Positions 1-64,000 of a stretch of 64,000 bases of DNA are shown here, in pieces. Source of the stretch: Nanoarchaeota archaeon. GTDB taxonomy: Archaea; EX4484-52; LFW-46. How positions within the stretch are numbered: position 1 is the stretch's first letter; every line of letters starts with the position of its first letter. The notes below the pieces were generated by a model, which worked only from the letters and a program-made list of their open reading frames with translations, was not told where the DNA came from and did not search any database. The stretch lies in assembly GCA_018897155.1 (NCBI GenBank), contig JAHILE010000048.1:9102-73101 (forward strand), written 5' to 3'. The translations under genes and the position numbers were made by a program.

Positions 1-3000
1 GCATCTCTTGTAAAGGGAAATGCTTCAAACATCACCATCAATGCATCTATTCCAGTAGGATATATTCCCGGAGTATATAACGGCGTGTTAAATGTGTCTT
101 CCGACACATCAAGTATAAAAGCAAACATCTCAGTAATTGTTCCTGCAAACCTTACGTGGAGGCATTCTCCGACATCAATAAAAATGGAAGTCGCGGCAGG
201 CACTAACGGAACATTCGGAATTGTGACGGTCTCAAACATAGGCAATCTTCCGGTTGTCTTGCAATCGCTGTCAACCAATACAACACTATTCACAGTAAAT
301 GCCAGCACAATAAACCTGCCGGTTGGAACTTATTCGACAGTGGCTGTAAACTACACTGCCCCGCTGGTAAGTGCAATTGAAAATTATATCGCTTATTTCA
401 GGACAGTCAATTCAACCGCAGTTCCGCAGAACCAGTCGACACTCCTAAATATCACTGTGCAGCCAATATATTTGTATATTGTATCGCCAACTACCGCTTC
501 TCCAAAAATAAATGTATCAAGCGGAAACACTGTAGAAACCACAATAAACCTCACCTATTCATTGCAGCCTTTGTATGAAAATGTGACCTGGGAGATCAAT
601 CTTACAAACGAAGGCTCGCTTGTAACCGTGAACACAACATACGCCAACTACTCAAACACAACAAAGCTCTGGACAATAAACTTTACAGCACCGGCAATAA
701 TGGAAGGCGCTGCACACACGCTTATTGCAAAGGCATTCTACTCCACAAAGAACATATCGGTTGAAGGCATTCAGAAAGATGCTATTGTGTATGTGGACTC
801 TGCAGCGCCTCTAATATCTCTTTCGGCGCCCACTGCAGCAAACCGCAACTCAATAGTGCCGATATATGTAAACATTACTGATTCCGGCGGCGTGAGAAAC
901 GCATTGCTTGAAATAACAGATCCAAGCAGCCTATTGCAGAGTGTTAATGCAACATTGATGGGTTCTTCCGGAAACTTGTATAGATTCAATTATAATTATA
1001 GCAATACATCACTCCTTGGAACATATAGAATTGTTGCAAAGGGCTATGACCTTTCAGGAAATATGAACACCACAAATACGACATTCGACATATATAATCC
1101 GGCTTACATAAGCGGATACCTGCTTGACATAGAAAGCCCGAACAGCACGGCACCAATTCCGGGCAATTTCAGGATGTATAAAAATGATACTGGCACGCTT
1201 TTGCACAGCTTTGCAACTAACAACATAACAGGATATTACTATCAAAGCGCATTTGTACGAATGTATGATGTTCTTTTAGACGCCCTAAATGTCAGCATGA
1301 AATTCAAGAACTTTAATATGCCGTCAGAAGGAATTACCGATCCCGTATCGCTTGGAAACATACCTTTGTCGCTCATTGGTTCGGGGCCGCTTAAGGCGGT
1401 TTATGTAACAAGCAAAATGAATGCGCAATATATGAATATAACATTCGACTATTCGCCATACATCGGAGTAAGCGCAAATGATGTGCAGGTTTATTATTGC
1501 GGCAACTGGACAAACCAGATTGGATGCACTGGAACGTGGTTCAGGCAAAACAGCTCTGTTGATACGCTCACAAGAACAGTAATGCTAAATACTCAGGCAT
1601 CTGCAGGAGCATATGCCCTATCGCAGTTTATCTGCGGAAACAAAATGTGCGAATCAATTTACGGAGAATCGAATGCAAACTGCCCGAAAGACTGCCCGAT
1701 TCCTGAAGGCCAGGAAATACCGCCCATAATAGGCGGCGGAAGCACTAGCGGAGGCGGTGGAGGAGGAGGAGGAGGAGGAGGCACTAGCGGAGGCGGCGGA
1801 AGCAGCGGCGGAGGCTCTGCAGGAGTTCCTGTCGCAACAATTAAACCGGATAACAGAACAACCACTGACAACGTGCCAATTGAAATAAAGTCAACCCTGC
1901 TTTACATAACGCTTGCTCCTGGAGAGCGGGAAATCCATTCAATAGAAATAAAGAACAACCTAAACGAAATAATAAATTCAAAATTAACTGTTGAAGGGCT
2001 TGTCTGGGAACTGATAAAAATTGAAAAAACTGATTTCGATTTAGGCCCAAAATCAACCGAAAACGTAAAGATAGAAGCATATGCGCTTCCATCAACACGG
2101 CCCGGAATATATACCGGAGATATTGTTGCAGTAACAGGAAATATGACATACAGGACGCCGATTACAATAAAGATTGAACTAAAGGAAGAGCCGCTGCTTG
2201 ACGTAATACTAAAAATGCTTTCAGACATTGTAAGGCCCGGAGACGATGCACAATTCCTTGTAACTATCAAAAACATGGGAGAAACTGCATCTGTAGAAGA
2301 CATAATAATGAATTATGTTGTGAAAAACCTCCAGGATGGAACTGTTCTGACAACTGATAAAGAAACTCTTGCAGTCAATCAGACGCTCACCTATACAAAG
2401 ACTATAAGAATACCGAATGGTACCGCAGAGGCGCGCTACGTAATTGATGCAAACGCAACTTATGCGAACGGAGTAAAATACGCCGGCTCTGCTGCGACCT
2501 TTGACGTAAGCATGCAGCCATGGCCAGTCATTATTCTGCGAAGGCTATTCACAAGCTGGCTGACGTATATAATATTACTAATAGTAATTCCGGGAATTTA
2601 TTTTGGAAGGCGCGCCTACAATGCATATAAGGACAAGAAAGCAAGAGATGCGCGATATATATTCCCGATGGACTACGCCAAGCTGCCGCAAAAAGGCGAT
2701 AAAAGCCTGCAGGTTGGAAAGATTGCAGAAACAGACATTAATTCATACCTTGATATCAAGAACCTGACAATGCATTCAATAGCAGCAGGGGGTACAGGTT
2801 CAGGAAAGAGCGTAACTGCAATGGTCACTGCAGAAGAACTTCTCAAGCGCGGAATACCTGTCGTAGTATTCGACCCGACAGCACAATGGTCCGGTTTCAT
2901 CAGGCCATGTAAAGACCCGCACATGATTGAACTTTACGCGAAATACGGCCTCAAGCCGGAGGATGCAAAGGCATTCAAAACAAATATAATAGTTGTCAAC

Positions 3001-3750
3001 AGCGCGAACAGCCTTACCGATGATGAAATAGACCTACGCAAATACATGAAACCCGGAGAAATCACAGTATTTATAATGAGCAAATTGCGCTCATCAGAAC
3101 TCGACGCGTTTGTCAGGCGCACTATCCAAAAAATATTCAGCATACAATGGCCTGAGGCAAATACGCTCAAAGTGCTTGTTGTCTACGACGAAATGCACAG
3201 GCTGCTTCCGAAGTACGGAGGCAAAGGCGGATATGTAGAACTTGAGAGAGGGTGCAGAGAATTCCGTAAATGGGGCATCGGCTTATTCTTGATATCACAA
3301 GTCCTCTCAGACTTCAAGGGTTCAATCAGGGCAAACATTGCAAACGAAATACAGCTGCGAACCAAGTACAATGGAGACATAAATCGTGTCAAGCAAAGAT
3401 ACGGAACAGACTACGCGCTTCGGGTTGTCAAGCTAACAGTTGGCGCAGGGCTCCTGCAGAACCCGGAATTCAATGAAGGAAAGCCGTGGTTCATACAGTT
3501 CAGGCCGCTGCTTCACGACACAGGCAGGCTGAGCGAAGAAGAGCTTACCACATATACGAACATAAAGCAGAATATCTTGAATATGGAAACCAAGATAGCG
3601 GCGCTAAAATCGCGAGGTATCGACACATATGATATAGAGCTTGAACTGAATATGGCGCGCGACAAAACAAAACAGGGAATGTTTAAGATGGCGGAGACCT
3701 ACATGGAATCAGTTAAAGCAAGGCTGAGTTCCATGGGTGGCGGAGCATAG
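1..3750 (+). CDS. Membrane-anchored HerA/FtsK-type ATPase with giant ectodomain (5' partial)
   Basis: The reading frame is open from base 1, so the true start lies upstream; a GTG at 85 is only the first in-window start codon. The outer part (about nt 1-1620) is made of Asn/Ser/Thr-rich beta-sandwich-like modules with many N-x-S/T sequons. A Cys cluster (about 1630-1700, C-G-N-x-x-C ... C-P-x-D-C) and a poly-Gly linker (about 1730-1820) follow, then two more Ig/CARDB-like modules. One transmembrane helix lies at about 2520-2620. The cytoplasmic part is a HerA-FtsK ATPase: Walker A GGTGSGKS at 2788-2811, Walker B ending VVYDE at about 3178-3192, and a C-terminal helical tail. This family moves DNA or protein through membranes. 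A single-pass anchor with so large an ectodomain is unusual, so the role (surface translocation or contact-dependent transfer) is inference. It heads an operon with the next two genes. Confidence 0.85.
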   Translation, partial: ASLVKGNASNITINASIPVGYIPGVYNGVLNVSSDTSSIKANISVIVPANLTWRHSPTSIKMEVAAGTNGTFGIVTVSNIGNLPVVLQSLSTNTTLFTVNASTINLPVGTYSTVAVNYTAPLVSAIENYIAYFRTVNSTAVPQNQSTLLNITVQPIYLYIVSPTTASPKINVSSGNTVETTINLTYSLQPLYENVTWEINLTNEGSLVTVNTTYANYSNTTKLWTINFTAPAIMEGAAHTLIAKAFYSTKNISVEGIQKDAIVYVDSAAPLISLSAPTAANRNSIVPIYVNITDSGGVRNALLEITDPSSLLQSVNATLMGSSGNLYRFNYNYSNTSLLGTYRIVAKGYDLSGNMNTTNTTFDIYNPAYISGYLLDIESPNSTAPIPGNFRMYKNDTGTLLHSFATNNITGYYYQSAFVRMYDVLLDALNVSMKFKNFNMPSEGITDPVSLGNIPLSLIGSGPLKAVYVTSKMNAQYMNITFDYSPYIGVSANDVQVYYCGNWTNQIGCTGTWFRQNSSVDTLTRTVMLNTQASAGAYALSQFICGNKMCESIYGESNANCPKDCPIPEGQEIPPIIGGGSTSGGGGGGGGGGGTSGGGGSSGGGSAGVPVATIKPDNRTTTDNVPIEIKSTLLYITLAPGEREIHSIEIKNNLNEIINSKLTVEGLVWELIKIEKTDFDLGPKSTENVKIEAYALPSTRPGIYTGDIVAVTGNMTYRTPITIKIELKEEPLLDVILKMLSDIVRPGDDAQFLVTIKNMGETASVEDIIMNYVVKNLQDGTVLTTDKETLAVNQTLTYTKTIRIPNGTAEARYVIDANATYANGVKYAGSAATFDVSMQPWPVIILRRLFTSWLTYIILLIVIPGIYFGRRAYNAYKDKKARDARYIFPMDYAKLPQKGDKSLQVGKIAETDINSYLDIKNLTMHSIAAGGTGSGKSVTAMVTAEELLKRGIPVVVFDPTAQWSGFIRPCKDPHMIELYAKYGLKPEDAKAFKTNIIVVNSANSLTDDEIDLRKYMKPGEITVFIMSKLRSSELDAFVRRTIQKIFSIQWPEANTLKVLVVYDEMHRLLPKYGGKGGYVELERGCREFRKWGIGLFLISQVLSDFKGSIRANIANEIQLRTKYNGDINRVKQRYGTDYALRVVKLTVGAGLLQNPEFNEGKPWFIQFRPLLHDTGRLSEEELTTYTNIKQNILNMETKIAALKSRGIDTYDIELELNMARDKTKQGMFKMAETYMESVKARLSSMGGGA

Positions 3751-3770
3751 AGTAAAAAGGGCGATAATAT

Positions 3771-3802
3771 CTTGAAAGCGTTTGCAAAAATGCGCTTTCA
3801 AG
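3771..3802 (+). terminator. Hairpin after the ATPase gene
   Basis: A perfect 10-bp stem, CTTGAAAGCG paired with CGCTTTCAAG around a 12-nt loop, is followed by ATTTTT. It sits in the 100-nt gap before the coiled-coil gene. It could be an attenuating terminator or an mRNA-processing hairpin inside the operon. Confidence 0.5.
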
Positions 3803-3850
3803 ATTTTTAGCCCAGATAGAATGGCAAAAAATTAATGGAGATGGCTAAAA

Positions 3851-6433
3851 ATGGCGGAAAAAAAGAGCAAAAAGACAAACGAACTTGACGAGATGAGCCT
3901 CGACGAGCTGATAGAAAGATGCAAGCAGATAAAAGAGCTTCTTGCGAACCTTGAGAACCAGTACAGATCTGCGGAAATTACTGAACAAAGCTACAAGCAG
4001 ACAAAGGACGCAAACACAAAAAAGCTCGGTGAAGTAAGAAAGCGCCTTGAAGACTGGGGAATTAAGGACGAAGATATTCCTGCGCCACTTTCCGCTGCGC
4101 AAAAGCCTGCCGCGAGCACTTCCGCCGCTCCAGCATCAGCACTTTCGCAGCCTCAAGCCTCCGCAACGCCAGCCGCTACAACACTATCGTCAGCAGCCCA
4201 AAAACCCGCACCGGTTCCGCCGCCGGTACAAGCGCCGGTTTTTACTCCGCCGATAGAAACACAAGAAACAAACGAATCTGCCCAAGAAACGCCGGTTGCC
4301 CCGCCAGCACCGAGCACTCCAATATCATTCACGCAAAAACTGAAACAACAATTTATGCCGTCTTCCCAAAGGTCGCCGGAAGATCCCGCATATATTTCGC
4401 AGACTGTGCAGCTTGAGCTCCAAAAATTCCAGGAAAAATTCAATGTGGATCTTGAGCGCATAAAGGCATCAATCGATGCTATTAAAGAGACACGCGCATC
4501 ATCTGAAGAAAGAATACATATGCTGACTGAAGGAATTGCCGAACTCAGGTCAAACGTATTTCAGCGCGAGGCAAATTTAAAAGAGCAGGAAATGAAGCTT
4601 ACTAAACTGAAGGAAATGGTTGATGACGTCGAGCCGCAAAAAATAAGCAAAGAATTCTCAAAACGCGACAAGACATCTTCGGACATTGAAGTCCGGCTTG
4701 AAAAGCTGGAAGTAAAAACAAACGACCTCATAAAGACAGTTAATGAAATAAATGCTTTGCTCAAAAGCATTGGAGGGCTTGAAAATGTGGCAGATGTAAA
4801 CCATGAAGTTACGAAAAAATTCGAAGAGATACGCGAAATAAACACCGCCACAGAAAGGCTGTCTTCAAAAGTCGAAAAGATATTCATAGATATAAACAAG
4901 CGGCTTGAAAAATTCAACATATACGAAGCCAGGCAGGACAATATAAGCGAAATTGTCAACGACATGATACGAAACTTCGACGCACTTTCGCTGAAGTTTG
5001 AATCCTATGCGGAAAAAAAGGATCTGACCACTACCAAAGAAGACATCACAGACATCCAAAAAAAAATGGAAGAGCTGAAAAAGACGCTGAAAAGGGTAGT
5101 GCCATTTGCAGAGGCGCAAGTTCCGGAAGAAATCCAGGCGCTTCAGACTGAGCGGGAAGATATCGAATCGCTTCTTTCCTCAATAGAATACGAACATGAA
5201 AAAAAGCAAATCACCGACGATGAATACGCATCAATAAGGGAAAAGAATGGCGTACGGCTCAAAGAAATAAAGCAGAAAATCGCAAACGCTGTGAAAAAAA
5301 TCGCGCCTGCCGATGAAGAAAAGGATGCTGCGTCAAATACGAAAAATCAGAACCCATCATTGGTTGATGCGATGTCAAAAGACATGGACGCAATCAAAAC
5401 TGCGGCAAAAAAGAATGCTGAAGAATCCAAAAAGAAAGATGAAGCTGCCAAAAAAGAAGCTGAAGAAGCAGCTGAAACCGAAAATGAAAAAAATGTTGAA
5501 GAAACAACTGATGAAGAAAATGATGAGTCCGACAAAGAAAACGAAGCTGAAAGCCCTGACGCAAAAGAGAAAAAAGAAACGCAGGGAAAAAAGCATTCAA
5601 ATGCAAAATCGGCTAATCCAAAAAGTTATGAAAATGCACCTGAAAAAACAGAGATAATTAATGAAGCGGGAAAAGAACCGCTGCCGGAAATAAAAAAAGA
5701 AATGATGGAACAAACAGTTGCAGAAGAAAATAAAGATGAAACGTTTGCGCAACATGTGCCCGTTCCCGCCGCCGATACAAAACATAAAGAAAAATGGCGC
5801 GCCAAATCCAAAAAGGCGAAACATAACAAACAGAAAATAGTTCGAAAGGCACGCGAAACAAAAGAGAAAAATGAACAAGTGGAGCGCGCAACGCGAATGT
5901 TTTTGCGCGCAAATGAAATTGAGCGTCCGAATGCTGTTCGCGCAAAAAAAGCAGCTTTAAAAAAGAAACTAAAGAAAAAAGTGGCGCCATCAAAACAAAA
6001 CAAAATGCATGCAAAAAGACATGCACATCATGCAGCCAAATCTACCGCGAAAAAAACAATAGCATCTTCGCGTGCAGTGAGGCTCGAAAATCGCGCAATT
6101 GCAAAAGAGAAAATAAAAACAGCCACAAATAACGCAGCCCAAACATCAAGAAAATCTCTTCGCTCATCCCACGGCCTGTTTGTTCCTGCAAAAGAGATTA
6201 CAGATATAAAAAGTGTTATATCAGCCGGCGCGCAGAATGCGCAAACGCCAAAAAAACAGGATATTTCGCCGCAGAAAAATGCCGAAGCTGCAAAAGAAAT
6301 AGCAAACGCGCCGGCAAAAAAAGGCGAAAATGAAACAAATCCACTGCTTGCAGAACTCACTGAATCGCTGAAGCAAGGGCTTATTTCAAAAGAGACTTAC
6401 GAAAATACAAAGAAGCTGCTAATGATGGGTTAG
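3851..6433 (+). CDS. Large cytoplasmic coiled-coil protein with basic tail
   Basis: This 860-residue protein has no signal peptide and no membrane helix. In order it shows an N-terminal helical hairpin (about 1-65), a Pro/Ala/Thr-rich stretch (about 75-165), a long coiled coil (about 170-430), a second helical hairpin containing KKQITDDEYASIREK (about 440-490), an acidic Lys/Glu region (about 500-640) and a strongly basic Lys/Ala/Arg tail (about 650-810). The last 30 residues form a SHOCT-like hairpin (LKQGLISKETYENTKKLL). The same short hairpin type ends the next gene's product. It lies between two membrane proteins with cytoplasmic helical domains. A scaffold linking them, perhaps also touching nucleic acid through its basic tail, is inference. 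I recognise no named family. Confidence 0.75.
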   Translation: MAEKKSKKTNELDEMSLDELIERCKQIKELLANLENQYRSAEITEQSYKQTKDANTKKLGEVRKRLEDWGIKDEDIPAPLSAAQKPAASTSAAPASALSQPQASATPAATTLSSAAQKPAPVPPPVQAPVFTPPIETQETNESAQETPVAPPAPSTPISFTQKLKQQFMPSSQRSPEDPAYISQTVQLELQKFQEKFNVDLERIKASIDAIKETRASSEERIHMLTEGIAELRSNVFQREANLKEQEMKLTKLKEMVDDVEPQKISKEFSKRDKTSSDIEVRLEKLEVKTNDLIKTVNEINALLKSIGGLENVADVNHEVTKKFEEIREINTATERLSSKVEKIFIDINKRLEKFNIYEARQDNISEIVNDMIRNFDALSLKFESYAEKKDLTTTKEDITDIQKKMEELKKTLKRVVPFAEAQVPEEIQALQTEREDIESLLSSIEYEHEKKQITDDEYASIREKNGVRLKEIKQKIANAVKKIAPADEEKDAASNTKNQNPSLVDAMSKDMDAIKTAAKKNAEESKKKDEAAKKEAEEAAETENEKNVEETTDEENDESDKENEAESPDAKEKKETQGKKHSNAKSANPKSYENAPEKTEIINEAGKEPLPEIKKEMMEQTVAEENKDETFAQHVPVPAADTKHKEKWRAKSKKAKHNKQKIVRKARETKEKNEQVERATRMFLRANEIERPNAVRAKKAALKKKLKKKVAPSKQNKMHAKRHAHHAAKSTAKKTIASSRAVRLENRAIAKEKIKTATNNAAQTSRKSLRSSHGLFVPAKEITDIKSVISAGAQNAQTPKKQDISPQKNAEAAKEIANAPAKKGENETNPLLAELTESLKQGLISKETYENTKKLLMMG

Positions 6434-6450
6434 ATACAAGATACAATTCA

Positions 6451-9400
6451 ATGGGATTCAAAATGAAACAAAGAGTTATTTTGTTTGCAATGATTGCAGC
6501 GATAGCTCTGCTTTTATCACCTCTACTTGTCAATATTGCCAATGCGCCGACAGACCCTTACTGGTTCGATACGTCGTGGCATTTCAGGATTGCGCTGGCA
6601 ATCAACAATACAGATTATGCGCGAGATAACTGGCCGATTGAACATGATATGAATTTCACCGCATTGATAACACAAACTGGAAAAAGCGGCACTTTCGATT
6701 ACAATTCCATACGCATTTACGCGCATAACTCAACCGGCGGCGTAATGCACCCGATGAAATACCAGTTCGACAACGCGTCGGACTCAAGTGCAGCATCAAA
6801 TGCCGCAGGAACTCTTGTATTCCTCTTGAATGGCACAACAGCGGCAAATGAAATCCGGTATTTCTACGTTTATTTCGACACAATTGAAAATGGCGCGAAA
6901 AGCCCGCCGTCATTTTCCACAAACCTCAACTATTCATGGGATGGCAAAGAAGCGCATGTGAATAACAGCATGCTGCGATGGAAAATAGATACGATGCGAA
7001 ATGAAAATACTTCTGGATTATATGATGCAAAAGGAAACTCAGCAACCATATTTACGCAGGCAACTTCAAACAGAACAATCGAATACATACAATATTCAAA
7101 CGGAACAAATAATTTTTCTTTTGATTTTAGGAACAATGCGACGTTTATTTCAGGACCTATAATGCTGAGGCTCGAACAAGCCGGAAATGAAATGCTTTGG
7201 AACAACCCCGACGCAATAACTGGAGCCGGATGGATGAAAAAGACGTACGTATTTTATGAAAATACAAAATGGCTTAAGATAATTCAAAACTTCACAAATA
7301 TCGGCGGCTCTTCCATAACAAGAAACTCAACAAACGGAGGCGCGCTTTCCGTGAATGAACTCATAGACAACAGCTTACTACCGCCTTTTGGAAACGAAAG
7401 CAATCCGATGTCCAGATACGGCGCTTCTGACGGCAGCAGAGGTGTCGGAATAATAAATGTGAATTCCAGCAGCAACGCGAATTACTCCGCAGTTTACGAT
7501 GCGGCTCTTGACAGGATAGGGATTAATCTTAACAGCACAACACTGGCTCCGCAGGAATCCATAATACAAACAACAGTAATGCAATTCGATGATGTCCAGT
7601 ACAGCGATGACCAAAACCTTCTTCCGTTAAGAAACCAGCTGCTTTACCCTCCAATAATTACGCAAGACAATCCGCAATACATAACATTTATGCTGGAATC
7701 AAAAACAAACTACACCATCCACAACAGAAACGAAAGCGTGCTGATTACTGGAAATACTACATTCGATCCGTACAACATCAGTTCATCAATGAATGCCACT
7801 CTTGATATGGGAACGGCGGATTCTGCGGACGATATAACAATAGTTTTGTATGACGACGGAAGTGCTGAACATGGCGATGCAACTGCATCAGACACTATAT
7901 TCTCCAACTACTTCAACTTATCCGAGGATAGCGTATTTGGAACATGGAATATCACCATAAACGCGTATGATATTTCAGACATTCTTCTGAACCAAAGCAT
8001 CACAGCATTCAATGTAACAAATGAATACAGTACAAGCATAAATATAAGCAATCCTGACGGGTTTGTCGACCGCATAATAAACACTACACTAAATGTGAAA
8101 AATAAAAGATACGACACGTTTATTCCGGGCGCAACGCTTAACTGCAGCTACAGCGGCTCCGGCGAGCTGACAAATATAACAGACTACGGCAATGGCACAT
8201 ACCTCTTGAATTTTACAGCCCCTTCAATAACCGGCTCATATCTTCTTAATTGCAGCGCGATAAAATTCAACAACACTGGATGGGCCGCCCAATGGTTCTA
8301 TACTGAAACCAGCGAGACAATGCTATTACTGAACATAACTCCGGAAAACCACACAACAAGCAATATAACGCGAGCAACAGGCAATTCATTTATAATTAAT
8401 CTTAATGCCACAGACATTGGAGGCGCAAATGCAAAATATACGAATATGACTCTTTCGCTGCCTCAAAACATCACTGCAAATGCAACAAACGCAAGCTGCG
8501 GAACTGTAATAATGGGAACCTCTTGCCTGAGGGATTTCAATATAACAATAGCCAACGGAACCTCGCCCGGAAACTATACACTAAATACAAGCGTGGTGTG
8601 GGAGAACCCGGACACTTCAAAAAATACAACAAATTCATCAGTTACCATATACGTCTTATCAAATCCTCAAATTAATATAACTCCAGCAAATATTTCCGGT
8701 AACGCTCCTGACGGGAAAACGGTTACCATAGGAACATTTACGGTATGGTCTATAGGAAATGACAACATCACAAACACTACGTTTAATGTGACCGGAATTC
8801 CGGACTTTTCAGTGTCTTTCAGCCCGCAAAACATATCCGGCCTTGCAGCCGGAAGCTCACAGCCGGTTTCAGTAAACGTGACTGTTCCATCAGATTATGC
8901 GCCGGGAAACTATACTGGAACAATAAATGCCAGCACAATAAACGATGGATGGAAAACAATAGAGCTTAATGTAGCCGTGCCTTCAACAACAAACCTATCG
9001 ATAAACATAACGCCTCAAAACTACACATCCCGAAACATATCTTATTCAAACAGCGAATCATTCAACATAACTATCAATACTAGTAACACGGGCGTAACCG
9101 GCGCAAAAGACGTAAACATAAGCCTATCGCTTCCGCAAAATCTCAGCGCAAATTCGACAATTGAAAACTGCGGCAACATCAGCACAAATTCATTCTGCAT
9201 AAATCAATTCAACATAACAATAAGCAATCAAACAGCTCCGGGAAATTATACATTCAACATAACGGCAACATGGAAAAATCCCGATTTGTCGATAAATTCA
9301 ACAACCACCAATATGACCGTTGCTGTGCTATCCAATCCACTATTAAATGTTTCAGAAGGCGGCATATCAACAATACTCTTTGACAATACGACAGCATATG

Positions 9401-12400
9401 CGGGCAATTTCACAACATACTCGCTTGGAAATGACAACCTGACAAACATCACGTTCAATGTTACCGGACTCTCGAACTTTACATTCACCTTTTTGCCGGC
9501 AAACATCTCAACTTTAGGAGTAAACAGCTCACAGCTTGTCTCTGTAAATGTTTCTGTTCCGTTCGCATATTCTCCAGGTAACTATACCGGAACAATAAAT
9601 ATGAGTTCGATTAATGACGGCTGGAAGGTTATTGAAATAAATGTAAGTGTCCTTATAAGACGCGAATGGAGCATTTCTCCGACACATTGCGAAAGGGCGG
9701 AAAATCCCGACACCGGAACAGTATGCTCTGTAGCCGTATCCAACACAGGAAACGCACCCATAAACTTTACTGTCAATCCTTCCGGAATAAATTATACTTC
9801 GGCAAATGAAACCAATTTCACAGTGGCTAAGAATTCAACACACTCGCTCGTATTTCTTTATAATGTCTCAAACATCACAAAGGATTTTTTCTATTCCTTT
9901 TATACCATTAACGCCACAGACGCGGATGCATCTCCGCAGTATAGCAACTTCAACATAACCTTAATACCCTATGTTATACCGTTGTTTTCAGTGAACGTCC
10001 TGCCGAACGAAACCGAGCAGAGAAAAAATGTCGAGATAATGGTAAATGTTACCGACCGCTCCACAACCGGAATAAACTGGACTCAAATGAATATAACGCT
10101 TCCAAACGGCACGCTTGAAACGCATAACCTGACGCGTATAGACGTAAACGGAACTTTCAGCCAATGGTATTTTAATTATTCAGGAATTATGAATATCTCC
10201 AATCTGACAAACATGAGCGGCAATTTATCAAACATCACATTAAATTACACGGGAAGCACAGCATTGCGCGGCACCTATAATATATCCATCACATCACAGG
10301 ATAATACTGGAGTTGCTGGAGATGTAAATGGAAGCTTCAAAATACATGCAAAAATGCTTATTGGATTCCTTCCGGGATCAACAAAATATTATCAGGGCTC
10401 AACAGGTTCTCTTTATTATGCTGCAACTGATTCTGAGGATAATGCGCTTAGCGGAGCAAATGTAACTATAAAGATAAAAGACTCTTCAGGAAACTTGACT
10501 TATCTCCAAACATTCTCAACAGGATCAAGCGGACAAATACTTCCAACCCCGACATTCCTTTTGCCAAATGATGCTAAAGTCGGGCAATACAACATTTCTG
10601 CATACACAACATATTATGATGCGATTGCAGACAAAATATTAAATGCAACTAACAATGCATCATTCAGCCTGCAATCCGGTTCATCTGGCGGTGGAGGCGG
10701 ACTTGCCGCATATGTGGACACTGCTGTTGTCTGGTACCCTGACAATGTGATGCGCTTTGAAATGTGGTTCTCATATGCAGGAAATGTGACTGATCCAGAC
10801 AATATGACTTTGTTTGTGTATGATCCTGCGAGCAACCTGTATTTTAACATAAGCCTTACAAACGCAAACAGATCATCCGCAGGATTGTATAATTACAGGT
10901 ATGCTATGCCGATTAATACTGCTTCAGGATATTACTTCGCCATCCTCACAGCATCAAAAGAAGGCTTTGTAAGCCAGATGGTAAAGCCTTTCAGAGTTGC
11001 AAAAGGCGGCCCCTATGACGTAAAGCTGACAGTATTGCCGCCTCTTGAAGTGTCGCGGCAAGACTACCTTAGCTTTGAAGTGCTTGTGGAAAACATGGGA
11101 GAAGTCACGCAGGACGTTTATATCGATTATTGGACGTCCTATGAAAACAATACATATTATTATAGTGGAGAAGCCATACTGACGCCCGTGGGCGTGAATA
11201 TAACAATAATAAGAACGGCATACATCTTTTCCAATCAGCCTCTTGGGATGAACACGCTAAACTTAAAAGTGACATACGACAGCGTACAGGCACCGATACT
11301 TTTGAGCGCCAATTTTGAAGTAGTTGATGATTATATAAACATACCTCCTCCTCCGCCACAACCGCCTCCGCCAGACTATGACTATGAAAGTGGAGGGGGT
11401 GGTGGGGGAGTTATTGAAAGAATAATTTATTTGCCGCCTGAAGAACTTCCGGAAACCGATGCGGCTGGAATTGGCAAAAGATCAAGCATAGAAATAGAGA
11501 GCTATAACAAAGAAATAAACATAGTGCGAGGATGGACATCGCTTGAAAGCGTAAAAGTGAAAAATACAGGCAACACAACACTGAAAAACATAACGCTTTT
11601 GTTATCCGGAATACCTTCTTCATGGTTCAAAATAACTCCAAAATATTATGAAAGCCTAACTTCCGGAAACAGCACAATATTTTTGATAGAATTCAAAATA
11701 CCAAATAATGCCGAGTCTGGAACATACAACATCGTTTTCACAGCATCATCTATTGAAAGAACAACTGAAAAAGTCGGCCGCCTGATAATTTTCACATCGA
11801 TTGAAGAACTCGTAAATCAAGAGATTATAAACCTTAAAATAGATGTAGAAAAGCTTGAGGAAGACACAGACTATTCCGAACGGCTTGGAAGAAATATTTC
11901 GCAAATCCGGGATATTATAGCATCTGCGCGAGCCCAAATAAAACTAGCTGAAGACAATGCAAAAAAGAAGGTATTTGATGACGCGCTCCTTAACACGCAA
12001 ACAGCGTCAGGCCTGATAAAGCGCGGAAAACGCCTGCTTGAGTCCCTTGTAACCGAAGAGCCATCAGTCTCGCAGAAACCAACACGAAATGTCTGGCTTA
12101 TGGGGCTTGAAGCGCTTTTAATAATTATTTTAATAGCTGCAATAGCGCTATGGACGATACGGTCGCGCGGGAAGCTCAAATGGGAAAACATAAAGGCATA
12201 CCTCAAGAAGAAAACCGAAAAGAGCGCGACAAATGAAGAATTGAAGAAAGAGCTTGTTGCAGAAAAGGAAAAAATAGCCCGAATGACAAAACTCCTTGAA
12301 AGCGAGCTTAAAGAAGGCATAATAACGCAGAACGCATATAATGAGCTGAAGAAGAGAAATGATGAAAAGCGAGCTAAGATAGAGCAGCAAATCAAAAAGA

Positions 12401-12405
12401 TTTAA
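6451..12405 (+). CDS. Giant single-pass surface protein, DUF2341 and Ig-like repeats
   Basis: This is a 1984-residue type I surface protein. A signal peptide (about 1-32, ending NIANA) is followed by a DUF2341-like domain (about 36-170, WFDTSWHFRI and later YFDTIENG). Many beta-sandwich modules rich in N-x-S/T sequons follow, including a two-module unit present twice in tandem (8323-9660). A Pro-rich then Gly-rich linker sits at about 1630-1650, then another beta domain, a juxtamembrane coiled coil (about 1790-1850), one membrane helix (about 1890-1912) and a cytoplasmic helical tail with a SHOCT-like hairpin. The ATG at 6463 may be the real start. It follows the coiled-coil gene by 17 nt. 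The ectodomain order resembles that of the ATPase gene at 1-3750, so the two may act as a pair. It is probably a glycosylated adhesin or sensor. Confidence 0.85.
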   Translation: MGFKMKQRVILFAMIAAIALLLSPLLVNIANAPTDPYWFDTSWHFRIALAINNTDYARDNWPIEHDMNFTALITQTGKSGTFDYNSIRIYAHNSTGGVMHPMKYQFDNASDSSAASNAAGTLVFLLNGTTAANEIRYFYVYFDTIENGAKSPPSFSTNLNYSWDGKEAHVNNSMLRWKIDTMRNENTSGLYDAKGNSATIFTQATSNRTIEYIQYSNGTNNFSFDFRNNATFISGPIMLRLEQAGNEMLWNNPDAITGAGWMKKTYVFYENTKWLKIIQNFTNIGGSSITRNSTNGGALSVNELIDNSLLPPFGNESNPMSRYGASDGSRGVGIINVNSSSNANYSAVYDAALDRIGINLNSTTLAPQESIIQTTVMQFDDVQYSDDQNLLPLRNQLLYPPIITQDNPQYITFMLESKTNYTIHNRNESVLITGNTTFDPYNISSSMNATLDMGTADSADDITIVLYDDGSAEHGDATASDTIFSNYFNLSEDSVFGTWNITINAYDISDILLNQSITAFNVTNEYSTSINISNPDGFVDRIINTTLNVKNKRYDTFIPGATLNCSYSGSGELTNITDYGNGTYLLNFTAPSITGSYLLNCSAIKFNNTGWAAQWFYTETSETMLLLNITPENHTTSNITRATGNSFIINLNATDIGGANAKYTNMTLSLPQNITANATNASCGTVIMGTSCLRDFNITIANGTSPGNYTLNTSVVWENPDTSKNTTNSSVTIYVLSNPQINITPANISGNAPDGKTVTIGTFTVWSIGNDNITNTTFNVTGIPDFSVSFSPQNISGLAAGSSQPVSVNVTVPSDYAPGNYTGTINASTINDGWKTIELNVAVPSTTNLSINITPQNYTSRNISYSNSESFNITINTSNTGVTGAKDVNISLSLPQNLSANSTIENCGNISTNSFCINQFNITISNQTAPGNYTFNITATWKNPDLSINSTTTNMTVAVLSNPLLNVSEGGISTILFDNTTAYAGNFTTYSLGNDNLTNITFNVTGLSNFTFTFLPANISTLGVNSSQLVSVNVSVPFAYSPGNYTGTINMSSINDGWKVIEINVSVLIRREWSISPTHCERAENPDTGTVCSVAVSNTGNAPINFTVNPSGINYTSANETNFTVAKNSTHSLVFLYNVSNITKDFFYSFYTINATDADASPQYSNFNITLIPYVIPLFSVNVLPNETEQRKNVEIMVNVTDRSTTGINWTQMNITLPNGTLETHNLTRIDVNGTFSQWYFNYSGIMNISNLTNMSGNLSNITLNYTGSTALRGTYNISITSQDNTGVAGDVNGSFKIHAKMLIGFLPGSTKYYQGSTGSLYYAATDSEDNALSGANVTIKIKDSSGNLTYLQTFSTGSSGQILPTPTFLLPNDAKVGQYNISAYTTYYDAIADKILNATNNASFSLQSGSSGGGGGLAAYVDTAVVWYPDNVMRFEMWFSYAGNVTDPDNMTLFVYDPASNLYFNISLTNANRSSAGLYNYRYAMPINTASGYYFAILTASKEGFVSQMVKPFRVAKGGPYDVKLTVLPPLEVSRQDYLSFEVLVENMGEVTQDVYIDYWTSYENNTYYYSGEAILTPVGVNITIIRTAYIFSNQPLGMNTLNLKVTYDSVQAPILLSANFEVVDDYINIPPPPPQPPPPDYDYESGGGGGGVIERIIYLPPEELPETDAAGIGKRSSIEIESYNKEINIVRGWTSLESVKVKNTGNTTLKNITLLLSGIPSSWFKITPKYYESLTSGNSTIFLIEFKIPNNAESGTYNIVFTASSIERTTEKVGRLIIFTSIEELVNQEIINLKIDVEKLEEDTDYSERLGRNISQIRDIIASARAQIKLAEDNAKKKVFDDALLNTQTASGLIKRGKRLLESLVTEEPSVSQKPTRNVWLMGLEALLIIILIAAIALWTIRSRGKLKWENIKAYLKKKTEKSATNEELKKELVAEKEKIARMTKLLESELKEGIITQNAYNELKKRNDEKRAKIEQQIKKI
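8323..9660 (+). repeat. Tandem duplication of a two-domain unit in the surface protein
   Basis: Two successive units of about 670 nt (223 codons) encode the same pair of modules. The first module carries N-I-T-P-x-N and SLPQN in both copies. The second carries NYTGTIN and INDGWK in both copies. The copies start near 8323 and 8992. They differ at many positions, so the duplication is old. Confidence 0.75.
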
Positions 12406-12432
12406 GCCGCAAACAAATCAAAAACCATGCGG

Positions 12433-12738
12433 TTATTTGCTCAAAATTCTCTTCTTTTCAAAAACAATCGCTATAAATACAAGGCCCATAAACGCAGTTA
12501 TCACAAGAATGCTTGCGGTATAGCTGACAATATCATTTATTATGTGATATGCACTTCCTTCTTTTGTGGTGCATGTCGTTTCACCGCCCTGCATAAAAAA
12601 AGAGTACTTTATTTCCGCCGCACCTCCGAAACTTTCGCAGATTTCCGCATGTATCGATTCGTGAAAGTATGTCTGTATTGAATTTACAAAAAGAAACATA
12701 ATTATGAGAACAATTATGTCGAAAATATAGTGCTTCAT
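12433..12738 (-). CDS. Small membrane protein with HExxH motif
   Basis: This 101-residue protein has an N-terminal membrane helix (about 5-20), then H26-E-S-I-H30, an HExxH zinc-protease motif, in the context TYFHESIHAE. Two cysteines lie in CTTKE, and a second hydrophobic helix (about 72-92) follows. HExxH next to a membrane helix recalls M50/site-2 and DUF3267-like peptidases, but the protein is far shorter than those. It may be a minimal membrane metallopeptidase or a diverged remnant. It converges with the surface operon and leaves 27 nt between the stop codons. Confidence 0.55.
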   Translation of the reverse strand: MKHYIFDIIVLIIMFLFVNSIQTYFHESIHAEICESFGGAAEIKYSFFMQGGETTCTTKEGSAYHIINDIVSYTASILVITAFMGLVFIAIVFEKKRILSK

Positions 12739-12796
12739 GAAATAAGATACTGCATCACAAGCTTAAAAATCGATAAATAATTGCGCGACAGATAAT

Positions 12797-13354
12797 TCAA
12801 GACTTTCTTCTAATGCTTACAACGGTTTTTCCGTTCTGAACCCCTTCATTTTTAACAATAAGCGAATAGGTTCCTGGAGATAGCTTATAATCTCCTGTCA
12901 AATTTATTCCTTTTTCGAAATATTCAAGTCCAACAGCCACCATATTTTTTTTAATAAAGGGAAATGCAAATGAAGGGATCACATATGTTTCAAAAACGCC
13001 GGACAAAACATCAGGCATTCTATCAGAGATTGTTCCAACATTGCCTTTTGTGAAAACAAAATACGCATTATTGTAATCCAAATCTTCGCTGATTGTCATT
13101 GAAGTCGCTGTAGAATCAACATTGTAAAAAATGCCGCCGCGGCTTACTACCGCAATTACTGTGGAATTTGCAAAATTCGATGCACCATATCTGCCTGATG
13201 TGCTTGTGACCGGCGCAAGTGTTGGAGATTCCACAGACACTTCAACCGAATGGCCCGAAGATGCATACGAAACATATGCCAGGGATGCAAATAATACAAC
13301 TATACTCAAAGAGAGTAAAATGCAATTACTGCGTTCTTTGAAAAAAGCAGACAT
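12797..13354 (-). CDS. Secreted or membrane-anchored beta-rich protein
   Basis: The start is placed at the ATG at 13354, about 25 nt after a minus-strand TATA box (13376-13384); an in-frame start also exists at 13366. A short charged N-terminus and one hydrophobic segment (about 11-32) form a signal peptide or anchor. About 150 residues of beta-rich sequence follow, ending in Lys/Arg. A segment near the C-terminus (LSPGTYSLIVKNEG) resembles a carboxypeptidase-regulatory-like beta fold. No catalytic motif is visible and I do not recognise the family. Confidence 0.6.
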   Translation of the reverse strand: MSAFFKERSNCILLSLSIVVLFASLAYVSYASSGHSVEVSVESPTLAPVTSTSGRYGASNFANSTVIAVVSRGGIFYNVDSTATSMTISEDLDYNNAYFVFTKGNVGTISDRMPDVLSGVFETYVIPSFAFPFIKKNMVAVGLEYFEKGINLTGDYKLSPGTYSLIVKNEGVQNGKTVVSIRRKS

Positions 13355-13375
13355 TTTACATAGCATAAAAACACA

Positions 13376-13456
13376 ATATACTATTATTTGCGCCCGCTTA
13401 TATACGTACGGCGCAGCTCTTTGTGGTTCGCATCGAGTGGCGAAAACATATAAATC
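13376..13456. promoter_or_regulatory. Divergent promoter region upstream of atpD
   Basis: The plus strand has CATATAAATC at about 13446-13455, about 28 nt before the atpD ATG, with no clear Shine-Dalgarno site. The minus strand has AGTATATTG at 13376-13384, serving the secreted protein gene. Both spacings fit leaderless or near-leaderless transcripts. Confidence 0.5.
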
Positions 13457-13483
13457 TATAGAATTATCTATTAGTGTGATGCT

Positions 13484-14098
13484 ATGGAAATAAAGCCGAC
13501 GCGCTCGGAACTAATGAAGCTAAAGAAGAAAATCAAGCTTGCTAAAAGCGGCCATAATCTTCTTAAGAAAAAACGCGACGGATTAATCATAGAGTTCTTT
13601 GAAATTCTAAAACAGGCAAAAACAGTGCGCAAAGAGCTAACTGACGCTTACAAAAAAGCCCGCCATAATGTTGATGTCGCATCTGCCGTTGAAGGTGTAT
13701 TTCCGCTTAAAACAGCAGCTATGACAGTAAGCCCCTATACCCCAATAGAGCTTTCTAGCAAAAACATAATGGGTGTGGTGGTGCCGAAAATAAAGACTGA
13801 AAAAAACACCAAAACACAAGTTTACAGCTATATAAGGGGCTCAATAGCGATTGATGAAGCGATAGCGACATACAAACAGGTTCTTGAAAAAGCAGTGACT
13901 GCTGCCGAAGTAGAGACGGCGATGCTTAAGCTTCTCCAAGAGATAGAAAAAACAAAGCGCCGAGTAAACGCACTCGAATTCTCACTCATACCAAAAATGC
14001 AGAAAGAGGCTTCTTTTGTCACGCTGCGCCTCGAAGAAATGGAACGTGAGAATATCTTCAGACTGAAGAGAATCAAAAATAGACTTAAGTCAGCTTAA
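13484..14098 (+). CDS. atpD: V/A-type ATP synthase subunit D
   Basis: This is the central-stalk subunit that couples the A1 head to the membrane ring of the archaeal ATP synthase. The 204-residue length is typical. The N-terminal signature PTRSELMKLKKKIKLA and the following LLKKKRDGL, a long helix and a C-terminal long helix (about 145-200) match the subunit D antiparallel coiled coil. No other ATP synthase subunit is near, so the genes are split in this genome. Transcription is probably leaderless from the TATA box at about 13450. Confidence 0.92.
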   Translation: MEIKPTRSELMKLKKKIKLAKSGHNLLKKKRDGLIIEFFEILKQAKTVRKELTDAYKKARHNVDVASAVEGVFPLKTAAMTVSPYTPIELSSKNIMGVVVPKIKTEKNTKTQVYSYIRGSIAIDEAIATYKQVLEKAVTAAEVETAMLKLLQEIEKTKRRVNALEFSLIPKMQKEASFVTLRLEEMERENIFRLKRIKNRLKSA

Positions 14099-14146
14099 AA
14101 ACAACATACTAGTAACGCTTATTAACTGTCTTAAGCAATATATATT

Positions 14147-14893
14147 ATGGTAGTTTCCAGCAATCCCATAACAAAAATACTTCTCGAAGTGCCCGCCAAT
14201 GCAGACTTGGGCGATATTTCAATAACACACGGCGCTGTTGCAGAAGTTTTTGATTCAACAGGGGCTCTTTCGCGCAAGCCTTTCGAGCTTGCGGAACATG
14301 CACATCCTGCCGAGGTTTGGTTCGAGCTGAATATTTCAAATAGCCGCTTCAAAGATGGGCTTGAGGAAATGAATAAACTGGCGCACATGGGATTTTCAAA
14401 CTTTAAAATACTGCTCTCAGGGTTAAAAGATCCAAGCGACATCTATCGCGTGCGCCTTATTGCGGCTGAGCAAGGATTTTCCTTCGGCATGGAAATTCCT
14501 TTCGGAATTCTTGTCGAATACCCTGCAATGGCCCTTTCATACGAAGCGATTTCAAAAGCAGGCGCCTCATTTGCCCTTATGGATATAGACACCCTCTCAA
14601 AAAGAATATTATTTTCTGAAAAAACGCCTGACGGACTTCCTGATCCGGTGGCTAAAGTAATGGAAGATTCAATAACGCACTTCAAAGGTATGCGAATGCA
14701 CGTCTCTGCGCGCGGAAATATGCTTGAAAATGCCGCAGTCATAAAGGAACTGACAAATTTGGGAATTGATTCTGTCGTATCACACCCCGATAAAAAGGAA
14801 AGACTGAAGCTAAAACTGCTTCATGCAGAAAAAAGCCATGAGATTGATTTCTTAAAGGCTAAGATGCGCATGCACCTCAAGTCGCGAGCGTAA
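14147..14893 (+). CDS. Stand-alone PEP-synthase-like TIM-barrel domain
   Basis: The 248-residue protein resembles the C-terminal barrel of PEP-utilising enzymes (PEP synthase, PPDK, PtsI). Visible matches are the strand GMEIPFGILVEYPAMAL, the following SKAGASFALMDIDTL, and the last strand LGIDSVVSHPDKK. The phospho-His swivel and ATP-grasp domains of a full PEP synthase are absent. The usual Cys-Gly and Asn-Asp-Leu catalytic positions look changed (SARGN and MDIDT), so catalysis is doubtful. It lies between atpD and tbp, on the same strand. A role in pyruvate/PEP binding or regulation is only inference. Confidence 0.6.
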   Translation: MVVSSNPITKILLEVPANADLGDISITHGAVAEVFDSTGALSRKPFELAEHAHPAEVWFELNISNSRFKDGLEEMNKLAHMGFSNFKILLSGLKDPSDIYRVRLIAAEQGFSFGMEIPFGILVEYPAMALSYEAISKAGASFALMDIDTLSKRILFSEKTPDGLPDPVAKVMEDSITHFKGMRMHVSARGNMLENAAVIKELTNLGIDSVVSHPDKKERLKLKLLHAEKSHEIDFLKAKMRMHLKSRA

Positions 14894-15063
14894 AAAATCA
14901 CAATCCAGTTGATTTTCAAGCTTTCGACGTGGCCAAAAAGTTTGTCGAGCAAACGGCATGAGTTTCATCGCATTCATACTCACATTGCAATGAAAAATCA
15001 ATAGACGTACAGAGATTGAACAAAGAAGCGGTCGGAAATATATCAAAGTATTTAAATAGCGGT

Positions 15064-15073
15064 GTATATATAA
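15064..15073 (+). promoter_or_regulatory. TATA box of tbp
   Basis: TATATATAAT lies about 30 nt before the ATG at 15100, leaving a leader of only a few bases. The 207 bases between the preceding stop codon and this gene hold no other clear element. Confidence 0.6.
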
Positions 15074-15099
15074 TAGACTATCATTTCTAAGGGATTCTA

Positions 15100-15642
15100 A
15101 TGGGGGGTAATACAATAATAAGAAACGTAGTTGCATCTTGCAGCACTGATTCAAAAATACCGCTTTCTCGCCTGGCTGTGGGCCTTGAGGGTACTGAATA
15201 CGAGCCGGAGCAATTTCCGGGACTCGTCATGCGCCTGACTGATCCAAAAGCTGCTGCGCTAATATTCAACTCGGGAAAAATCGTGTGCACTGGAACAAAA
15301 TCGCCCGAAGATGCAAAATGCGCAATCGATAAATTAGTGCAGACAATACAGACTCTTGGCGTAAATATCGGAAAAGTAAGAGACATCACAATACAAAATA
15401 TTGTGGCGTCAGCAAACATGGATGCAAAATTGAATCTTAATAAAATAGCTGTGGAACTTGAAGGAACAGAATATGATCCCGAACAGTTTCCCGGACTGAT
15501 TTACCGGCTTGATGATCCACGGGTTGTGTTTCTCTTATTCACATCCGGAAAAGTGATATGCACCGGAGGAAAAAGCCAAAAGGAACTGAATAGAAGCATT
15601 GAAAAGCTTCGTGAGAACCTGATTGGAATTAACGCGCTTTGA
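15100..15642 (+). CDS. tbp: TATA-box-binding protein
   Basis: This is the archaeal general transcription factor that binds and bends the TATA box and recruits TFB and RNA polymerase. The 180 residues form the two direct repeats of the TBP saddle. Each repeat carries NIVAS- or NVVAS-type and LEGTEY-PEQFPGL motifs (about 8-90 and 98-178), and each ends with the F-x-SGK-(V/I)-(I/V)-CTG strand. No acidic C-terminal tail is present. Confidence 0.97.
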   Translation: MGGNTIIRNVVASCSTDSKIPLSRLAVGLEGTEYEPEQFPGLVMRLTDPKAAALIFNSGKIVCTGTKSPEDAKCAIDKLVQTIQTLGVNIGKVRDITIQNIVASANMDAKLNLNKIAVELEGTEYDPEQFPGLIYRLDDPRVVFLLFTSGKVICTGGKSQKELNRSIEKLRENLIGINAL

Positions 15643-15710
15643 ATATCATTCGCAATTTTCGGCAAATAAAATCCGAAAATCCCGATAGACATTTATCAAA
15701 CTACGAACAC

Positions 15711-15792
15711 AAAAAAATCGGGGGGTTTTTAATAAGGCTATCTTCTACGCTGATTCCCAGCCGGAATAATTTGATATCCCATTCTGTCGGCC
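15711..15792 (-). ncRNA. Candidate small RNA between tbp and the 16-residue peptide gene
   Basis: A minus-strand TATA-like box (AATATATAG, 15812-15820) stands about 25 nt before GGCCG at about 15792. The transcript would then run through two possible hairpins, GCCG...GAAT with ATTC-CGGC and GCTG-GGAAT-CAGC. It would end in CCCCCCGATTTTTTT at about 15711, a U-tract of the kind that ends archaeal transcription. No coding frame or known RNA motif fits. The remaining bases of the 15643-16026 gap hold only the hairpin listed next. Confidence 0.25.
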
Positions 15793-15947
15793 GCCTGTTT
15801 TTCGGCAATGTCTATATATTCGCATATCAGCGCGCATCATTCAACAAAAATAGGCAACGAATGGATAAGAAGAATGTTTTTTGTTGCAGTGCTTCGTATG
15901 TTGCTGGAATTGATATTAAAAAATTAAAATAATAAGAAAAATATAAA

Positions 15948-15976
15948 GCGAAACCCCGAAATGCCGGGAGTTTCGC
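15948..15976. other. Strong hairpin in the tbp/gatE gap
   Basis: GCGAAACCCCG pairs with CGGGAGTTTCGC in an 11-bp stem with one bulged A and a 6-nt loop. It lies 50 nt downstream of the 16-residue peptide gene on the minus strand. It may mark the 3' end of that transcript. Confidence 0.45.
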
Positions 15977-16026
15977 AAATTAATTAATTTAGAGAGATTA
16001 AAATTGAGTTAAAATAAATTTCGGGA

Positions 16027-16077
16027 TTATTTTTTCTTTTTCTTGCCCTTTGCTACTGCTTTCTTCTTTGCTGCCAT
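16027..16077 (-). CDS. 16-residue Lys/Ala peptide
   Basis: The reading frame encodes MAAKKKAVAKGKKKKK. It looks real because of its upstream signals. A minus-strand TATA box (CTATATATAC, 16153-16162) lies about 75 nt before the ATG. A strong Shine-Dalgarno site, GGGGTGAT, ends 3 nt before the ATG, which is rare in this window. The predicted leader of about 55 nt has a hairpin at 16103-16128. The product is a highly basic tail-like peptide, possibly nucleic-acid or ribosome bound. I recognise no family. Confidence 0.5.
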   Translation of the reverse strand: MAAKKKAVAKGKKKKK

Positions 16078-16080
16078 TTT

Positions 16081-16162
16081 ATCACCCCATAATTTTGAAT
16101 TGCTTGAAAAATACACAAGTATTTCAAGATAGTAACTATTATATGCCCCATAGTATATATAG
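16081..16162 (-). promoter_or_regulatory. Promoter, leader hairpin and ribosome site of the 16-residue peptide gene
   Basis: In order on the minus strand: TATA box CTATATATAC (16153-16162), a start point expected near 16132, a hairpin of CTTGAAATAC with GTATTTTTCAAG (16103-16128), and GGGGTGAT (16081-16088). The hairpin just before the ribosome site could control translation. Confidence 0.45.
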
Positions 16163-16236
16163 TTTTTTTTAAAAATACTTTTTTCAGAAAAAATTTCAGA
16201 ATTTTTTTCAAATATTTTTTTAGAAAAAAATAAAAA

Positions 16237-18063
16237 TTATTTTGCAATAATTCTTTTCAGCACCTCTGCAATCTCTTTTCCGCTTGCGCGCCCGGCAAGC
16301 TCTTTCATTGCCGCGCCGATAATGACATTCATTTTGCCGGTTTTTTCGCGCAAAATTATTTCTTCAAGTATTTTTTCAAGATCCTGCGCAGAAATTTTGG
16401 GCGCTGCTGAAATTATTTCTGAAATCGGCTTTCCTGTGCGCGAATATTCCAGAACAACCTGCGCAATTTTGTTTTTTTCGATTTTCCCATTTGAAAGCAA
16501 CTCAAAGATTTCACGAAAAATAGCTTCGCTGATTTTCTCAATCTCAATGTTTTCCCGGGATTTTAATTGTGGAAGCGTGTTTGTAAAAAATATTGCGATA
16601 GTTTTTTTCTCGGATTCGTGTTTTTCTGCGATGCTTTCAAAAATATCCAGATAATCCGACGCAATTATCTGGCCTGCAAGCTCTCCGCCGATTTCTTTTT
16701 GGATATGCGCAAATTTTTCATCAAGCGTTTCAGGTCTCTTTATTTTCCGAATTTCCGATTTCAAAACAACAATTGGCGCGACATCAGTTTCCGGATACAT
16801 CCTTGCCGCGCCCGGAAGAGGGCGCATAAATTCCGAATCGCCATTTGCAAGGGCGCGGCGCGTCTCTTTAGGAACGCCATCAAGCAATTCATTTACACGA
16901 TTTAGAACTGCATTCATCGCATTTTCCGCAGTATTTTTATCTGCGGCGACAATCGCGATAAGGTCACCATCCTTTGCTCCGAGAAATTTTCGCAGCTCGA
17001 CAAATTCATTTATTATGCCGTATTTTGCCAGGTCTTCATCAGAATGTATTATTCCTTTGACTTTTGCTTTTGCGCGCGCGAAACCTGCGACTTCATTTCC
17101 AAGAGTCCTAAAATCATTAAGCTTTTCCTTGAAAAGTCCTGCGATTTTTTCCAGCTTTATTGCATAAATCTCTTTTCCGCCAAGTATTTTTGACTGCGAG
17201 CCCTTGAAAACCGATGTTGCGTTGATAAAATACAATTCCTGTTTTTTGAAATCCCTTTCTTGGAGTTTTTGTTTTATATTCAAAAGCCCCGTCTGGCGCA
17301 AAACTTCCTGATTCACAAGTTCAGGAATCATTTTAAGGTCCTGCGCGCCTTTTATTTCCGTCCGTGCGCCGTCTTTTATTGAAACATTTACATCCTGCCT
17401 GATTGTGCCTATGCCGCGCATCACATTTCCCGTGCTTTTCAGAAGCATGCCGATTTTTTCCGCGGTTTCTTTTGCATGCTCAGGGCTCTTTATATCCGGC
17501 GCAGTCCCGATTTCAACAAGCGGAATTCCGAGGCGGTTAAGGCCAAAAACAGTTTCCCCATCGCGAGTTTCAAGAATCTGGCAGCTTTCCTCCTCAAGCG
17601 AAATATTTGCTATGCCGACAAACCCTTTGGATGTTTCCAGATTTCCGTCAATTCCGACAATCGCGGTTCTCTGGAATCCTGAAGTGTTTGAGCCGTCAAT
17701 CACTGTCTTTCGCATGAAATGAAGCTCTTGTGGAATTTTTGCAGAAAACATTTTTGATATAAGAAGCGAGATTTTGAGGGCGTCCTGATTTACGCTATGC
17801 GGCGGCTCTTCATCCATTTCCACAAGGCATGATGATTTCGGATAGATCTTGTAAATAAATTCCTTTTCGCGGCCAAGCTCGTGCATTACTGCGGCATCCA
17901 CTTTACCAAGCTCGCCAGCCACTGCGCGCAGCTTGCGCGTTATTTCTGATTTTGAGGCTTCATCCACATCAGTCGCGCAATTGCAGAATAATTTCTTTGT
18001 CTTAAGGCGGCGGTGTATTTCAATGCCGCATTTAAATCCCATCTTCTGGTAATCAAGTTCCAT
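16237..18063 (-). CDS. gatE: Glu-tRNA(Gln) amidotransferase subunit E
   Basis: GatE is the tRNA-binding and kinase subunit of the archaeal GatDE enzyme, which turns Glu-tRNA(Gln) into Gln-tRNA(Gln). The 608-residue length is near the usual 620-635. The GatB/E cradle motifs are present: GIEIHRRL near the N-terminus, then CNCATD, MDEEPPH and the kinase-type core GIGTIRQDVNVSI and IKGAQDL. An inserted AspRS-like domain (about 280-400) and a C-terminal helical YqeY-like tail (about 490-608) follow. Its partner gatD lies 13 kb away on the same strand at 31392-32717. The start at 18063 follows GGAT. Confidence 0.96.
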   Translation of the reverse strand: MELDYQKMGFKCGIEIHRRLKTKKLFCNCATDVDEASKSEITRKLRAVAGELGKVDAAVMHELGREKEFIYKIYPKSSCLVEMDEEPPHSVNQDALKISLLISKMFSAKIPQELHFMRKTVIDGSNTSGFQRTAIVGIDGNLETSKGFVGIANISLEEESCQILETRDGETVFGLNRLGIPLVEIGTAPDIKSPEHAKETAEKIGMLLKSTGNVMRGIGTIRQDVNVSIKDGARTEIKGAQDLKMIPELVNQEVLRQTGLLNIKQKLQERDFKKQELYFINATSVFKGSQSKILGGKEIYAIKLEKIAGLFKEKLNDFRTLGNEVAGFARAKAKVKGIIHSDEDLAKYGIINEFVELRKFLGAKDGDLIAIVAADKNTAENAMNAVLNRVNELLDGVPKETRRALANGDSEFMRPLPGAARMYPETDVAPIVVLKSEIRKIKRPETLDEKFAHIQKEIGGELAGQIIASDYLDIFESIAEKHESEKKTIAIFFTNTLPQLKSRENIEIEKISEAIFREIFELLSNGKIEKNKIAQVVLEYSRTGKPISEIISAAPKISAQDLEKILEEIILREKTGKMNVIIGAAMKELAGRASGKEIAEVLKRIIAK

Positions 18064-18145
18064 TATATCCGCCTAAATATAGTTATTTATCTAATGAAGT
18101 ATATTAATAATATGAATATACGCCTATTAAGGGGTTGAAAGATCA

Positions 18146-19069
18146 ATGAAATCAGGAATTGTAGCATTTTTGGCAGTGCTTGTAATTATGTCAAGCACTA
18201 GCAATGCGATGAAAATAGAATCATACGGCATTGTATCGGAAATTACTGATGATAACGCGGTTCGCCAGAAAATGCTGATAACAATATTAAACAATGAAGC
18301 CCGCGAACTTAACAGCGGCTCAATTTCCGCGCCTTTGGATTCCAAAATAGTTTCAATAACTGACAATTACGGCGACCTCGATTACAATATCGAGAAAAAC
18401 GGCAAGTCAGATATCCTATTCAGGTTATCAAAGCCGTTGCAAAGTGGCGAGCCGCGCATCATAGTGATATATCTCGAAACCACAGGCCTTATAAAGAATA
18501 CGGGGGATTATTTCGAATACTTGTTGGTATTTACGCCAAAACAAAACATATCTAATTTCGAGCATCTCCTGAAACTTCCCGAGGGCGCAAAGCTATACTC
18601 TTCCGAGCAATTTGCAGTTGTTTTCCCGGAGGCAAAAATCGGAAAAATAAATGATGTGATCTCTGTTGAATGGATTTCTGATCTGGCTGCCGGAGAGCCG
18701 CAGGTATTTCTCGCAAGATTCAAAACAGAACACATTAACTGGAAATCCATGGGCATGGCGGTTGCATTAATTATGGCAATGATTGTTCTGGGGCGTTACC
18801 TACAAAAAATTCTGAAAAAAAACATCAACAGAAAAAAAGAAGATTTTGTAGTGCGCTCGTTGAACCTGTTAAACGAAAGCGAAAAGCCCATTGTAGAATC
18901 AGTTATAAGACATCCTGGAATAAAGCAGAATGAACTTCGCGAGATGCTAAATTACAGAAAATCGGCGATAAGCAAAATTATAAGCAGGCTTGAAGCAAGA
19001 GAAATAATAGAGCGCAAGAAATCCGGCAAGATAAACCGGATTTATCCGGGAGATCGCCTGAAAAACTAA
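18146..19069 (+). CDS. Membrane-bound one-component regulator with winged helix
   Basis: The 307-residue protein has a signal peptide (about 1-21), an extracellular beta-rich domain (about 22-195), one membrane helix (about 203-222) and a cytoplasmic winged-helix domain (about 235-300). The helix-turn-helix is visible as IKQNELREMLNYRKSAISKIISRL, shown here in parts: IKQNELREML and KSAISKIISRL. This layout is a known archaeal type that senses an outside signal and regulates genes directly. The likely target is the secreted repeat protein and lipoprotein that follow on the same strand. That link rests only on position. Confidence 0.75.
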   Translation: MKSGIVAFLAVLVIMSSTSNAMKIESYGIVSEITDDNAVRQKMLITILNNEARELNSGSISAPLDSKIVSITDNYGDLDYNIEKNGKSDILFRLSKPLQSGEPRIIVIYLETTGLIKNTGDYFEYLLVFTPKQNISNFEHLLKLPEGAKLYSSEQFAVVFPEAKIGKINDVISVEWISDLAAGEPQVFLARFKTEHINWKSMGMAVALIMAMIVLGRYLQKILKKNINRKKEDFVVRSLNLLNESEKPIVESVIRHPGIKQNELREMLNYRKSAISKIISRLEAREIIERKKSGKINRIYPGDRLKN

Positions 19070-19153
19070 TTTTTGCAACGGTTTCCACAACAGATAGTTA
19101 TATGGTTTCCGCCAAAAAAATAAGAGGCTTAAATAACAGCCCAAGGTGAAATT

Positions 19154-21316
19154 ATGAATTGTGCGTATGGAAAAGACATATATAAACAAGAAAACAAAGA
19201 GTATTTCATGAAACTAAAAAAACAGTTTGTTTTCTTATTTACAATATTGGTTGTGAGTGGATTTCTATTCGGAAATGTTTTTGCCGAAAATACTGCTCTA
19301 ACAGCGGCTGGTGCTCGAACAGTATCCGCCCCGAGTGACGCTACCACTGCAAACGCGGCGGTAAATGACGCGACAGGCACTATAAAATCATACGCGTCTG
19401 GTGCTGTAACCAGAAATGTTCTAAAGGCAAAGCTTGAGGAAAAATATGCCGCAGGCACGCTTACGAGGCAGGACTTAAAAAACGCCCTTACAATAGCTTA
19501 CCGCTACAACGTTCTGAAAAGAGAAGATCTAAGATATATCATTACCAACATGTACAAAGAGAACACGCTTACTCGAGATGACCTTAAATGGATTCTTAAC
19601 CAGGCATATGCCCACAAAGAGCTTACCCGAGATGACCTAAGATACATAATAACTGTGGCTTACAAGAACGGCGAATTGACAAGAGAAGATATCAAGTTTC
19701 TTGTAATAGAAGCATACAAAGCGGGCGAACTTAAAAGAGATGATGTAATGTGGCTGATTGTACGCGCATACAAGAACGGCGAGCTTACAAAAGAAGACCT
19801 TAAATGGCTTGTTGTAAACAGCTATAAAGAAGGCAAGCTCACGCGAGATGATTTAAGAGCGCTCATAACCGCAGCATACAGCCAAGGCGAACTTACAAAA
19901 ACGGATGTTAGATGGCTGCTTGTGAACTCCTACAAAGAAGGCGTATTAACAAGAGACGATTTAAGAACCGTAATTGCCGCAGCATACAATCATGGAGAGC
20001 TCACAAGAGCAGACATTAAGTGGCTGTTCATTAACAGCTACAAGGAAGGTATCCTGACAAAAGAAGATGTTAAGGAACTCTTAAGGGCTGCTTATAAAAA
20101 GGGCGAACTCAGAAAGTCCGATGTTGAATGGATACTGAACGAAGGATACAAAACAGGAGAAATCACGCAATCTGAAATCAGCATTGCTGAAACTACCGGG
20201 GAAACAGTTGCTGTTGAAGCCCAGCCGGCATCGGTTGCAAGCATGCCTGAAGTAACGACAACAACAGTAGCCACTGCAGCAGAATCTTCTGACACAACAA
20301 CATCAGGAACTTCAGCCACAACCGCTGTAAGAGATGAGCTTAAGACAACACAAGCATGGATGCTATATAAATACGCTCTTGTACCTATGGAAAGGCACAG
20401 GATTGGCATGGAAGCGCTTATAGGCTATGTTGAAGGCATAAACGGAAGCACCGCAAAACTTGTCGAGCTTAAAAACCAGTTCGTAGCACAGCAGGATAGC
20501 CTCAAGGCAGCTGCAGAGAAATCAGATTACACCGGCGGAAGGGCTATTGTTGAACAGATGAAAAAGACAGTTGCCGACTTCAGAACAAATGTAAGGGCGC
20601 AAATAGGAACCAATACAGAAGCCGCAAAAGCCGCTTTGAACAATGCGCTTGAAGCAAACGAAGAATATCTTGATTCATTAGTAACTGAAGCAAGAGAAGC
20701 TAAAAAGAACAGGAACCTTGAAGCTTTCGACTTTACAAACGCAAAAATACAGGCGCGACTTGATAAAGAAAAATCAAACGGAGCCGATGTATCTGCACTG
20801 CAAGCAAAACTTGATGAAATAAAAGACACAAGAAGCGCTTTAATTGATGCAATGAATACTGGAATAGAGTCGTGCAAAGGAGAAGGAATCGGAAAATGCA
20901 CTAAAACCGAAGCGCAGAATCATATAAAACTGCGGGCAGAGCTTGAAACAGACTATATGCAGCTGCGCGAGCTTGCAAAGCAAATCGGACAGAGCCAGAA
21001 AATAGGCAATGCGATTACGCAGGCATATAATATAATAGCAAATGCCGAAAAAACAATTGCCGCTGCAGAAAGAAATGGCTTAGATGTTTCTGTCCAGAAA
21101 GCAAGACTTGCGGAAATAAAAGGAATAGTTAATGGCGCCAATGCAAAGTACCTGGCAAGAGAGTATACTGGCGCAGCCAATGACCTTAAATCAGCACAAT
21201 CTGCTTTCGAAACGCTGAAGAAAAACACTGTGACAACTGCCGCACCAACCGGTGCAAGACCCGCTACTGCAACCAATCCGGCCGGTACAAGGCCAATAGC
21301 AGCAACTAATAGATGA
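19154..21316 (+). CDS. Secreted protein with 14 tandem 18-residue repeats
   Basis: A signal peptide (hydrophobic core FVFLFTILVVSGFLFG) leads to 14 repeats of 18 residues with consensus LTRDDLKWLIxxAYKxGE, then a Thr/Ala linker (about 355-390) and a long helical C-terminal region (about 395-690) with a Thr/Pro/Ala tail. The repeats resemble SHOCT-like helical hairpins strung together. The start is uncertain. ATG 19154 has a Shine-Dalgarno GGTGA 4 nt upstream, while ATG 19208 has TATATAA about 25 nt upstream and would give a tighter signal peptide. The protein is probably extracellular or cell-surface bound. I recognise no named family. A lipoprotein gene follows after 10 nt. Confidence 0.8.
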   Translation: MNCAYGKDIYKQENKEYFMKLKKQFVFLFTILVVSGFLFGNVFAENTALTAAGARTVSAPSDATTANAAVNDATGTIKSYASGAVTRNVLKAKLEEKYAAGTLTRQDLKNALTIAYRYNVLKREDLRYIITNMYKENTLTRDDLKWILNQAYAHKELTRDDLRYIITVAYKNGELTREDIKFLVIEAYKAGELKRDDVMWLIVRAYKNGELTKEDLKWLVVNSYKEGKLTRDDLRALITAAYSQGELTKTDVRWLLVNSYKEGVLTRDDLRTVIAAAYNHGELTRADIKWLFINSYKEGILTKEDVKELLRAAYKKGELRKSDVEWILNEGYKTGEITQSEISIAETTGETVAVEAQPASVASMPEVTTTTVATAAESSDTTTSGTSATTAVRDELKTTQAWMLYKYALVPMERHRIGMEALIGYVEGINGSTAKLVELKNQFVAQQDSLKAAAEKSDYTGGRAIVEQMKKTVADFRTNVRAQIGTNTEAAKAALNNALEANEEYLDSLVTEAREAKKNRNLEAFDFTNAKIQARLDKEKSNGADVSALQAKLDEIKDTRSALIDAMNTGIESCKGEGIGKCTKTEAQNHIKLRAELETDYMQLRELAKQIGQSQKIGNAITQAYNIIANAEKTIAAAERNGLDVSVQKARLAEIKGIVNGANAKYLAREYTGAANDLKSAQSAFETLKKNTVTTAAPTGARPATATNPAGTRPIAATNR
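19406..20161 (+). repeat. Fourteen 54-bp coding repeats
   Basis: The repeats run in exact 54-nt register from GTA at 19406 to 20161 and encode units such as LTRDDLRYIITVAYKNGE. DNA copies have diverged while Leu, Asp, Tyr and Gly-Glu positions are kept, so selection acts on the protein fold. Units alternate between Trp/Tyr-rich (KWLVVNSY) and Ala-rich (RALITAAY) types in the second half, which suggests a two-unit duplication step. Confidence 0.9.
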
Positions 21317-21326
21317 GGTTGATGAT

Positions 21327-21560
21327 ATGAAAAAAACAACTGTTTTGTTTTTGGCATTTTTAGTGCTTGTAGTGGCTATAAGCGGCTGCTTTGGGAATAA
21401 AGAAACAAATACACCTACAACAAGCGGCTCTCAGCAAACCGTGCCAAGCGGCATCAGTACAAGTGAAAGCATACCTTCTGCAGATGATGGCGCGGGATTA
21501 ACTATTGAAACACCGCAGGCATCAGCTGACGAAAATGTCGATCTTGGAAGCCTAATATAA
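21327..21560 (+). CDS. Small lipoprotein
   Basis: The 77-residue product has a charged start (MKKT), a hydrophobic core and a lipobox-like AISGC at about residues 18-22, followed by a Thr/Ser/Gln-rich acidic tail. It would be lipid-anchored outside the membrane. It starts 10 nt after the repeat protein with GAGGTTGAT just upstream as a ribosome site, so the two are co-transcribed. The unstructured tail offers no function. Confidence 0.7.
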   Translation: MKKTTVLFLAFLVLVVAISGCFGNKETNTPTTSGSQQTVPSGISTSESIPSADDGAGLTIETPQASADENVDLGSLI

Positions 21561-21587
21561 ACAAGCCAAAAGAACTATAAATCAAAT

Positions 21588-21620
21588 GAGTTAAAGCGGC
21601 AAACGCTTTAACTCTTTTTT
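21588..21620 (+). terminator. Hairpin and T-run terminator
   Basis: An 11-bp perfect stem, GAGTTAAAGCG paired with CGCTTTAACTC around GCAAA, is followed by TTTTTT and a second T-run. It ends the repeat protein and lipoprotein operon. Confidence 0.75.
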
Positions 21621-21675
21621 ATTTTTTAAAGAATAATCTCTTTCAAACATGCGTTTGATTAATAAATTCGATAAT

Positions 21676-22230
21676 CTACAAACTCAACTTCTCCGCAATC
21701 TCTTTCATTGCCTTAAGCGAAATTTCAACAAACAAGTCATAAGGAATTCCCGCGTTCTCACATTCCATAATATTCTCGCGCTTTGAGCCCGCAGCAAAGC
21801 CTTTTTTCTTGAACGCGTTTTTGACAGAATCCTCGCTGACGTTATCAATCTTTTTGCCTTTCACCATCGCGCAGGCGATTATCAGGCCGGTCATCGAATC
21901 TGCGGCAACTAATATGTGCTCCATTTTTGTTTCGCGCGCAACCGGATTTGCAATCATTGAGTTGTGGGCAAGAATCGCGCGCAAAACATCATCCGGAATT
22001 CCTTTGCCTTTCAGCAGCTCCTGCGCCAAAACTCCGTGCATCACCGGATTTTCCTTTGTCTTCTCGAAATCTATGTCATGCAAAAGGCCGCAGAGCGCCC
22101 ACATCTCGGCGTTTTCGCTCAAAAACTGCGCGGATGATTTCATTATTGCCTCTGTCGCATACATGTGCTTCAAAAGAAATTCGCCTTTTACGTGCTGTTT
22201 TACTAATTCTCCTGCTTCTGAACTGTTCAT
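21676..22230 (-). CDS. HD-domain phosphohydrolase
   Basis: The 184-residue protein has the HD metal-binding signature: His22, the H51-D52 pair in LLHDID, a further H in AILAHNS, and an Asp in AADSM. The family cleaves phosphoester bonds, often in nucleotides. The substrate cannot be read from sequence. The architecture matches short archaeal and bacterial HD hydrolases annotated as HDIG-type. It lies 22 nt beyond the racemase stop codon, on the same strand. Confidence 0.85.
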   Translation of the reverse strand: MNSSEAGELVKQHVKGEFLLKHMYATEAIMKSSAQFLSENAEMWALCGLLHDIDFEKTKENPVMHGVLAQELLKGKGIPDDVLRAILAHNSMIANPVARETKMEHILVAADSMTGLIIACAMVKGKKIDNVSEDSVKNAFKKKGFAAGSKRENIMECENAGIPYDLFVEISLKAMKEIAEKLSL

Positions 22231-22251
22231 AATATCACAATTTATTTTTCG

Positions 22252-22989
22252 TTACTGATTTTTAAAAGCATATTCGACAGCCGCTTTTGCATGTATTTCC
22301 GCAGTGTCAAACAGCGGAATTCGGCAATCTTTCTGTTTTATCAATAAAGGTATTTCAGTGCAGCCAAGAATAACACCATCTGCGCCGTTTTTTTCGAGGT
22401 TCGCGATTATTTTTTTGAATTGTTCCCGCGAAGTATCGCTTATTTTTCCGATGCAAAGCTCATTGTAGATTACATCATGCACAACCTGCCGCTCTTTTTC
22501 ATTAGGCATAATAACTTCTATGCCGTGATTTTTGCTTAATCTGCCTTTGTAAAAATCCTCTTCCATCGTGTACTTTGTGCCAAGAAGGCCAACTTTTTTA
22601 ATTCCCATTTCCTTGATATTTTCCGCAGTGGCATCAACAATGTGCAGTATAGGAATCTTGATGTTTTTCTGCAACTCATCAAATACTTTATGCATGCTGT
22701 TTGTGCAAATGATAATAAAATCCGCGCCAGCGCGCTCAAGGCTTTGCGCAGCATCAATCATCATTTTCGTTGCTTCACTCCAGTTTCCGGAATGCTGCAG
22801 TTTTGCAATTTCATCAAGATCGAAAGAATACATAATGCATTTTGCAGAATGAAGCCCGCCAAGCATCTTTTTAACGCCCTCGTTTATAATGCGGTAATAT
22901 TCTATAGAAGATTCCCAGCTCAATCCGCCTATTAGGCCGATGGTTTTTATTTTCAGTTCTGTGCTGCCATTCTCTTTTTTCGGATACAT
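22252..22989 (-). CDS. Aspartate/glutamate racemase family protein
   Basis: These enzymes invert amino acids by a two-cysteine mechanism. Both cysteines are visible in CTNSMH and GCTEIPLL. The N-terminal IGLIGGLSWESS is the typical first strand and loop. The ATG at 22989 is preferred (245 residues) because ACTTATAAT lies about 27 nt upstream; an upstream in-frame start at 23040 adds an atypical leader. It is closest to the YgeA/RacX-like group, so the substrate may not be aspartate. Confidence 0.85.
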   Translation of the reverse strand: MYPKKENGSTELKIKTIGLIGGLSWESSIEYYRIINEGVKKMLGGLHSAKCIMYSFDLDEIAKLQHSGNWSEATKMMIDAAQSLERAGADFIIICTNSMHKVFDELQKNIKIPILHIVDATAENIKEMGIKKVGLLGTKYTMEEDFYKGRLSKNHGIEVIMPNEKERQVVHDVIYNELCIGKISDTSREQFKKIIANLEKNGADGVILGCTEIPLLIKQKDCRIPLFDTAEIHAKAAVEYAFKNQ

Positions 22990-23054
22990 TTTTCTCACAG
23001 CGCATATTATGCGCGGCAGATTATAAGTAATTATACCCAATCCTTACGGGTATT

Positions 23055-23693
23055 TCATATGCCAAATTCCCTGTTCATAATCTTTATCTCGGCTTTTCTC
23101 AAATGCTCAAGAAGCGTTGCTTTGTTGAACCCTAACTTTTTTGCCAAATCCTGCGCAGAGATTTTTCTCGGCCAATTGTAATAGCCGCGCGCAACGGCAT
23201 ACTTCAGCACCATTTCCTGCTGGTCTGAAAGATTAAATCCATCAAATGTTGATTTTTTGACATATAGAAGTTCAAGCGCGCCGAGTTTTTTAATCGCTTC
23301 AATTGCATTTTTTATCGCGCCCTTTTCCGGCGCGGCAATTGTCCAGATTTCCCATCCGCCTTTCAGAAAGACTTTGCGCGATGCAAAGCAGTTGTTTTTC
23401 AGGATTGTGTGAACAACTGACTTGAATTTTATGCCTGATGTGTCCGTAAATACCTGCACAATCAGCTTCTTTTCAATTTCTTCAAGGACATTCCACTTCG
23501 CGATTATTTGGGATTTATCAAAATATTTCTTGATTGCATCTGCTTCGCCTTTTGCCAAAGATATTTCGGTAATATCCTGCACAAAATCCTTTGTAAGGCT
23601 AACTGTGATGTGCGTGAGAAATTCACTTTTAAATTTCACAAGACCGCCTGTCCAGCAGCCGTTGTGCTTCAATTTGAATCTGGCTTCGAACAT
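23055..23693 (-). CDS. HTH-10 (bat-type) transcriptional regulator
   Basis: The C-terminal 55 residues match the archaeal bacterio-opsin-activator helix-turn-helix: LSDQQEMVLKYAVARGYY, then AQDLAKKLGFNKATLLEHL split as AQDLAKKLGF and NKATLLEHLRKAE. The N-terminal 150 residues form an alpha/beta sensor-like region without a recognised ligand motif. ACATATAAATT lies about 28 nt before the ATG, so the transcript is probably leaderless. The neighbouring MATE exporter lies upstream on the same strand, making it a possible target. Confidence 0.8.
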   Translation of the reverse strand: MFEARFKLKHNGCWTGGLVKFKSEFLTHITVSLTKDFVQDITEISLAKGEADAIKKYFDKSQIIAKWNVLEEIEKKLIVQVFTDTSGIKFKSVVHTILKNNCFASRKVFLKGGWEIWTIAAPEKGAIKNAIEAIKKLGALELLYVKKSTFDGFNLSDQQEMVLKYAVARGYYNWPRKISAQDLAKKLGFNKATLLEHLRKAEIKIMNREFGI

Positions 23694-23754
23694 AGAATAT
23701 GATTACATTTCTGAATTTATATGTGATTTCAAAGCAGTGGGCTAAACAAGGGCA

Positions 23755-25209
23755 TTACTGCACACCCTCATCCGCAATTGCCTCTTCAATGACTTCCTCG
23801 CGCATCCTGAAGTTCTCATTTAGTTTTGATTCGCGCCACGAGCCGCTCCGGTACCACAAAACTGCGGCAACTCCGGCAACAACATTTGCAACAGGAAACG
23901 CCCACCATATGCCGCTTGCTGCAAGAGCGGTGTGCTTTGAAAGAACGTATGCCAAAGGAAACCTCAGGACCCAAAGCGCGAAAATTGCAAGGATCATAGG
24001 AATGAATGTATCGCCCCAGCCGCGAAACGCGCCTGCCAGCACCTGCTGCACGCCGATAAAGCCGAATGTCAGCGCAGTAATGCGAACAAAAAGCGCGCTT
24101 CCTTCAATAACCGCGATGTCTCCTGGTATGAACAATGCCGCAAGCGGCTTTGCGAATATGAAAATTATTATGCCGGCAAAAGTCAGGATAAGAAACGCCA
24201 TAATCGCGCCCTTTTTTGTAATCTCACGCGCCCGGTCTTTTTTTCCGGCGCCGATATTCTGGCTGACAAGAGTTGATGTGGCAATCGAAAATCCTATTGC
24301 CGGTATTATAACAAAGCTGATTATTCTTCCGCCGATGCCGTACATTGCCACTACCTCAGTCCCGAAACTTGCGACAAGAAAAGTCATCACTGCCATTCCG
24401 AGAGCCTGCGAAGACTGCTCAAGAGATGCCGGAACCCCGAGCGCAAAAATCCGTTTTATAACCGAATAGTCCGGCGCAAGATTTTTCAGATTCAAATGTA
24501 TGCCGTACTTCCCGCTGAAAAGCATCCAAAGGCCGATTATTGCAGCAAGCCCTTGAGTAATGACTGTCGCAATAGCTGCTCCGGCAACGCCGTATGCTGG
24601 AATGGGGCCGTAGCCCATGATAAACAACGGATCAAGCACGTAATTCAAAGCAACTGTGCCAAGGACAACGTATATCGGCGTTTTTACGTCTCCGACCCCG
24701 CGCATGAGCGACTGGAAAACGAAATAACCGAATACGAAAACAAGGCCTGCAAAAGAGATCTGAAGGTATGAAACCGCGCCAGTAAAAACTGCCGCATCCG
24801 CACCCATCAGCTTTATGAGGTACGGAGATGCAAAATACCCTATTATTGAAAGCGGTATAGATACCAAGACCATCATCAGAAATGTCTGGGCTGAAACATA
24901 ATTAATGCTGTGCTGCCTGCCTCCGCCCTTATGGTGGGCGACAAGTATTGTCCCTGCGATTGCAAGCCCTCCGCCGATGGATATTATCAAAAAGAGTATC
25001 GGAAAGCTTAATGAAACCGCGGCGATTGCATTCGCGCCAAGCCTGCCGACCCAGAACGTGTCGATAAGCTGGTACATTGTCTGGAGAATATTTGCAAAGA
25101 TAATCGGCAATGCAAGGGCAAGCATTGATGATATTATGGGCCCTTCAGTGAGGTGGTTTCCGGCGCCTTTGGGATGGATTTGCGCGCCGCGCGATTTTTC
25201 AGAATCCAT
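23755..25209 (-). CDS. MATE-family multidrug efflux transporter
   Basis: The 484-residue protein has 12 predicted membrane helices in two similar halves. Family signatures are visible: the N-terminal LALPIIFANILQTMYQ followed by DTFWVGRLG, and in the second half IPAIGFSIATSTLVSQNIGA. It exports cationic or organic compounds using a Na+ or H+ gradient. CTTATATATT lies about 25 nt before the ATG. The HTH-10 regulator gene follows 61 nt downstream. Confidence 0.93.
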   Translation of the reverse strand: MDSEKSRGAQIHPKGAGNHLTEGPIISSMLALALPIIFANILQTMYQLIDTFWVGRLGANAIAAVSLSFPILFLIISIGGGLAIAGTILVAHHKGGGRQHSINYVSAQTFLMMVLVSIPLSIIGYFASPYLIKLMGADAAVFTGAVSYLQISFAGLVFVFGYFVFQSLMRGVGDVKTPIYVVLGTVALNYVLDPLFIMGYGPIPAYGVAGAAIATVITQGLAAIIGLWMLFSGKYGIHLNLKNLAPDYSVIKRIFALGVPASLEQSSQALGMAVMTFLVASFGTEVVAMYGIGGRIISFVIIPAIGFSIATSTLVSQNIGAGKKDRAREITKKGAIMAFLILTFAGIIIFIFAKPLAALFIPGDIAVIEGSALFVRITALTFGFIGVQQVLAGAFRGWGDTFIPMILAIFALWVLRFPLAYVLSKHTALAASGIWWAFPVANVVAGVAAVLWYRSGSWRESKLNENFRMREEVIEEAIADEGVQ

Positions 25210-25247
25210 CAGAACTCATTGTGCGCCAAATATATAAGGATTTGTTT

Positions 25248-25694
25248 TTAGCGAATGTACTTAAGGGAATCAACCGGATACAATTTACCGGAAAGATAAT
25301 CGCGCACCACAGCCTTTATTGTTTTTCCGCGCAACTTTGAATCATCCATTGCAAGAATTTCTTTGGGGGTGAACCAGCGCGCGTCCATAATTTCGTTCTT
25401 CGGAATATTCAATTCGCCGGAAACTATTAATGCTTTGAAACGAAAATGGATCCTCATAAAATCGTTGTCTGTGTTCGGAGGGTTCTGATATATCCCCACA
25501 AGGCCATCAAGTTTAACATCAAATCCGGTCTCTTCCTTTACTTCGCGCCGGGCCCCGTCAGCAATATCTTCCGGAGGGTCAAATCCGCCTGCAGGAAAAT
25601 TCCATAGCCCACGCACCCGTTCTTTTGCTTCCTGCACAAGCAATATTTTTCCATCCTTCTGGACAAGCGCGCCGACAGTTATTATTATTTCCAT
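25248..25694 (-). CDS. Nudix hydrolase
   Basis: The 148-residue protein has a full Nudix box, G-x5-E-x7-R-E-x2-E-E-x-G, seen as GGFDPPEDIADGARREVKEE and the following TGF. The family hydrolyses nucleoside diphosphates linked to another group. The YQNPPN segment and the WFTPKEI motif are typical of ADP-ribose or dNTP-cleaning members. The substrate remains open. Its start lies 7 nt from the EamA stop, so the two are co-oriented and may share a transcript, though a TATA-like TTTATATT lies about 28 nt upstream. Confidence 0.92.
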   Translation of the reverse strand: MEIIITVGALVQKDGKILLVQEAKERVRGLWNFPAGGFDPPEDIADGARREVKEETGFDVKLDGLVGIYQNPPNTDNDFMRIHFRFKALIVSGELNIPKNEIMDARWFTPKEILAMDDSKLRGKTIKAVVRDYLSGKLYPVDSLKYIR

Positions 25695-25701
25695 ACAATA
25701 C

Positions 25702-26577
25702 CTATACGATCGCCAAAATATAAATTCCCATTATAAGCAAAATCGCGCCGATTACGCGCGCAACCCCGTGTTTCTCTTTCAGCGCGAGCCATCCAATCAG
25801 AGCGGCAAAAAGCGGAAGCGTTCCTGATATCGGAAGAACTTTTGCAGCGTTCTGCATTGAAAGCGCGTAGAACTGGAAAGCGACCCCAATAGGCGCGGCA
25901 ATCGATGCCGCAAAAATCAGCCGGACGAGTTTTTTTTCGGAACGTATGGCATTGATTGTTTCTATAAGTTGTTTGCGCTTTGTTGCAAACGAAAAAAGAA
26001 CAAAATAAATCGCAACAAAAACATACATGTAAAGCGATAGCATTAGAGGATGCATTGAGCCGACGCCAAGCTTTGCAACTATGCCGATAAGCGCAAGAAA
26101 AACAGCGGATATTGCTATAAGAACCATTCCGGCGGATTTTTTCGGGACTATTATTTTTCCATCTGTCCAGACAATGTATCCGCCCAAAACAATAACCACG
26201 ACTCCAAGAAAATCAATCGCAAGAAATTTTTCTGACAAAAGAATTACTGCGAAAAAAAATGACAAACTCACGGAAATGGCATCGCGATAAGGAATCAGTT
26301 TTGACACTTCACCTGCTTTAAGCGCGTAAAAATATGTTATTGCAGCTAAAAAATAAAGTAGGGACAACGCAATCGCCAGATAATTTATGCCGAATGCGGA
26401 GAACGGAATTGCAAGGGCAAGAACAAAAATATATGCGACAACCGCATTGATAGAAAACCTTATTGCAGAAAGCGCGAGAGCATCGACTTTCGCGCTCTTC
26501 AGAATATGCCTGTCAAAAACAGCAACAAGCGCGTGCAAGAACGCAAAGGTCAAAGCGAAAATAAGCCATGTTTGCAT
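25702..26577 (-). CDS. EamA/DMT-superfamily transporter
   Basis: About 291 residues with ten hydrophobic helices in two EamA halves. The loop LKAGEVSKLIPYRD and the C-terminal half LPISGTLPLFAALIGWLALKE are typical of the drug/metabolite transporter superfamily. The ATG at 26577 is preferred over an upstream TTG at 26592, because ATATATGG lies about 27 nt upstream. The substrate is unknown. It diverges from the restriction enzyme gene. Confidence 0.88.
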   Translation of the reverse strand: MQTWLIFALTFAFLHALVAVFDRHILKSAKVDALALSAIRFSINAVVAYIFVLALAIPFSAFGINYLAIALSLLYFLAAITYFYALKAGEVSKLIPYRDAISVSLSFFFAVILLSEKFLAIDFLGVVVIVLGGYIVWTDGKIIVPKKSAGMVLIAISAVFLALIGIVAKLGVGSMHPLMLSLYMYVFVAIYFVLFSFATKRKQLIETINAIRSEKKLVRLIFAASIAAPIGVAFQFYALSMQNAAKVLPISGTLPLFAALIGWLALKEKHGVARVIGAILLIMGIYILAIV

Positions 26578-26599
26578 ACTATTCAATATCAATTAATAA

Positions 26600-26616
26600 A
26601 CCATATATTTAAAGAT
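26600..26616. promoter_or_regulatory. Shared divergent TATA region
   Basis: ATATATTTAAAG reads as a TATA box for the plus-strand restriction enzyme (start 26636) and as CTTTAAATATAT for the minus-strand transporter (start 26577). Both starts lie about 25 nt away, so both transcripts are probably leaderless. Confidence 0.5.
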
Positions 26617-26635
26617 TGAAACGAATATGTAATTA

Positions 26636-29596
26636 ATGATAAACGAGAGCGGTGTAAGGGAGCGCATTACATCTTTGCTGATGGATTACAATAAACTGCA
26701 TAATAAAGAAGACGAAGCAGAAAAACTGGCAGAGGAATTCATAAGAGAGCTTTTTGAATCGTTGGGCTGGAGCTGGCGCGGCGGCGAGATAAAATTTCAA
26801 AAAAGGATAAAAAGTGCCCAGAAAACAACGCGCGTGGATTTTTCTTTCAAAAAAAGCGGCGAGTTGCGCCCTTCATTCTATCTTGATGCAAAACGCTTTT
26901 CAAACCGCCTTGAAGACCAAAAAGACGTACAACAGGTTCTTGATTACGGCAAAAACAGCGGGATACGATGGGTTATTTTGACCAATTTCATAAAATGGAG
27001 AGTATTTAATTCAGATTATTTCGATGAACCAGAACATGCGGAGCTATTTGAGTTTGATTTAAACGGCTGCCTGGGAAATCCGGAATATATGCGTTGGTTA
27101 TTACTGTTCTCAAGAGACACTAGCGGAGTTGCGCTGAACGAGTACGCAAAAAGCCATAAAAAATGGAAAGAAAGCGCGGATATAGAGGATTTGCTAACTG
27201 AACAATTGCTTGAAGCACGTCAAAAACTCGGCGTTGCAATCAGAGATCAAAATCTTCCGAAATTCGACACTGGGCAAAATATGGAAGAATCAATTGATTA
27301 TTGCGTACAAACAATCCTTGACAGGATTATTTTTTGCAGAATGCTTGAGGATAACGGCTGCGACCCTGACAGAAAAATGCAGGATGCTCTTGAGCGATGG
27401 GAAAACGGAGACAAACGAATTCAATTCTACAAGGATTTTCTTTGCCCATTTTTCGGAAAAATGCATGACAAGTACGACAGCACCATATTTGACCAAGACA
27501 GAATAGACAGATTATCGATCAAAAATGAAGATTTTGTCCCTGTTTTGAAATCATTCTATAATCACCCGAAAACAAATTTAAGATACCGATTTGATGTTAT
27601 CAACACAGACGTTTTAGGGCATGCATACGAAAATTATCTATCTTACAAAGTAACTGCTAAGAAAAGGGGGCTTGAAGAGGAACAGTACAAAAGAAAGCAA
27701 AGCGGAATATACTACACTCCGGAATTTCTTGTCGATTTTCTTGTGCGTGCGACGCTTGGAGAGCGCCTGAAAAAATGCAAAAATCAGGCAGATGCGCTTA
27801 AAATCAGGGTTATTGACCCTGCTTGCGGCTCAGGCACATTTCTTGTCCGTGCGTTTGAGGAATTTAAAACATGGTTTACGGAACATGAAAGAAAAAAGGA
27901 AAAATCCGATAACAGTTCGCAAACTCAGCTGGATGCGCATAGTGAAACAGGAACATCCGGCTTTCTTGACAAAGTTTTAGAGAACTGCCTCTACGGCATC
28001 GATTTGGACTCGCGCGCCGTGAGGTTGGCGAGACTAAACTTATTTTTGCGCGCTGTCGATACGCCAAAACAGCTCCCGCAGCTTAAAATTATCGAAAGAA
28101 ATTCGCTTGTATGGGATAATGAAATCCCGGGAGCGCTCAAAATAGAAAGAGATTTTCCGCTTGTCGCGGAAGCCGGAGGATTTGATATAGTTCTCGGCAA
28201 TCCGCCGTGGGAAAAATGGAAGCCGGATTCACAGGAATTCTTTGAACAATTTTATCCGGGCTTCGGCAAACTGCCTGTTCAAGAGGCGAAGAAAAAAATA
28301 GAGGAGCTTACCAAAAAGCCGTACATAAAGAAAAAATGGATTGAAACGCAAGCGCATTACGAGATGTATTCCACGATTTTCCGGGAAAATTACGAATTCC
28401 AGAGCGCGGAAAGCAACGGAAAAAGCGTATCCGGAGATTTGGATTTATACAAGATATTCACCGAACGCGCGCATCAATTGCTTAAAGACGGCGGCATGTG
28501 CGGCTTTGTAGTTCCAAGCGGAATTTACACGGATTTGGGGGCAAAAGGATTAAGGACCATGCTTTTCGACCATTCAAAGATTAATGCGCTTTACTCGTTT
28601 GAAAACCGAAAGTTCATATTCCGGGATATTGACCAGCGATACAAGTTTGTTCTTTTAGCTTATGAAAAAGGCGGAAAAACAAAATCGTTCCCGTGCGCGT
28701 TTTTCCTGCACGACAAAGAAGATTTAGAGATGGCAGAAGAAAATCCAACAATACTCGACGTTGAATTTGTAAAGAGTTCATCGCCTACTGCATGGAGTAT
28801 GCTGGAAATAAAAACGCCAAAAGATTATGGAATTGTCAAGAAATTGCTTAAAAATCCTTTACTTGGAGAAAAAATAGAAGGCGCGTGGAATGTGGGAATG
28901 CAAAGCGGCTTCCACATGACAAATGATAGTCATCTCTTCAAAACAGGACTTTATGGCGTGTCGATGCTTGAAGGAAAAAATATCCACCAATTTACACATA
29001 ATTTTAGTGAATCGCCAACGACACGATTTAAGATATTAGAAAAAGATATCGAAGCGAATCTGAAACCAGATAAAATATATCATAAAAGCTATTGGATGGC
29101 GTATAGATTGATTGCGAGGTCGATGGATACAAGAACTTTCATATCTACGATAGTGCCGCCGGGTTATGTGTGCGGAAACTCAATAGCCATAGTAAGAACG
29201 CCGGACTTAAAACAATTATGCTTCCTTTGCGGTGTGATGAACAGCTTTGTAGTCGATTACTTTATGAGACAGAAAGTCAGCGCGAATATCAATATGTTCT
29301 ACTTCCTTGAAACACCGATTCCTCGCCTTTCTTCAGGCAAAGAATTTGACTCAATCGTGCGCAAAGTCGTTCAATTAGTGGCAGTAACGCCTGAATTTGA
29401 CGCGCTGAAAAAAGAAGCCGGAGTTGAACACGCGCTGACAAATGAAAATGACAGGATGCATGCACGCGCGCAACTTGATGCAATAGTGGCGAAACTCTAT
29501 GGCATTACAAAAGAAGAATTGCAATTTATTCTCGCGCAGTTCCCGCTTGTGGATGAGAAGCAGAAGGAGATGGTGTTAGAGAATATTAAAATATAA
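26636..29596 (+). CDS. Single-chain type IIG-like restriction-modification enzyme
   Basis: The 986-residue protein combines cutting and adenine methylation. The N-terminal 160 residues look like a PD-(D/E)xK nuclease, with VDFSF then YLDAK (about 81-86). The methyltransferase core has YYTPEFLVDFLV, motif I DPACGSGTF (about 394-402) and the N6-adenine motif IV NPPW (about 520-523). A long C-terminal region (about 700-986) should recognise the target. The layout matches Eco57I/type IIG enzymes; a BREX PglX is less likely because no partner genes are present. It starts a defence cluster with the TIR gene 23 nt downstream. Confidence 0.88.
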   Translation: MINESGVRERITSLLMDYNKLHNKEDEAEKLAEEFIRELFESLGWSWRGGEIKFQKRIKSAQKTTRVDFSFKKSGELRPSFYLDAKRFSNRLEDQKDVQQVLDYGKNSGIRWVILTNFIKWRVFNSDYFDEPEHAELFEFDLNGCLGNPEYMRWLLLFSRDTSGVALNEYAKSHKKWKESADIEDLLTEQLLEARQKLGVAIRDQNLPKFDTGQNMEESIDYCVQTILDRIIFCRMLEDNGCDPDRKMQDALERWENGDKRIQFYKDFLCPFFGKMHDKYDSTIFDQDRIDRLSIKNEDFVPVLKSFYNHPKTNLRYRFDVINTDVLGHAYENYLSYKVTAKKRGLEEEQYKRKQSGIYYTPEFLVDFLVRATLGERLKKCKNQADALKIRVIDPACGSGTFLVRAFEEFKTWFTEHERKKEKSDNSSQTQLDAHSETGTSGFLDKVLENCLYGIDLDSRAVRLARLNLFLRAVDTPKQLPQLKIIERNSLVWDNEIPGALKIERDFPLVAEAGGFDIVLGNPPWEKWKPDSQEFFEQFYPGFGKLPVQEAKKKIEELTKKPYIKKKWIETQAHYEMYSTIFRENYEFQSAESNGKSVSGDLDLYKIFTERAHQLLKDGGMCGFVVPSGIYTDLGAKGLRTMLFDHSKINALYSFENRKFIFRDIDQRYKFVLLAYEKGGKTKSFPCAFFLHDKEDLEMAEENPTILDVEFVKSSSPTAWSMLEIKTPKDYGIVKKLLKNPLLGEKIEGAWNVGMQSGFHMTNDSHLFKTGLYGVSMLEGKNIHQFTHNFSESPTTRFKILEKDIEANLKPDKIYHKSYWMAYRLIARSMDTRTFISTIVPPGYVCGNSIAIVRTPDLKQLCFLCGVMNSFVVDYFMRQKVSANINMFYFLETPIPRLSSGKEFDSIVRKVVQLVAVTPEFDALKKEAGVEHALTNENDRMHARAQLDAIVAKLYGITKEELQFILAQFPLVDEKQKEMVLENIKI

Positions 29597-29619
29597 ACTT
29601 TCGAGAAAACACTCTAATT

Positions 29620-30324
29620 ATGGAACACGAAACTAAGCCACTTAAAATATTTCTAAGTCATGCTGATAGAGATAAACTACTAGCATCAAAAATCAAGGCT
29701 GGGTTGGGAACTTATGGATTGAATGTTTTCTTAGCACACGAAGATATAAACCCAACTTCTGATTGGAGTGCTGTATTGATTGATGAACTAGAAATGTGTG
29801 ATATTTTTATCGCGTTATTGACTCCAAATTATAAAGAAGCCGATTATCCCGATCAAGAAGCGGGAATAGCATATTATATGACAACAAAGTACAACAAGGT
29901 TATTCTATCTCTATCGACAGAAAGAACGCCTCATGGGTTCTTATGTAAGTTTCAGTCTTTGAAAATAGATGAATTTCTCCTAGATATAGGAAAGGGCAAA
30001 CCATTTCATTTTTGTAAGGCTGTATTAACTGCGCTTTACGAAAACAAACTATGTAAAGAAAGGATAAAAACAAGTCTTATAGATACTTTCTGCAATAGTC
30101 ATAGTTTTGAGCAGTCTAGTAGAACTATCTATATGGTGTATAGGTTATTACACCCAAAGTTACTAACTTCGGAAGAAGCGGATAGATTAGTTGATGCAGC
30201 CCTAATTAATTGCCAAATATATGGCGCAGCTGGCGTTATAGAACGTCTAAAAACTGTTGTGGAAAAACACTATGCAGAACCATCTAAAAAAATCAAACTC
30301 AATCAATTATCAAATTTAATGTAA
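29620..30324 (+). CDS. TIR-domain effector protein
   Basis: The first 125 residues form a TIR domain: strand A with KIFLSHADRD, then GLNVFLAHEDI and the DIFIALLTPNY strand. The expected catalytic Glu of NAD-cleaving TIRs is Glu80 in YPDQEAG. The remaining 110 residues are helical and unrecognised; they may sense a trigger. TIR proteins in prokaryotic defence deplete NAD+ or make signalling nucleotides. The gene is richer in A and T, and in TTA/AGA-type codons, than its neighbours, which suggests transfer. It lies 23 nt after the restriction enzyme, so co-expression is likely. Confidence 0.82.
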   Translation: MEHETKPLKIFLSHADRDKLLASKIKAGLGTYGLNVFLAHEDINPTSDWSAVLIDELEMCDIFIALLTPNYKEADYPDQEAGIAYYMTTKYNKVILSLSTERTPHGFLCKFQSLKIDEFLLDIGKGKPFHFCKAVLTALYENKLCKERIKTSLIDTFCNSHSFEQSSRTIYMVYRLLHPKLLTSEEADRLVDAALINCQIYGAAGVIERLKTVVEKHYAEPSKKIKLNQLSNLM

Positions 30325-30329
30325 ACATC

Positions 30330-30392
30330 AATACAAAAACATCTCATCCGCAACGCGCCCGTAAATCTCGCCGGCGCAGTTTCCCAAAAACT
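30330..30392 (-). pseudogene. Diverged copy of the gatD 3' end
   Basis: Read on the minus strand this encodes FLGNCAGEIYGRVADEMFLY and a stop. The intact gatD ends FLANCAGEISERIVDEMFLY. The 63 bases align without gaps to 31394-31456, with changes at roughly one position in five. It is cut off from any gatD body. Together with the true gatD end it brackets the MNT/HEPN genes as a direct repeat. Confidence 0.75.
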
Positions 30393-30432
30393 GCCCGGAA
30401 CCTTTTTATACTTTGACCACCAGTAATCATGT

Positions 30433-31020
30433 ATGAACACTGATGTTCAAAAAATCATAAAGTATCCGCAAATACTGCGGCTTTTTCTGAAGTATCCTGA
30501 AAGGAGATTTACGCCGCTTGAGCTATCGAAAATTGCGCGCATTCCATACCCGACAGCACGCCGCTACGTTCTTCTTCTAGGAAAAGCTGGAATTGCGGAT
30601 ATCGAGCGCGTCGGGGCATATAATGTATGCCGGCTTAACGCCGGCTCGCCGCTGATTCCGGAAATAAAAAAAGTTTTGCAGTCCGAATTATCGCCGCATA
30701 AGCATGCCATCAGGGAATTCGCAGATAATCTGAAGCAAATAAAAGAAATAAAAAGGGCCATCCTTTTCGGAAGCGTCGCCGGAGGAAAAGAGACGCTTTC
30801 AAGCGATATAGACATAGCGGTTATTGCAGAAAAGAAATCGGGCGCGCTTGAAAAGAAAATAATCATGCTCTCCGGAAAAATACTTGATAAATCGCGCATG
30901 AGGATTGTTCCAATACTGCTTACGGAAACCGAAGCAAGAGAGACCCCGCAATTCAGAGAGGAATTGAAAAAAGGAGTTGTAGTATATGAGCGACATAAAA
31001 GAATCCGAATTTTGGCTTGA
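30433..31020 (+). CDS. MNT-type nucleotidyltransferase with N-terminal HTH
   Basis: The 195-residue protein starts with a winged helix (about 15-70, with RFTPLELSKIARIPYPTARRY). It continues with a minimal nucleotidyltransferase domain carrying GSVAGGKETLSSDIDI, the GS-x10-DxD active site. Such proteins act as antitoxins that AMPylate or bind HEPN toxins. TTTTTATAC lies about 28 nt before the ATG, pointing to a leaderless transcript. Its end overlaps the HEPN gene by 35 nt, typical of a toxin-antitoxin pair. Confidence 0.85.
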   Translation: MNTDVQKIIKYPQILRLFLKYPERRFTPLELSKIARIPYPTARRYVLLLGKAGIADIERVGAYNVCRLNAGSPLIPEIKKVLQSELSPHKHAIREFADNLKQIKEIKRAILFGSVAGGKETLSSDIDIAVIAEKKSGALEKKIIMLSGKILDKSRMRIVPILLTETEARETPQFREELKKGVVVYERHKRIRILA

Positions 31021-31372
31021 AGGCGCAAAAAAAGTAAGCAATTCCGGAGAATCAGAAAAGGAAAAATACACCGTAGCAGTTGCCATGACTATTCACTCAA
31101 TAATAAAGGCCAATGATGCCCTTACGGTAAAATTTATGAATAAGCGCGCTGTTAGACACGATGAAGCGCCGGAGCTTTTCCGCCAGCTTGTGCAATTCAA
31201 TAAAATCCCGGCAAAATTCTCGGATTTGCGGCTGTCGGTGCTTGCCCCGGCAATTCAAATAAAATCGAAAGCGGATTATAAAGGATTTGAAGCAAGCAAA
31301 TCAGATACAGAACGATGGATTAGAAGCGCAGACAAATTCCTGAATGCTGTCAAGGAGTGTTTGAACGAATAA
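30986..31372 (+). CDS. HEPN-domain protein, partner of the MNT gene
   Basis: The 128-residue all-helical protein matches HEPN partners of MNT genes. The helix VAVAMTIHSIIKANDAL is followed by the loop MNKRAVRHDEAPELF, where the RNase motif R-x(4-6)-H is expected. Here only R-A-V-R-H (three spacer residues) is seen, so RNase activity is not certain. The C-terminal SDTERWIRSADKFLNAVKE helix is also typical. It overlaps the MNT gene by 35 nt. The pair most likely acts as a toxin-antitoxin or abortive defence module. Confidence 0.75.
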   Translation: MSDIKESEFWLEGAKKVSNSGESEKEKYTVAVAMTIHSIIKANDALTVKFMNKRAVRHDEAPELFRQLVQFNKIPAKFSDLRLSVLAPAIQIKSKADYKGFEASKSDTERWIRSADKFLNAVKECLNE

Positions 31373-31391
31373 TCTTGTATGATATTATGAC

Positions 31392-32717
31392 TTAATACAA
31401 AAACATCTCATCTACAATCCTTTCGGAAATCTCGCCGGCGCAGTTTGCCAGAAACATTTCGCGCGCTTTCTTCATATCTTTCGTATGCCCGAGAACCCAG
31501 CCGAGCTTGACATAAGCGACTTCCGGCAGCATGTCCTTTGCAAAAATAACGCCTGCCTCGTCCATCTCGATTGCTGCGCGATAAACATGCGGATGCGTGC
31601 TGCCGTAAAGCGTCTGCGATGCACTCACAAGAACAACTCCGGATTTTATTGCATTCTTTACTGCTGTTTTCCACGATTTTTTCGCATCTATTGTGTCCCA
31701 CGGAACATGGCCGAGCGCGGTTGTCTGCATAACAATTCCGCGAAAGCCTTTCTTGACGTAAAAATCAATTATTGACGGGTCTGAACCGGGATAAACTGCA
31801 ACCTGAGCAACTTTTTCCTCGAACTTTGTATCTGCAACAACTTTAGATTCAGAGCGCATTCTGAAATTTCCGTCCATAACATCCAATTTTCCGTCAGGCC
31901 AGATTTTTCCGATTGGAAGCGAGTTTATCGGCCTGAATGCGTCGCGTCGGGATGTGTGCATTTTCCTGACTTTTGTGCCGCGGTTTATCAGGCAATAATC
32001 GTCATTTGTTGTTCCGTGCATCACGATTGCAACTTCGGCAATATCCGACAGGCAGTAATGCGCCGCGCATGCAAGATTCATTCCGCCGTCAAAGCTTGCG
32101 CGGTCAGGAGAACGCTGCGCTCCGACAACTGCAACGGGCTTGCTCAAATTTTGTAGCATAAATGAAAGCGCGGCTGAGGTATAATGCAAAGTGTCTGTTC
32201 CGTGTGTGATAATTATTCCGCGCGCGTCAGTATTCAATTCTTTGGCAGCCGCTTTTGCGATTTCCTGCCACTGTTCCGGCGCCATGTCTTCGGATGCAAT
32301 CCGAAACGGGCTCTTGATGGATTTAATATTTACAAAATCGCGAAGCTCAGGAGTTGTGCGAAGTATTTCATCAGGCTCCATCAGCATGGAAACTCCGCCG
32401 GTTTTATAATCCACGCGCGATGAAATTGTTCCGCCGGTTGCAATGAGAGATATCGGCGGCTTTGATTTATCAAAAGACAAATTGCCTATCGGCGCAGTTC
32501 CGATTTTTGCTGAGGAATGCCCTAATTTTTCCAGTTTTGCGCCTTTTTCGAATTTAATGCCGACATTATATCCGCTGTCAAGCTTTAGAACAATACTATC
32601 AGTATCGCCGACATCAGAGCGTGGCATAAGAATGCCTTCGAAATCATCAATTTTAATCCTATCTCCAACCGCGATTTTTTTTGACTTGAGAATCTGCTCG
32701 ACATCTTTGGAATACAT
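31392..32717 (-). CDS. gatD: Glu-tRNA(Gln) amidotransferase subunit D
   Basis: GatD is the asparaginase-like subunit that releases ammonia from glutamine or asparagine for GatE. The 441 residues comprise an N-terminal beta-barrel (about 1-85) and an asparaginase type I domain. Catalytic motifs are visible as ATGGTISS and ITHGTDTLHY. A later GVVLVSASQTLYGS and the C-terminal NCAGEISERIVDEMFLY match the family. The C-terminal codons are the part duplicated at 30330-30392. Confidence 0.96.
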   Translation of the reverse strand: MYSKDVEQILKSKKIAVGDRIKIDDFEGILMPRSDVGDTDSIVLKLDSGYNVGIKFEKGAKLEKLGHSSAKIGTAPIGNLSFDKSKPPISLIATGGTISSRVDYKTGGVSMLMEPDEILRTTPELRDFVNIKSIKSPFRIASEDMAPEQWQEIAKAAAKELNTDARGIIITHGTDTLHYTSAALSFMLQNLSKPVAVVGAQRSPDRASFDGGMNLACAAHYCLSDIAEVAIVMHGTTNDDYCLINRGTKVRKMHTSRRDAFRPINSLPIGKIWPDGKLDVMDGNFRMRSESKVVADTKFEEKVAQVAVYPGSDPSIIDFYVKKGFRGIVMQTTALGHVPWDTIDAKKSWKTAVKNAIKSGVVLVSASQTLYGSTHPHVYRAAIEMDEAGVIFAKDMLPEVAYVKLGWVLGHTKDMKKAREMFLANCAGEISERIVDEMFLY

Positions 32718-32866
32718 ATCAATTTATTGAAAAAGAGAATTTATATAAAACAAAATATGTTGGAAATTGAAAAGTGAATAAAAAAATCCGCAAAAATTGA
32801 AAGAAAAAATCCAAAAAAAATCCGTTATACGCTTATTGTCGAATAATATTTTGCGCGCAAAAAAAT

Positions 32867-32876
32867 CTATATATAC
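32867..32876 (+). promoter_or_regulatory. TATA box of the 33-residue reading frame or RNA
   Basis: CTATATATAC is a strong archaeal TATA box, with transcription expected near 32898. Nothing else is visible in the AT-rich bases 32718-32860. Confidence 0.5.
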
Positions 32877-32907
32877 TAGTTCAGCACATATACTTTTTGT
32901 GAGCAAA

Positions 32908-33009
32908 ATGGCACAAACAACAACGCTTTGGAGTTCTATGAATTCGTTTGTGTCAGTGTCCACAAAATATTTTGTATCCTGCATTAACCTATACCCAATA
33001 ACTGCTTAA
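32908..33009 (+). CDS. 33-residue reading frame of uncertain reality
   Basis: It begins ATGGCACAAACAACA about 8 nt after GTGAG, under the TATA box at 32867, and encodes a Ser/Thr-rich peptide starting MAQTTTLWSSMNSF. Its last third lies inside a long hairpin (32969-33031). The transcript may therefore be a structured RNA and the frame accidental. Confidence 0.3.
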   Translation: MAQTTTLWSSMNSFVSVSTKYFVSCINLYPITA

Positions 33010-33031
33010 TGCGGGATGATTCCTACAAAAT
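32969..33031 (+). ncRNA. Long hairpin, candidate structured RNA
   Basis: ATTTTGT-ATCCTGCATTAA (32969-32987) pairs with TTAATGCGGGAT (33006-33017) and ACAAAAT (33025-33031). This gives 12 pairs including one T-G, a 7-nt bulge on one side, then 7 more pairs. The loop has 18 nt. It lies about 70 nt after a likely transcription start. No known RNA class is recognised. Confidence 0.35.
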
Positions 33032-33065
33032 AAAATTCTTGGATGACCGTACCTTTTTCATATTA

Positions 33066-33221
33066 TTAATTAGTATTCAATCTATCCCAAAAGGCTTTGA
33101 TGCGCTTCGAGTTGCCGCTTGACGCGCCGATATCAGGGTTCGGACCGAATGTTTCCGGAGCAATTCCGTTTTTTACCATTGCAGGATCCGAACCCTGACG
33201 AAGCCTAAAATTTGTTAGCAT
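33066..33221 (-). CDS. 51-residue conserved-looking small protein
   Basis: The minus-strand frame begins MLTNFRLRQGSDPAMVKNG and continues with APETFGPNPDIGASSGNSKR before IKAFWDRLNTN and a stop. Composition and codon use look coding. ATTTATATAC at 33267-33276 is a TATA box 45-55 nt before the ATG. A 12-bp inverted repeat within the gene (TCAGGGTTCGGA) is a side effect of its GSDP and GPNPD codons. I do not recognise the family; the Gly/Pro/Asp-rich middle suggests a loop-rich, perhaps ribosome-associated, peptide. Confidence 0.5.
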   Translation of the reverse strand: MLTNFRLRQGSDPAMVKNGIAPETFGPNPDIGASSGNSKRIKAFWDRLNTN

Positions 33222-33266
33222 TGTATTAAATTAAAGAGCGCAATAGCTCCAATTATGTATTTTGCA

Positions 33267-33276
33267 GTATATAAAT
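33267..33276. promoter_or_regulatory. Bidirectional TATA box
   Basis: GTATATAAAT serves the plus-strand gene whose ATG (33297) lies 26 nt from its centre, a leaderless spacing. Read in reverse, ATTTATATAC serves the 51-residue minus-strand gene. Confidence 0.5.
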
Positions 33277-33296
33277 GTTTTTAGTTGTCTAAATGT

Positions 33297-33725
33297 ATGG
33301 TTGAAAAACTTCCGAAAGCAGTTATAATCCTTCATAAATGCACATCCATATATCCGCGATTTTACGAGATTGTGGCGCAAAACGAATATTTGGAAGAAGT
33401 CAAAACGTCTTTTGAAAGATATCTCAAACATTCAAACGTAGATACCGCAGAAAGCAAAACCTGTAGTGCCATTTCTAAAGATTCTGCAAAAAAATTAAAA
33501 GAATTGTTCAGAATTGATTGGATTCCTGTCGGTTCTCAGAGCCTTATTGGCCGCCAATACATACATCCATTTCTAAAGCTTGCCTTAGAAAAAGAGTATC
33601 CAGTATATTATCACGATGGCAAAGAACTTATCGAAACGGATTCGACAAAAGAAAATTTAGAATGGATGGTTTACGATTCAGATAGAAAAGAAAAACTCCG
33701 AATGCCTCACGTCCACAACCTTTAA
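33297..33725 (+). CDS. Hypothetical protein
   Basis: The ATG at 33297 is preferred over a TTG at 33285 because it lies 26 nt from the TATA box. The 142-residue product is soluble and alpha/beta, beginning MVEKLPKAVIILHKCTSIYP. No motif is recognised. Its codon use resembles its neighbours. It ends 81 nt before the EF-2 gene, on the same strand. Confidence 0.55.
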   Translation: MVEKLPKAVIILHKCTSIYPRFYEIVAQNEYLEEVKTSFERYLKHSNVDTAESKTCSAISKDSAKKLKELFRIDWIPVGSQSLIGRQYIHPFLKLALEKEYPVYYHDGKELIETDSTKENLEWMVYDSDRKEKLRMPHVHNL

Positions 33726-33806
33726 AAACCTTCCTAAAGAACATAAGGTATTTAGCATTCATGTTCTTGAACAGAATAGAATGAAAAGAAACTGTAGGGA
33801 ATTTAT

Positions 33807-36002
33807 ATGGCACGAGCAAGTTTTATCGAAGACCTGAAAACGATTATCAAAGACGCAAAACAGATTAGAAATATCGCTATTTGCGCGCATATTGACCATG
33901 GAAAAACAACGCTTTCCGACAACTTACTGTCAGGAGCAGGCTTGATCTCAAGCGACCTGGCAGGAAAGCAGTGCTTCATGGACTTTGACAAACAAGAACA
34001 AGAGAGAGGCATAACAATTTATTCTGCAAACGTATCAATGATTCATAGTGTTGGTAACAAAGACTTTGCCATCAATCTTATAGATACGCCCGGCCACGTA
34101 GATTTTGGCGGAGATGTGACAAGAGCCATGAGGGCGGTTGACGGCTGCGTTGTTGTGGTTTGCGCAGTAGAAGGCGCAATGCCGCAGACAGAAACAGTTC
34201 TAAGGCAGGCATTAAAGGAGCAGGTAAAACCGATTCTATTCATAAACAAAGTCGACAGATTGATAAAAGAACTCAAATTATCACCTGAGGAAGTTCAACA
34301 GAGGCTTGCAAAGCATATTGCTGCAGTGAACACACTTATCAAAAAATACGCACCTCTTGAACGCCAGGCAGATTGGATGGTTGATGTAAACTCAGGAAAG
34401 GTTGTATTTGGCTCAGCATATCATAACTGGGCGATTTCAATTCCTTTCATGAAGAAATCAGGAATAACATTTAAAGATATTTTTGACGCAGTAAACGGAG
34501 GAACTGAAAAAGAGTTCGCAAAAAGAGCGAAAGCATATGAAGTGCTTCTTGATTCAGTCATTATGCACCTTCCAAGTCCTTTCGAAGCTCAGAGATACAG
34601 AATCAAGAAAATCTGGACTGGTGAGCCCGACAGCCCTGAAGGAAAATCAATGTCCGAATGTAATCCAAACGGACCTCTTGTTGGCGTTATAACTAATGTC
34701 AGCGTAGATATGCACGCAGGTAGCATCAGCACAGTAAGGCTTTTCTCAGGGACTATAAAAGAAGGCCAGGCAGTCTATCTTATAAGCCAGGAATCAGATG
34801 AACGGGTACAACAGGTTGGAGTCTATGCAGGACCGCGAAGAGTGCAGCTCGGCGAGATTTCATGCGGAAATATCATTGCAATATCAGGGCTTTCAAAGGC
34901 ATTTTCAGGAGAAACAATCTGCTCTGCAGAAATAAAGACTGCGCCATTTGAGAGCATAAAGCACATATTCGAGCCGGTTGTGACAAAATCCATTGAAGTA
35001 AAAGATGTCAAGAATCTGCCAAAAATGATTGAGCTTCTAAGACAGCGCTCAAGAGAAGATCCAACAATAGCGATAAAAATCTCTGAAACCACTGGAGAAA
35101 CACTCGTATCTGGTCTTGGAGAACTTCACCTAGATGCAAAAATCGAAAGATTTTTGCGCGACAGAGGCATAGACATCATTGTTTCAAAGCCGATAATTAT
35201 CTATAAGGAAAGTATTTTCAACAGTTCGAACGAATACGAAGGCAAGTCCCCCAACAAACACAACAAATTCTTTGTAACGGTGACTCCAATGCCTGAGAGC
35301 GTACTCTCTGCAATGAACGCAGGGCTTGTAGAAGAAGGAAAAGTCCGAAAGCAGGATGTAAAATCCACTGTCGAAGAGCTAGTTACTGCTGGAATGAATC
35401 GTGACGAAGCAAAAAAAGTAATTGACCTTTACAAGGGAAATATACTTTTGAACGACACAAAAGGCATAGTGCAGCTCAGCGAAGTTATGGAGCTTGTAGT
35501 GCAGTCTTTCCATGAAATAAGCGACCAGGGCCCTCTTGCAGGAGAGCCGGTAACTGGAATGCTGATACATCTCACAGATGCCAAGCTTCATGAAGATGCA
35601 ATACATCGAGGCCCGGCACAGGTGCTTCCGGCAGTCAAGGGCGCGATAAAGAACGCGATGGTTGATGCCAAAGCAGGCCTTCTTGAACCGAAGCAAATAC
35701 TTAGGGTCGATACGCCAATGGAGCGAATCGGCGACGTAATGAATGAAATACAAAACAGGCGAGGCCAGATTCTTGAAATGACTGAGGACTCAGGAATGTC
35801 AGTCATCAAATGCAAGCTTCCGGTAGCCGATATGTTTGGTTTTGAAGGTGCGCTTAAATCTGCAACAGGAGGACGAGGATTCCAGTCTCTCATAGACATC
35901 ATCTACGAGAAGCTTCCGAACGACATGCAGGATAGAACAATTCTTGCAATAAGGAAGAGAAAAGGCATGAAAGAAGAGTTGCCGAGCATAGATGTTGAAT
36001 AG
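33807..36002 (+). CDS. fusA: Archaeal elongation factor 2
   Basis: EF-2 moves tRNA and mRNA through the ribosome using GTP. The 731-residue length is typical for archaea. The G-domain motifs are intact: AHIDHGKTT, RGIT, DTPGHVDF and NKVD. Domain IV contains LHEDAIHRGPAQV with His600 at the diphthamide site, which diphtheria-type toxins modify. The full set of domains extends to the C-terminal KRKGMKEELPS, which matches the archaeal end. Confidence 0.98.
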   Translation: MARASFIEDLKTIIKDAKQIRNIAICAHIDHGKTTLSDNLLSGAGLISSDLAGKQCFMDFDKQEQERGITIYSANVSMIHSVGNKDFAINLIDTPGHVDFGGDVTRAMRAVDGCVVVVCAVEGAMPQTETVLRQALKEQVKPILFINKVDRLIKELKLSPEEVQQRLAKHIAAVNTLIKKYAPLERQADWMVDVNSGKVVFGSAYHNWAISIPFMKKSGITFKDIFDAVNGGTEKEFAKRAKAYEVLLDSVIMHLPSPFEAQRYRIKKIWTGEPDSPEGKSMSECNPNGPLVGVITNVSVDMHAGSISTVRLFSGTIKEGQAVYLISQESDERVQQVGVYAGPRRVQLGEISCGNIIAISGLSKAFSGETICSAEIKTAPFESIKHIFEPVVTKSIEVKDVKNLPKMIELLRQRSREDPTIAIKISETTGETLVSGLGELHLDAKIERFLRDRGIDIIVSKPIIIYKESIFNSSNEYEGKSPNKHNKFFVTVTPMPESVLSAMNAGLVEEGKVRKQDVKSTVEELVTAGMNRDEAKKVIDLYKGNILLNDTKGIVQLSEVMELVVQSFHEISDQGPLAGEPVTGMLIHLTDAKLHEDAIHRGPAQVLPAVKGAIKNAMVDAKAGLLEPKQILRVDTPMERIGDVMNEIQNRRGQILEMTEDSGMSVIKCKLPVADMFGFEGALKSATGGRGFQSLIDIIYEKLPNDMQDRTILAIRKRKGMKEELPSIDVE

Positions 36003-36036
36003 TTCATTTAAAAAATTTTGAAATCAATCCGAAGAC

Positions 36037-36249
36037 ATGACATACATCGGTCCAATGGCGAGCTTTAATCAAGAAAAAAAGAATCATCCGGCAGATATTA
36101 AGATTTTCAGAGATATTGTAGACATCTCTGCTGAAGAATGGCTGGAATACATGGAAAACCAGAAAAACTGGACTAAGGACGACTGGAAACTACACATACA
36201 ATATGTTGATGCATTAGGCAGTAAACGTATGCACGGATATTGTAAGTAA
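36037..36249 (+). CDS. Small hypothetical protein
   Basis: The 70-residue product starts MTYIGPMASFNQEKK and contains a Trp-rich helical segment, EEWLEYMENQKNWTKDDWKL. A second ATG at 36055 is possible. No family is recognised. It lies 34 nt after EF-2, and the codon pattern is plausible but the short length limits certainty. Confidence 0.4.
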   Translation: MTYIGPMASFNQEKKNHPADIKIFRDIVDISAEEWLEYMENQKNWTKDDWKLHIQYVDALGSKRMHGYCK

Positions 36250-36318
36250 AACAAATAGTATGTGAGGATGGTGCGCGAACTACAAACACACACAAGTTTT
36301 CTATAGAGTGTGAAACAT

Positions 36319-37086
36319 ATGCCTCAAGCGCACATAAAAAAGAAAGTTCTTATCACAGGTCATGCCGGATCTATCGGCACGGTTCTTCGGGAAAGCTATC
36401 TAAAGGAAAAATACGATTTCTCGTTCTTAGACAAGAAAAAAATGGATGGCGTAACTTCTTTTCTGGCGGATATTAGCAGTGACGACATATCGCCGGCTTT
36501 CAAAGGCATCAATACAGTAGTGCATCTGGCTGCAGACCCTCGCGAAGACACTCCGTTTGAAAGCGTTTTAAAAAATAATATTCTTGGAACAGAAAGGGTT
36601 TTCGAAGCTGCAAGAAATGCGAATATCAAAAAAATAATATTTGCAAGCTCTGTAAGAGCCACTGATATGTATTTGTTAAGCAAAATGCCTAAAGGAACTG
36701 AAGGCAATTGGTGGGACTTATGGGAAAAATTCGGCACAAAACCGCCAAAAATCATAACTCCAAAAGATCCTGCGAATCCATATAATCATTACGGCATAAG
36801 TAAAGTATACGGCGAAAATCTGGGGAGATACTATTCTGAAAGATATGGCCTATCAGTAATCTGTCTTAGAATTGGCGGATTCGGGCGCGAAAAACCGGCA
36901 AACTATTTCTTAAAAAGCGTGTGGATAAGCCACAGAGATGCAATTGACGGCTTTGACAAATCAATTGAAACCAAGAATATCAAATTCGGCATATACTACC
37001 TGATTTCAAACAATAAGACAAATGTCTATGACATATCAAGCACAATCAAGGACTTAAAATACGCTCCAAAAGATAATTCGGATTAA
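36319..37086 (+). CDS. NAD-dependent sugar epimerase/dehydratase
   Basis: An extended short-chain dehydrogenase. The nucleotide-binding motif is GHAGSIG, close to GxxGxxG. The strand VVHLAADPRE and the catalytic Y-x3-K in NHYGISKVYGE are present, with ASSVRAT supplying the catalytic Ser region. At about 255 residues it is shorter than typical UDP-sugar epimerases (about 310), mostly at the C-terminus. It resembles the NAD-dependent epimerase/uronate-dehydrogenase-like group. The ATG at 36319 is chosen over a GTG at 36310. Confidence 0.85.
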   Translation: MPQAHIKKKVLITGHAGSIGTVLRESYLKEKYDFSFLDKKKMDGVTSFLADISSDDISPAFKGINTVVHLAADPREDTPFESVLKNNILGTERVFEAARNANIKKIIFASSVRATDMYLLSKMPKGTEGNWWDLWEKFGTKPPKIITPKDPANPYNHYGISKVYGENLGRYYSERYGLSVICLRIGGFGREKPANYFLKSVWISHRDAIDGFDKSIETKNIKFGIYYLISNNKTNVYDISSTIKDLKYAPKDNSD

Positions 37087-37118
37087 TCAAAATTCTAATC
37101 AATAAAAAAGAAAAAACA

Positions 37119-37148
37119 AGGCGCGCCACCCACGAAAGCGGCGCGCCT
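37119..37148. terminator. Bidirectional hairpin between convergent genes
   Basis: AGGCGCGCC and GGCGCGCCT form a 9-bp GC stem around a 12-nt loop. It separates the epimerase and the thioredoxin-fold gene, which converge here, and has A-rich and T-rich flanks on both strands. Confidence 0.65.
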
Positions 37149-37167
37149 CTATTAATTAAATCCTAAT

Positions 37168-38256
37168 TTATGCCCCGCATCCGCCTGCCGGAACTTCCGC
37201 AGTTTGAACTGCTGATGTATCTATTGCCCGATCACATTCTGCAGGAGCTGTATTAAATGCCGCGCAAATACCACTAAGGAATGCGTCAGCTGTTCTCTGA
37301 CCATTATAAGCTCCAGAGTTTATCTTTATTGTGGGCGAGCCGCCAACTCCAAGCTCATCAGCAAGCTTTATATTCTCTGCAAGAAGATCCGCACCTTCTT
37401 TGCCTTCAGAGCAGATTTTTATTTTGGCAACATCTATTTTTGCCTCGGTTGCGCATCCCTGCCATTCTGTGCTTCGGTAATCCTTGTTCCTGCAAACAAC
37501 GTAGTTCATATAGGTGGTAGGAGCATATTTTGCTGCGCACAACTGCCTTACATTTTCATCAACTTCTGCTTGTCCGTGAAGTGATGAGAATGTTCCGTCA
37601 GCTTTTTGGTTTGCTATAAATCTGAGCTCGAAGGAAATTTTATCCTTAAGTGTATCAAGAACCGGCTTTATTGCATTTTCAGCCTGCACTCCGTATGGAC
37701 ACTGGCTCATTACAAAGAGCTGAACAATAGGTTTATCGGATTTAATCGCCGCTTGAACTGGAGGTGCCTCGGTTGCTCCGCTTTCCTTTATCTGCTTTGC
37801 CTGTTCTGCGACTTTTGCAACATCTAATACTTGCGGGAATAAAAGAGCCCCGTCCTTGGTTGCGTATGATAGTGCTGCAAGCTTTCCATCAATCATAACT
37901 GAAAATTTGTAAAGGCCGTTTTCTTCAGTAAGATTCTCTATAGCAACCTCGGCAGCGTTCTGTGTAAGGGATTCCTGTATGAAGTTCTTCATATTAAGAG
38001 AAAACTGCTGCGCATCAAGGCTCTTTGACGCACCGGGCGCGTTTGAGCTGACAGTCTGGCCGGAAAACAAAGAAATCAAAAGCAGTGCTGCAAGAACTGC
38101 CGAGAGGGCTGGCCAGAACGGGATTTTGTTTTTTCCTTGTTTTGCATCATTCGAAACGCTTTTCTTGTGCGCCTCATGATGTGCATCATGCTTTGCCTCG
38201 TGCTTCACTTCGTGTTTTACTTCAGGTTTTTTGCTTTCAACATTTTCGGTTTCCAT
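37168..38256 (-). CDS. Membrane-anchored thioredoxin-fold (DsbA/G-like) protein
   Basis: The ATG at 38256 is preferred because GGTGAT lies 5 nt upstream. The 362-residue product has a His/Lys-rich cytoplasmic N-terminus (repeats of H-E-V-K-H and H-E-A-K-H), one membrane helix (about 50-68), a linker domain (about 85-165) and a thioredoxin fold with the redox motif C-P-Y-G in VMSQCPYGVQAE. The cis-Pro loop is GGSPTI, and several more cysteines follow, ending GGCGA. It probably makes or shuffles disulfides in secreted proteins. The His-rich tail could bind metal. The regulator gene lies 17 nt upstream. Confidence 0.8.
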   Translation of the reverse strand: METENVESKKPEVKHEVKHEAKHDAHHEAHKKSVSNDAKQGKNKIPFWPALSAVLAALLLISLFSGQTVSSNAPGASKSLDAQQFSLNMKNFIQESLTQNAAEVAIENLTEENGLYKFSVMIDGKLAALSYATKDGALLFPQVLDVAKVAEQAKQIKESGATEAPPVQAAIKSDKPIVQLFVMSQCPYGVQAENAIKPVLDTLKDKISFELRFIANQKADGTFSSLHGQAEVDENVRQLCAAKYAPTTYMNYVVCRNKDYRSTEWQGCATEAKIDVAKIKICSEGKEGADLLAENIKLADELGVGGSPTIKINSGAYNGQRTADAFLSGICAAFNTAPAECDRAIDTSAVQTAEVPAGGCGA

Positions 38257-38273
38257 AGAATCACCAATTAATA

Positions 38274-38657
38274 TTATCCGCATATATTCCCATTAATGCA
38301 TAAATTACAGTTTTTAAGCGTTGGTATTGCTTCCCGATGAAGCTTGCATAAAATCCCTGATTTTCTTATATCGCGGCATACTGTGCAGAGGATTCCGGAC
38401 TCAAAAGGATTTTTAGCAGTACTAAGTATTTTTGCTGCGTCAGTTATCGATTTTCTCACCACGATATTTTCCTCAAGCAGCTTTGCCTTTTTGCCGCGCA
38501 ATTCGCGCTTGTACTGCGATATCGCCGGCTGCGTCACACCCATTTTCAGCGCGGTTTCAGCCTGATTGTAATTGAACGTTTCCATAAGGTCGCGCGCGAT
38601 AAGCGCCCGAACGGTCGGAAATATCTCCTGAACCATGATTTCGCAAAACGGGCGCAT
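38274..38657 (-). CDS. HTH regulator with C-terminal cysteine cluster
   Basis: The start is set at 38657 (MRPFCEIMVQEIF), 25-30 nt after ATTTATATTTA. A helix-turn-helix (YNQAETALKMGVTQPAISQY, about 30-50) is followed by a C-terminal region with six or more cysteines, including CTVC, CKLH and CNLCINGNIC. This resembles archaeal COG2522-type regulators that may hold an Fe-S cluster or zinc. With the thioredoxin-fold gene 17 nt downstream, a redox-sensing operon is a fair inference. Confidence 0.75.
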   Translation of the reverse strand: MRPFCEIMVQEIFPTVRALIARDLMETFNYNQAETALKMGVTQPAISQYKRELRGKKAKLLEENIVVRKSITDAAKILSTAKNPFESGILCTVCRDIRKSGILCKLHREAIPTLKNCNLCINGNICG

Positions 38658-38706
38658 AATATAGTTTGACACCATAAATATAAATATCCCTGCCAAAAGA
38701 AAGAAG

Positions 38707-39792
38707 TCATTCAGAATCCGGGGACACAACCAAGTTTATACGGTTGCTCAAAAACTTAGCTCTAAGAACAGGATCTAATAAAACTTCGGCTTTTTTTAGT
38801 TTCTGCCCAATCTCGCATATAAGCGGGCGGCACAATTCTTTATACGATTCAAGCGGTGCGGCGGCGGCACTTTTAATTGCTTGCGCGCAATTAAATCCGC
38901 TCCTTAAGGCAAAACTAATGCCATCTCCTGTGCTTGGCGATACCAAGCCCGCTGCCTCACCCACAAGGAATATGTTATTGCTTCCCAGGCAGATTTCCTC
39001 CGTCGACTTTATCTTTGTAAGAAGACATGCCTCCTTTTTGTAAAAAGCAGCATCATTGCCCATTACATGTTTAATCTTCTGCTTAAGCAGCTGAAATTTT
39101 TTCAAAACATCCGTCCCTATAGGAAATGCTGTACCGCATACAAAAGAATTTCCTTTGGGTATTAGCCAAGAATAATAATTTGTCACATCTTTTGAAAAGA
39201 TAAAATAAAATGCATCTATATTGTGATTGCCCGAGAACCATTCCTGCATAGCGATAAGCTGATTCATTTTAGTGCCCGTTGCTTTTTTCCTTACTGTCGA
39301 AAGAGCGCCATCCGCCCCTATTAAAAACCGCGACTTAACAGCCGTTTTTTTGCCGTTTTTTTCCAAAATCATCTTATATCCATCTGCACCTCCGTTTATC
39401 TCTTCAGCGCCTAAAAACCGTGTGTTAGAAGAAAAATCAATGCTGTTTTTTGAAAGATTTAAAAGCTCAAAATCAAAGGCATTTCGGTCTACATTCAAAT
39501 AATTTTTTTTTTGTCTTACATCTATGCCATTGTCATGATCCATATAGGTTATATCCACATATTCCGGCGTAGAGAACACCGAATCAGGAAGCTTGATCTT
39601 TTTTATAAAATCCTTTGATTCTTCTGTCAATAGGCCTCCGCAAGGCTTGCTTCGGGGAAATGCGGCGCTGTCAACCATCAAAACTTTAAAATCGTTTTTT
39701 AGAAAATTAGCCGTAAAGCATCCGCCAGGTCCTGCACCGACAATAACTGCATCATAAAAAGAAGACGTTGTAAACTGCTCCATATTTGCCAC
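38707..39792 (-). CDS. Geranylgeranyl-reductase-family flavoprotein
   Basis: The 361-residue FAD enzyme has the N-terminal dinucleotide fold VIVGAGPGGCFTAN, the family-typical KPCGG and the second FAD motif GEAAGLVSPSTGDGI. Family members reduce isoprenoid double bonds, as in archaeal membrane lipids. It is shorter at the C-terminus than typical GGR (about 390-400). It follows the V4R and UbiA genes on the same strand, which supports an isoprenoid substrate. The exact substrate is not readable. Confidence 0.82.
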   Translation of the reverse strand: MANMEQFTTSSFYDAVIVGAGPGGCFTANFLKNDFKVLMVDSAAFPRSKPCGGLLTEESKDFIKKIKLPDSVFSTPEYVDITYMDHDNGIDVRQKKNYLNVDRNAFDFELLNLSKNSIDFSSNTRFLGAEEINGGADGYKMILEKNGKKTAVKSRFLIGADGALSTVRKKATGTKMNQLIAMQEWFSGNHNIDAFYFIFSKDVTNYYSWLIPKGNSFVCGTAFPIGTDVLKKFQLLKQKIKHVMGNDAAFYKKEACLLTKIKSTEEICLGSNNIFLVGEAAGLVSPSTGDGISFALRSGFNCAQAIKSAAAAPLESYKELCRPLICEIGQKLKKAEVLLDPVLRAKFLSNRINLVVSPDSE

Positions 39793-39887
39793 CCATTAAC
39801 CAACCATATGATTTTAGTATATCAATAACTTTAAAAAAGCATTACAGAACCCCCCGTACAAAACATACCTACAGGCATATTAGCCTG

Positions 39888-41021
39888 CTACTCTGATACA
39901 ACCACGCTAAAATAACCTTGCGAGATGTCTGTCTTAACGCGGGATAAAATAACTTTCTTTCCAAAAAATCTGGTCAGCATACCCGATAATATTCCCCGAA
40001 ACATAGTATATTTTATATCTTTTGAAAGCTTTGTCCACGGGAAAAAATTCGAGAAAACACTATATTTCCCAGATTTTTTGAATACAGATATATCCCCCCA
40101 TCCAAGCGAAGACATGAACTCAGAAATAAATTGCTCAGGATGCATATTTAAAGAAATTGATTTTCCTTCAGAATCTTTTTCTTTTCCCGCAATCTGCGCC
40201 CCCCAATCAAATGATACATTGAATAAAATCTTATCCGCGTCTTTACTGCGCACAATCATTTTTTCCATAATGTACATCAAGCTTGATTCACAAAGAAAAA
40301 ACCGTTCGTTTTTATAATCAATCGTTCCGTGGTCATATTTAAAAACGCCAAAATCTATGAATTTTTTAAGAGAATAGCTTGAAAATTGGGTCTTATGCTC
40401 TTTATTAACTTCAAGATATTCGTAATCTATCAAGAGGTCATAAATTTCCTTTGAAATATACTGCTTAATCCCTTTTTTAGCAAGAATTGCTGATGGCGCG
40501 CAAATCACTTCGCAAAGAGTATCTTTCCGTCCCTGACATTTCAACTGTATGCCTTCTATGGATTTGTCTGAAAAAGCATAAGCACAGAAGCCTGCAAAGG
40601 TCCCTTCAATAATTGTGTGACCAATACCGTTCTTGGAGCATATTATAAAATCTTTTGCAGTCATCTGAAATATTTTATCGCCATAATCTATTGTGTGATT
40701 CAATTTACGGCCATAAGAAATGCTTTCTATATACCGAACCATGAAGTAAAAGCCGTTAAGAAACTTATTTTTATCAACAGCTCCGATAACCAACGTGTCA
40801 GTATTTCGCGCATAATTGTATCCGAAGATTTTACCTGCAGTATAAAGCATTTGCCCATCGAGCTTTTTTTCAAGCTCAATAAAAATATACTCCGGAAATG
40901 CGATATCCCGAAGATATTTCTTATTGCCGTTTACAAAAATGAATCCACTCTTATCGATAACTTCTATCCTTGGAAGGTATACGTTCCTAAGAAACCAATT
41001 CAGAATTTCATCTTTAACCAT
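39888..41021 (-). CDS. Tandem V4R-domain protein
   Basis: The 377-residue protein appears to hold two V4R (4-vinyl reductase-like) domains. The first ends with GTFAGFCAYAF and the cysteine-bearing strand LKCQGRKDTLCEVICAP. The second (about 235-377) ends MFRGILSGMLTRFFGKKVIL and lacks the cysteines. V4R domains bind small hydrophobic or haem-like ligands in chlorophyll synthesis, vesicle transport (Bet3) and gene regulators. Its start overlaps the UbiA end by 8 nt. A hydrophobic carrier or sensor for the prenyl product is inference. Confidence 0.6.
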   Translation of the reverse strand: MVKDEILNWFLRNVYLPRIEVIDKSGFIFVNGNKKYLRDIAFPEYIFIELEKKLDGQMLYTAGKIFGYNYARNTDTLVIGAVDKNKFLNGFYFMVRYIESISYGRKLNHTIDYGDKIFQMTAKDFIICSKNGIGHTIIEGTFAGFCAYAFSDKSIEGIQLKCQGRKDTLCEVICAPSAILAKKGIKQYISKEIYDLLIDYEYLEVNKEHKTQFSSYSLKKFIDFGVFKYDHGTIDYKNERFFLCESSLMYIMEKMIVRSKDADKILFNVSFDWGAQIAGKEKDSEGKSISLNMHPEQFISEFMSSLGWGDISVFKKSGKYSVFSNFFPWTKLSKDIKYTMFRGILSGMLTRFFGKKVILSRVKTDISQGYFSVVVSE

Positions 41022-41862
41022 AAAACACGCCGTATATACAAATCATGCCTGCAGTAAAAATAAAGACGCCATCAACAAACAAGTCATAATACACTAGTTT
41101 ATTTAGTTTTCCATTCATATATAGGTATATGTAGGTGTATGCAAATAGTAAAGACAAAATTATTGCCTTTTTTGGAAAGATTCCTGAAGCCAGCCCCCAA
41201 ACAAACAGAAAAAATGAAATTGTAGTTACTACATAACCAATAAGGACTGTATTTCTTGATCCGATGATCTCAGGAATCGTCTTAATATTAACCGCTTCAT
41301 CCCCCTTCACATCTTTTATGTCCGAGATTATAGTGTTTATGAAAAATAATGCAGAAATTATTAGAGAAAAAAGAAGCAGAGGCATTGTAAACGCGCTGTT
41401 ATACAATCCGACAAAAATAATAATCATTCCCCACACAATGGCGATATATATATTTTTTATCAAAAAATATTTCTTTATGCGGTATACGCTATATACCAGT
41501 CCAAATAGCGTTTGCACAAAAATGAAAAGAAACGCATACAGGTTTACCGCAATAACTTGCAATAATAAATAAATGTATATCATCACTCCTGCAGTAATCA
41601 ATGGTTTTGTATATTTATTGACAAATAACCTTCTTTCCGGAGCATTTATAGCATCTTCGTCAAAATCCGTCAAGCGATTAAGATTATATGCAATAAAGAA
41701 TTCAAAGAAAATGATTGAAAGAATAATAGGATTTGAAGAAAGATTCATCAAAAAAAGAGTGATGTAAGCAACGCACGACGCTCCTAATGCTATATAAATG
41801 TTGCTTTTTAGCAAAAAATTAATCGCAGATTCAAAAAAACTTTTTTGCATAAGATCAGTCAT
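41014..41862 (-). CDS. UbiA-family prenyltransferase
   Basis: The 282-residue membrane protein has eight to nine helices and both Asp-rich motifs: NRLTDFDEDAINAPER (about 62-77) and SDIKDVKGDEA (about 185-195). The family transfers polyprenyl groups to aromatic or glycerol-phosphate acceptors. In archaea this includes digeranylgeranylglyceryl phosphate synthase. The motifs diverge from that enzyme, so another acceptor is possible. It heads an operon with the V4R and reductase genes. Confidence 0.85.
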   Translation of the reverse strand: MTDLMQKSFFESAINFLLKSNIYIALGASCVAYITLFLMNLSSNPIILSIIFFEFFIAYNLNRLTDFDEDAINAPERRLFVNKYTKPLITAGVMIYIYLLLQVIAVNLYAFLFIFVQTLFGLVYSVYRIKKYFLIKNIYIAIVWGMIIIFVGLYNSAFTMPLLLFSLIISALFFINTIISDIKDVKGDEAVNIKTIPEIIGSRNTVLIGYVVTTISFFLFVWGLASGIFPKKAIILSLLFAYTYIYLYMNGKLNKLVYYDLFVDGVFIFTAGMICIYGVFYG

Positions 41863-41885
41863 ACAGTAATCAAAAAAATATTCTT

Positions 41886-42980
41886 TTACTCAAATTGTTT
41901 AGTGGTGTAATAATCATAAACTAAGTTCAATCCCCCACCAATGGCTTCGTAAAAATATATATTTATTAAATCCAAATAGTCTTTGGGTTCAAATAACCTG
42001 AAAAAAATCTCCGCAAACTTCCCTTGACATTCGTATTCTGTTCCTGGAAAGCAATTTATCACAGTATCAAATTCCAATTCTTTTTTATCATTTAACTCTG
42101 CCGCTTGCATCATCCGGCATATCGGCGTGATAGAACAATAATTTTTATCAACTTTTTCTTTTGTAGAGCCTGTTTTATTATTCCAGTCAGCTGCCCTGCC
42201 TATAAGAATATTGCTGCCCGTTTTTTCAAGATTCAACTGATAAATATCCCCATTACGTATTATTTTATTCGAGTGACAACCTAAAGTAAAAATGTCTTTA
42301 GTTTCATTCTTAAGGGTTCTTTCAAAAAACTGAATTATTTTGATTTTTGAAGATAAGGCATCGAGTTCATATTTCTTATCAAAACACTGCACCATAGAAT
42401 GGCCTGTTCGATTACCTCGATTTTTCTGATTTAAAAGATCTCTTATTTTTCCATATTGTTTCACAGACATAAACGCAATTTCCTTATTAGTTGCTTCAAT
42501 TATTTTTTCTTTATAGGTTTTTGGAACTGGAGCACCTTCTCTTCTATATTTCTCCCAAATTGCTTTATTCGTGTCATTGAGATCATTGTATAATAATGTA
42601 ATAATTTTTGTTTTGTTGGGTAATAGATTGTAAACTTCAAGTCCTAAATCAAGGGAATCAAGAATCACTTTAGGTATATCTGTTTGTAGATTATTTTTAG
42701 AGTGTGCGCAGGTAATGGCCACCTTATCTTTTGATTCGACGTAAGGCAATAATGCAGATATTATTTCAGACATTACTTCTCCATGATTCGATCCATAAAA
42801 TGAACCGCTTGCTTTGTAAACTATAGTGTCTCCTTTAACTATGTGTTTCTTAAAATCAAGACCCCCATCACGTAAGCATGAGGCGTATGTGTCTTCTAAT
42901 ACCATACTATTAAGAAGAAAGAAAACTATAAAAACTAATGTATAAAAGCGCGCGCGCATGTTAAACATATGGCGGCACAT
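41886..42980 (-). CDS. Secreted protein of unknown function
   Basis: About 364 residues with an N-terminal signal peptide (core FYTLVFIVFFLLNSMVL, cleavage near YAS); the ATG at 42959 may be the real start. The mature part is alpha/beta with a few scattered cysteines. No catalytic motif is recognised. A 23-nt gap separates its stop codon from the UbiA start on the same strand, so it may belong to the isoprenoid operon. Its AT-rich codon use differs from most neighbours. Confidence 0.65.
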   Translation of the reverse strand: MCRHMFNMRARFYTLVFIVFFLLNSMVLEDTYASCLRDGGLDFKKHIVKGDTIVYKASGSFYGSNHGEVMSEIISALLPYVESKDKVAITCAHSKNNLQTDIPKVILDSLDLGLEVYNLLPNKTKIITLLYNDLNDTNKAIWEKYRREGAPVPKTYKEKIIEATNKEIAFMSVKQYGKIRDLLNQKNRGNRTGHSMVQCFDKKYELDALSSKIKIIQFFERTLKNETKDIFTLGCHSNKIIRNGDIYQLNLEKTGSNILIGRAADWNNKTGSTKEKVDKNYCSITPICRMMQAAELNDKKELEFDTVINCFPGTEYECQGKFAEIFFRLFEPKDYLDLINIYFYEAIGGGLNLVYDYYTTKQFE

Positions 42981-43073
42981 CTAACCCCATCAGACTACCG
43001 CATATAACTATAAAAATTCCTCAGGTTAGCTTCATGACGCCTATAACCCTAACTAAACTATGGCGAAGTTCGC

Positions 43074-43778
43074 TCACACCACAACAATTCCTTTCGAAGT
43101 CATTTCAATACTTTTTATCCCTTCAGACGTGCTTGTCCTTCGCATCTTACGCACTTCAAGAGTCCTGTTCACGGTAGAACCCATTGCCAAGTAACGCAAA
43201 ACAATAACGCCATCAACGACAAATTCCTCTACGCCGTACCTTGAAAGCAGCTTGCTATCCTCAGTTATTTCAGAGGAAAGAACTGCGGTGCAATTTGAGG
43301 ATTTTATTGCAGAAACAAGCGAAAACAGACCTTTTCGTATTTTATACTCATCTTTTATGTACATGCCGAAAAGAGATGTCGAATCAATTGCAACGCGCCG
43401 GTAATTATTTGTAGTTATAAGGTCCTTGAGCCGAAGGTTTATGTCGGTAAGCTCAAACGGATCATATATCTCTATTCTCAGCTGCCCTGTTTTTTCATAT
43501 TTCATCAGGTCCCAGCCAAACTGCATTGCATCTGCTCTTAAATCCTCAATAGGCTCTTCAAGAGTTATGTAGATACAGTTTTCGCCGTTTTTCAAGCCTT
43601 CCCAAATAAATTGAAGCATGAGTGTGGTTTTGCCGGTGCCGGCGCCGCCAGTAATCAATATGCACGAACCACTTGGAAATCCACCCAACAGCATCTTATC
43701 AAGACCGATTATACCTGTTGATACACGGATGGATGCCCGAGACATATTTGAGAGTTTAGAAATATTTTTTTTAGACAT
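43074..43778 (-). CDS. KaiC-like RecA-superfamily ATPase
   Basis: A single KaiC domain of 234 residues from the ATG at 43778. That start lies about 28 nt after GTATATATAC (43802-43811); an in-frame ATG also exists at 43790. Walker A is GGAGTGKT (44-51), with the KaiC signature TGIIGLDKMLLGGFPSG before it and the EE pair in ITLEEP. Walker B-like RRVAIDSTS follows. Archaeal KaiC homologues regulate motility and signalling by ATP-driven oligomers. It is not a clock protein by sequence alone. Confidence 0.88.
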   Translation of the reverse strand: MSKKNISKLSNMSRASIRVSTGIIGLDKMLLGGFPSGSCILITGGAGTGKTTLMLQFIWEGLKNGENCIYITLEEPIEDLRADAMQFGWDLMKYEKTGQLRIEIYDPFELTDINLRLKDLITTNNYRRVAIDSTSLFGMYIKDEYKIRKGLFSLVSAIKSSNCTAVLSSEITEDSKLLSRYGVEEFVVDGVIVLRYLAMGSTVNRTLEVRKMRRTSTSEGIKSIEMTSKGIVVV

Positions 43779-43814
43779 ATATATAATCATGCATGCGGTT
43801 GTATATATACGTTA

Positions 43815-44510
43815 CTACGGCTTTGTTCTGATTATCTTATAGTAAGTGACATCACCTTCTTCATCTACAATAGCCATAAGAGCGGTCGCCCTTATGTTGT
43901 GAGAAAGCCTCACATATCTCGACCATTCCTGAGGCATTAGCATGTGGTTTTCAGAATATGCATGAACATTATATTTTGTATGCTCTTTGGTTTCCTTGCT
44001 GCCTTCTTTGTAGGGATTCACGCCCCTGTCGTAAACTCTAAAATGCGTTCCGAATTTGAAGCCGGATTTTACGATATAACCGCGGTTTCTTAAATCCCTG
44101 TAAACAGTAAATTTCTGCGGGAACTCCTTATCAACAATCATGCATTTTTCATAGAATACCTGTGAAGTTATGGGTTTTCCTTCATAGTTAATTTTTATGT
44201 GTCCTCGGTCAATCAGAAGCATCGCTTCCTCCAGGCTTAGCTGAAGATAAGTTACTTTTTCCTCATCAATCCATTTTCCGAAATATTTCTCTGAATATAT
44301 CCGATTCCCTTCGTCCTTGCTCCAAACAACGACCTTGCTTTCAAGGAATTCCGCATTTGCAAGAATTTCGCCGATCTTAAATAAGGGTTGAGCCTCCGGC
44401 TTTTGCATCTCAATAGTGTCTGAGACTTTAGAATTTTCAATTAGCTCTAGAGACTCACCAGTAAGTTCCGGATTTTCTGCAGAAGCCTTATTTTTTTGTT
44501 TTTTTGACAT
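43815..44510 (-). CDS. endA: tRNA-splicing endonuclease
   Basis: EndA cuts the bulge-helix-bulge at tRNA intron ends. The start at 44510 follows GAGG 8 nt upstream and gives 231 residues. The core is recognisable by YRDLRNRGYIVKSG and FKFGTHFRVYDRG, with the expected catalytic Tyr and His (His156 in GTHF). The C-terminal segment reads IRATALMAIVDEEGDVTYY, where I expect a basic pair before the strand, so the catalytic Lys should be checked. A 40-residue N-terminal extension is extra to the usual length of about 180. The intron-bearing tRNA-Gly lies 4.5 kb away. Confidence 0.85.
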   Translation of the reverse strand: MSKKQKNKASAENPELTGESLELIENSKVSDTIEMQKPEAQPLFKIGEILANAEFLESKVVVWSKDEGNRIYSEKYFGKWIDEEKVTYLQLSLEEAMLLIDRGHIKINYEGKPITSQVFYEKCMIVDKEFPQKFTVYRDLRNRGYIVKSGFKFGTHFRVYDRGVNPYKEGSKETKEHTKYNVHAYSENHMLMPQEWSRYVRLSHNIRATALMAIVDEEGDVTYYKIIRTKP

Positions 44511-44613
44511 AAATTGCCTCAATTCAATAATATTACAATCCAAAGCATATAAGATAGGTTGTAACTCTTCTCGCTTCGCCACATTAACCATTAATCGCGA
44601 AGCTCGAAGCTTT

Positions 44614-44649
44614 TTTGTTTTGCAATGCATAAAACATATGCAAAACAAA
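44614..44649 (-). terminator. Hairpin directly after tRNA-Phe
   Basis: TTTGTTTTGCA and TGCAAAACAAA form an 11-bp stem with a 14-nt loop, touching the tRNA 3' end. It may end the tRNA-Asn/tRNA-Phe transcript or guide 3' trimming. Confidence 0.5.
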
Positions 44650-44723
44650 TGGGGCCGACGTGATTTGAACACGTGACACCTAGATCTTCAGTCTAGCGCT
44701 CTCCCAGGCTGAGCTACGGCCCC
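44650..44723 (-). tRNA. tRNA-Phe (GAA)
   Basis: The acceptor stem is GGGGCCG with CGGCCCC plus discriminator A at 44650. The anticodon loop CTGAAGA lies between CTAGA and TCTAG. The T loop is TTCAAAT. There is no intron and no encoded CCA. Confidence 0.95.
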
Positions 44724-44727
44724 ATAG

Positions 44728-44800
44728 CGCCCTGGGCAGGACTTGAACCTGCGACAACATGGTTAACAGCCATGCACTCTACCTGCTGAGTTACCAGAGC
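44728..44800 (-). tRNA. tRNA-Asn (GTT)
   Basis: The acceptor stem is GCTCTGG with CCAGGGC. The anticodon loop CTGTTAA lies between CATGG and CCATG. The T arm is GCAGG-TTCAAGT-CCTGC, and discriminator G is at 44728. Four bases separate it from tRNA-Phe, so both come from one transcript. Confidence 0.95.
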
Positions 44801-44887
44801 ACATATAAAGTTTTGCATTTTTGCAGCTAATCAAATATCAAAATTATGTGAATAAATGTTTATAAATCCGTTCACAGCGTTCTCGGC

Positions 44888-44912
44888 TTTTCAAATTTTC
44901 CGAATTTGAAAA
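44888..44912. terminator. Hairpin downstream of dcd
   Basis: TTTTCAAATT and AATTTGAAAA form a 10-bp stem with a 5-nt loop, 11 nt beyond the dcd stop codon. Confidence 0.45.
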
Positions 44913-44923
44913 TCCTTAGAACA

Positions 44924-45532
44924 TTACGCTTTCTTCACTTCATCCGCCCTGCTTTGGCTCGCGCCGCGTTCATTAAAGTATTTCGCGGTCTTTTTCGCGC
45001 CGTAAGGCACTTCCGCTGGGCTTGAAAGCAATTCAAGAACAAGCTGGCATATCCGCATACCAGGCGTCAGCTTTATCGGAAGCTTCCCTATATTTGCAAG
45101 CTCAAGCGTCAAATGACCTTTGTATCCTGCATCAACAACGCCTGCGGTGCTGTGCACTTGCAAGCCCAATCTGCCAAGCGAGCTTCTGCCCTCAAGCCGG
45201 CCAACAAGATCTGTCGGCATCTCGACATGCTCCATAAGCGATGCCAGAACGAATTCTCCTGGATGAAGAACAAACGGCTTTTCGGAAATTATGAGCGTGC
45301 TATATTCATATTCCTCGATTTCTGCACCATCCGACTGCCACTCAGATATTTTTGTATCGCTAAATGTCGCAGGATCTATTATGGAATGGTTCGACAGCTT
45401 GAATGTGCGGAACCGCGTGCCTAGGCGCAAATCAACAGAGCTTGCGCCCAACTGGAGCGAAAGATCAATCGGCTCGGCTTTGAAGTCGCCCTTTAAAAGG
45501 CGCGCCTTTATATCGCGGTCTGAGAGAACCAT
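44924..45532 (-). CDS. dcd: dCTP deaminase
   Basis: This enzyme deaminates dCTP toward dUTP/dUMP for thymidylate synthesis. The 202-residue length fits. Signature motifs are SSVDLRLGTRFR, LEGRSSLGRLGL (catalytic loop region) and the AGVVDAGYKGHLTLEL stretch. Bifunctional dCTP deaminase/dUTPase enzymes share these motifs, and sequence alone does not separate the two here. It diverges from the cupin gene across about 50 nt. Confidence 0.95.
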   Translation of the reverse strand: MVLSDRDIKARLLKGDFKAEPIDLSLQLGASSVDLRLGTRFRTFKLSNHSIIDPATFSDTKISEWQSDGAEIEEYEYSTLIISEKPFVLHPGEFVLASLMEHVEMPTDLVGRLEGRSSLGRLGLQVHSTAGVVDAGYKGHLTLELANIGKLPIKLTPGMRICQLVLELLSSPAEVPYGAKKTAKYFNERGASQSRADEVKKA

Positions 45533-45584
45533 ACCACATTATTCCAAAAGAAGTTTTATAAATTATGGCGCGCGCATATAACTT

Positions 45585-45926
45585 ATGCCAGTCATACGTC
45601 TTCCAAAAGAATATTCTTTTGAAAAATTCGGAATAAAAGGCAGAACATTTGACACAAAATCTATAAACAACGCCATCAAGTTCAATATTATCGAAACCGA
45701 AAAAGGGCATGAAACGCGAATAAGGGAGAAAGAATGCACATTCCACTACTTCATAATTGAAGGCGCAGGAAATTTTGAAATTGACGGCAACGTAAAAAGT
45801 TGCCAAAAAGGCGATTTAGTGATTGTGCGTAAAGGCGCGGCTTTTAAGTACACCGGAAAAATGAAGATGCTGTTGGTTTCGCAGCCCTGGTGGAATCCAG
45901 AGCAGGAAGAGATATTGGCAGATTAA
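45585..45926 (+). CDS. Small cupin-domain protein
   Basis: The 113-residue product is a single cupin barrel, visible in TFHYFIIEGAGNFEIDG and then QKGDLVIVRKGAAFKY. Only one His remains where cupin metal sites usually have three ligands, so catalysis is doubtful. It ends at the DUF1512 stop codon, with no gap between the convergent genes. Confidence 0.75.
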   Translation: MPVIRLPKEYSFEKFGIKGRTFDTKSINNAIKFNIIETEKGHETRIREKECTFHYFIIEGAGNFEIDGNVKSCQKGDLVIVRKGAAFKYTGKMKMLLVSQPWWNPEQEEILAD

Positions 45927-47102
45927 TTAAAACCATTTCTTCTCTTTCTTCTTTTCCTCTTCCTCTTCTTTCTTCTGCACCTTCCAAACAGGCTTGAGCT
46001 TTTCGTCAAGGCCTTTTAGCGATGCTTTTGTATTGCCTACGCCGCAGGTATTTCCAACACCGACAATAAGGATTTTCTTCTTTTTAGTTTCAGTCACAAG
46101 CCGCTCAAGAATATTTACAACGCCTTCCTGCGCGTCAAAGACCTCTTTCTTCAAAGGTATTGAAGCTTCATCAGGCGCCATTTTTATCGCAATGCCGTCT
46201 GTTGGGATGTCATATTTCACCGCAACTTCTTCAATCTGCGAGCGCTCGACTCCCACACCACCCATCATGACGCCCACGCCTTCTGCAATAGAGCCGGTCT
46301 CTTCTCCTTCAAGCTTTCCTGCAGCATCTATTGTAATTATGTAGTCGATTTTCTCTTTCTTATGAAGCGCTTCAACCGCTTTGCCAAGCTTTCCAAGCGC
46401 GCTTCCAGGACCTTTTGCCTTAAGAACATATACCGTACGTCCTGCAAAAGTTTCTTTGCTCACAACAACCTCTTTTGCAACTTCATCGCCTTCTTTTGTC
46501 TTCAGGCTTGCAACAACCATTGGGCCTATCGCATCGCCAATCGGAATGCCGTCTGCAAATGCCTTTGTGGCTTTTGTATTTGCCTTTGCGACTTTCATAA
46601 TCATCGGCATAATCATCTGAAGCATCATTGCATATTGCAGATTGTTCGTTTTCCGGATCATTATGACATAATGCCTTATAACTTTGTAAATTTGGTTAAC
46701 CCCCATAGCGCCAATCATTGCAAATTTCAAGTTTGCTTTTTCAACCGCATCCATTTTAGGGGCAACGCTTTCGACAAAATATGAAAATCTGCGCTCGGAC
46801 TGGTTCATTATGTGCTCAATCTTATGGACGATTCCATAGGGGTCCAGATCAACCGGTGGTGCGATGAAGAAATCCATAAAATTCTTTACAGCATTTTTCT
46901 GCTTTGCGTCCGGCTTGTCGCTGATTTTTTTCAGAACATATTCTTCGGACGCTTTTCGATAGCCTTCAAGCTCTTTTAGATCACCATCAAGCTTGTAGGT
47001 CATCTGCCAGATCATAATTCTCGGATAGAGAAAGAAAAAAAGCATCATCAGTATAAACGAAATTATACCGTTATCGCCAGTCAAAAAGTTTGCATATGAC
47101 AT
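45927..47102 (-). CDS. DUF1512-family archaeal membrane protein
   Basis: The ATG at 47102 is preferred (391 residues). CCTATATAAAG lies about 25-35 nt upstream, and the longer frame adds an unlikely 56-residue leader. One N-terminal membrane helix (about 10-30) is followed by a cytoplasmic domain with MNQSERRFSYFVESVAPKMD and a second Gly-rich domain carrying KAKGPGSALGKLGKAVE and ILIVGVGNTCGVGN. The C-terminus is a Glu/Lys-rich tail. This pattern fits DUF1512, an archaea-specific family of about 370 residues with no known role. Confidence 0.75.
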   Translation of the reverse strand: MSYANFLTGDNGIISFILMMLFFFLYPRIMIWQMTYKLDGDLKELEGYRKASEEYVLKKISDKPDAKQKNAVKNFMDFFIAPPVDLDPYGIVHKIEHIMNQSERRFSYFVESVAPKMDAVEKANLKFAMIGAMGVNQIYKVIRHYVIMIRKTNNLQYAMMLQMIMPMIMKVAKANTKATKAFADGIPIGDAIGPMVVASLKTKEGDEVAKEVVVSKETFAGRTVYVLKAKGPGSALGKLGKAVEALHKKEKIDYIITIDAAGKLEGEETGSIAEGVGVMMGGVGVERSQIEEVAVKYDIPTDGIAIKMAPDEASIPLKKEVFDAQEGVVNILERLVTETKKKKILIVGVGNTCGVGNTKASLKGLDEKLKPVWKVQKKEEEEEKKKEKKWF

Positions 47103-47194
47103 GCAGTTACTTTTTATTTTCAGCTTTATATAGGTTAAACAACATAGTATATTATAATCGTTAATGTCGTAGTAATCACTTAAAGTGAGCAAAT

Positions 47195-47908
47195 ATGTCC
47201 GACTCAGATTCAGGTCATTCTGAAAGAAAAATCGCTGCATTGCTATTGATTGCAGTTGTTGCGGGTGCAATAGGCATTTATAGTTATGGGCAGGAACATC
47301 CGGAAAGCATGGATTCTTTCAGCTCTGTTTTTAAAAGCATAACTTTGCCGACGGGTTTTGCAATTTTCGGAAGCGAAAAATCGGAAGAACTTGTAATTGA
47401 TGCAGAACTGATATTTGATATGCCTCCAACTGCTGAGGCAGAAATCAAAAGCCCCGCAGAATCCATACTAATTTCATTTGCAAATCCGAACAATACATTT
47501 ATAATAGAGAACACACCATGGCAATATCCTTCAAAAACAGAAATCATTCTTAAAAACTACACCGGTAAAATAGGTATTTCAGCTCCAACTTCGATAAAAG
47601 GTATTGCAAAAGGAGTTACTGTAAATTCGGCAACGATTCCATATTCGGACAAGAGTATCAGCGTATCCGCATCTTCTTTTGCATTTGATTATATTGCTTT
47701 CAATAATGTATTGGGATTGAATCTGGAACTTAAAAACATAAGCGGAACCATAAAGGCAAAGAACAGCAAGAACTCCGCAGTATATACGGTTTCAAACAGC
47801 ATTCTTTCACTTTCCTCTTTTTCGGGCGATATAACATACTATGGAACAAAACTCATTCTTCAAGGCTCCGGAAAAATTGACACCGAGCTGTTAGGGGTAA
47901 AAAAGTAA
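47195..47908 (+). CDS. Membrane-anchored beta-rich protein
   Basis: The 237-residue protein has a hydrophilic start, one membrane helix (about 12-30) and a long outer beta-rich domain with many small residues. GTGAG lies 7 nt before the ATG. No motif is recognised. The next gene starts 15 nt later and also encodes a membrane protein, so the two are co-transcribed. Confidence 0.65.
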   Translation: MSDSDSGHSERKIAALLLIAVVAGAIGIYSYGQEHPESMDSFSSVFKSITLPTGFAIFGSEKSEELVIDAELIFDMPPTAEAEIKSPAESILISFANPNNTFIIENTPWQYPSKTEIILKNYTGKIGISAPTSIKGIAKGVTVNSATIPYSDKSISVSASSFAFDYIAFNNVLGLNLELKNISGTIKAKNSKNSAVYTVSNSILSLSSFSGDITYYGTKLILQGSGKIDTELLGVKK

Positions 47909-47922
47909 CGGATGTTACAGCC

Positions 47923-48354
47923 ATGTTTGAAAATCTTGCACTTACAGACAGTATGATTCTTGTATTCATACTTGCGGCTTTTCTTGTGATAGGATACAAG
48001 GTCCTGTCGATATTGAAAAATGTTGCGATAATAGCGTTTCTTGCATACATATTTCCGCTCGTTCTGAACAACATTTTCGGCGCGTCTTTTCAGACCGGCT
48101 TTGAAGCGCAACTGCATTACGTCACTATTGCTCTTGGGCTATATCTTGTGTATGAAGTCCTTGAGCTATTTGTCGGAATTGGCAGCATAATTTTTGGAAT
48201 TTTCGAAATTCTTGCAATGCCAATTGTGTGGATATATGATGCGATAAAGGCGCTTCTTGGCGGGAAGAAGAAAATGAAAGAAATAAAGAAAGAGAAACAA
48301 AAAGAGAAGGAGACAAATAATGATGATGAAAATCATACGGTTTCAAAAAATTGA
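47923..48354 (+). CDS. Small multi-pass membrane protein
   Basis: The 143-residue product has about four hydrophobic helices (about 8-26, 30-52, 64-84, 86-108) and a charged Lys/Glu C-terminal tail facing the cytoplasm. No family is recognised. Its 3' end overlaps the convergent zinc-ribbon nuclease gene by 22 nt. Confidence 0.65.
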   Translation: MFENLALTDSMILVFILAAFLVIGYKVLSILKNVAIIAFLAYIFPLVLNNIFGASFQTGFEAQLHYVTIALGLYLVYEVLELFVGIGSIIFGIFEILAMPIVWIYDAIKALLGGKKKMKEIKKEKQKEKETNNDDENHTVSKN

Positions 48355-48890
48355 ACTGCAAATTTGCAGAATTCTATAATAATTTCACGGTCTGTTTCAA
48401 ATTCTTTCCTATTGCCCAGATACTGAAACTCTTTTCCATTTTTCAGTTCTTCTACTGTCGCGCATTTTATGTGCTTTTTTGAAACAAGAACTATGTGCGC
48501 GTTTCTATACGGATACTCATCTCCGCCAAGGTCTTTGTAGGTAAATTCTCCACTCGCCCTGAATTTCACTTCGACAAAAAAGACATCGTTAGTCTTTTTA
48601 GATTGAACTACGAAATCAGGCATTCTTTTGATATTTGTCGCAACATCGCCATGCACTCCTTTGAGCAAAGTCATAACACCGGGAATGCTGTTTTCCATTC
48701 CGTATCTGAAAACATTATAATTTAAAGTCAGAAATAGCTCCTCAATAATAGTCTCTGCAATGCGGCCCTTGATGACATTATATCTGTAGTCCAATTCGTT
48801 CTCTTTTTTGCTTTCTTTTTTGAAGCAATCAAGACATAATGTATGTGTGCTGTTTTCGAGTTGCTTTCCGCATTTGGAACAAGAAACCAT
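48333..48890 (-). CDS. Zinc-ribbon plus PD-(D/E)xK nuclease-like protein
   Basis: The 185-residue product starts with a treble-clef-like zinc ribbon, C-x2-C at CSKCGK and C-x2-C at CLDCFK (about 4-25). It then shows a restriction-endonuclease-like core: the Glu in GRIAETIIEELF, the PD in KRMPDFVVQ and E-V-K in FFVEVKFRASG. This full PD...EVK set suggests an active DNA nuclease, perhaps in repair or defence. The ATG at 48890 has GTTTATTAAC about 28 nt upstream. It stands alone near the tRNA-Gly. Confidence 0.7.
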   Translation of the reverse strand: MVSCSKCGKQLENSTHTLCLDCFKKESKKENELDYRYNVIKGRIAETIIEELFLTLNYNVFRYGMENSIPGVMTLLKGVHGDVATNIKRMPDFVVQSKKTNDVFFVEVKFRASGEFTYKDLGGDEYPYRNAHIVLVSKKHIKCATVEELKNGKEFQYLGNRKEFETDREIIIEFCKFAVQFFETV

Positions 48891-48965
48891 AATAAACAAT
48901 GTGTTTCGGAGTTAATAAACAAGTGACTTCTTAAACTTTTTCGCGCACTATATATTTTATATCAC

Positions 48966-49167
48966 ACGGCAATGGTCTAGGGGTATGACATGAGCTTCCC
49001 ACAACCGCATAATCGGTGACGTTTTTTGGCTCGAAAGAGACAAAAAAGCTTGGCACGTTAGTGCCATGACTTAGGGCGACCGCGCTTTGGCACGGTCACC
49101 TGTTTAGAGTCATCAATTATAGGCTCGGAAATAGCTTATAGCCTGGGTTCGATTCCCGGTTGCCGTA
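48966..49167 (+). tRNA. tRNA-Gly (CCC) with a 131-nt intron
   Basis: Exon 1 is 48966-49001 and exon 2 is 49133-49167, with the intron at 49002-49132 after position 37. The acceptor stem is ACGGCAA with TTGCCGT, discriminator A. The spliced anticodon loop is TTCCCAA between TGAGC and GCTTA, giving anticodon CCC. At the junctions TTCC pairs with GGAA, flanked by CAC and ATA bulges cut as CA/C and AT/A, a bulge-helix-bulge for EndA. The outer intron helix is imperfect. The intron itself is structured (see findings). No CCA is encoded. Confidence 0.88.
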
Positions 49168-49215
49168 TATTTCATTATATTCTCAATTTAAAAATCTTGC
49201 GCCCGCACTTATTTC

Positions 49216-49761
49216 ATGGAATTCGGACTTAGCCCAAGAGAAAAAATCCTGCGCGAATTCGGCATAAGCGCGCATGATGTATGGTATGTGGGCGCGATTG
49301 ACGAGCGGATATATGCAGACGAGATCCTCAAATCAAATGGCGTAACGGTGCAATCGGCAGTGCGTGAAGATGGCGGGATTAAAATCGACCTCGATGTTGC
49401 ATCTCACAAAAGCAGTGGCTCCTATAACGTAACGCTTTTTCTGGAAAAGCAATTCGAAATAGGCGGAATCGGCTATTATGCCGCAAAAATGGAAGAATCG
49501 ATGCATAGATGCTTTGAAACCAGTTTCCGGCGCAGGGAGGCAGACCACCACATTCTTGCAGCCAATGAGTATGTTAAAAAGAATCTCCAAAAAATAGGCA
49601 AAAAACATGGCTTGGGAAATATCGCATCCCATACTGAGCACAAGCCTATCCCGCCTACGATTGTAGATTATTTTTATACCTGCAAGTATGTCAATGCGAA
49701 CGACCGCCTGAAAAATACTTATAATTATATAAAACAAAGATATGAGAAGGAAAGAAGGTAA
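49216..49761 (+). CDS. Hypothetical protein
   Basis: The 181-residue product begins MEFGLSPREKILREFGIS and contains an alpha/beta region with IKIDLDVAS and YNVTLFLEKQ. A Tyr-rich C-terminus follows. No family is recognised. It ends 5 nt before the broken csaA gene on the same strand. Confidence 0.55.
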   Translation: MEFGLSPREKILREFGISAHDVWYVGAIDERIYADEILKSNGVTVQSAVREDGGIKIDLDVASHKSSGSYNVTLFLEKQFEIGGIGYYAAKMEESMHRCFETSFRRREADHHILAANEYVKKNLQKIGKKHGLGNIASHTEHKPIPPTIVDYFYTCKYVNANDRLKNTYNYIKQRYEKERR

Positions 49762-49766
49762 GTGCT

Positions 49767-50256
49767 ATGGATGGCGATAAATTGAACATAACCTGGTCAG
49801 ACTTTGAAAAAGTCGAGCTGCGCGCCGGCACAATCATAAAGGCAGAAGATTTTCCTGAAGCCAAAATCCTTTCGCAAGCTTCTCTTGCTCTAGGCTTTTC
49901 AAGCTTCGCTTGAAAAAGCCGGCATATAAGCTTCTGATTGACTTCGGCGAATTCGGGATAAAAAAATCAAGTCATGAAAATCTTCATGCATAATGTTCAG
50001 ATTTTCAAGCCTTTGAAAGTTTCGCTCCGCAGTATTAATTAGCGGGGCTTCAACTATTCAAAACGCGCAAATCACAAAGCACTACAAGAAAGATGAACTG
50101 GTCGGAAAGCAGGTAATCTGCGTGGTAAATTTCGCGCCGAAGCAAATCGGAAATTTCATATCCGAAGTTCTTACAACAGGATTTCCGGACGAGCGCGGCG
50201 ATATAGTGCTGGCAGAGACTGAAAGAAAAGTACAGAACGGCGCGAAACTTATGTGA
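49767..50256 (+). pseudogene. CsaA-type tRNA-binding protein gene split by two inserts
   Basis: The start reads MDGDKLNITWSDFEKVELRA and ends ...NGAKLM. The intact family is about 110 residues. Two stretches interrupt the frame: 866-915 of the 49,000s (50 nt, after FPEAK and before KPAYKLLIDFG) and 49973-50064 (92 nt, after GIKKSS and before AQITKHY). Removing both restores an uninterrupted 115-residue protein with every conserved motif. The inserts contain hairpins, such as TTTTCAAGC-TTC-GCTTGAAAA. As read, translation stops at 49911-49913. The gene is either a fresh double-insertion pseudogene or spliced. Confidence 0.75.
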
Positions 50257-50259
50257 ATT

Positions 50260-50871
50260 TCAAATTTTAACGCCGGTTGCAGAAAGCTCTTTAATCAGTC
50301 CAACAAAATCCTTTTTCTCAAAATCAAAGAAGAGTGTCTTGAATCCCATGCGCGCGGGAATCTCAAGATTCTTTTTCGAGTTGTCGATAAAAACACATTC
50401 CTCTGGCTTTACTTTCAACGCGTCAAGCGCAACTTTAAATATTCGCTCTTCCTTTTTTGTCGAGCCGACATCTGCCGAAAGAATTATGGCATCGAATTTC
50501 TCGCGCAGCCTGAACTCATCAACAATCGCGCCGAAGCGCGCTTTGGTGTTGTCGGTTATGATTCCGACTTTGTAGTTTTTGCGCAATTTTTCCGAAAGCG
50601 CAAGCATTTTTTCATTCACCGGCGTATTCCTGAATGCAGAATCAAGCAATGAAATGTCGATTTTTTTGCTGGTGCATTTGCAGAATCCTTCCCAAAAATC
50701 AGAATGAGAAATTTTCCCGGTATCAAGGCCGTTGCAATGCCTGAAATAGCACGTAAGGAGTTTCTCAAGTTCTATTCCCGTCTCATTATGCAAATTGAAG
50801 CAGACATTATAGGCTCCAAAACCGAAATTAGTAAGCACGCCGTCAAAATCAAAGAAAATGGCTTTTATCAT
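50260..50871 (-). CDS. HAD-superfamily hydrolase
   Basis: The 203-residue protein has the HAD motifs in order: the nucleophile DxD in IFFDFDGVL, a Thr in GIITDNT, a Lys in STKKEERIF and the acidic pair region VFIDNSKKN. An alpha-helical cap (about 17-85) marks a small-molecule phosphatase. It is closest to sugar- or nucleotide-phosphatase-like HADs. The substrate is not readable. Confidence 0.88.
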   Translation of the reverse strand: MIKAIFFDFDGVLTNFGFGAYNVCFNLHNETGIELEKLLTCYFRHCNGLDTGKISHSDFWEGFCKCTSKKIDISLLDSAFRNTPVNEKMLALSEKLRKNYKVGIITDNTKARFGAIVDEFRLREKFDAIILSADVGSTKKEERIFKVALDALKVKPEECVFIDNSKKNLEIPARMGFKTLFFDFEKKDFVGLIKELSATGVKI

Positions 50872-50935
50872 AGATATTTTTGCGCGCCAAAACTTAAATC
50901 ATTATTACATTCTTACGGCGCTGATCAATCGGTTC

Positions 50936-51082
50936 TTACGCATCAACAATTTTCCAGAACTTCCTGTAATGCCTGCAGTAGCCTTTCATCTCTTTGCAGC
51001 CGTCTTTGTCGCGCACGCGCTTGTGGCTGAAAGCCATGCAGAACGTCCGCGCGCATTTTTTGCCAAGCATTTCACAGTGCAT
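50936..51082 (-). CDS. 48-residue cysteine-rich zinc-finger-like protein
   Basis: The product starts MHCEMLGKKCARTFC and has cysteines at 3, 10, 15, 29 and 36 and histidines at 20 and 38 (CRHY), then basic and aromatic residues to RKFWKIVDA. GGAGAT lies 5 nt before the ATG as a ribosome site. GTATATAAT (about 51125-51135) is a TATA box about 40-50 nt upstream. Its pattern suggests one small zinc finger. I recognise no family. Confidence 0.5.
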   Translation of the reverse strand: MHCEMLGKKCARTFCMAFSHKRVRDKDGCKEMKGYCRHYRKFWKIVDA

Positions 51083-51141
51083 CAGATATCTCCCGATTTA
51101 TGTTCTGCACCAATTACACCAAAAACATTATATACTTTCAT

Positions 51142-52074
51142 CTACTGCGCGAATATTGCCTTCATCTCTTCATTCATCATCGGCGCCATCCCATCAGCCC
51201 ATCCGTGCGTCTTGTAGTCAACAGTTATGAATTTCTTCGGCTCCAAAGCATAGCCGAAAGTCTTTTGCGCCATTTCAATCGGGATGACCGTATCGTTTGT
51301 CGAGTGAACCATCAAAACAAATCGCTGCGAAATCTTCGCTACATAAGCATCAGGATCTATTGCCTTATAGAAGCGCGCGACATCGCCGTTCTGGAACTGA
51401 TTATCCAGGGAATCGTATCCTGCAGTGCTTACTCCGACAACAGCCTTTATCCGCGGCTCTATTGCAGCAGCCATTACCGCAAATCTTCCGCCCATGCTCT
51501 CGCCGAAAACAATGATGTTTTTAGAATCAACATCATCGCGCTCTGCCAAAAAATCATACGCGCGGAGAACGTCAAAAACCATCTTGTGCGTAACCGGCTC
51601 ACGGTTATCGATAAATGTCGCGTATTCTTCATCCCTCGAATTGATTCCGCCGCCTGTTTCACCGCTATTGCCGCGCTCATCAAGTGTCAAAGTAACATAA
51701 CCCCATTCGGCGAATTTTGCCGCCCTGCCGTCTTCGCCTTCTTTTGTTACTTGCGCGCCCGGAAGAAGAATTATTGCAGGTTTACGCGCATCAGTTGTTT
51801 TTGGAACGCGGAGAAGCGCATAGATGTTCTCCCCCTTGCTTTTATAAACAATCTTTGAAAGCTCGACTTGGGCAGTATCGTTCAGAATAGTTTTTGTGAA
51901 TTCAACAGCGCCGCGATTTTGCGGATATGTGAGAAGCCCCTCCTCGGTAATGTCCCACTTGTCGCTTGGTGAAAACGGCGCGATAATCTCGTTAAAATGG
52001 CGCACAAAAACAATGAGAAGAAAAATCGCAAGCATCAATCCGACAAACTTTCTGCCCTTCAGATAGCCGTTCAT
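51142..52074 (-). CDS. Membrane-anchored alpha/beta hydrolase
   Basis: The 310-residue protein has an N-terminal membrane helix (about 9-28) and an alpha/beta-hydrolase domain. The nucleophile elbow is GESMGG, with the oxyanion strand AIILLPGAQ before it. A late Asp in HSTNDTVIP and His in YKTHGWADG complete the triad. It resembles prolyl-oligopeptidase or acetyl-esterase-like hydrolases. Its active site should face outside. The substrate is unknown. Confidence 0.85.
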   Translation of the reverse strand: MNGYLKGRKFVGLMLAIFLLIVFVRHFNEIIAPFSPSDKWDITEEGLLTYPQNRGAVEFTKTILNDTAQVELSKIVYKSKGENIYALLRVPKTTDARKPAIILLPGAQVTKEGEDGRAAKFAEWGYVTLTLDERGNSGETGGGINSRDEEYATFIDNREPVTHKMVFDVLRAYDFLAERDDVDSKNIIVFGESMGGRFAVMAAAIEPRIKAVVGVSTAGYDSLDNQFQNGDVARFYKAIDPDAYVAKISQRFVLMVHSTNDTVIPIEMAQKTFGYALEPKKFITVDYKTHGWADGMAPMMNEEMKAIFAQ

Positions 52075-52116
52075 GATTATTTTTCTGCATATATTTATAA
52101 ATAACCCTTCTAAAAT

Positions 52117-52674
52117 ATGTCTATGGCCTTAAAGCAAATCCGCATACATGGAAGGGGCGGCCAGGGCGTTGTAACATGCGCAGAGCTTCTTGCTGCCGCT
52201 GCATTCAAGGACGGCAAACAATGCCAGGCATTCCCGTTTTTCGGGGTTGAAAGAAGGGGTGCTCCTGTGGCTGCTTTCTGCAGAATTGATGACAAAGCAA
52301 TACGCACGCACGAGCAGGTTTATGAGCCGGATTATGTCATGGTTCTTGACGCAAGCCTTCTTGAGAAGGTCAATGTTGCAGAAGGATTGAATGAAAATGG
52401 AATCATAGTCATAAACACAACAGAACCTACGGAAAATATAAAGCTGGCGACGTCCGCTAAAATAAAAACAATCGATGCCACAAAAATCGCGCTTGACGCA
52501 ATCGGAAAGCCTTTTGTCAACGCGCCGATGCTCGGCGCTTTTGTCGCTGCCACAGGGCTTGTAAAGCTTGACTCGCTGATTAAATCTGTTGAAGAAGCGT
52601 TTAGCGGGGAAATCGCGCAAAAGAATGTGGTCGCGGTTAAAAAAGCGTATGAGGAAATGAAAAATAAAAAATAA
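52117..52674 (+). CDS. porC: Pyruvate/2-oxoacid:ferredoxin oxidoreductase gamma subunit
   Basis: The 185-residue product matches the gamma domain of 2-oxoacid ferredoxin oxidoreductases, with IRIHGRGGQGVVTCAELLA, FPFFGVERRGAPV and a C-terminal VNAPMLGAF. TTTATAAATA lies about 25 nt before the ATG. In most archaea porC and porD are adjacent and followed by porA and porB. Here porD lies 1.3 kb away beyond an SDR and a HicBA pair, and porA and porB are not in the window. Confidence 0.92.
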   Translation: MSMALKQIRIHGRGGQGVVTCAELLAAAAFKDGKQCQAFPFFGVERRGAPVAAFCRIDDKAIRTHEQVYEPDYVMVLDASLLEKVNVAEGLNENGIIVINTTEPTENIKLATSAKIKTIDATKIALDAIGKPFVNAPMLGAFVAATGLVKLDSLIKSVEEAFSGEIAQKNVVAVKKAYEEMKNKK

Positions 52675-52701
52675 TAGTTAAATTGAGTTAAGGCGTCATC
52701 T

Positions 52702-53442
52702 ATGAGATTCAAAAATAAAGTTGTTATTATAACGGGTTCTGGCAGAGGCATTGGAAGAGCAACTGCATTACTTTTTGCAAAAGAAGGCGCAAAAGTTGTA
52801 GTTGTTGCCGATGTTAATGACAAAGAAGGAGAAGAAACCGTAACGTCCATAAAAAATGCCAAAGAAGATGCGTTTTATGTAAAATGCGATGTTTCAAAAG
52901 AAGAACAAGTTAAACAAATGATTGAAAAAACAATAAAAACTTTTGGCAAAATCGACATATTAGTAAATAACGCGGGCATTGTTTTCGATGTGCCGTTTGC
53001 AGAAAGAACTGTTGAGCAGTGGAGAAGAACTCTTGACGTAAATCTGATTGGCACCTTTCTTTGCGCCAAATACGTTGCGCCGCATATGAAAAAACAGAAT
53101 GGCGGCAAGATCGTCAATATATCATCCACTAACGGAATAGATAGCTTTAATCCGGCATCGATGGATTATGATGCGTCAAAAGCAGGAATTATTATACTCA
53201 CAAGAGATCTTGCAAAAGAACTGGCTCCTACAATACAAGTTAATTCAGTAGCTCCCGGTTGGGTGAATACGGATATGAATAAAGATCTTCCCGAAGATTT
53301 TGTTGAAGAAGAGAGTAAAAAAATATATGCGAAACGGTTTGCCACGCCAGAAGAAATTGCAAAAGCAGTTTTATTTTTAGCGTCTGATGACGCGAGTTAT
53401 ATTACCGGAGTTACTTTAAAGGTCGATGGAGGATATGGCTAA
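52702..53442 (+). CDS. Short-chain dehydrogenase/reductase
   Basis: A classical 246-residue SDR. The cofactor motif is TGSGRGIG, the NNAG is in LVNNAGIV, the catalytic Ser is in ISST and the Tyr/Lys pair is in MDYDASKAG. The C-terminal ITGVTLKVDGGYG is typical of FabG-like enzymes. The substrate is not readable. It sits inside the por gene pair and has codon use richer in AAA/GAA than porC, which suggests insertion. Confidence 0.92.
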   Translation: MRFKNKVVIITGSGRGIGRATALLFAKEGAKVVVVADVNDKEGEETVTSIKNAKEDAFYVKCDVSKEEQVKQMIEKTIKTFGKIDILVNNAGIVFDVPFAERTVEQWRRTLDVNLIGTFLCAKYVAPHMKKQNGGKIVNISSTNGIDSFNPASMDYDASKAGIIILTRDLAKELAPTIQVNSVAPGWVNTDMNKDLPEDFVEEESKKIYAKRFATPEEIAKAVLFLASDDASYITGVTLKVDGGYG

Positions 53443-53505
53443 TTGAATGCTTTTTTATTCGAATTATGTTTTTAAACATGTCTTCACAAATAGGTGTGTG
53501 ATATT

Positions 53506-53748
53506 ATGGAATATACGTTTCCGGCAGTTGTGGTTAAGGAAGGCAAATTTTTTGTAGCGACCTGTCCTGAACCTGAAGTAACCAGCCAAGGCGAAACTAT
53601 AGAAGAAGCGCTTGACAACTTGAAAGAAGCAATAGAACTATATCTGGAGGATGAAGACGCAAAAATACCAAACACTTGCGAAAGCCCTATAGTTACAACA
53701 GTGCGAGTAGATGCTAATGAGCAAAACACCTGTGTTATCCGGGCTTGA
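53506..53748 (+). CDS. hicB: HicB-type antitoxin
   Basis: From the ATG at 53506 (a GTG at 53494 is also in frame) the product is 80 residues. It has the HicB fold: FPAVVVKEGKFFVATCPEPE, then GETIEEALDNLKEAIELYLED. It binds and inhibits HicA. It overlaps HicA by 32 nt or more, in the order antitoxin first. No ribbon-helix-helix DNA-binding domain follows, so autoregulation is uncertain. Confidence 0.85.
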   Translation: MEYTFPAVVVKEGKFFVATCPEPEVTSQGETIEEALDNLKEAIELYLEDEDAKIPNTCESPIVTTVRVDANEQNTCVIRA

Positions 53749-53944
53749 AGTTGTAAAGGCTTTAAGAAACGCGGGTTTTGAAATTGTCGGAAGAAAGGGA
53801 AGCCATGTAAGGATGAAAAGAAAAAGCGAAAATAAATCTTCAATAGCGCTTGTGCCGCAACACAAAGAACTTGCAATCGGCACTTTAAAATCCATTCTAA
53901 AGCAGGCAAATATGAATATTGAAGAACTTATGGAATTGCTATGA
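53717..53944 (+). CDS. hicA: HicA-type mRNA interferase toxin
   Basis: The 75-residue product from the ATG at 53717 has the HicA double-stranded-RNA-binding fold. It shows LSGLEVVKALRNAGFEI, the catalytic His in RKGSHVRMK and the family strand VPQHKELAIGTLKSILKQA. HicA cleaves mRNA when freed from HicB. A GAGG between its stop codon and the following porD ATG gives porD its ribosome site. Confidence 0.87.
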   Translation: MSKTPVLSGLEVVKALRNAGFEIVGRKGSHVRMKRKSENKSSIALVPQHKELAIGTLKSILKQANMNIEELMELL

Positions 53945-53954
53945 GGCCATAATC

Positions 53955-54221
53955 ATGAAATCAAAAACTAGTGTCGGATGCATAATACTTGAGCCGGGAA
54001 ATTCCGGAGTCACAAAAACAGGCAGCTGGCGCACCTTCAGGCCAGTGGTTGATAAGGCCAAATGCACAGGATGCTCGATATGCGCGACTTTCTGCCCTGA
54101 CGGCTGCATAGACATTGTCGAGAAAAAGGCAATTGTCAATTACGACTACTGCAAGGGCTGCATGATTTGCAAGACCGAATGCCCGTTCAGCGCTATAAAA
54201 GAGGAAAAGGAGAAGAAATAA
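53955..54221 (+). CDS. porD: Pyruvate:ferredoxin oxidoreductase delta subunit (2[4Fe-4S])
   Basis: The ATG at 53955 follows GAGG by 7 nt. The 88-residue product holds two CxxCxxCxxxCP clusters: CTGCSICATFCP and CKGCMICKTECP. The N-terminal TGSWRTFRPVVD is characteristic of the delta subunit. It passes electrons from the por core to ferredoxin. It is separated from porC by an SDR and HicBA. Confidence 0.9.
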   Translation: MKSKTSVGCIILEPGNSGVTKTGSWRTFRPVVDKAKCTGCSICATFCPDGCIDIVEKKAIVNYDYCKGCMICKTECPFSAIKEEKEKK

Positions 54222-54232
54222 TTGGTGTTATT

Positions 54233-54610
54233 ATGGCTTACTCGGAAAAAGTATTAACTCAAGCAGATAATGAAGAACTCAAAAAAATAAGAAAAAAACT
54301 TCCGGAAATAACTGCCGCGTTACGGCTCGATCCAAAAGAAATTCCAGAAATCATGCGCACTACAAAATACCTTTCCGGCTTAACCGAGAAGGATGTTTTT
54401 GAGCCCTTAGATACTAATGAAATCCGAAGTGAAACAAATAATCCTCAAAACATAAAAAAAATTCTTGCATCGTTAGATGCTATTGGAATCCCGAAAAGAA
54501 ATGAGAATGGCTATTGGCCGATAGAAAGTTCGAAGAATCCTATTTCAATCAGAAATCCGGGACTTGGATATTTCTGGGAACTGGATAAAAAAGAGAAAAG
54601 ATATCAATAA
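54233..54610 (+). CDS. Hypothetical protein
   Basis: The 125-residue product begins MAYSEKVLTQADNEELKK and has a helical N-terminal half and a C-terminal half with YWPIESSKNPISIRNPG. GGTG lies 6 nt upstream of the ATG. It lies 11 nt after porD on the same strand and may belong to that operon. In related genomes porA would be expected here. No family is recognised. Confidence 0.55.
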   Translation: MAYSEKVLTQADNEELKKIRKKLPEITAALRLDPKEIPEIMRTTKYLSGLTEKDVFEPLDTNEIRSETNNPQNIKKILASLDAIGIPKRNENGYWPIESSKNPISIRNPGLGYFWELDKKEKRYQ

Positions 54611-54620
54611 AACATTCCAT

Positions 54621-55277
54621 CTATAAAGCATCCTTGTAGAACTCATCAAAAAATTGCTTATTCTTCAAAAGTTCATCATTATACAACACAATAAAAATCT
54701 TATCTATCGAATTTCCCGAACTCTCAATTGCAAAAAGTGTGGCTTCTGATGATTCTTCTTTTGATAAACCCCCTTTTCGCGTACACATCACCGGAATTGC
54801 AACGCTTTTACACCCCAGTTTTTTCGCAAATCCAAAGCTTTTTTCAAGTGAATCCTGCACAGTTTTTTTTGTTGCCGGAATAAGTTTGGGCGGCGATTTT
54901 TTCCAATCATAAGTCATGCCTACAGCATTTGAAATTTGTAAATTATTAATAGTTATAGGAATAACCGCATCACCCCGCTTAAGCGGTCTTGAATCCCTTG
55001 AAACGACCATATCTTCGAGGCTTTCATATTGAAATCTAGTCGGTTCTCGTTTTCGAATACGGTACATATGATCCAAAGGAGATTTCAGAGGCTCTTTAGC
55101 AATATTTACCAAATTCCAAAACTCCTGCAACTCATCACCAACCACACTTCCGGAATAATCCGCATATTGTTCTGCGGTTCCGCTTCCATGAAGTAGAAAA
55201 CCATTAGACGAATTTACGTGCATGTCTGCGTTAACATAAGCAATATTTCCATACAGAACAGTTATTTTCGAAACCAT
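54621..55277 (-). CDS. Macro-domain (ADP-ribose-binding) protein
   Basis: The 218-residue protein has macro-domain features: KITVLYGNIAYVNADMHVNS, then GFLLHGSGTAEQ as a variant of the usual GGG-V loop, and later CKSVAIPVMCTRKGGLSKEE. It may bind or remove ADP-ribose or related ligands. A 60-residue insertion (about 65-120) sits in the middle. The family includes defence-linked members, but no partner gene is near. Confidence 0.75.
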   Translation of the reverse strand: MVSKITVLYGNIAYVNADMHVNSSNGFLLHGSGTAEQYADYSGSVVGDELQEFWNLVNIAKEPLKSPLDHMYRIRKREPTRFQYESLEDMVVSRDSRPLKRGDAVIPITINNLQISNAVGMTYDWKKSPPKLIPATKKTVQDSLEKSFGFAKKLGCKSVAIPVMCTRKGGLSKEESSEATLFAIESSGNSIDKIFIVLYNDELLKNKQFFDEFYKDAL

Positions 55278-55304
55278 GAAACAATTGTGTTTGAAAGGTT
55301 TAAA

Positions 55305-56465
55305 TCAATACTTCTGCACCCTTTCCGAATACTCCAGAATTATTTCCGCTGCTTTTTTTGCGCCGTTCATTTTTCGCGCGATTTTAGAATACTTCGCCGC
55401 GTTTTCTTTGTATTTTTTCCCGCGCAAAAGCATGCTGATTTTCCGGAAAAGATTTTGCGCGCCAAGATGAGAATAATCCAAAGTTTCTGCAACGCCAAGC
55501 GCTTTCATGCGCTCCGCATTGCTTCCCTGCTCTGCCTGGCCTTTGTCAGGAATTATCAGCGCCGGCTTTCCAAGTGCCAGGATTTCCATCGCAGTGCTGT
55601 GGCCTGCCTGCGTGATTATTAGCTCTGCTGCGCGCATATACTCTGAAATATCGTCGGCAAACTCGCGCACAACAACATTCTTTGGAATTTTGTCGCTCTT
55701 GAATTTTGTGAATATCAGAAAGGTAACTTTCGGAAACTTTGGCGCAATCTCCAGAATGCCTTCAAAAATCGGAAGCCTGAATGCGTGGCCGCCAAGAATT
55801 GTCAGAACAAACGGGCGAGTTATATCAGGCGCGCCGCCTTTTCCGGGCTTCATAAATTCCGAAAAAACTACAGGGCCGGTAAATATCTCTTTTTTCTTTA
55901 TGTGCTTCATCCAGCCAAGCGTCCCAAGACAAACAGTATCTGGCGGCGGAAAATCGGGAATTAACACAACATCAGCAATAGAGATTCCTGCGCTCAACGA
56001 GAACTCTGCATTTTTCCCGATAATGCGCATTACCGGATTGTCTTTCATGAAAAACGACTCAAGGCTTGTCTGGTTGGCGATGACAACGCAGGGAATGCCA
56101 ATCTGAAAAGCCGCAAGAATTGCCGCGCTCCTGCCGTCTGCAACCGCGCAGGTTGCTCCAAAGACACCCATATTCTTTTTTTCTTCAGCGACTATTTTTG
56201 AAAATCCGAGAGCGGGCTTACTGCTCTTTAGTATGGTTGCCTTCATGTCAAAAGAGCCATTATTTCCGGTCATTTCAAACTCGCGCTTTATCTCAACTGT
56301 TTTAAAGGATTTTTTCATGCGGTCGAGAACGTAACCATACCCGCCCATAAGAACCTGCGCGCCTGCATCTTCCAACGCTTTTGCAATTGCCATATCTCTG
56401 CTCGAGTGCCCGTAGCCCTCTCCGCAGACCGAGAAATATATTTTGTGCTTCATGCGCTTTGCCAT
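55305..56465 (-). CDS. MurG-like glycosyltransferase (GT-B fold)
   Basis: The ATG at 56465 lies about 25-30 nt after CTTTATATG; an in-frame start at 56489 is less likely. The roughly 386-residue protein has a GT-B fold. The N-terminal SVCGEGYGHSSRDMAIAK is typical of this MurG-related archaeal group. The C-terminal domain has LTILGGHAF and the sugar-nucleotide loop ITQAGHSTAMEILALGKP, followed by DKGQAEQGSNA. It probably transfers a sugar in surface glycan or glycolipid synthesis. Confidence 0.85.
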   Translation of the reverse strand: MAKRMKHKIYFSVCGEGYGHSSRDMAIAKALEDAGAQVLMGGYGYVLDRMKKSFKTVEIKREFEMTGNNGSFDMKATILKSSKPALGFSKIVAEEKKNMGVFGATCAVADGRSAAILAAFQIGIPCVVIANQTSLESFFMKDNPVMRIIGKNAEFSLSAGISIADVVLIPDFPPPDTVCLGTLGWMKHIKKKEIFTGPVVFSEFMKPGKGGAPDITRPFVLTILGGHAFRLPIFEGILEIAPKFPKVTFLIFTKFKSDKIPKNVVVREFADDISEYMRAAELIITQAGHSTAMEILALGKPALIIPDKGQAEQGSNAERMKALGVAETLDYSHLGAQNLFRKISMLLRGKKYKENAAKYSKIARKMNGAKKAAEIILEYSERVQKY

Positions 56466-56510
56466 AATATTATTGGGTGGTGTGCGCATATAAAGAAATT
56501 CAATAAATCA

Positions 56511-57302
56511 TCAAATCAAATTCGCAAGCTCCTTTATGTCGTTGATTATTGCATCCGGCTTTTCCTCGCCGCGCGCTTCAAGCGCCATCTTATGCGTTGT
56601 CAGGCCGTGCGTCACTATCGCGCTCCGAAAGCTGCATTTATGCGCAAACGGCATGTCTGTCTTTATGTCGTCGCCGATAAAAAGCGTGTCTTCGGGGTAA
56701 AGGAAAAACTCTTCAAGAACTACTTTTTTCAGATGGTCTGACGGCTTGCCAAGGATTGTTGCTGTTTCGCCGGTAACTGCTTCTATGGCTTTCTGTATCG
56801 GCAGCTCTGCCGGAAGTATATCGCCATTGACGCGCCAATACGTTGATAAGCCTGTTGAATAAAGCTTTGATCCCTCTCTAATAAGGTCGCAGGCAGTCTT
56901 TAGTTTCCAAAAAGTAAAACCGCGATCAATTGATGTAAGAACAATATCCGATTTGTCGGATACAGTAATATTAAAATTGCTAAGCTCATCCATCAAGCCC
57001 TTTTCGCCAATTGCATACACGTTTTTTATTCTCTTCTCCTTGAAATAGCGCGCAGCAGCATATGGAGCAGTCACTATTTCCTCAGTCTTGGTAGGTATGC
57101 CCATCTGCGTCAGGCGCTCTGCAAGGCCTTTTCGCGAAAGTATGTTGTTGTCAGAAACATAGAATACTTTTCGGTTTCTTGCTTTCAGCTTCTTTATTGT
57201 CTCAGCCATGTTTGGAAACAGGCTGTTCCAATTCCACACAGTCCCGTCTAAATCAAATATGAATGTCTTGACATTTTTATAGTTGAAGTAGATAGATGTC
57301 AC
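56511..57302 (-). CDS. HAD-IIA (NagD-like) phosphatase
   Basis: The 263-residue protein shows HAD motifs FIFDLDGTVWN, VSDNN, a cap of the NagD type (about 80-180), GKPSDHLKKVV, and IGDDIKTDM. It resembles 4-nitrophenylphosphatase and phosphoglycolate phosphatase of archaea. The substrate is unclear. It is followed 45 nt later, on the same strand, by the glycosyltransferase. Confidence 0.88.
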   Translation of the reverse strand: MTSIYFNYKNVKTFIFDLDGTVWNWNSLFPNMAETIKKLKARNRKVFYVSDNNILSRKGLAERLTQMGIPTKTEEIVTAPYAAARYFKEKRIKNVYAIGEKGLMDELSNFNITVSDKSDIVLTSIDRGFTFWKLKTACDLIREGSKLYSTGLSTYWRVNGDILPAELPIQKAIEAVTGETATILGKPSDHLKKVVLEEFFLYPEDTLFIGDDIKTDMPFAHKCSFRSAIVTHGLTTHKMALEARGEEKPDAIINDIKELANLI

Positions 57303-57341
57303 CCTGGCTCAAGAAAACTATGCGCACTAGTTTATATAAAC

Positions 57342-58073
57342 TTATTCATTGCCGAAAGATTCAATATCTGCGCCTTCGATTATGATTTTTCCAAAATTTG
57401 CGCGCACCAAATCAGCCATTCTTTTGATTTCTTCGGGCGTATGCGGAATTTTTTTCTCATATTCCGGATTAAGGGTTTTCTCAGGCCTGAATTGCTGCAG
57501 ATAATATGTTTTTGCACCATTCAGCCACGTGCCAATCTGCTTTATATCCAATATATTAAGCTCAGGGCTTACAGTCGTGTGAAATGAGTACTCCACGCCG
57601 CTTGACATTATCAAATTTACGCTTTTCTTTATCTTCTCTAAATCCGGCTTCGCGCCTGCTAACAATTCGTATTTCTCAATCGGCGCTTTTACATCCATTG
57701 AAATGTAATCAAGGAGTTTGCCATCAATCAGAATCTTAAGCATTCCAGGATTTGTTCCGTTTGTCTGAAGCTTTACAAAAAAGCCGTCCTTTTTTAGACG
57801 CATAATAAATGCTGGAAGCCCGCTGTGTATTGTCGGCTCGCCGCCGCTTATGCAGACAGCATCCACAAAATCCCTGTTTTCTTTCAAGTATGAAATGACA
57901 TCATCCGCTTTCAGAAGATTGCCTTCGAAAGAAAGAGGGACTAACTCGGGATTATGGCAGAAGGGGCACCTGAAATTACATCCCTGTAAAAATATTGTAG
58001 AAGCCACTTTTCCCTTATAATCGATAGTGCTCATCGGAAGGAAACCTTTTATCAGAAGGCTTTCGTTTTGCAT
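57342..58073 (-). CDS. nrdG: Anaerobic ribonucleotide reductase activating protein (radical SAM)
   Basis: The 243-residue radical-SAM enzyme carries CNFRCPFCHN, the C-x3-C-x2-C cluster. GGEPT supplies the SAM-binding GGE, and a late EFGAD-type stretch reads IIIEGADIESF. It fits the archaeal NrdG2-type activase that makes the glycyl radical on NrdD. NrdD is not in the window, so other glycyl-radical partners remain possible. Confidence 0.85.
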   Translation of the reverse strand: MQNESLLIKGFLPMSTIDYKGKVASTIFLQGCNFRCPFCHNPELVPLSFEGNLLKADDVISYLKENRDFVDAVCISGGEPTIHSGLPAFIMRLKKDGFFVKLQTNGTNPGMLKILIDGKLLDYISMDVKAPIEKYELLAGAKPDLEKIKKSVNLIMSSGVEYSFHTTVSPELNILDIKQIGTWLNGAKTYYLQQFRPEKTLNPEYEKKIPHTPEEIKRMADLVRANFGKIIIEGADIESFGNE

Positions 58074-58106
58074 AGGTTTAATTCGCGCGGAATTTTAAAA
58101 ATCTGC

Positions 58107-58439
58107 TCAAAGAAATATAAGAGATATTCCAAGAAGAATGAACGCCCAAAAAACCAAAGCCACTATAACTATCTGCATCAGCCACACAAGAAATGCCGTA
58201 AGCCAGTCGATTTCAAACATTTCCTTATATACAAAAAGCGCGAGAATAAACGCTACCACTCCGCCCAAAAAGCCAAAGGATGACGAAACTGCCGATGCGA
58301 CCGCAGCAACTAGGATAGTAACTAAAAATACTTTAGTGAATGAAATTTTCTTTGCCTTTTCCTTTATCATCTTCAGGGCAAAATAAAGCGGAATGGATGA
58401 AAAAATGAATACTATAAATTGCGAAAAAATCGAGCCCAT
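58107..58439 (-). CDS. Small membrane protein
   Basis: The 110-residue product has four hydrophobic helices with a short Lys-rich loop, KMIKEKAKKISF, after the first. No family is recognised. It lies 33 nt after the activase start region, on the same strand as neighbours. Confidence 0.6.
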   Translation of the reverse strand: MGSIFSQFIVFIFSSIPLYFALKMIKEKAKKISFTKVFLVTILVAAVASAVSSSFGFLGGVVAFILALFVYKEMFEIDWLTAFLVWLMQIVIVALVFWAFILLGISLIFL

Positions 58440-58490
58440 AGACTAACTTGAACCGAAGAGTTTATAAAATTGTTCCGAATAAAATTTCAA

Positions 58491-59384
58491 TTAAAAGACA
58501 GCCACGAGCAATGAAATCACGTTTCCGAAAAGCCATGTCGCAATCAATGCGAGAAAAAATGTAGGGCCGTATCTGATGCCTTCCTTTATCCACACCTCTT
58601 TTTTCTCTTTGCGGACTTTTTCTATCTGCTCTGCTGTAAGCCCTATATATAACTTGCTTGATAGCCCTGCAACATCTTCGGAGAGCACGTCTCCTTCTCT
58701 CAAATCCGATGTCTTTACTTTCCTCTTAAATGCAACAGTATCGATTGTCTGGGCAAACGTATAGAAAAAATAAATGAAAACTATCGCAGGAATCAATATG
58801 GCCAGGTCATAGAATATGAGCTCTGATGAAAACTGTATTGTGAATGCCAGTGATAACAACATCATTGATAAAAAAGAAATAAAAAAGACCAATGCAGCTA
58901 TTCTTAAAAAACGCTTCTTGCTGCTTTTTATGGCCTTAATGAATTCGGGAACGATCAACTTATTCCCAGATGCGAGAACTAAAGAATAAATCAATGAATA
59001 GATACCACCCACTATAAATGTATTGAGGATGAATATGGCTGGAAATGACAAACCGAAATCCATAAACATATTTTTTGCGAAAAAAGACAGAGGCTGCGGA
59101 ACTACAACGCCAACAGCTGCAAGAAGCAGGACATCCGCTTCCCCCCATTGGCCTGTGTAGTAAAGAATGTAACCGAATATAAGAAATAAAATTCCGACAC
59201 CTATTGAATAATAAACGTTTGTCCAGACGCCGGTCAAAAGCGCGTAAACAATATGAACAATCAGCCCTGCTGCAGCCATTGAAAGAGGCACGCTGTCCGG
59301 TATTTCTGTTGTTTTCAGGTCAATCCAGCCGCCGACTGCAGAGCCTGCAAGGGCGATTAAGAAAAGCGCGGATTCGTAAAGCAT
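58491..59384 (-). CDS. Prepilin/preflagellin peptidase (A24 family)
   Basis: The 297-residue membrane aspartyl protease removes signal peptides from archaeal type IV pilins and archaellins. Its two catalytic Asp residues are Asp22 in GGWIDLKTTEIPD and an Asp in GQWGEADV, where the usual GxGD reads GEAD. About seven membrane helices are present, and a cytoplasmic loop (about 215-265) carries Lys/Glu-rich sequence. The C-terminal domain is longer than in FlaK (about 230 residues). No pilin or archaellum gene is in the window. Confidence 0.82.
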   Translation of the reverse strand: MLYESALFLIALAGSAVGGWIDLKTTEIPDSVPLSMAAAGLIVHIVYALLTGVWTNVYYSIGVGILFLIFGYILYYTGQWGEADVLLLAAVGVVVPQPLSFFAKNMFMDFGLSFPAIFILNTFIVGGIYSLIYSLVLASGNKLIVPEFIKAIKSSKKRFLRIAALVFFISFLSMMLLSLAFTIQFSSELIFYDLAILIPAIVFIYFFYTFAQTIDTVAFKRKVKTSDLREGDVLSEDVAGLSSKLYIGLTAEQIEKVRKEKKEVWIKEGIRYGPTFFLALIATWLFGNVISLLVAVF

Positions 59385-59434
59385 AATTTCTTTTGCGCTT
59401 CAAGTATTATAAATCATAAATTCAAATAAAAGAT

Positions 59435-60139
59435 ATGAAAGTAGCGATAATTTTGGCTTTTGTTCTCACATTATTGGTTTCTTCGGACGCGTTCGCATGG
59501 CAGTGGGAGACGCATTCAACGCTTGCAGAAAAAGTGTGCCGTGACTTTAACTGCGGATGCATTGAAGAAATTCGCGATGCCGCAGTTATTCCAGACCGCG
59601 ATTTCAAGGACACAATCAACCACCATTGCTACTTACTAAACCGAAGCGTAAGCGAGGTTTTGAAAGGCTTGAAACTCATAGGCGAGTTTCATGATAATTT
59701 GTCAGTATCCTGCGAACCTTCAGAATACTATGACTGCCCGAAAAAGAACAATTGCCCAGCGCTTGAAAAAATGCAGTTCTGGCTTGAAAAATCGGAAAAG
59801 GCTTTAGGATGCGAACAATGGAAAAACGTAGGCATCGCATCGCATTATTACTTTGACTCGCGCGTCTTCTGGCACAAAACGCAGGGAGAGGATTACAACA
59901 AATGCCACGAGCCGTTCGAGGGAAAAGTCGAGAAGAAATTCGATGCAAACGATGGAAGCGACTGGACAATTACCGCGTGCGACGCACAAGAGAATTATGC
60001 AAATATGGTGTCATATGTAAATGATTTTGAACATATCCTTGCGGCTAGCGGCGCGCCAGAAAAAGTAGCTGACGCGCCGCTGCTTTCCGAATGCGGGCGG
60101 TGGTGCAAATTATGGATGTGGCTTTCGGCACTATTTTAA
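59435..60139 (+). CDS. Secreted zinc-dependent phospholipase C / P1-nuclease-like protein
   Basis: A signal peptide ends near FAWQW, so the mature protein would begin with Trp, which ligates zinc in this family. His and Asp ligands follow the expected order: ETHSTLAE, PDRDFKD, NHHCY, GEFHDN and ASHYYFDSRVFWH. Mature length is about 213 residues. Many cysteines suggest disulfides. It should act outside the cell on lipids or nucleic acids, which could feed a nutrient-poor, host-dependent lifestyle (inference). Confidence 0.78.
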   Translation: MKVAIILAFVLTLLVSSDAFAWQWETHSTLAEKVCRDFNCGCIEEIRDAAVIPDRDFKDTINHHCYLLNRSVSEVLKGLKLIGEFHDNLSVSCEPSEYYDCPKKNNCPALEKMQFWLEKSEKALGCEQWKNVGIASHYYFDSRVFWHKTQGEDYNKCHEPFEGKVEKKFDANDGSDWTITACDAQENYANMVSYVNDFEHILAASGAPEKVADAPLLSECGRWCKLWMWLSALF

Positions 60140-60377
60140 GCTTTAGAGCTCCAATTATATTTCTCCACCAATGATTACATATTACATTAACAACATGATG
60201 GGTCTGAACCACCCGATGAATTTGTGAACACCCAATGAGGTGGAGGTTTTTATTCCCGATATTCTATCAGCAATCGAATGTTTCTTCATTGTATCGGATT
60301 AAGAAAAAAAAGAATATGCTTATGTCCTGATGAAAGATGAGTGCTTGCTACGGATAAGCGCATGATGTTGCGCTTAC

Positions 60378-60517
60378 GGGTGCTGTTGCACAACAGTTAT
60401 ATATGCCAAAATTCTTGCTCAAATCTCAGGGCTGAAAGCAAGAATTTTGAATGGTTGTATTTCGTCCTTACAGATAACGCAAAGGTGTATGAATTCTGCA
60501 AGTTGTGCAACAGCACC
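60378..60517. mobile_element. IS6-like miniature inverted-repeat element
   Basis: A 140-bp element has terminal inverted repeats GGTGCTGTTGCACAAC (60379-60394) and GTTGTGCAACAGCACC (60502-60517), 16 of 16 matching. The ends resemble IS6-family ends, which carry CTGTTGCA. It is flanked by GCGCTTAC (60370-60377) and GCGCTTAT (60518-60525), 7 of 8 matching, as expected for an 8-bp target duplication. An internal 12-bp hairpin (60408-60419 with 60437-60448) lies inside. There is no transposase in the window. Confidence 0.65.
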
Positions 60518-60536
60518 GCGCTTATGCGGAAATCAG

Positions 60537-60547
60537 TAAGTATATAT
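60537..60547 (+). promoter_or_regulatory. TATA box of the MscS gene
   Basis: AGTATATATTC lies about 28 nt before the ATG at 60570 and 20 nt after the miniature element. Insertion of the element may have moved or altered upstream control. The 60140-60369 stretch holds no clear gene. Confidence 0.5.
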
Positions 60548-60569
60548 TCGGGTGAATCCAATAAGCAAT

Positions 60570-61499
60570 ATGCTAAAGAAGATAATCGTTCTGTTCTCAA
60601 TGATTGTACTTTCTGCTTTAGCATGGTTTGCAAACTTAACTTATCCAAATGAAAACTTGGTGAAACTATTTTACAGTTTTGCAACAATAACTTTAATTTA
60701 TTCTATTTTCAACATATCTTTGGAATTTGTTATTGACAAAAATGTCAAAGAATCAAGGACCCGGTTTTCTTCCAGAAAGGCAACCTCAATAGTTTCTTTA
60801 TTGATTATTTTGGCCGTTCTCATAGGCATCTGGATAAAAGACCCTCAGTCTCTTTTAGTGGCTTACGGCCTTATCGGCGCAGGGCTCGCAATATCGCTGC
60901 AGGATTTTTTCAAGAATTTTGTGGGCGGCATAATGATAATTACAAATAAGATTTACAAGATAGGCGACAGAATAGAAATTAATTCAAAATTCGGAGATGT
61001 TATGGATATCGGCGTAATGTACACAACTCTGCTTGAGATAAAGGAGTGGGTTGGCGGAGATCAGGCAACGGGACGCTTGACGATAATTCCAAACAGCACG
61101 GTTTTATCCAATCCAGTCAATAACTACACAAAAGACCATAATTTTATATGGGACGAAATAACTGTGCCCATAACTTATGATAGCGACTGGAAAACTGCGC
61201 ATAAAAACATCTTAGAACTTGTGGCCGAAGAAACAAAGCAAATAACTGAACAGGCAAACAGAGAAATTTTAAAGCTGGAAGAAAAATATTACCTGGAAAA
61301 AAGGCCTACAGAACCCGCAATATTCATTAAATTAACGGACAACTGGATAAGCTTCAACATACGCTATATTTCTGAGACAAGAAATCGGCGAATTCTGCAT
61401 AACAAGCTTTCGCATCTTATTTTGGAAATGATAGAGAAAAACAAAAAAATCAAGATTGCCTCAGAGACCATAGACATAGTCGGCTTCCCGAAAAAATGA
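60570..61499 (+). CDS. MscS-family mechanosensitive channel
   Basis: The ATG at 60570 is preferred over a GTG at 60552 because of the TATA spacing. The roughly 309-residue protein has four membrane helices. The last is the pore helix GLIGAGLAISLQDFFKNFVGG, followed by the MscS beta domain (IYKIGDRIEINSKFGDVMDIG). The cytoplasmic alpha/beta domain extends to residue 309. The channel opens under membrane tension and releases solutes on osmotic downshock. Confidence 0.9.
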   Translation: MLKKIIVLFSMIVLSALAWFANLTYPNENLVKLFYSFATITLIYSIFNISLEFVIDKNVKESRTRFSSRKATSIVSLLIILAVLIGIWIKDPQSLLVAYGLIGAGLAISLQDFFKNFVGGIMIITNKIYKIGDRIEINSKFGDVMDIGVMYTTLLEIKEWVGGDQATGRLTIIPNSTVLSNPVNNYTKDHNFIWDEITVPITYDSDWKTAHKNILELVAEETKQITEQANREILKLEEKYYLEKRPTEPAIFIKLTDNWISFNIRYISETRNRRILHNKLSHLILEMIEKNKKIKIASETIDIVGFPKK

Positions 61500-61600
61500 T
61501 GTGATAAACCCATCATAATACCTTAAAAATACGTCAATTTTCTCGGCATCAAATGCGCCGCTCTTTAAATTAGCACCAATCGATAACCTCAATCTATATA

Positions 61601-62563
61601 ATGACAAAACACCATATATTACTAGTGTCCGGCAATTGCGGACGCCATAACAAAAACGGGGGTTTTAACATTACAACATTAAGGCAATATCTTGATACAA
61701 CCAGCAGTCCAAAAGACTTAAAAGACTTAATTGTGCTAATTGCAAAACAAGCGCCAGCAATAAGGGACGCGTTCGTAACCAACCAAAAGTATGCAGATAC
61801 CAAAAACATGTACGGCGAAACCCAGATGGAGCTTGACAAATGGTCTGATGCGCACCTCATAAACATTCTAAAAAAATCAAAACTGGTAAAGGAAATCGCA
61901 TCAGAAGAGCAGCCCGAAGTCGTAAAAATCCCTTCTGCGAAATCAAATTACGGCGTAACGCTTGATCCTTTGGACGGCTCGTCATTGATACAGGTAAACC
62001 TTGCTGTCGGCACAATTGTCGGCATATTTGACAACGGCAAAGTCATCCAAAAGGGGCGCAACCTGAGAGCCGCAATGTACATACTCTACGGACCACTTAC
62101 GGTTCTTACACTCACTGTAAAATCAGGAGTCCATATGTTTGTCCTAAACAACAAAAAAGAATATGTAATGACTGAAAAAGACATAAAGATGCCCGAAGGC
62201 AATATCTATGGCGTAGGCAGCCTGAAAAAAGACTGGATGCCAAAACATGCAAAATTCATAACCGCGATAGAAAACGACGGCTATAAGCTCCGCTATTCGG
62301 GCTCATTTGTTGCGGATTTTCACCAGATACTAAAATACGGCGGAATATTCTCATACCCTGCATTTAAAGGCCATGAAAACGGCAAGCTAAGAATATTATT
62401 TGAGGCAAATCCTCTGGGCTTTATTGCAACCCAGGCAGGCGGTGAAATAAGCAATGGAAAAATCAGCATACTTGACATAACTCCTGAACATCTGGATCAA
62501 AGAACCCCGCTATATGTTGGAAGCAAGGGTGTGATAAAAAGAATGGAAGACATGATGAAATAG
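61601..62563 (+). CDS. fbp: Class I fructose-1,6-bisphosphatase
   Basis: The enzyme hydrolyses fructose-1,6-bisphosphate in gluconeogenesis. The metal-binding motif LDPLDGSS (about 122-129) and SEEQPE (acidic metal ligands) are present, as is the C-terminal GGEISNGKISILD. The start is uncertain. TCTATATAATG lies at 61592-61602, overlapping the ATG at 61601, so transcription would start near 61620 and a GTG at 61625 may be the real start. Class I FBPase is less common in archaea than the bifunctional type V enzyme. The aldolase gene follows 93 nt later. Confidence 0.88.
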   Translation: MTKHHILLVSGNCGRHNKNGGFNITTLRQYLDTTSSPKDLKDLIVLIAKQAPAIRDAFVTNQKYADTKNMYGETQMELDKWSDAHLINILKKSKLVKEIASEEQPEVVKIPSAKSNYGVTLDPLDGSSLIQVNLAVGTIVGIFDNGKVIQKGRNLRAAMYILYGPLTVLTLTVKSGVHMFVLNNKKEYVMTEKDIKMPEGNIYGVGSLKKDWMPKHAKFITAIENDGYKLRYSGSFVADFHQILKYGGIFSYPAFKGHENGKLRILFEANPLGFIATQAGGEISNGKISILDITPEHLDQRTPLYVGSKGVIKRMEDMMK

Positions 62564-62656
62564 AATGCAGTACAAAATAAATAAACTACTGAAATGATAA
62601 AAAAATATAAAATAAAATTAGACTTAAAAATAATTATAAAAAAAGTGTGATTCGAT

Positions 62657-63580
62657 ATGAAAATAAAACAAAGTGATGTTGCAGTGCCGGCAGACGTTCC
62701 GAAAAACAAAAGAGCAGAATATGTAAAAAATTACCTGGCCATGACTCAAGGGTCCGGACATTTAATGCTCTTTGCAGGCGACCAGAAAATAGAGCACCTT
62801 AATGGCGATATGTATGGCGCAGGAATACATGCGGATGACGCTGATCCCGAACACCTGTTTAGAATCGCAAGCAAGGCAAAAATCGGTGTTTTCGCAACTC
62901 AAAAAGGCCTGATAGCAAAATACGGCCTTGATTATAAAACGGTTCCATATCTTGTGAAACTCAATTCAAAAACAAATCTTATGAAAGAAGATCAAAAAGA
63001 TCCTTACAGCGGAAGCATAACCGATGTTTCTGAAGTTGTTGAACTCAAGAAAAACTCAGGTCTAAAAATACTTGCCGTAGGATACACAATCTATCTTGGC
63101 AGCGAATATGAAGATCTGATGCTTAAAGATGCGTCAAAAATAGTGTATGAAGCGCATAAAAACGGTCTTCTAGTAGTTCTGTGGATATATCCGAGAGGAA
63201 AATCAGTAAAGGATGAAAAAGACGCGCACCTGATTGCAGGAGCAACAGGCGTCGGAGCTTGCCTTGGAAGCGACTTTGTCAAAGTTAACTATCCTAAAAA
63301 AGAAGGTGCTGACTCAAAGGAGATATTCAGGGAAGCAGTTCAGGCAGCCGGAAACAGAACGCATGTTGTTTGTGCAGGGGGCTCATCAACAGACGTATAT
63401 GGCTTTTTGAAAAGGCTTCACGATCAGCTGGAAGTCGGCGCAGCAGGAAATGCAACCGGGAGAAACATACACCAGAAATCCTTAAAAGAGGCGGTTGCGA
63501 TGTGCAATGCCATATCTGCATTAACAATTGACAACAAAACAGTTGATGAAGCTTTTGCAATATATAAAAAAGGGTGCTGA
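62657..63580 (+). CDS. fba: Archaeal class I fructose-bisphosphate aldolase
   Basis: The 307-residue TIM-barrel enzyme (DhnA/FbaB-type) forms a Schiff base with Lys209 in SDFVKVNYP. Other family features are LFAGDQKIEHLN, ATQKGLIAKYG and the phosphate-binding GGSSTDVYGF and GNATGRNI. It makes or cleaves fructose-1,6-bisphosphate. Together with the FBPase upstream it forms two successive gluconeogenic steps. GTGTGAT just upstream may be the ribosome site. Confidence 0.93.
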   Translation: MKIKQSDVAVPADVPKNKRAEYVKNYLAMTQGSGHLMLFAGDQKIEHLNGDMYGAGIHADDADPEHLFRIASKAKIGVFATQKGLIAKYGLDYKTVPYLVKLNSKTNLMKEDQKDPYSGSITDVSEVVELKKNSGLKILAVGYTIYLGSEYEDLMLKDASKIVYEAHKNGLLVVLWIYPRGKSVKDEKDAHLIAGATGVGACLGSDFVKVNYPKKEGADSKEIFREAVQAAGNRTHVVCAGGSSTDVYGFLKRLHDQLEVGAAGNATGRNIHQKSLKEAVAMCNAISALTIDNKTVDEAFAIYKKGC

Positions 63581-63627
63581 ATTAGCTGTATTTAGAATAA
63601 AATTACTGATTACTGACGCAAACTAGT

Positions 63628-64000
63628 TCATACTTTAAAAAAATCAGATAATCTCCTTTGCTGCAATAACGCGCTTTTCTTAAGATACTCATCCATCGGA
63701 ATGTGAAGGCGCGCCTTGATATCCGCGAGCGCGTCATTCATTGTATTGAATTTACGCGGCTTATTTTCAAACGCATGGCGGACATTCTCGCGAATTTCCC
63801 AGCACCCAACAGGCATAATGTACGTGTCATAAATCTCTCGAAAGACAACCGCAGTTGCCTGCCTGCGCATTTTTTCCAGCTGCTCGCACACTGCAAACCG
63901 TCCTGCATAATATCCGCCGCCTTCTTTTATTGCGTATTTTGTCCGACCATCAAAGCCCTCTGATTCCTGCGTTATTGTCGGCGAATCCATTGCAAGTGTC
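63628..64000 (-). CDS. Nre-family DNA repair protein, C-terminal part (5' partial)
   Basis: The frame is open to the window edge, so only the last 120 or so residues are seen. They match the C-terminal domain of archaeal NreA/NreB repair proteins, with GGYYAGRFAVCEQLEKMRRQ, IMPVGCWEIRENVRHAF and the end QQRRLSDFFKV. QRRLSDFF is a PCNA-interacting (PIP) box. These proteins act in DNA-damage repair together with PCNA. An internal ATG at 63990 is unlikely to be the real start. Confidence 0.85.
   Translation of the reverse strand, partial: TLAMDSPTITQESEGFDGRTKYAIKEGGGYYAGRFAVCEQLEKMRRQATAVVFREIYDTYIMPVGCWEIRENVRHAFENKPRKFNTMNDALADIKARLHIPMDEYLKKSALLQQRRLSDFFKV

Follow-up and report, generated by a model that had tools for sequence, protein, structure and literature searches.

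A giant surface protein of SPEARE-type architecture with a HerA-clade motor and conserved neighbours in a nanoarchaeal genome

DPANN archaea are tiny and mostly depend on a host. The exchange of material between them and their hosts is an open question, and the SPEARE proteins are the prime suspects, with a function guessed from a single gene. SPEARE proteins were named in nanohaloarchaea by Hamm et al. 2019 (PMC6642349). That paper defines them by at least one laminin-G domain, notes relatives in Woesearchaeota, Aenigmarchaeota, Micrarchaeota and Altiarchaeales, and reports that the one of Ca. Nha. antarcticus was detected by mass spectrometry, with ectodomain peptides and membrane or cytosolic peptides in different gel fractions. 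Reva et al. 2023 (PMC10266531) reinterpreted the cytosolic domain as VirB4/TraG-like and suggested a straw for secretion. Reva et al. 2024 (PMC11001535) described cytoplasmic bridges of up to ~11 nm in the SVXNc co-culture and host DNA that carries the methylation motif of the symbiont. The published proteins (NAR1_1133; SVXNc_0300, 9,409 aa; BNXNv_0298) combine a Sec signal, Ig-like beads that add up to thousands of residues, a single C-terminal membrane helix, a conserved cytosolic FtsK-HerA-type ATPase and a helical C-terminus.

The stretch of DNA analysed here, called the window, is 64,000 nucleotides long (G000:C48:9102-73101) and comes from a metagenome-assembled nanoarchaeal genome (G000) of 1.43 Mb in 62 contigs. 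An earlier note on this DNA knew of no described system with the layout of its first three genes. This does not hold, as SPEARE giants with the same architecture are described in PMC6642349 and PMC10266531. The window's giant shares this architecture and its family occurs in the same DPANN groups, and it is assigned to the SPEARE type by architecture and reported taxon range, not by sequence comparison. The features of the first gene are as follows.

1..3750, + strand: C-terminal 1,249 residues of a surface protein of at least 4,282 residues with a HerA-clade ATPase at its end (frame analysis; DUF87/HerA central domain 42.1 bits, cut-off 23.2); the start of the gene lies before both window and contig
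1..2526, + strand: extracellular region, sequon-rich, with Ig/NEW3-like beads, a Gly/Ser linker and membrane-proximal beta domains (NPCBM_assoc/NEW3 in the full 4,282-aa frame)
2527..2583, + strand: single transmembrane helix (hydropathy; helix 11-41 of the AF2 model)
2680..3747, + strand: HerA-clade ATPase core and C-terminal helical tail (model helices 337-404; AF2 model pLDDT 89.5)
2788..2811, + strand: Walker A, GGTGSGKS, key residues invariant in 22 aligned relatives
2869..2889, + strand: family signature FDPTAQW, invariant in the 22-row alignment A1
3172..3192, + strand: Walker B, VLVVYDE, D221 and E222 invariant in the 22 rows
3253..3300, + strand: CREFRKWG (candidate arginine finger) and LISQ sensor motif, R244, R247, S257 and Q258 invariant in the 22 rows, finger and sensor roles assigned by analogy with the superfamily

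A giant extracellular part, a C-terminal membrane helix and a cytosolic ATPase are thus all present, which is the SPEARE-type architecture. The ectodomain contains 237 NxS/T sequons compared with 84 +/- 8 in shuffled sequences, an almost threefold excess, and the cytosolic part contains 1 compared with 1.7 expected. Enrichment on the outside and none on the inside agrees with the proposed topology. No laminin-G domain was found at E <= 0.01 in the 4,282 residues available, the N-terminus being missing from the contig. The single helix, the large sequon-rich ectodomain, the HerA-type motor and the exact position of Walker A had all been given correctly in the earlier note, and Walker B is confirmed at a span that begins slightly before the one reported. 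The reading frame does not begin at base 1 of the window, which cuts the gene: the frame stays open to the start of the contig over at least 4,282 codons, and its 5' end lies off the contig.

The full gene can be judged from relatives. A congener (G030, LFW-46) has a collinear frame of 4,435 aa that matches the window's giant over 4,282 aa. The two proteins are 40-69% identical in the majority of ectodomain bins and 81-88% identical across the ATPase, and dN/dS is about 0.11-0.125 and about 0.064, respectively, figures that indicate purifying selection but are rough because dS is saturated. Complete ORFs of 10,910 aa (G015) and 12,128 aa (G025) are found in other relatives, both with signal-peptide-like N-termini, and the longest open frames of the family reach 12,373 aa. 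The earlier note had raised the concern that the gene is a fusion artefact. The genome is fragmented and the gene lies at a contig end, which would fit a joining of adhesin and ATPase by assembly error or read-through. However, the same joined frame is present in dozens of independent genomes, in one of them on a contig of over 1.9 Mb, and purifying selection acts across it. With the complete ORFs and the collinear congener, an artefact was rejected and its probability is considered negligible.

The ATPase alignment is strikingly conserved and includes FDPTAQW, YMKPGE, VYDEVHRLL, CREFRKWG and LISQ, the last two being a candidate finger and sensor. Walker A, Walker B with its DE pair, the sensor Q and the ATPase fold place the protein in the FtsK-HerA superfamily, and DUF87 scores above its Pfam cut-off. 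Among solved structures, S. solfataricus HerA gives the best profile match (4d2i, E 5e-13), and the VirB4 structure 4ag5 reaches just E 0.22. The AF2 model also matches HerA best (VIA Z 26 to 4d2i over 253 residues, rmsd 2.9), followed by VirB4 (Z 23), TrwB (20) and FtsK (18). None of the curated NCBIfam models of HerA, CedD, VirB4 and TraD is matched at its cut-off. For example, the HerA equivalog models for repair and defence give about 44 bits (cut-offs 800-970) and the CedD model gives 40-43 bits in a local match (cut-off 600). Sequence and model together support a membrane-anchored HerA-clade motor.

HerA itself (HerA-NurA and anti-phage HerA) is closest in fold and profile but differs in being soluble, in its N-terminal HAS barrel and in its nuclease, SIR2 or DUF4297 partners. 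The giant has a membrane helix and no room for a HAS barrel; about 20 residues separate the end of the helix from the first strand, and no HAS-barrel match was found in the ATPase protein. A separate HerA with a HAS barrel (L002) is encoded elsewhere in the genome, so the giant's ATPase is not the repair enzyme. A HerA repair or defence function was rejected on this basis and on the curated scores; PADLOC matches were local only.

The published SPEARE ATPase was assigned to VirB4/TraG (PMC10266531), whereas the window's giant belongs to the HerA branch, and for it the VirB4/TraG and type IV secretion labels are not supported. VirB4 and VirD4 (TrwB) share the superfamily fold with it, but the profile match to VirB4 structures is not significant. 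The VirB4 N-terminal domain (PF03135) is absent from the giant, and its best match in the genome (E 0.07) is under the cut-off. VirB6/TrbL (PF04610) has no match in the genome, which is a weak test for divergent archaeal VirB6 homologues. Because both are absent, the type IV secretion reading is unsupported, and membership was rejected. No channel-forming multi-helix protein is constant in the module. A mobile-element origin was also rejected: no relative was found in viral contigs, phages gave one local AAA match, and plasmid matches were only DUF87-type proteins of 23-31% identity, mostly haloarchaeal.

The second gene encodes a coiled-coil protein and is separated from the first by 100 bp.

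3768..3809, + strand: stem-loop followed by a T run, terminator- or attenuator-like (dG -17.7 kcal/mol, z -4.2, 0 of 200 shuffles as good)
3851..6433, + strand: soluble coiled-coil partner of 860 residues
3926..4057, + strand: hairpin module copy 1, aa 26-69 (hairpin HMM)
4415..5149, + strand: conserved coiled-coil core, aa 189-433, motif ER....E.IGELR.M...PEK (IAELR in the window; alignment A2)
5159..5281, + strand: hairpin module copy 2, aa 437-477 (hairpin HMM)
6344..6421, + strand: C-terminal SHOCT-like half hairpin, aa 832-857, a weak match (hairpin HMM E 1.3; SHOCT_2 E 2.8, 8.6 bits, under the Pfam cut-off of 24)

The core of this protein retrieves 36 proteins among the 348 ORFs of 40 loci, and all 36 are encoded by the first to third gene after the ATPase. 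A profile built from 19 cores was then run on 20 newly fetched loci, none of which had contributed to it, and 18 of them have the partner in that position. Across 61 loci of about five DPANN phyla, the partner lies one to three genes after the ATPase in 54, two of the misses being at contig ends (53 of 60 if L004 and G030, the same contig, are counted once). The motif common to the cores argues against mere coiled-coil composition, and the window's genome has exactly one copy of the core, even at E <= 10. Against PDB and Pfam the core gave generic coiled-coil matches and nothing else. Among 34 genomes of the phylum, 23 have ATPase and partner, one has only the ATPase, three only the partner and seven neither (Fisher p 1.6e-4, with kinship and incompleteness ignored). 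DPANN coiled-coil proteins have also been implicated in cell contact beside type IV pilus loci, where they reportedly resemble reovirus sigma-1 (PMC11291902). Those are linked to pilus genes, the window's to the giant ATPase, and its core has no second copy in the genome. A recurrence of the ATPase's C-terminal helices in small Woesearchaeotal neighbours was rejected as unsupported (best E 0.05, best shuffled 0.31).

The third gene encodes a further giant surface protein.

6451..12405, + strand: second giant surface protein of 1,984 residues with a signal peptide, NEW3 and MG2 Ig-like domains (NPCBM_assoc E 1.6e-33, MG2 E 4.8e-16), one C-terminal membrane helix and a short cytosolic tail
12292..12402, + strand: hairpin in the cytosolic tail, the same module as in the coiled-coil protein (E 1e-6 with the HMM built from coiled-coil proteins only; best match 3.5e-10, in L117)

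The signal-peptide-like helix of this protein spans aa 9-27 and its single C-terminal membrane helix aa 1881-1899. Orthologues were found in at least 14 other loci and are mostly 1,910-2,100 aa where complete. They usually lie just downstream, but some are encoded on the opposite strand or at a distance of a few genes; in many loci the protein is absent or non-adjacent and may therefore be an accessory. The hairpin HMM built only from coiled-coil proteins was searched against 567 ORFs and matched the tails of 12 second giants (E 3.5e-10 to 0.13; best shuffled 0.3), as well as further coiled-coil-protein copies and one small charged neighbour. Since nothing of the second giant except this tail lies in the cytosol, the simplest reading is that the tail docks onto, or co-assembles with, the coiled-coil partner.

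The soluble coiled-coil protein and the 1,984-residue single-pass protein were both listed in the earlier note, and both proved to be real partners, with the three genes adjacent in the same order and on the same strand in other genera and families. Co-transcription of the first gene with the other two is not assured in the window, because of the terminator-like stem-loop in the gap. In many relatives, the ATPase gene overlaps the next gene by 4-8 bp. The neighbours named in the SPEARE reports (PMC6642349, PMC10266531) are different, namely a second ATPase and a proteasome activator. No description of the coiled-coil partner and second giant with a shared hairpin was found in the available portions of the open-licence SPEARE literature, and an earlier description elsewhere is possible.

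The preferred explanation is a contact-dependent, motor-driven envelope machine of the SPEARE type for transfer between symbiont and host, with the coiled coil as adaptor, and we consider it about equally likely to be right or wrong. The giant would be exported through Sec, so that its outer part, thousands of residues of glycosylated Ig-like beads, could reach out and bind or tether a partner cell. A single helix would span the membrane. In the cytosol the HerA-clade domains would assemble as a ring, presumably a hexamer, and where the cells touch this ring could drive a macromolecule (DNA or protein) through the envelope at the expense of ATP, in either direction. The coiled-coil protein would be the dedicated cytosolic adaptor of the motor and may couple it to the second giant through the hairpin common to both, or may feed or gate the cargo. 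Of the earlier note's reading, the motor, the topology and the partners are supported; a contact-dependent transfer role across the envelope is plausible, and other authors have suggested one for proteins of this architecture. In favour of this explanation are the HerA-branch motor, the frame under selection and the complete giant ORFs, the linked coiled-coil partner, the recurring second giant with the shared hairpin, and the published protein detection, bridges and methylation data for this architecture. Several observations count against it: no channel-forming protein is constant, the compact ectodomain described below looks like beads and not like a pore, a terminator-like hairpin separates the first two genes, and the second giant is missing or apart in many loci.

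Other explanations give the motor a different task. It may import host or environmental DNA for nucleotide scavenging or recombination, as CedB and CedD do in Sulfolobales, which we regard as unlikely. DPANN archaea often lack nucleotide synthesis, which counts for this reading, and all 22 aligned members match CedD, which is true of no other NCBIfam model. CedB and CedD are likewise membrane-anchored HerA-clade archaeal ATPases and are needed for DNA import, not export, but they lack a giant ectodomain, carry VirB4-like N-domain pieces and have CedA (VirB6-like) and CedA1 pili as partners (PMC11868833). Also, the CedD match is local and weak (about 43 bits), the genome has no match to a VirB6/TrbL-type channel, and the module has no nuclease or processing enzyme. 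Secretion of effectors or other proteins into the host through a straw, as Reva et al. proposed for SVXNc_0300, would agree with the symbiont-type methylation and the ~11-nm bridges of the SVXNc co-culture (PMC11001535), and with the fold relationship to VirB4 and TrwB (Z 20-23). The proposal was based on kinship with VirB4, however, and the window's core is nearer to HerA (4ag5 at E 0.22), no VirB4 N-domain reaches the cut-off in the genome and no effector gene is linked; its probability is low.

A role in which nothing is translocated also seems improbable. Here the coiled-coil scaffold would pass the effect of ATP hydrolysis on to the giant adhesins, clustering them, pulling on them or remodelling them so as to attach the cell or deform membranes. 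In its favour, the motor's single conserved partner is not a channel but a coiled coil of scaffold type, the shared hairpin ties it to the tail of the second adhesin, and the ectodomains are beads. Known FtsK-HerA members are mostly translocases, however, and the catalytic and sensor residues are invariant, both of which weigh against it. The transfer machine could also be generalized into a DPANN-wide, non-type-IV system, in which a motor fused to its own tether works with a coiled-coil adaptor and a second giant plugged in by the shared hairpin. It would then count as an envelope translocase class of its own and as central machinery of symbiosis in these archaea; this reading is possible but doubtful.

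The central protein is of a kind already known and is a real, conserved and large candidate for host interaction. New are the conservation of its neighbours as a module, the hairpin that two of them share, the placement of the motor in the HerA branch without type IV hallmarks, the compact form and the figures on how widely the family occurs. The conserved partner, together with the shared hairpin that may serve for docking, makes SPEARE a defined module whose interactions and role in cell-to-cell transfer can be tested. The module shows why a type IV secretion reading fits poorly, and it extends the SPEARE kind across much of DPANN.

Searches with alignment A1 detected the ATPase family in 24 of the 34 genomes that represent the window's phylum (7 of 7 high-quality genomes), in 53 of 145 and 66 of 371 genomes of the phyla of the Aenigmatarchaeota and Woesearchaeota records, in 6 of 196 genomes of the phylum of the Micrarchaeota record and in 1 of 23 of another archaeal phylum. 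One relative in the window's order (L005/G010) carries the name Candidatus Nanohalarchaeota. Many Woesearchaeota have a compact form of about 1,200-1,400 aa, with an N-terminal helix, a conserved ectodomain of ~570 aa, a second helix and the ATPase, usually with a separate two-helix surface protein upstream. No mention of this form was found in the available excerpts of the SPEARE literature (PMC6642349, PMC10266531). The model of its ectodomain has low global confidence (pTM 0.42) and gave generic Ig/MG bead matches alone, suggesting ordinary Ig-like beads and not a pore. This compact version is open to laboratory expression. Two deep clades, each mixing several phyla, make up a tree of 63 ATPases; the compact forms cluster inside one, and the window lies in the other.

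The second giant surface protein is adjoined by a small gene on the opposite strand:

12433-12738, minus strand, 101-aa two-helix membrane protein, convergent to the second giant

The protein contains HESIH, an HExxH motif, and is weakly similar to DUF3267/M50B (E 0.004/0.024). It is kept at the same place, by the second giant, in the genomes G018, G019 (variant HESID) and G020. It is possibly a mini membrane protease, which is noteworthy because the ectodomain and cytosolic parts of SPEARE were reported in separate gel fractions (PMC6642349).

One further element may be a terminator or attenuator:

3768-3809, strong stem-loop with a T run, between the ATPase and coiled-coil genes

Members of the ATPase family occur in tandem, one longer copy beside one shorter, in G025:C8, G009:C157 and locus L013. 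This resembles the nanohaloarchaeal SVXNc_0300, which a second ATPase is reported to adjoin (PMC6642349, PMC10266531). At L018:4496-8470 and L018:8463-9215, which show the compact Woesearchaeotal form, DUF5752 repeats lie behind the ATPase, and the gene after it also matches DUF5752, weakly. The coiled-coil partner was not found near the ATPase in two Micrarchaeotal loci (L109 and L111). The 3.5-kb contig L006, labelled Heimdallarchaeota, is probably misbinned; its ATPase was placed deep among DPANN ATPases.

In several lineages, a ParA/MinD-like gene (ISGKGGVGKTT) is close to the second giant or the module:

L007:18781-19605, ParA/MinD-like gene
L118:10550-11329, ParA/MinD-like gene
G025:C8, about 60763-61470, ParA/MinD-like gene
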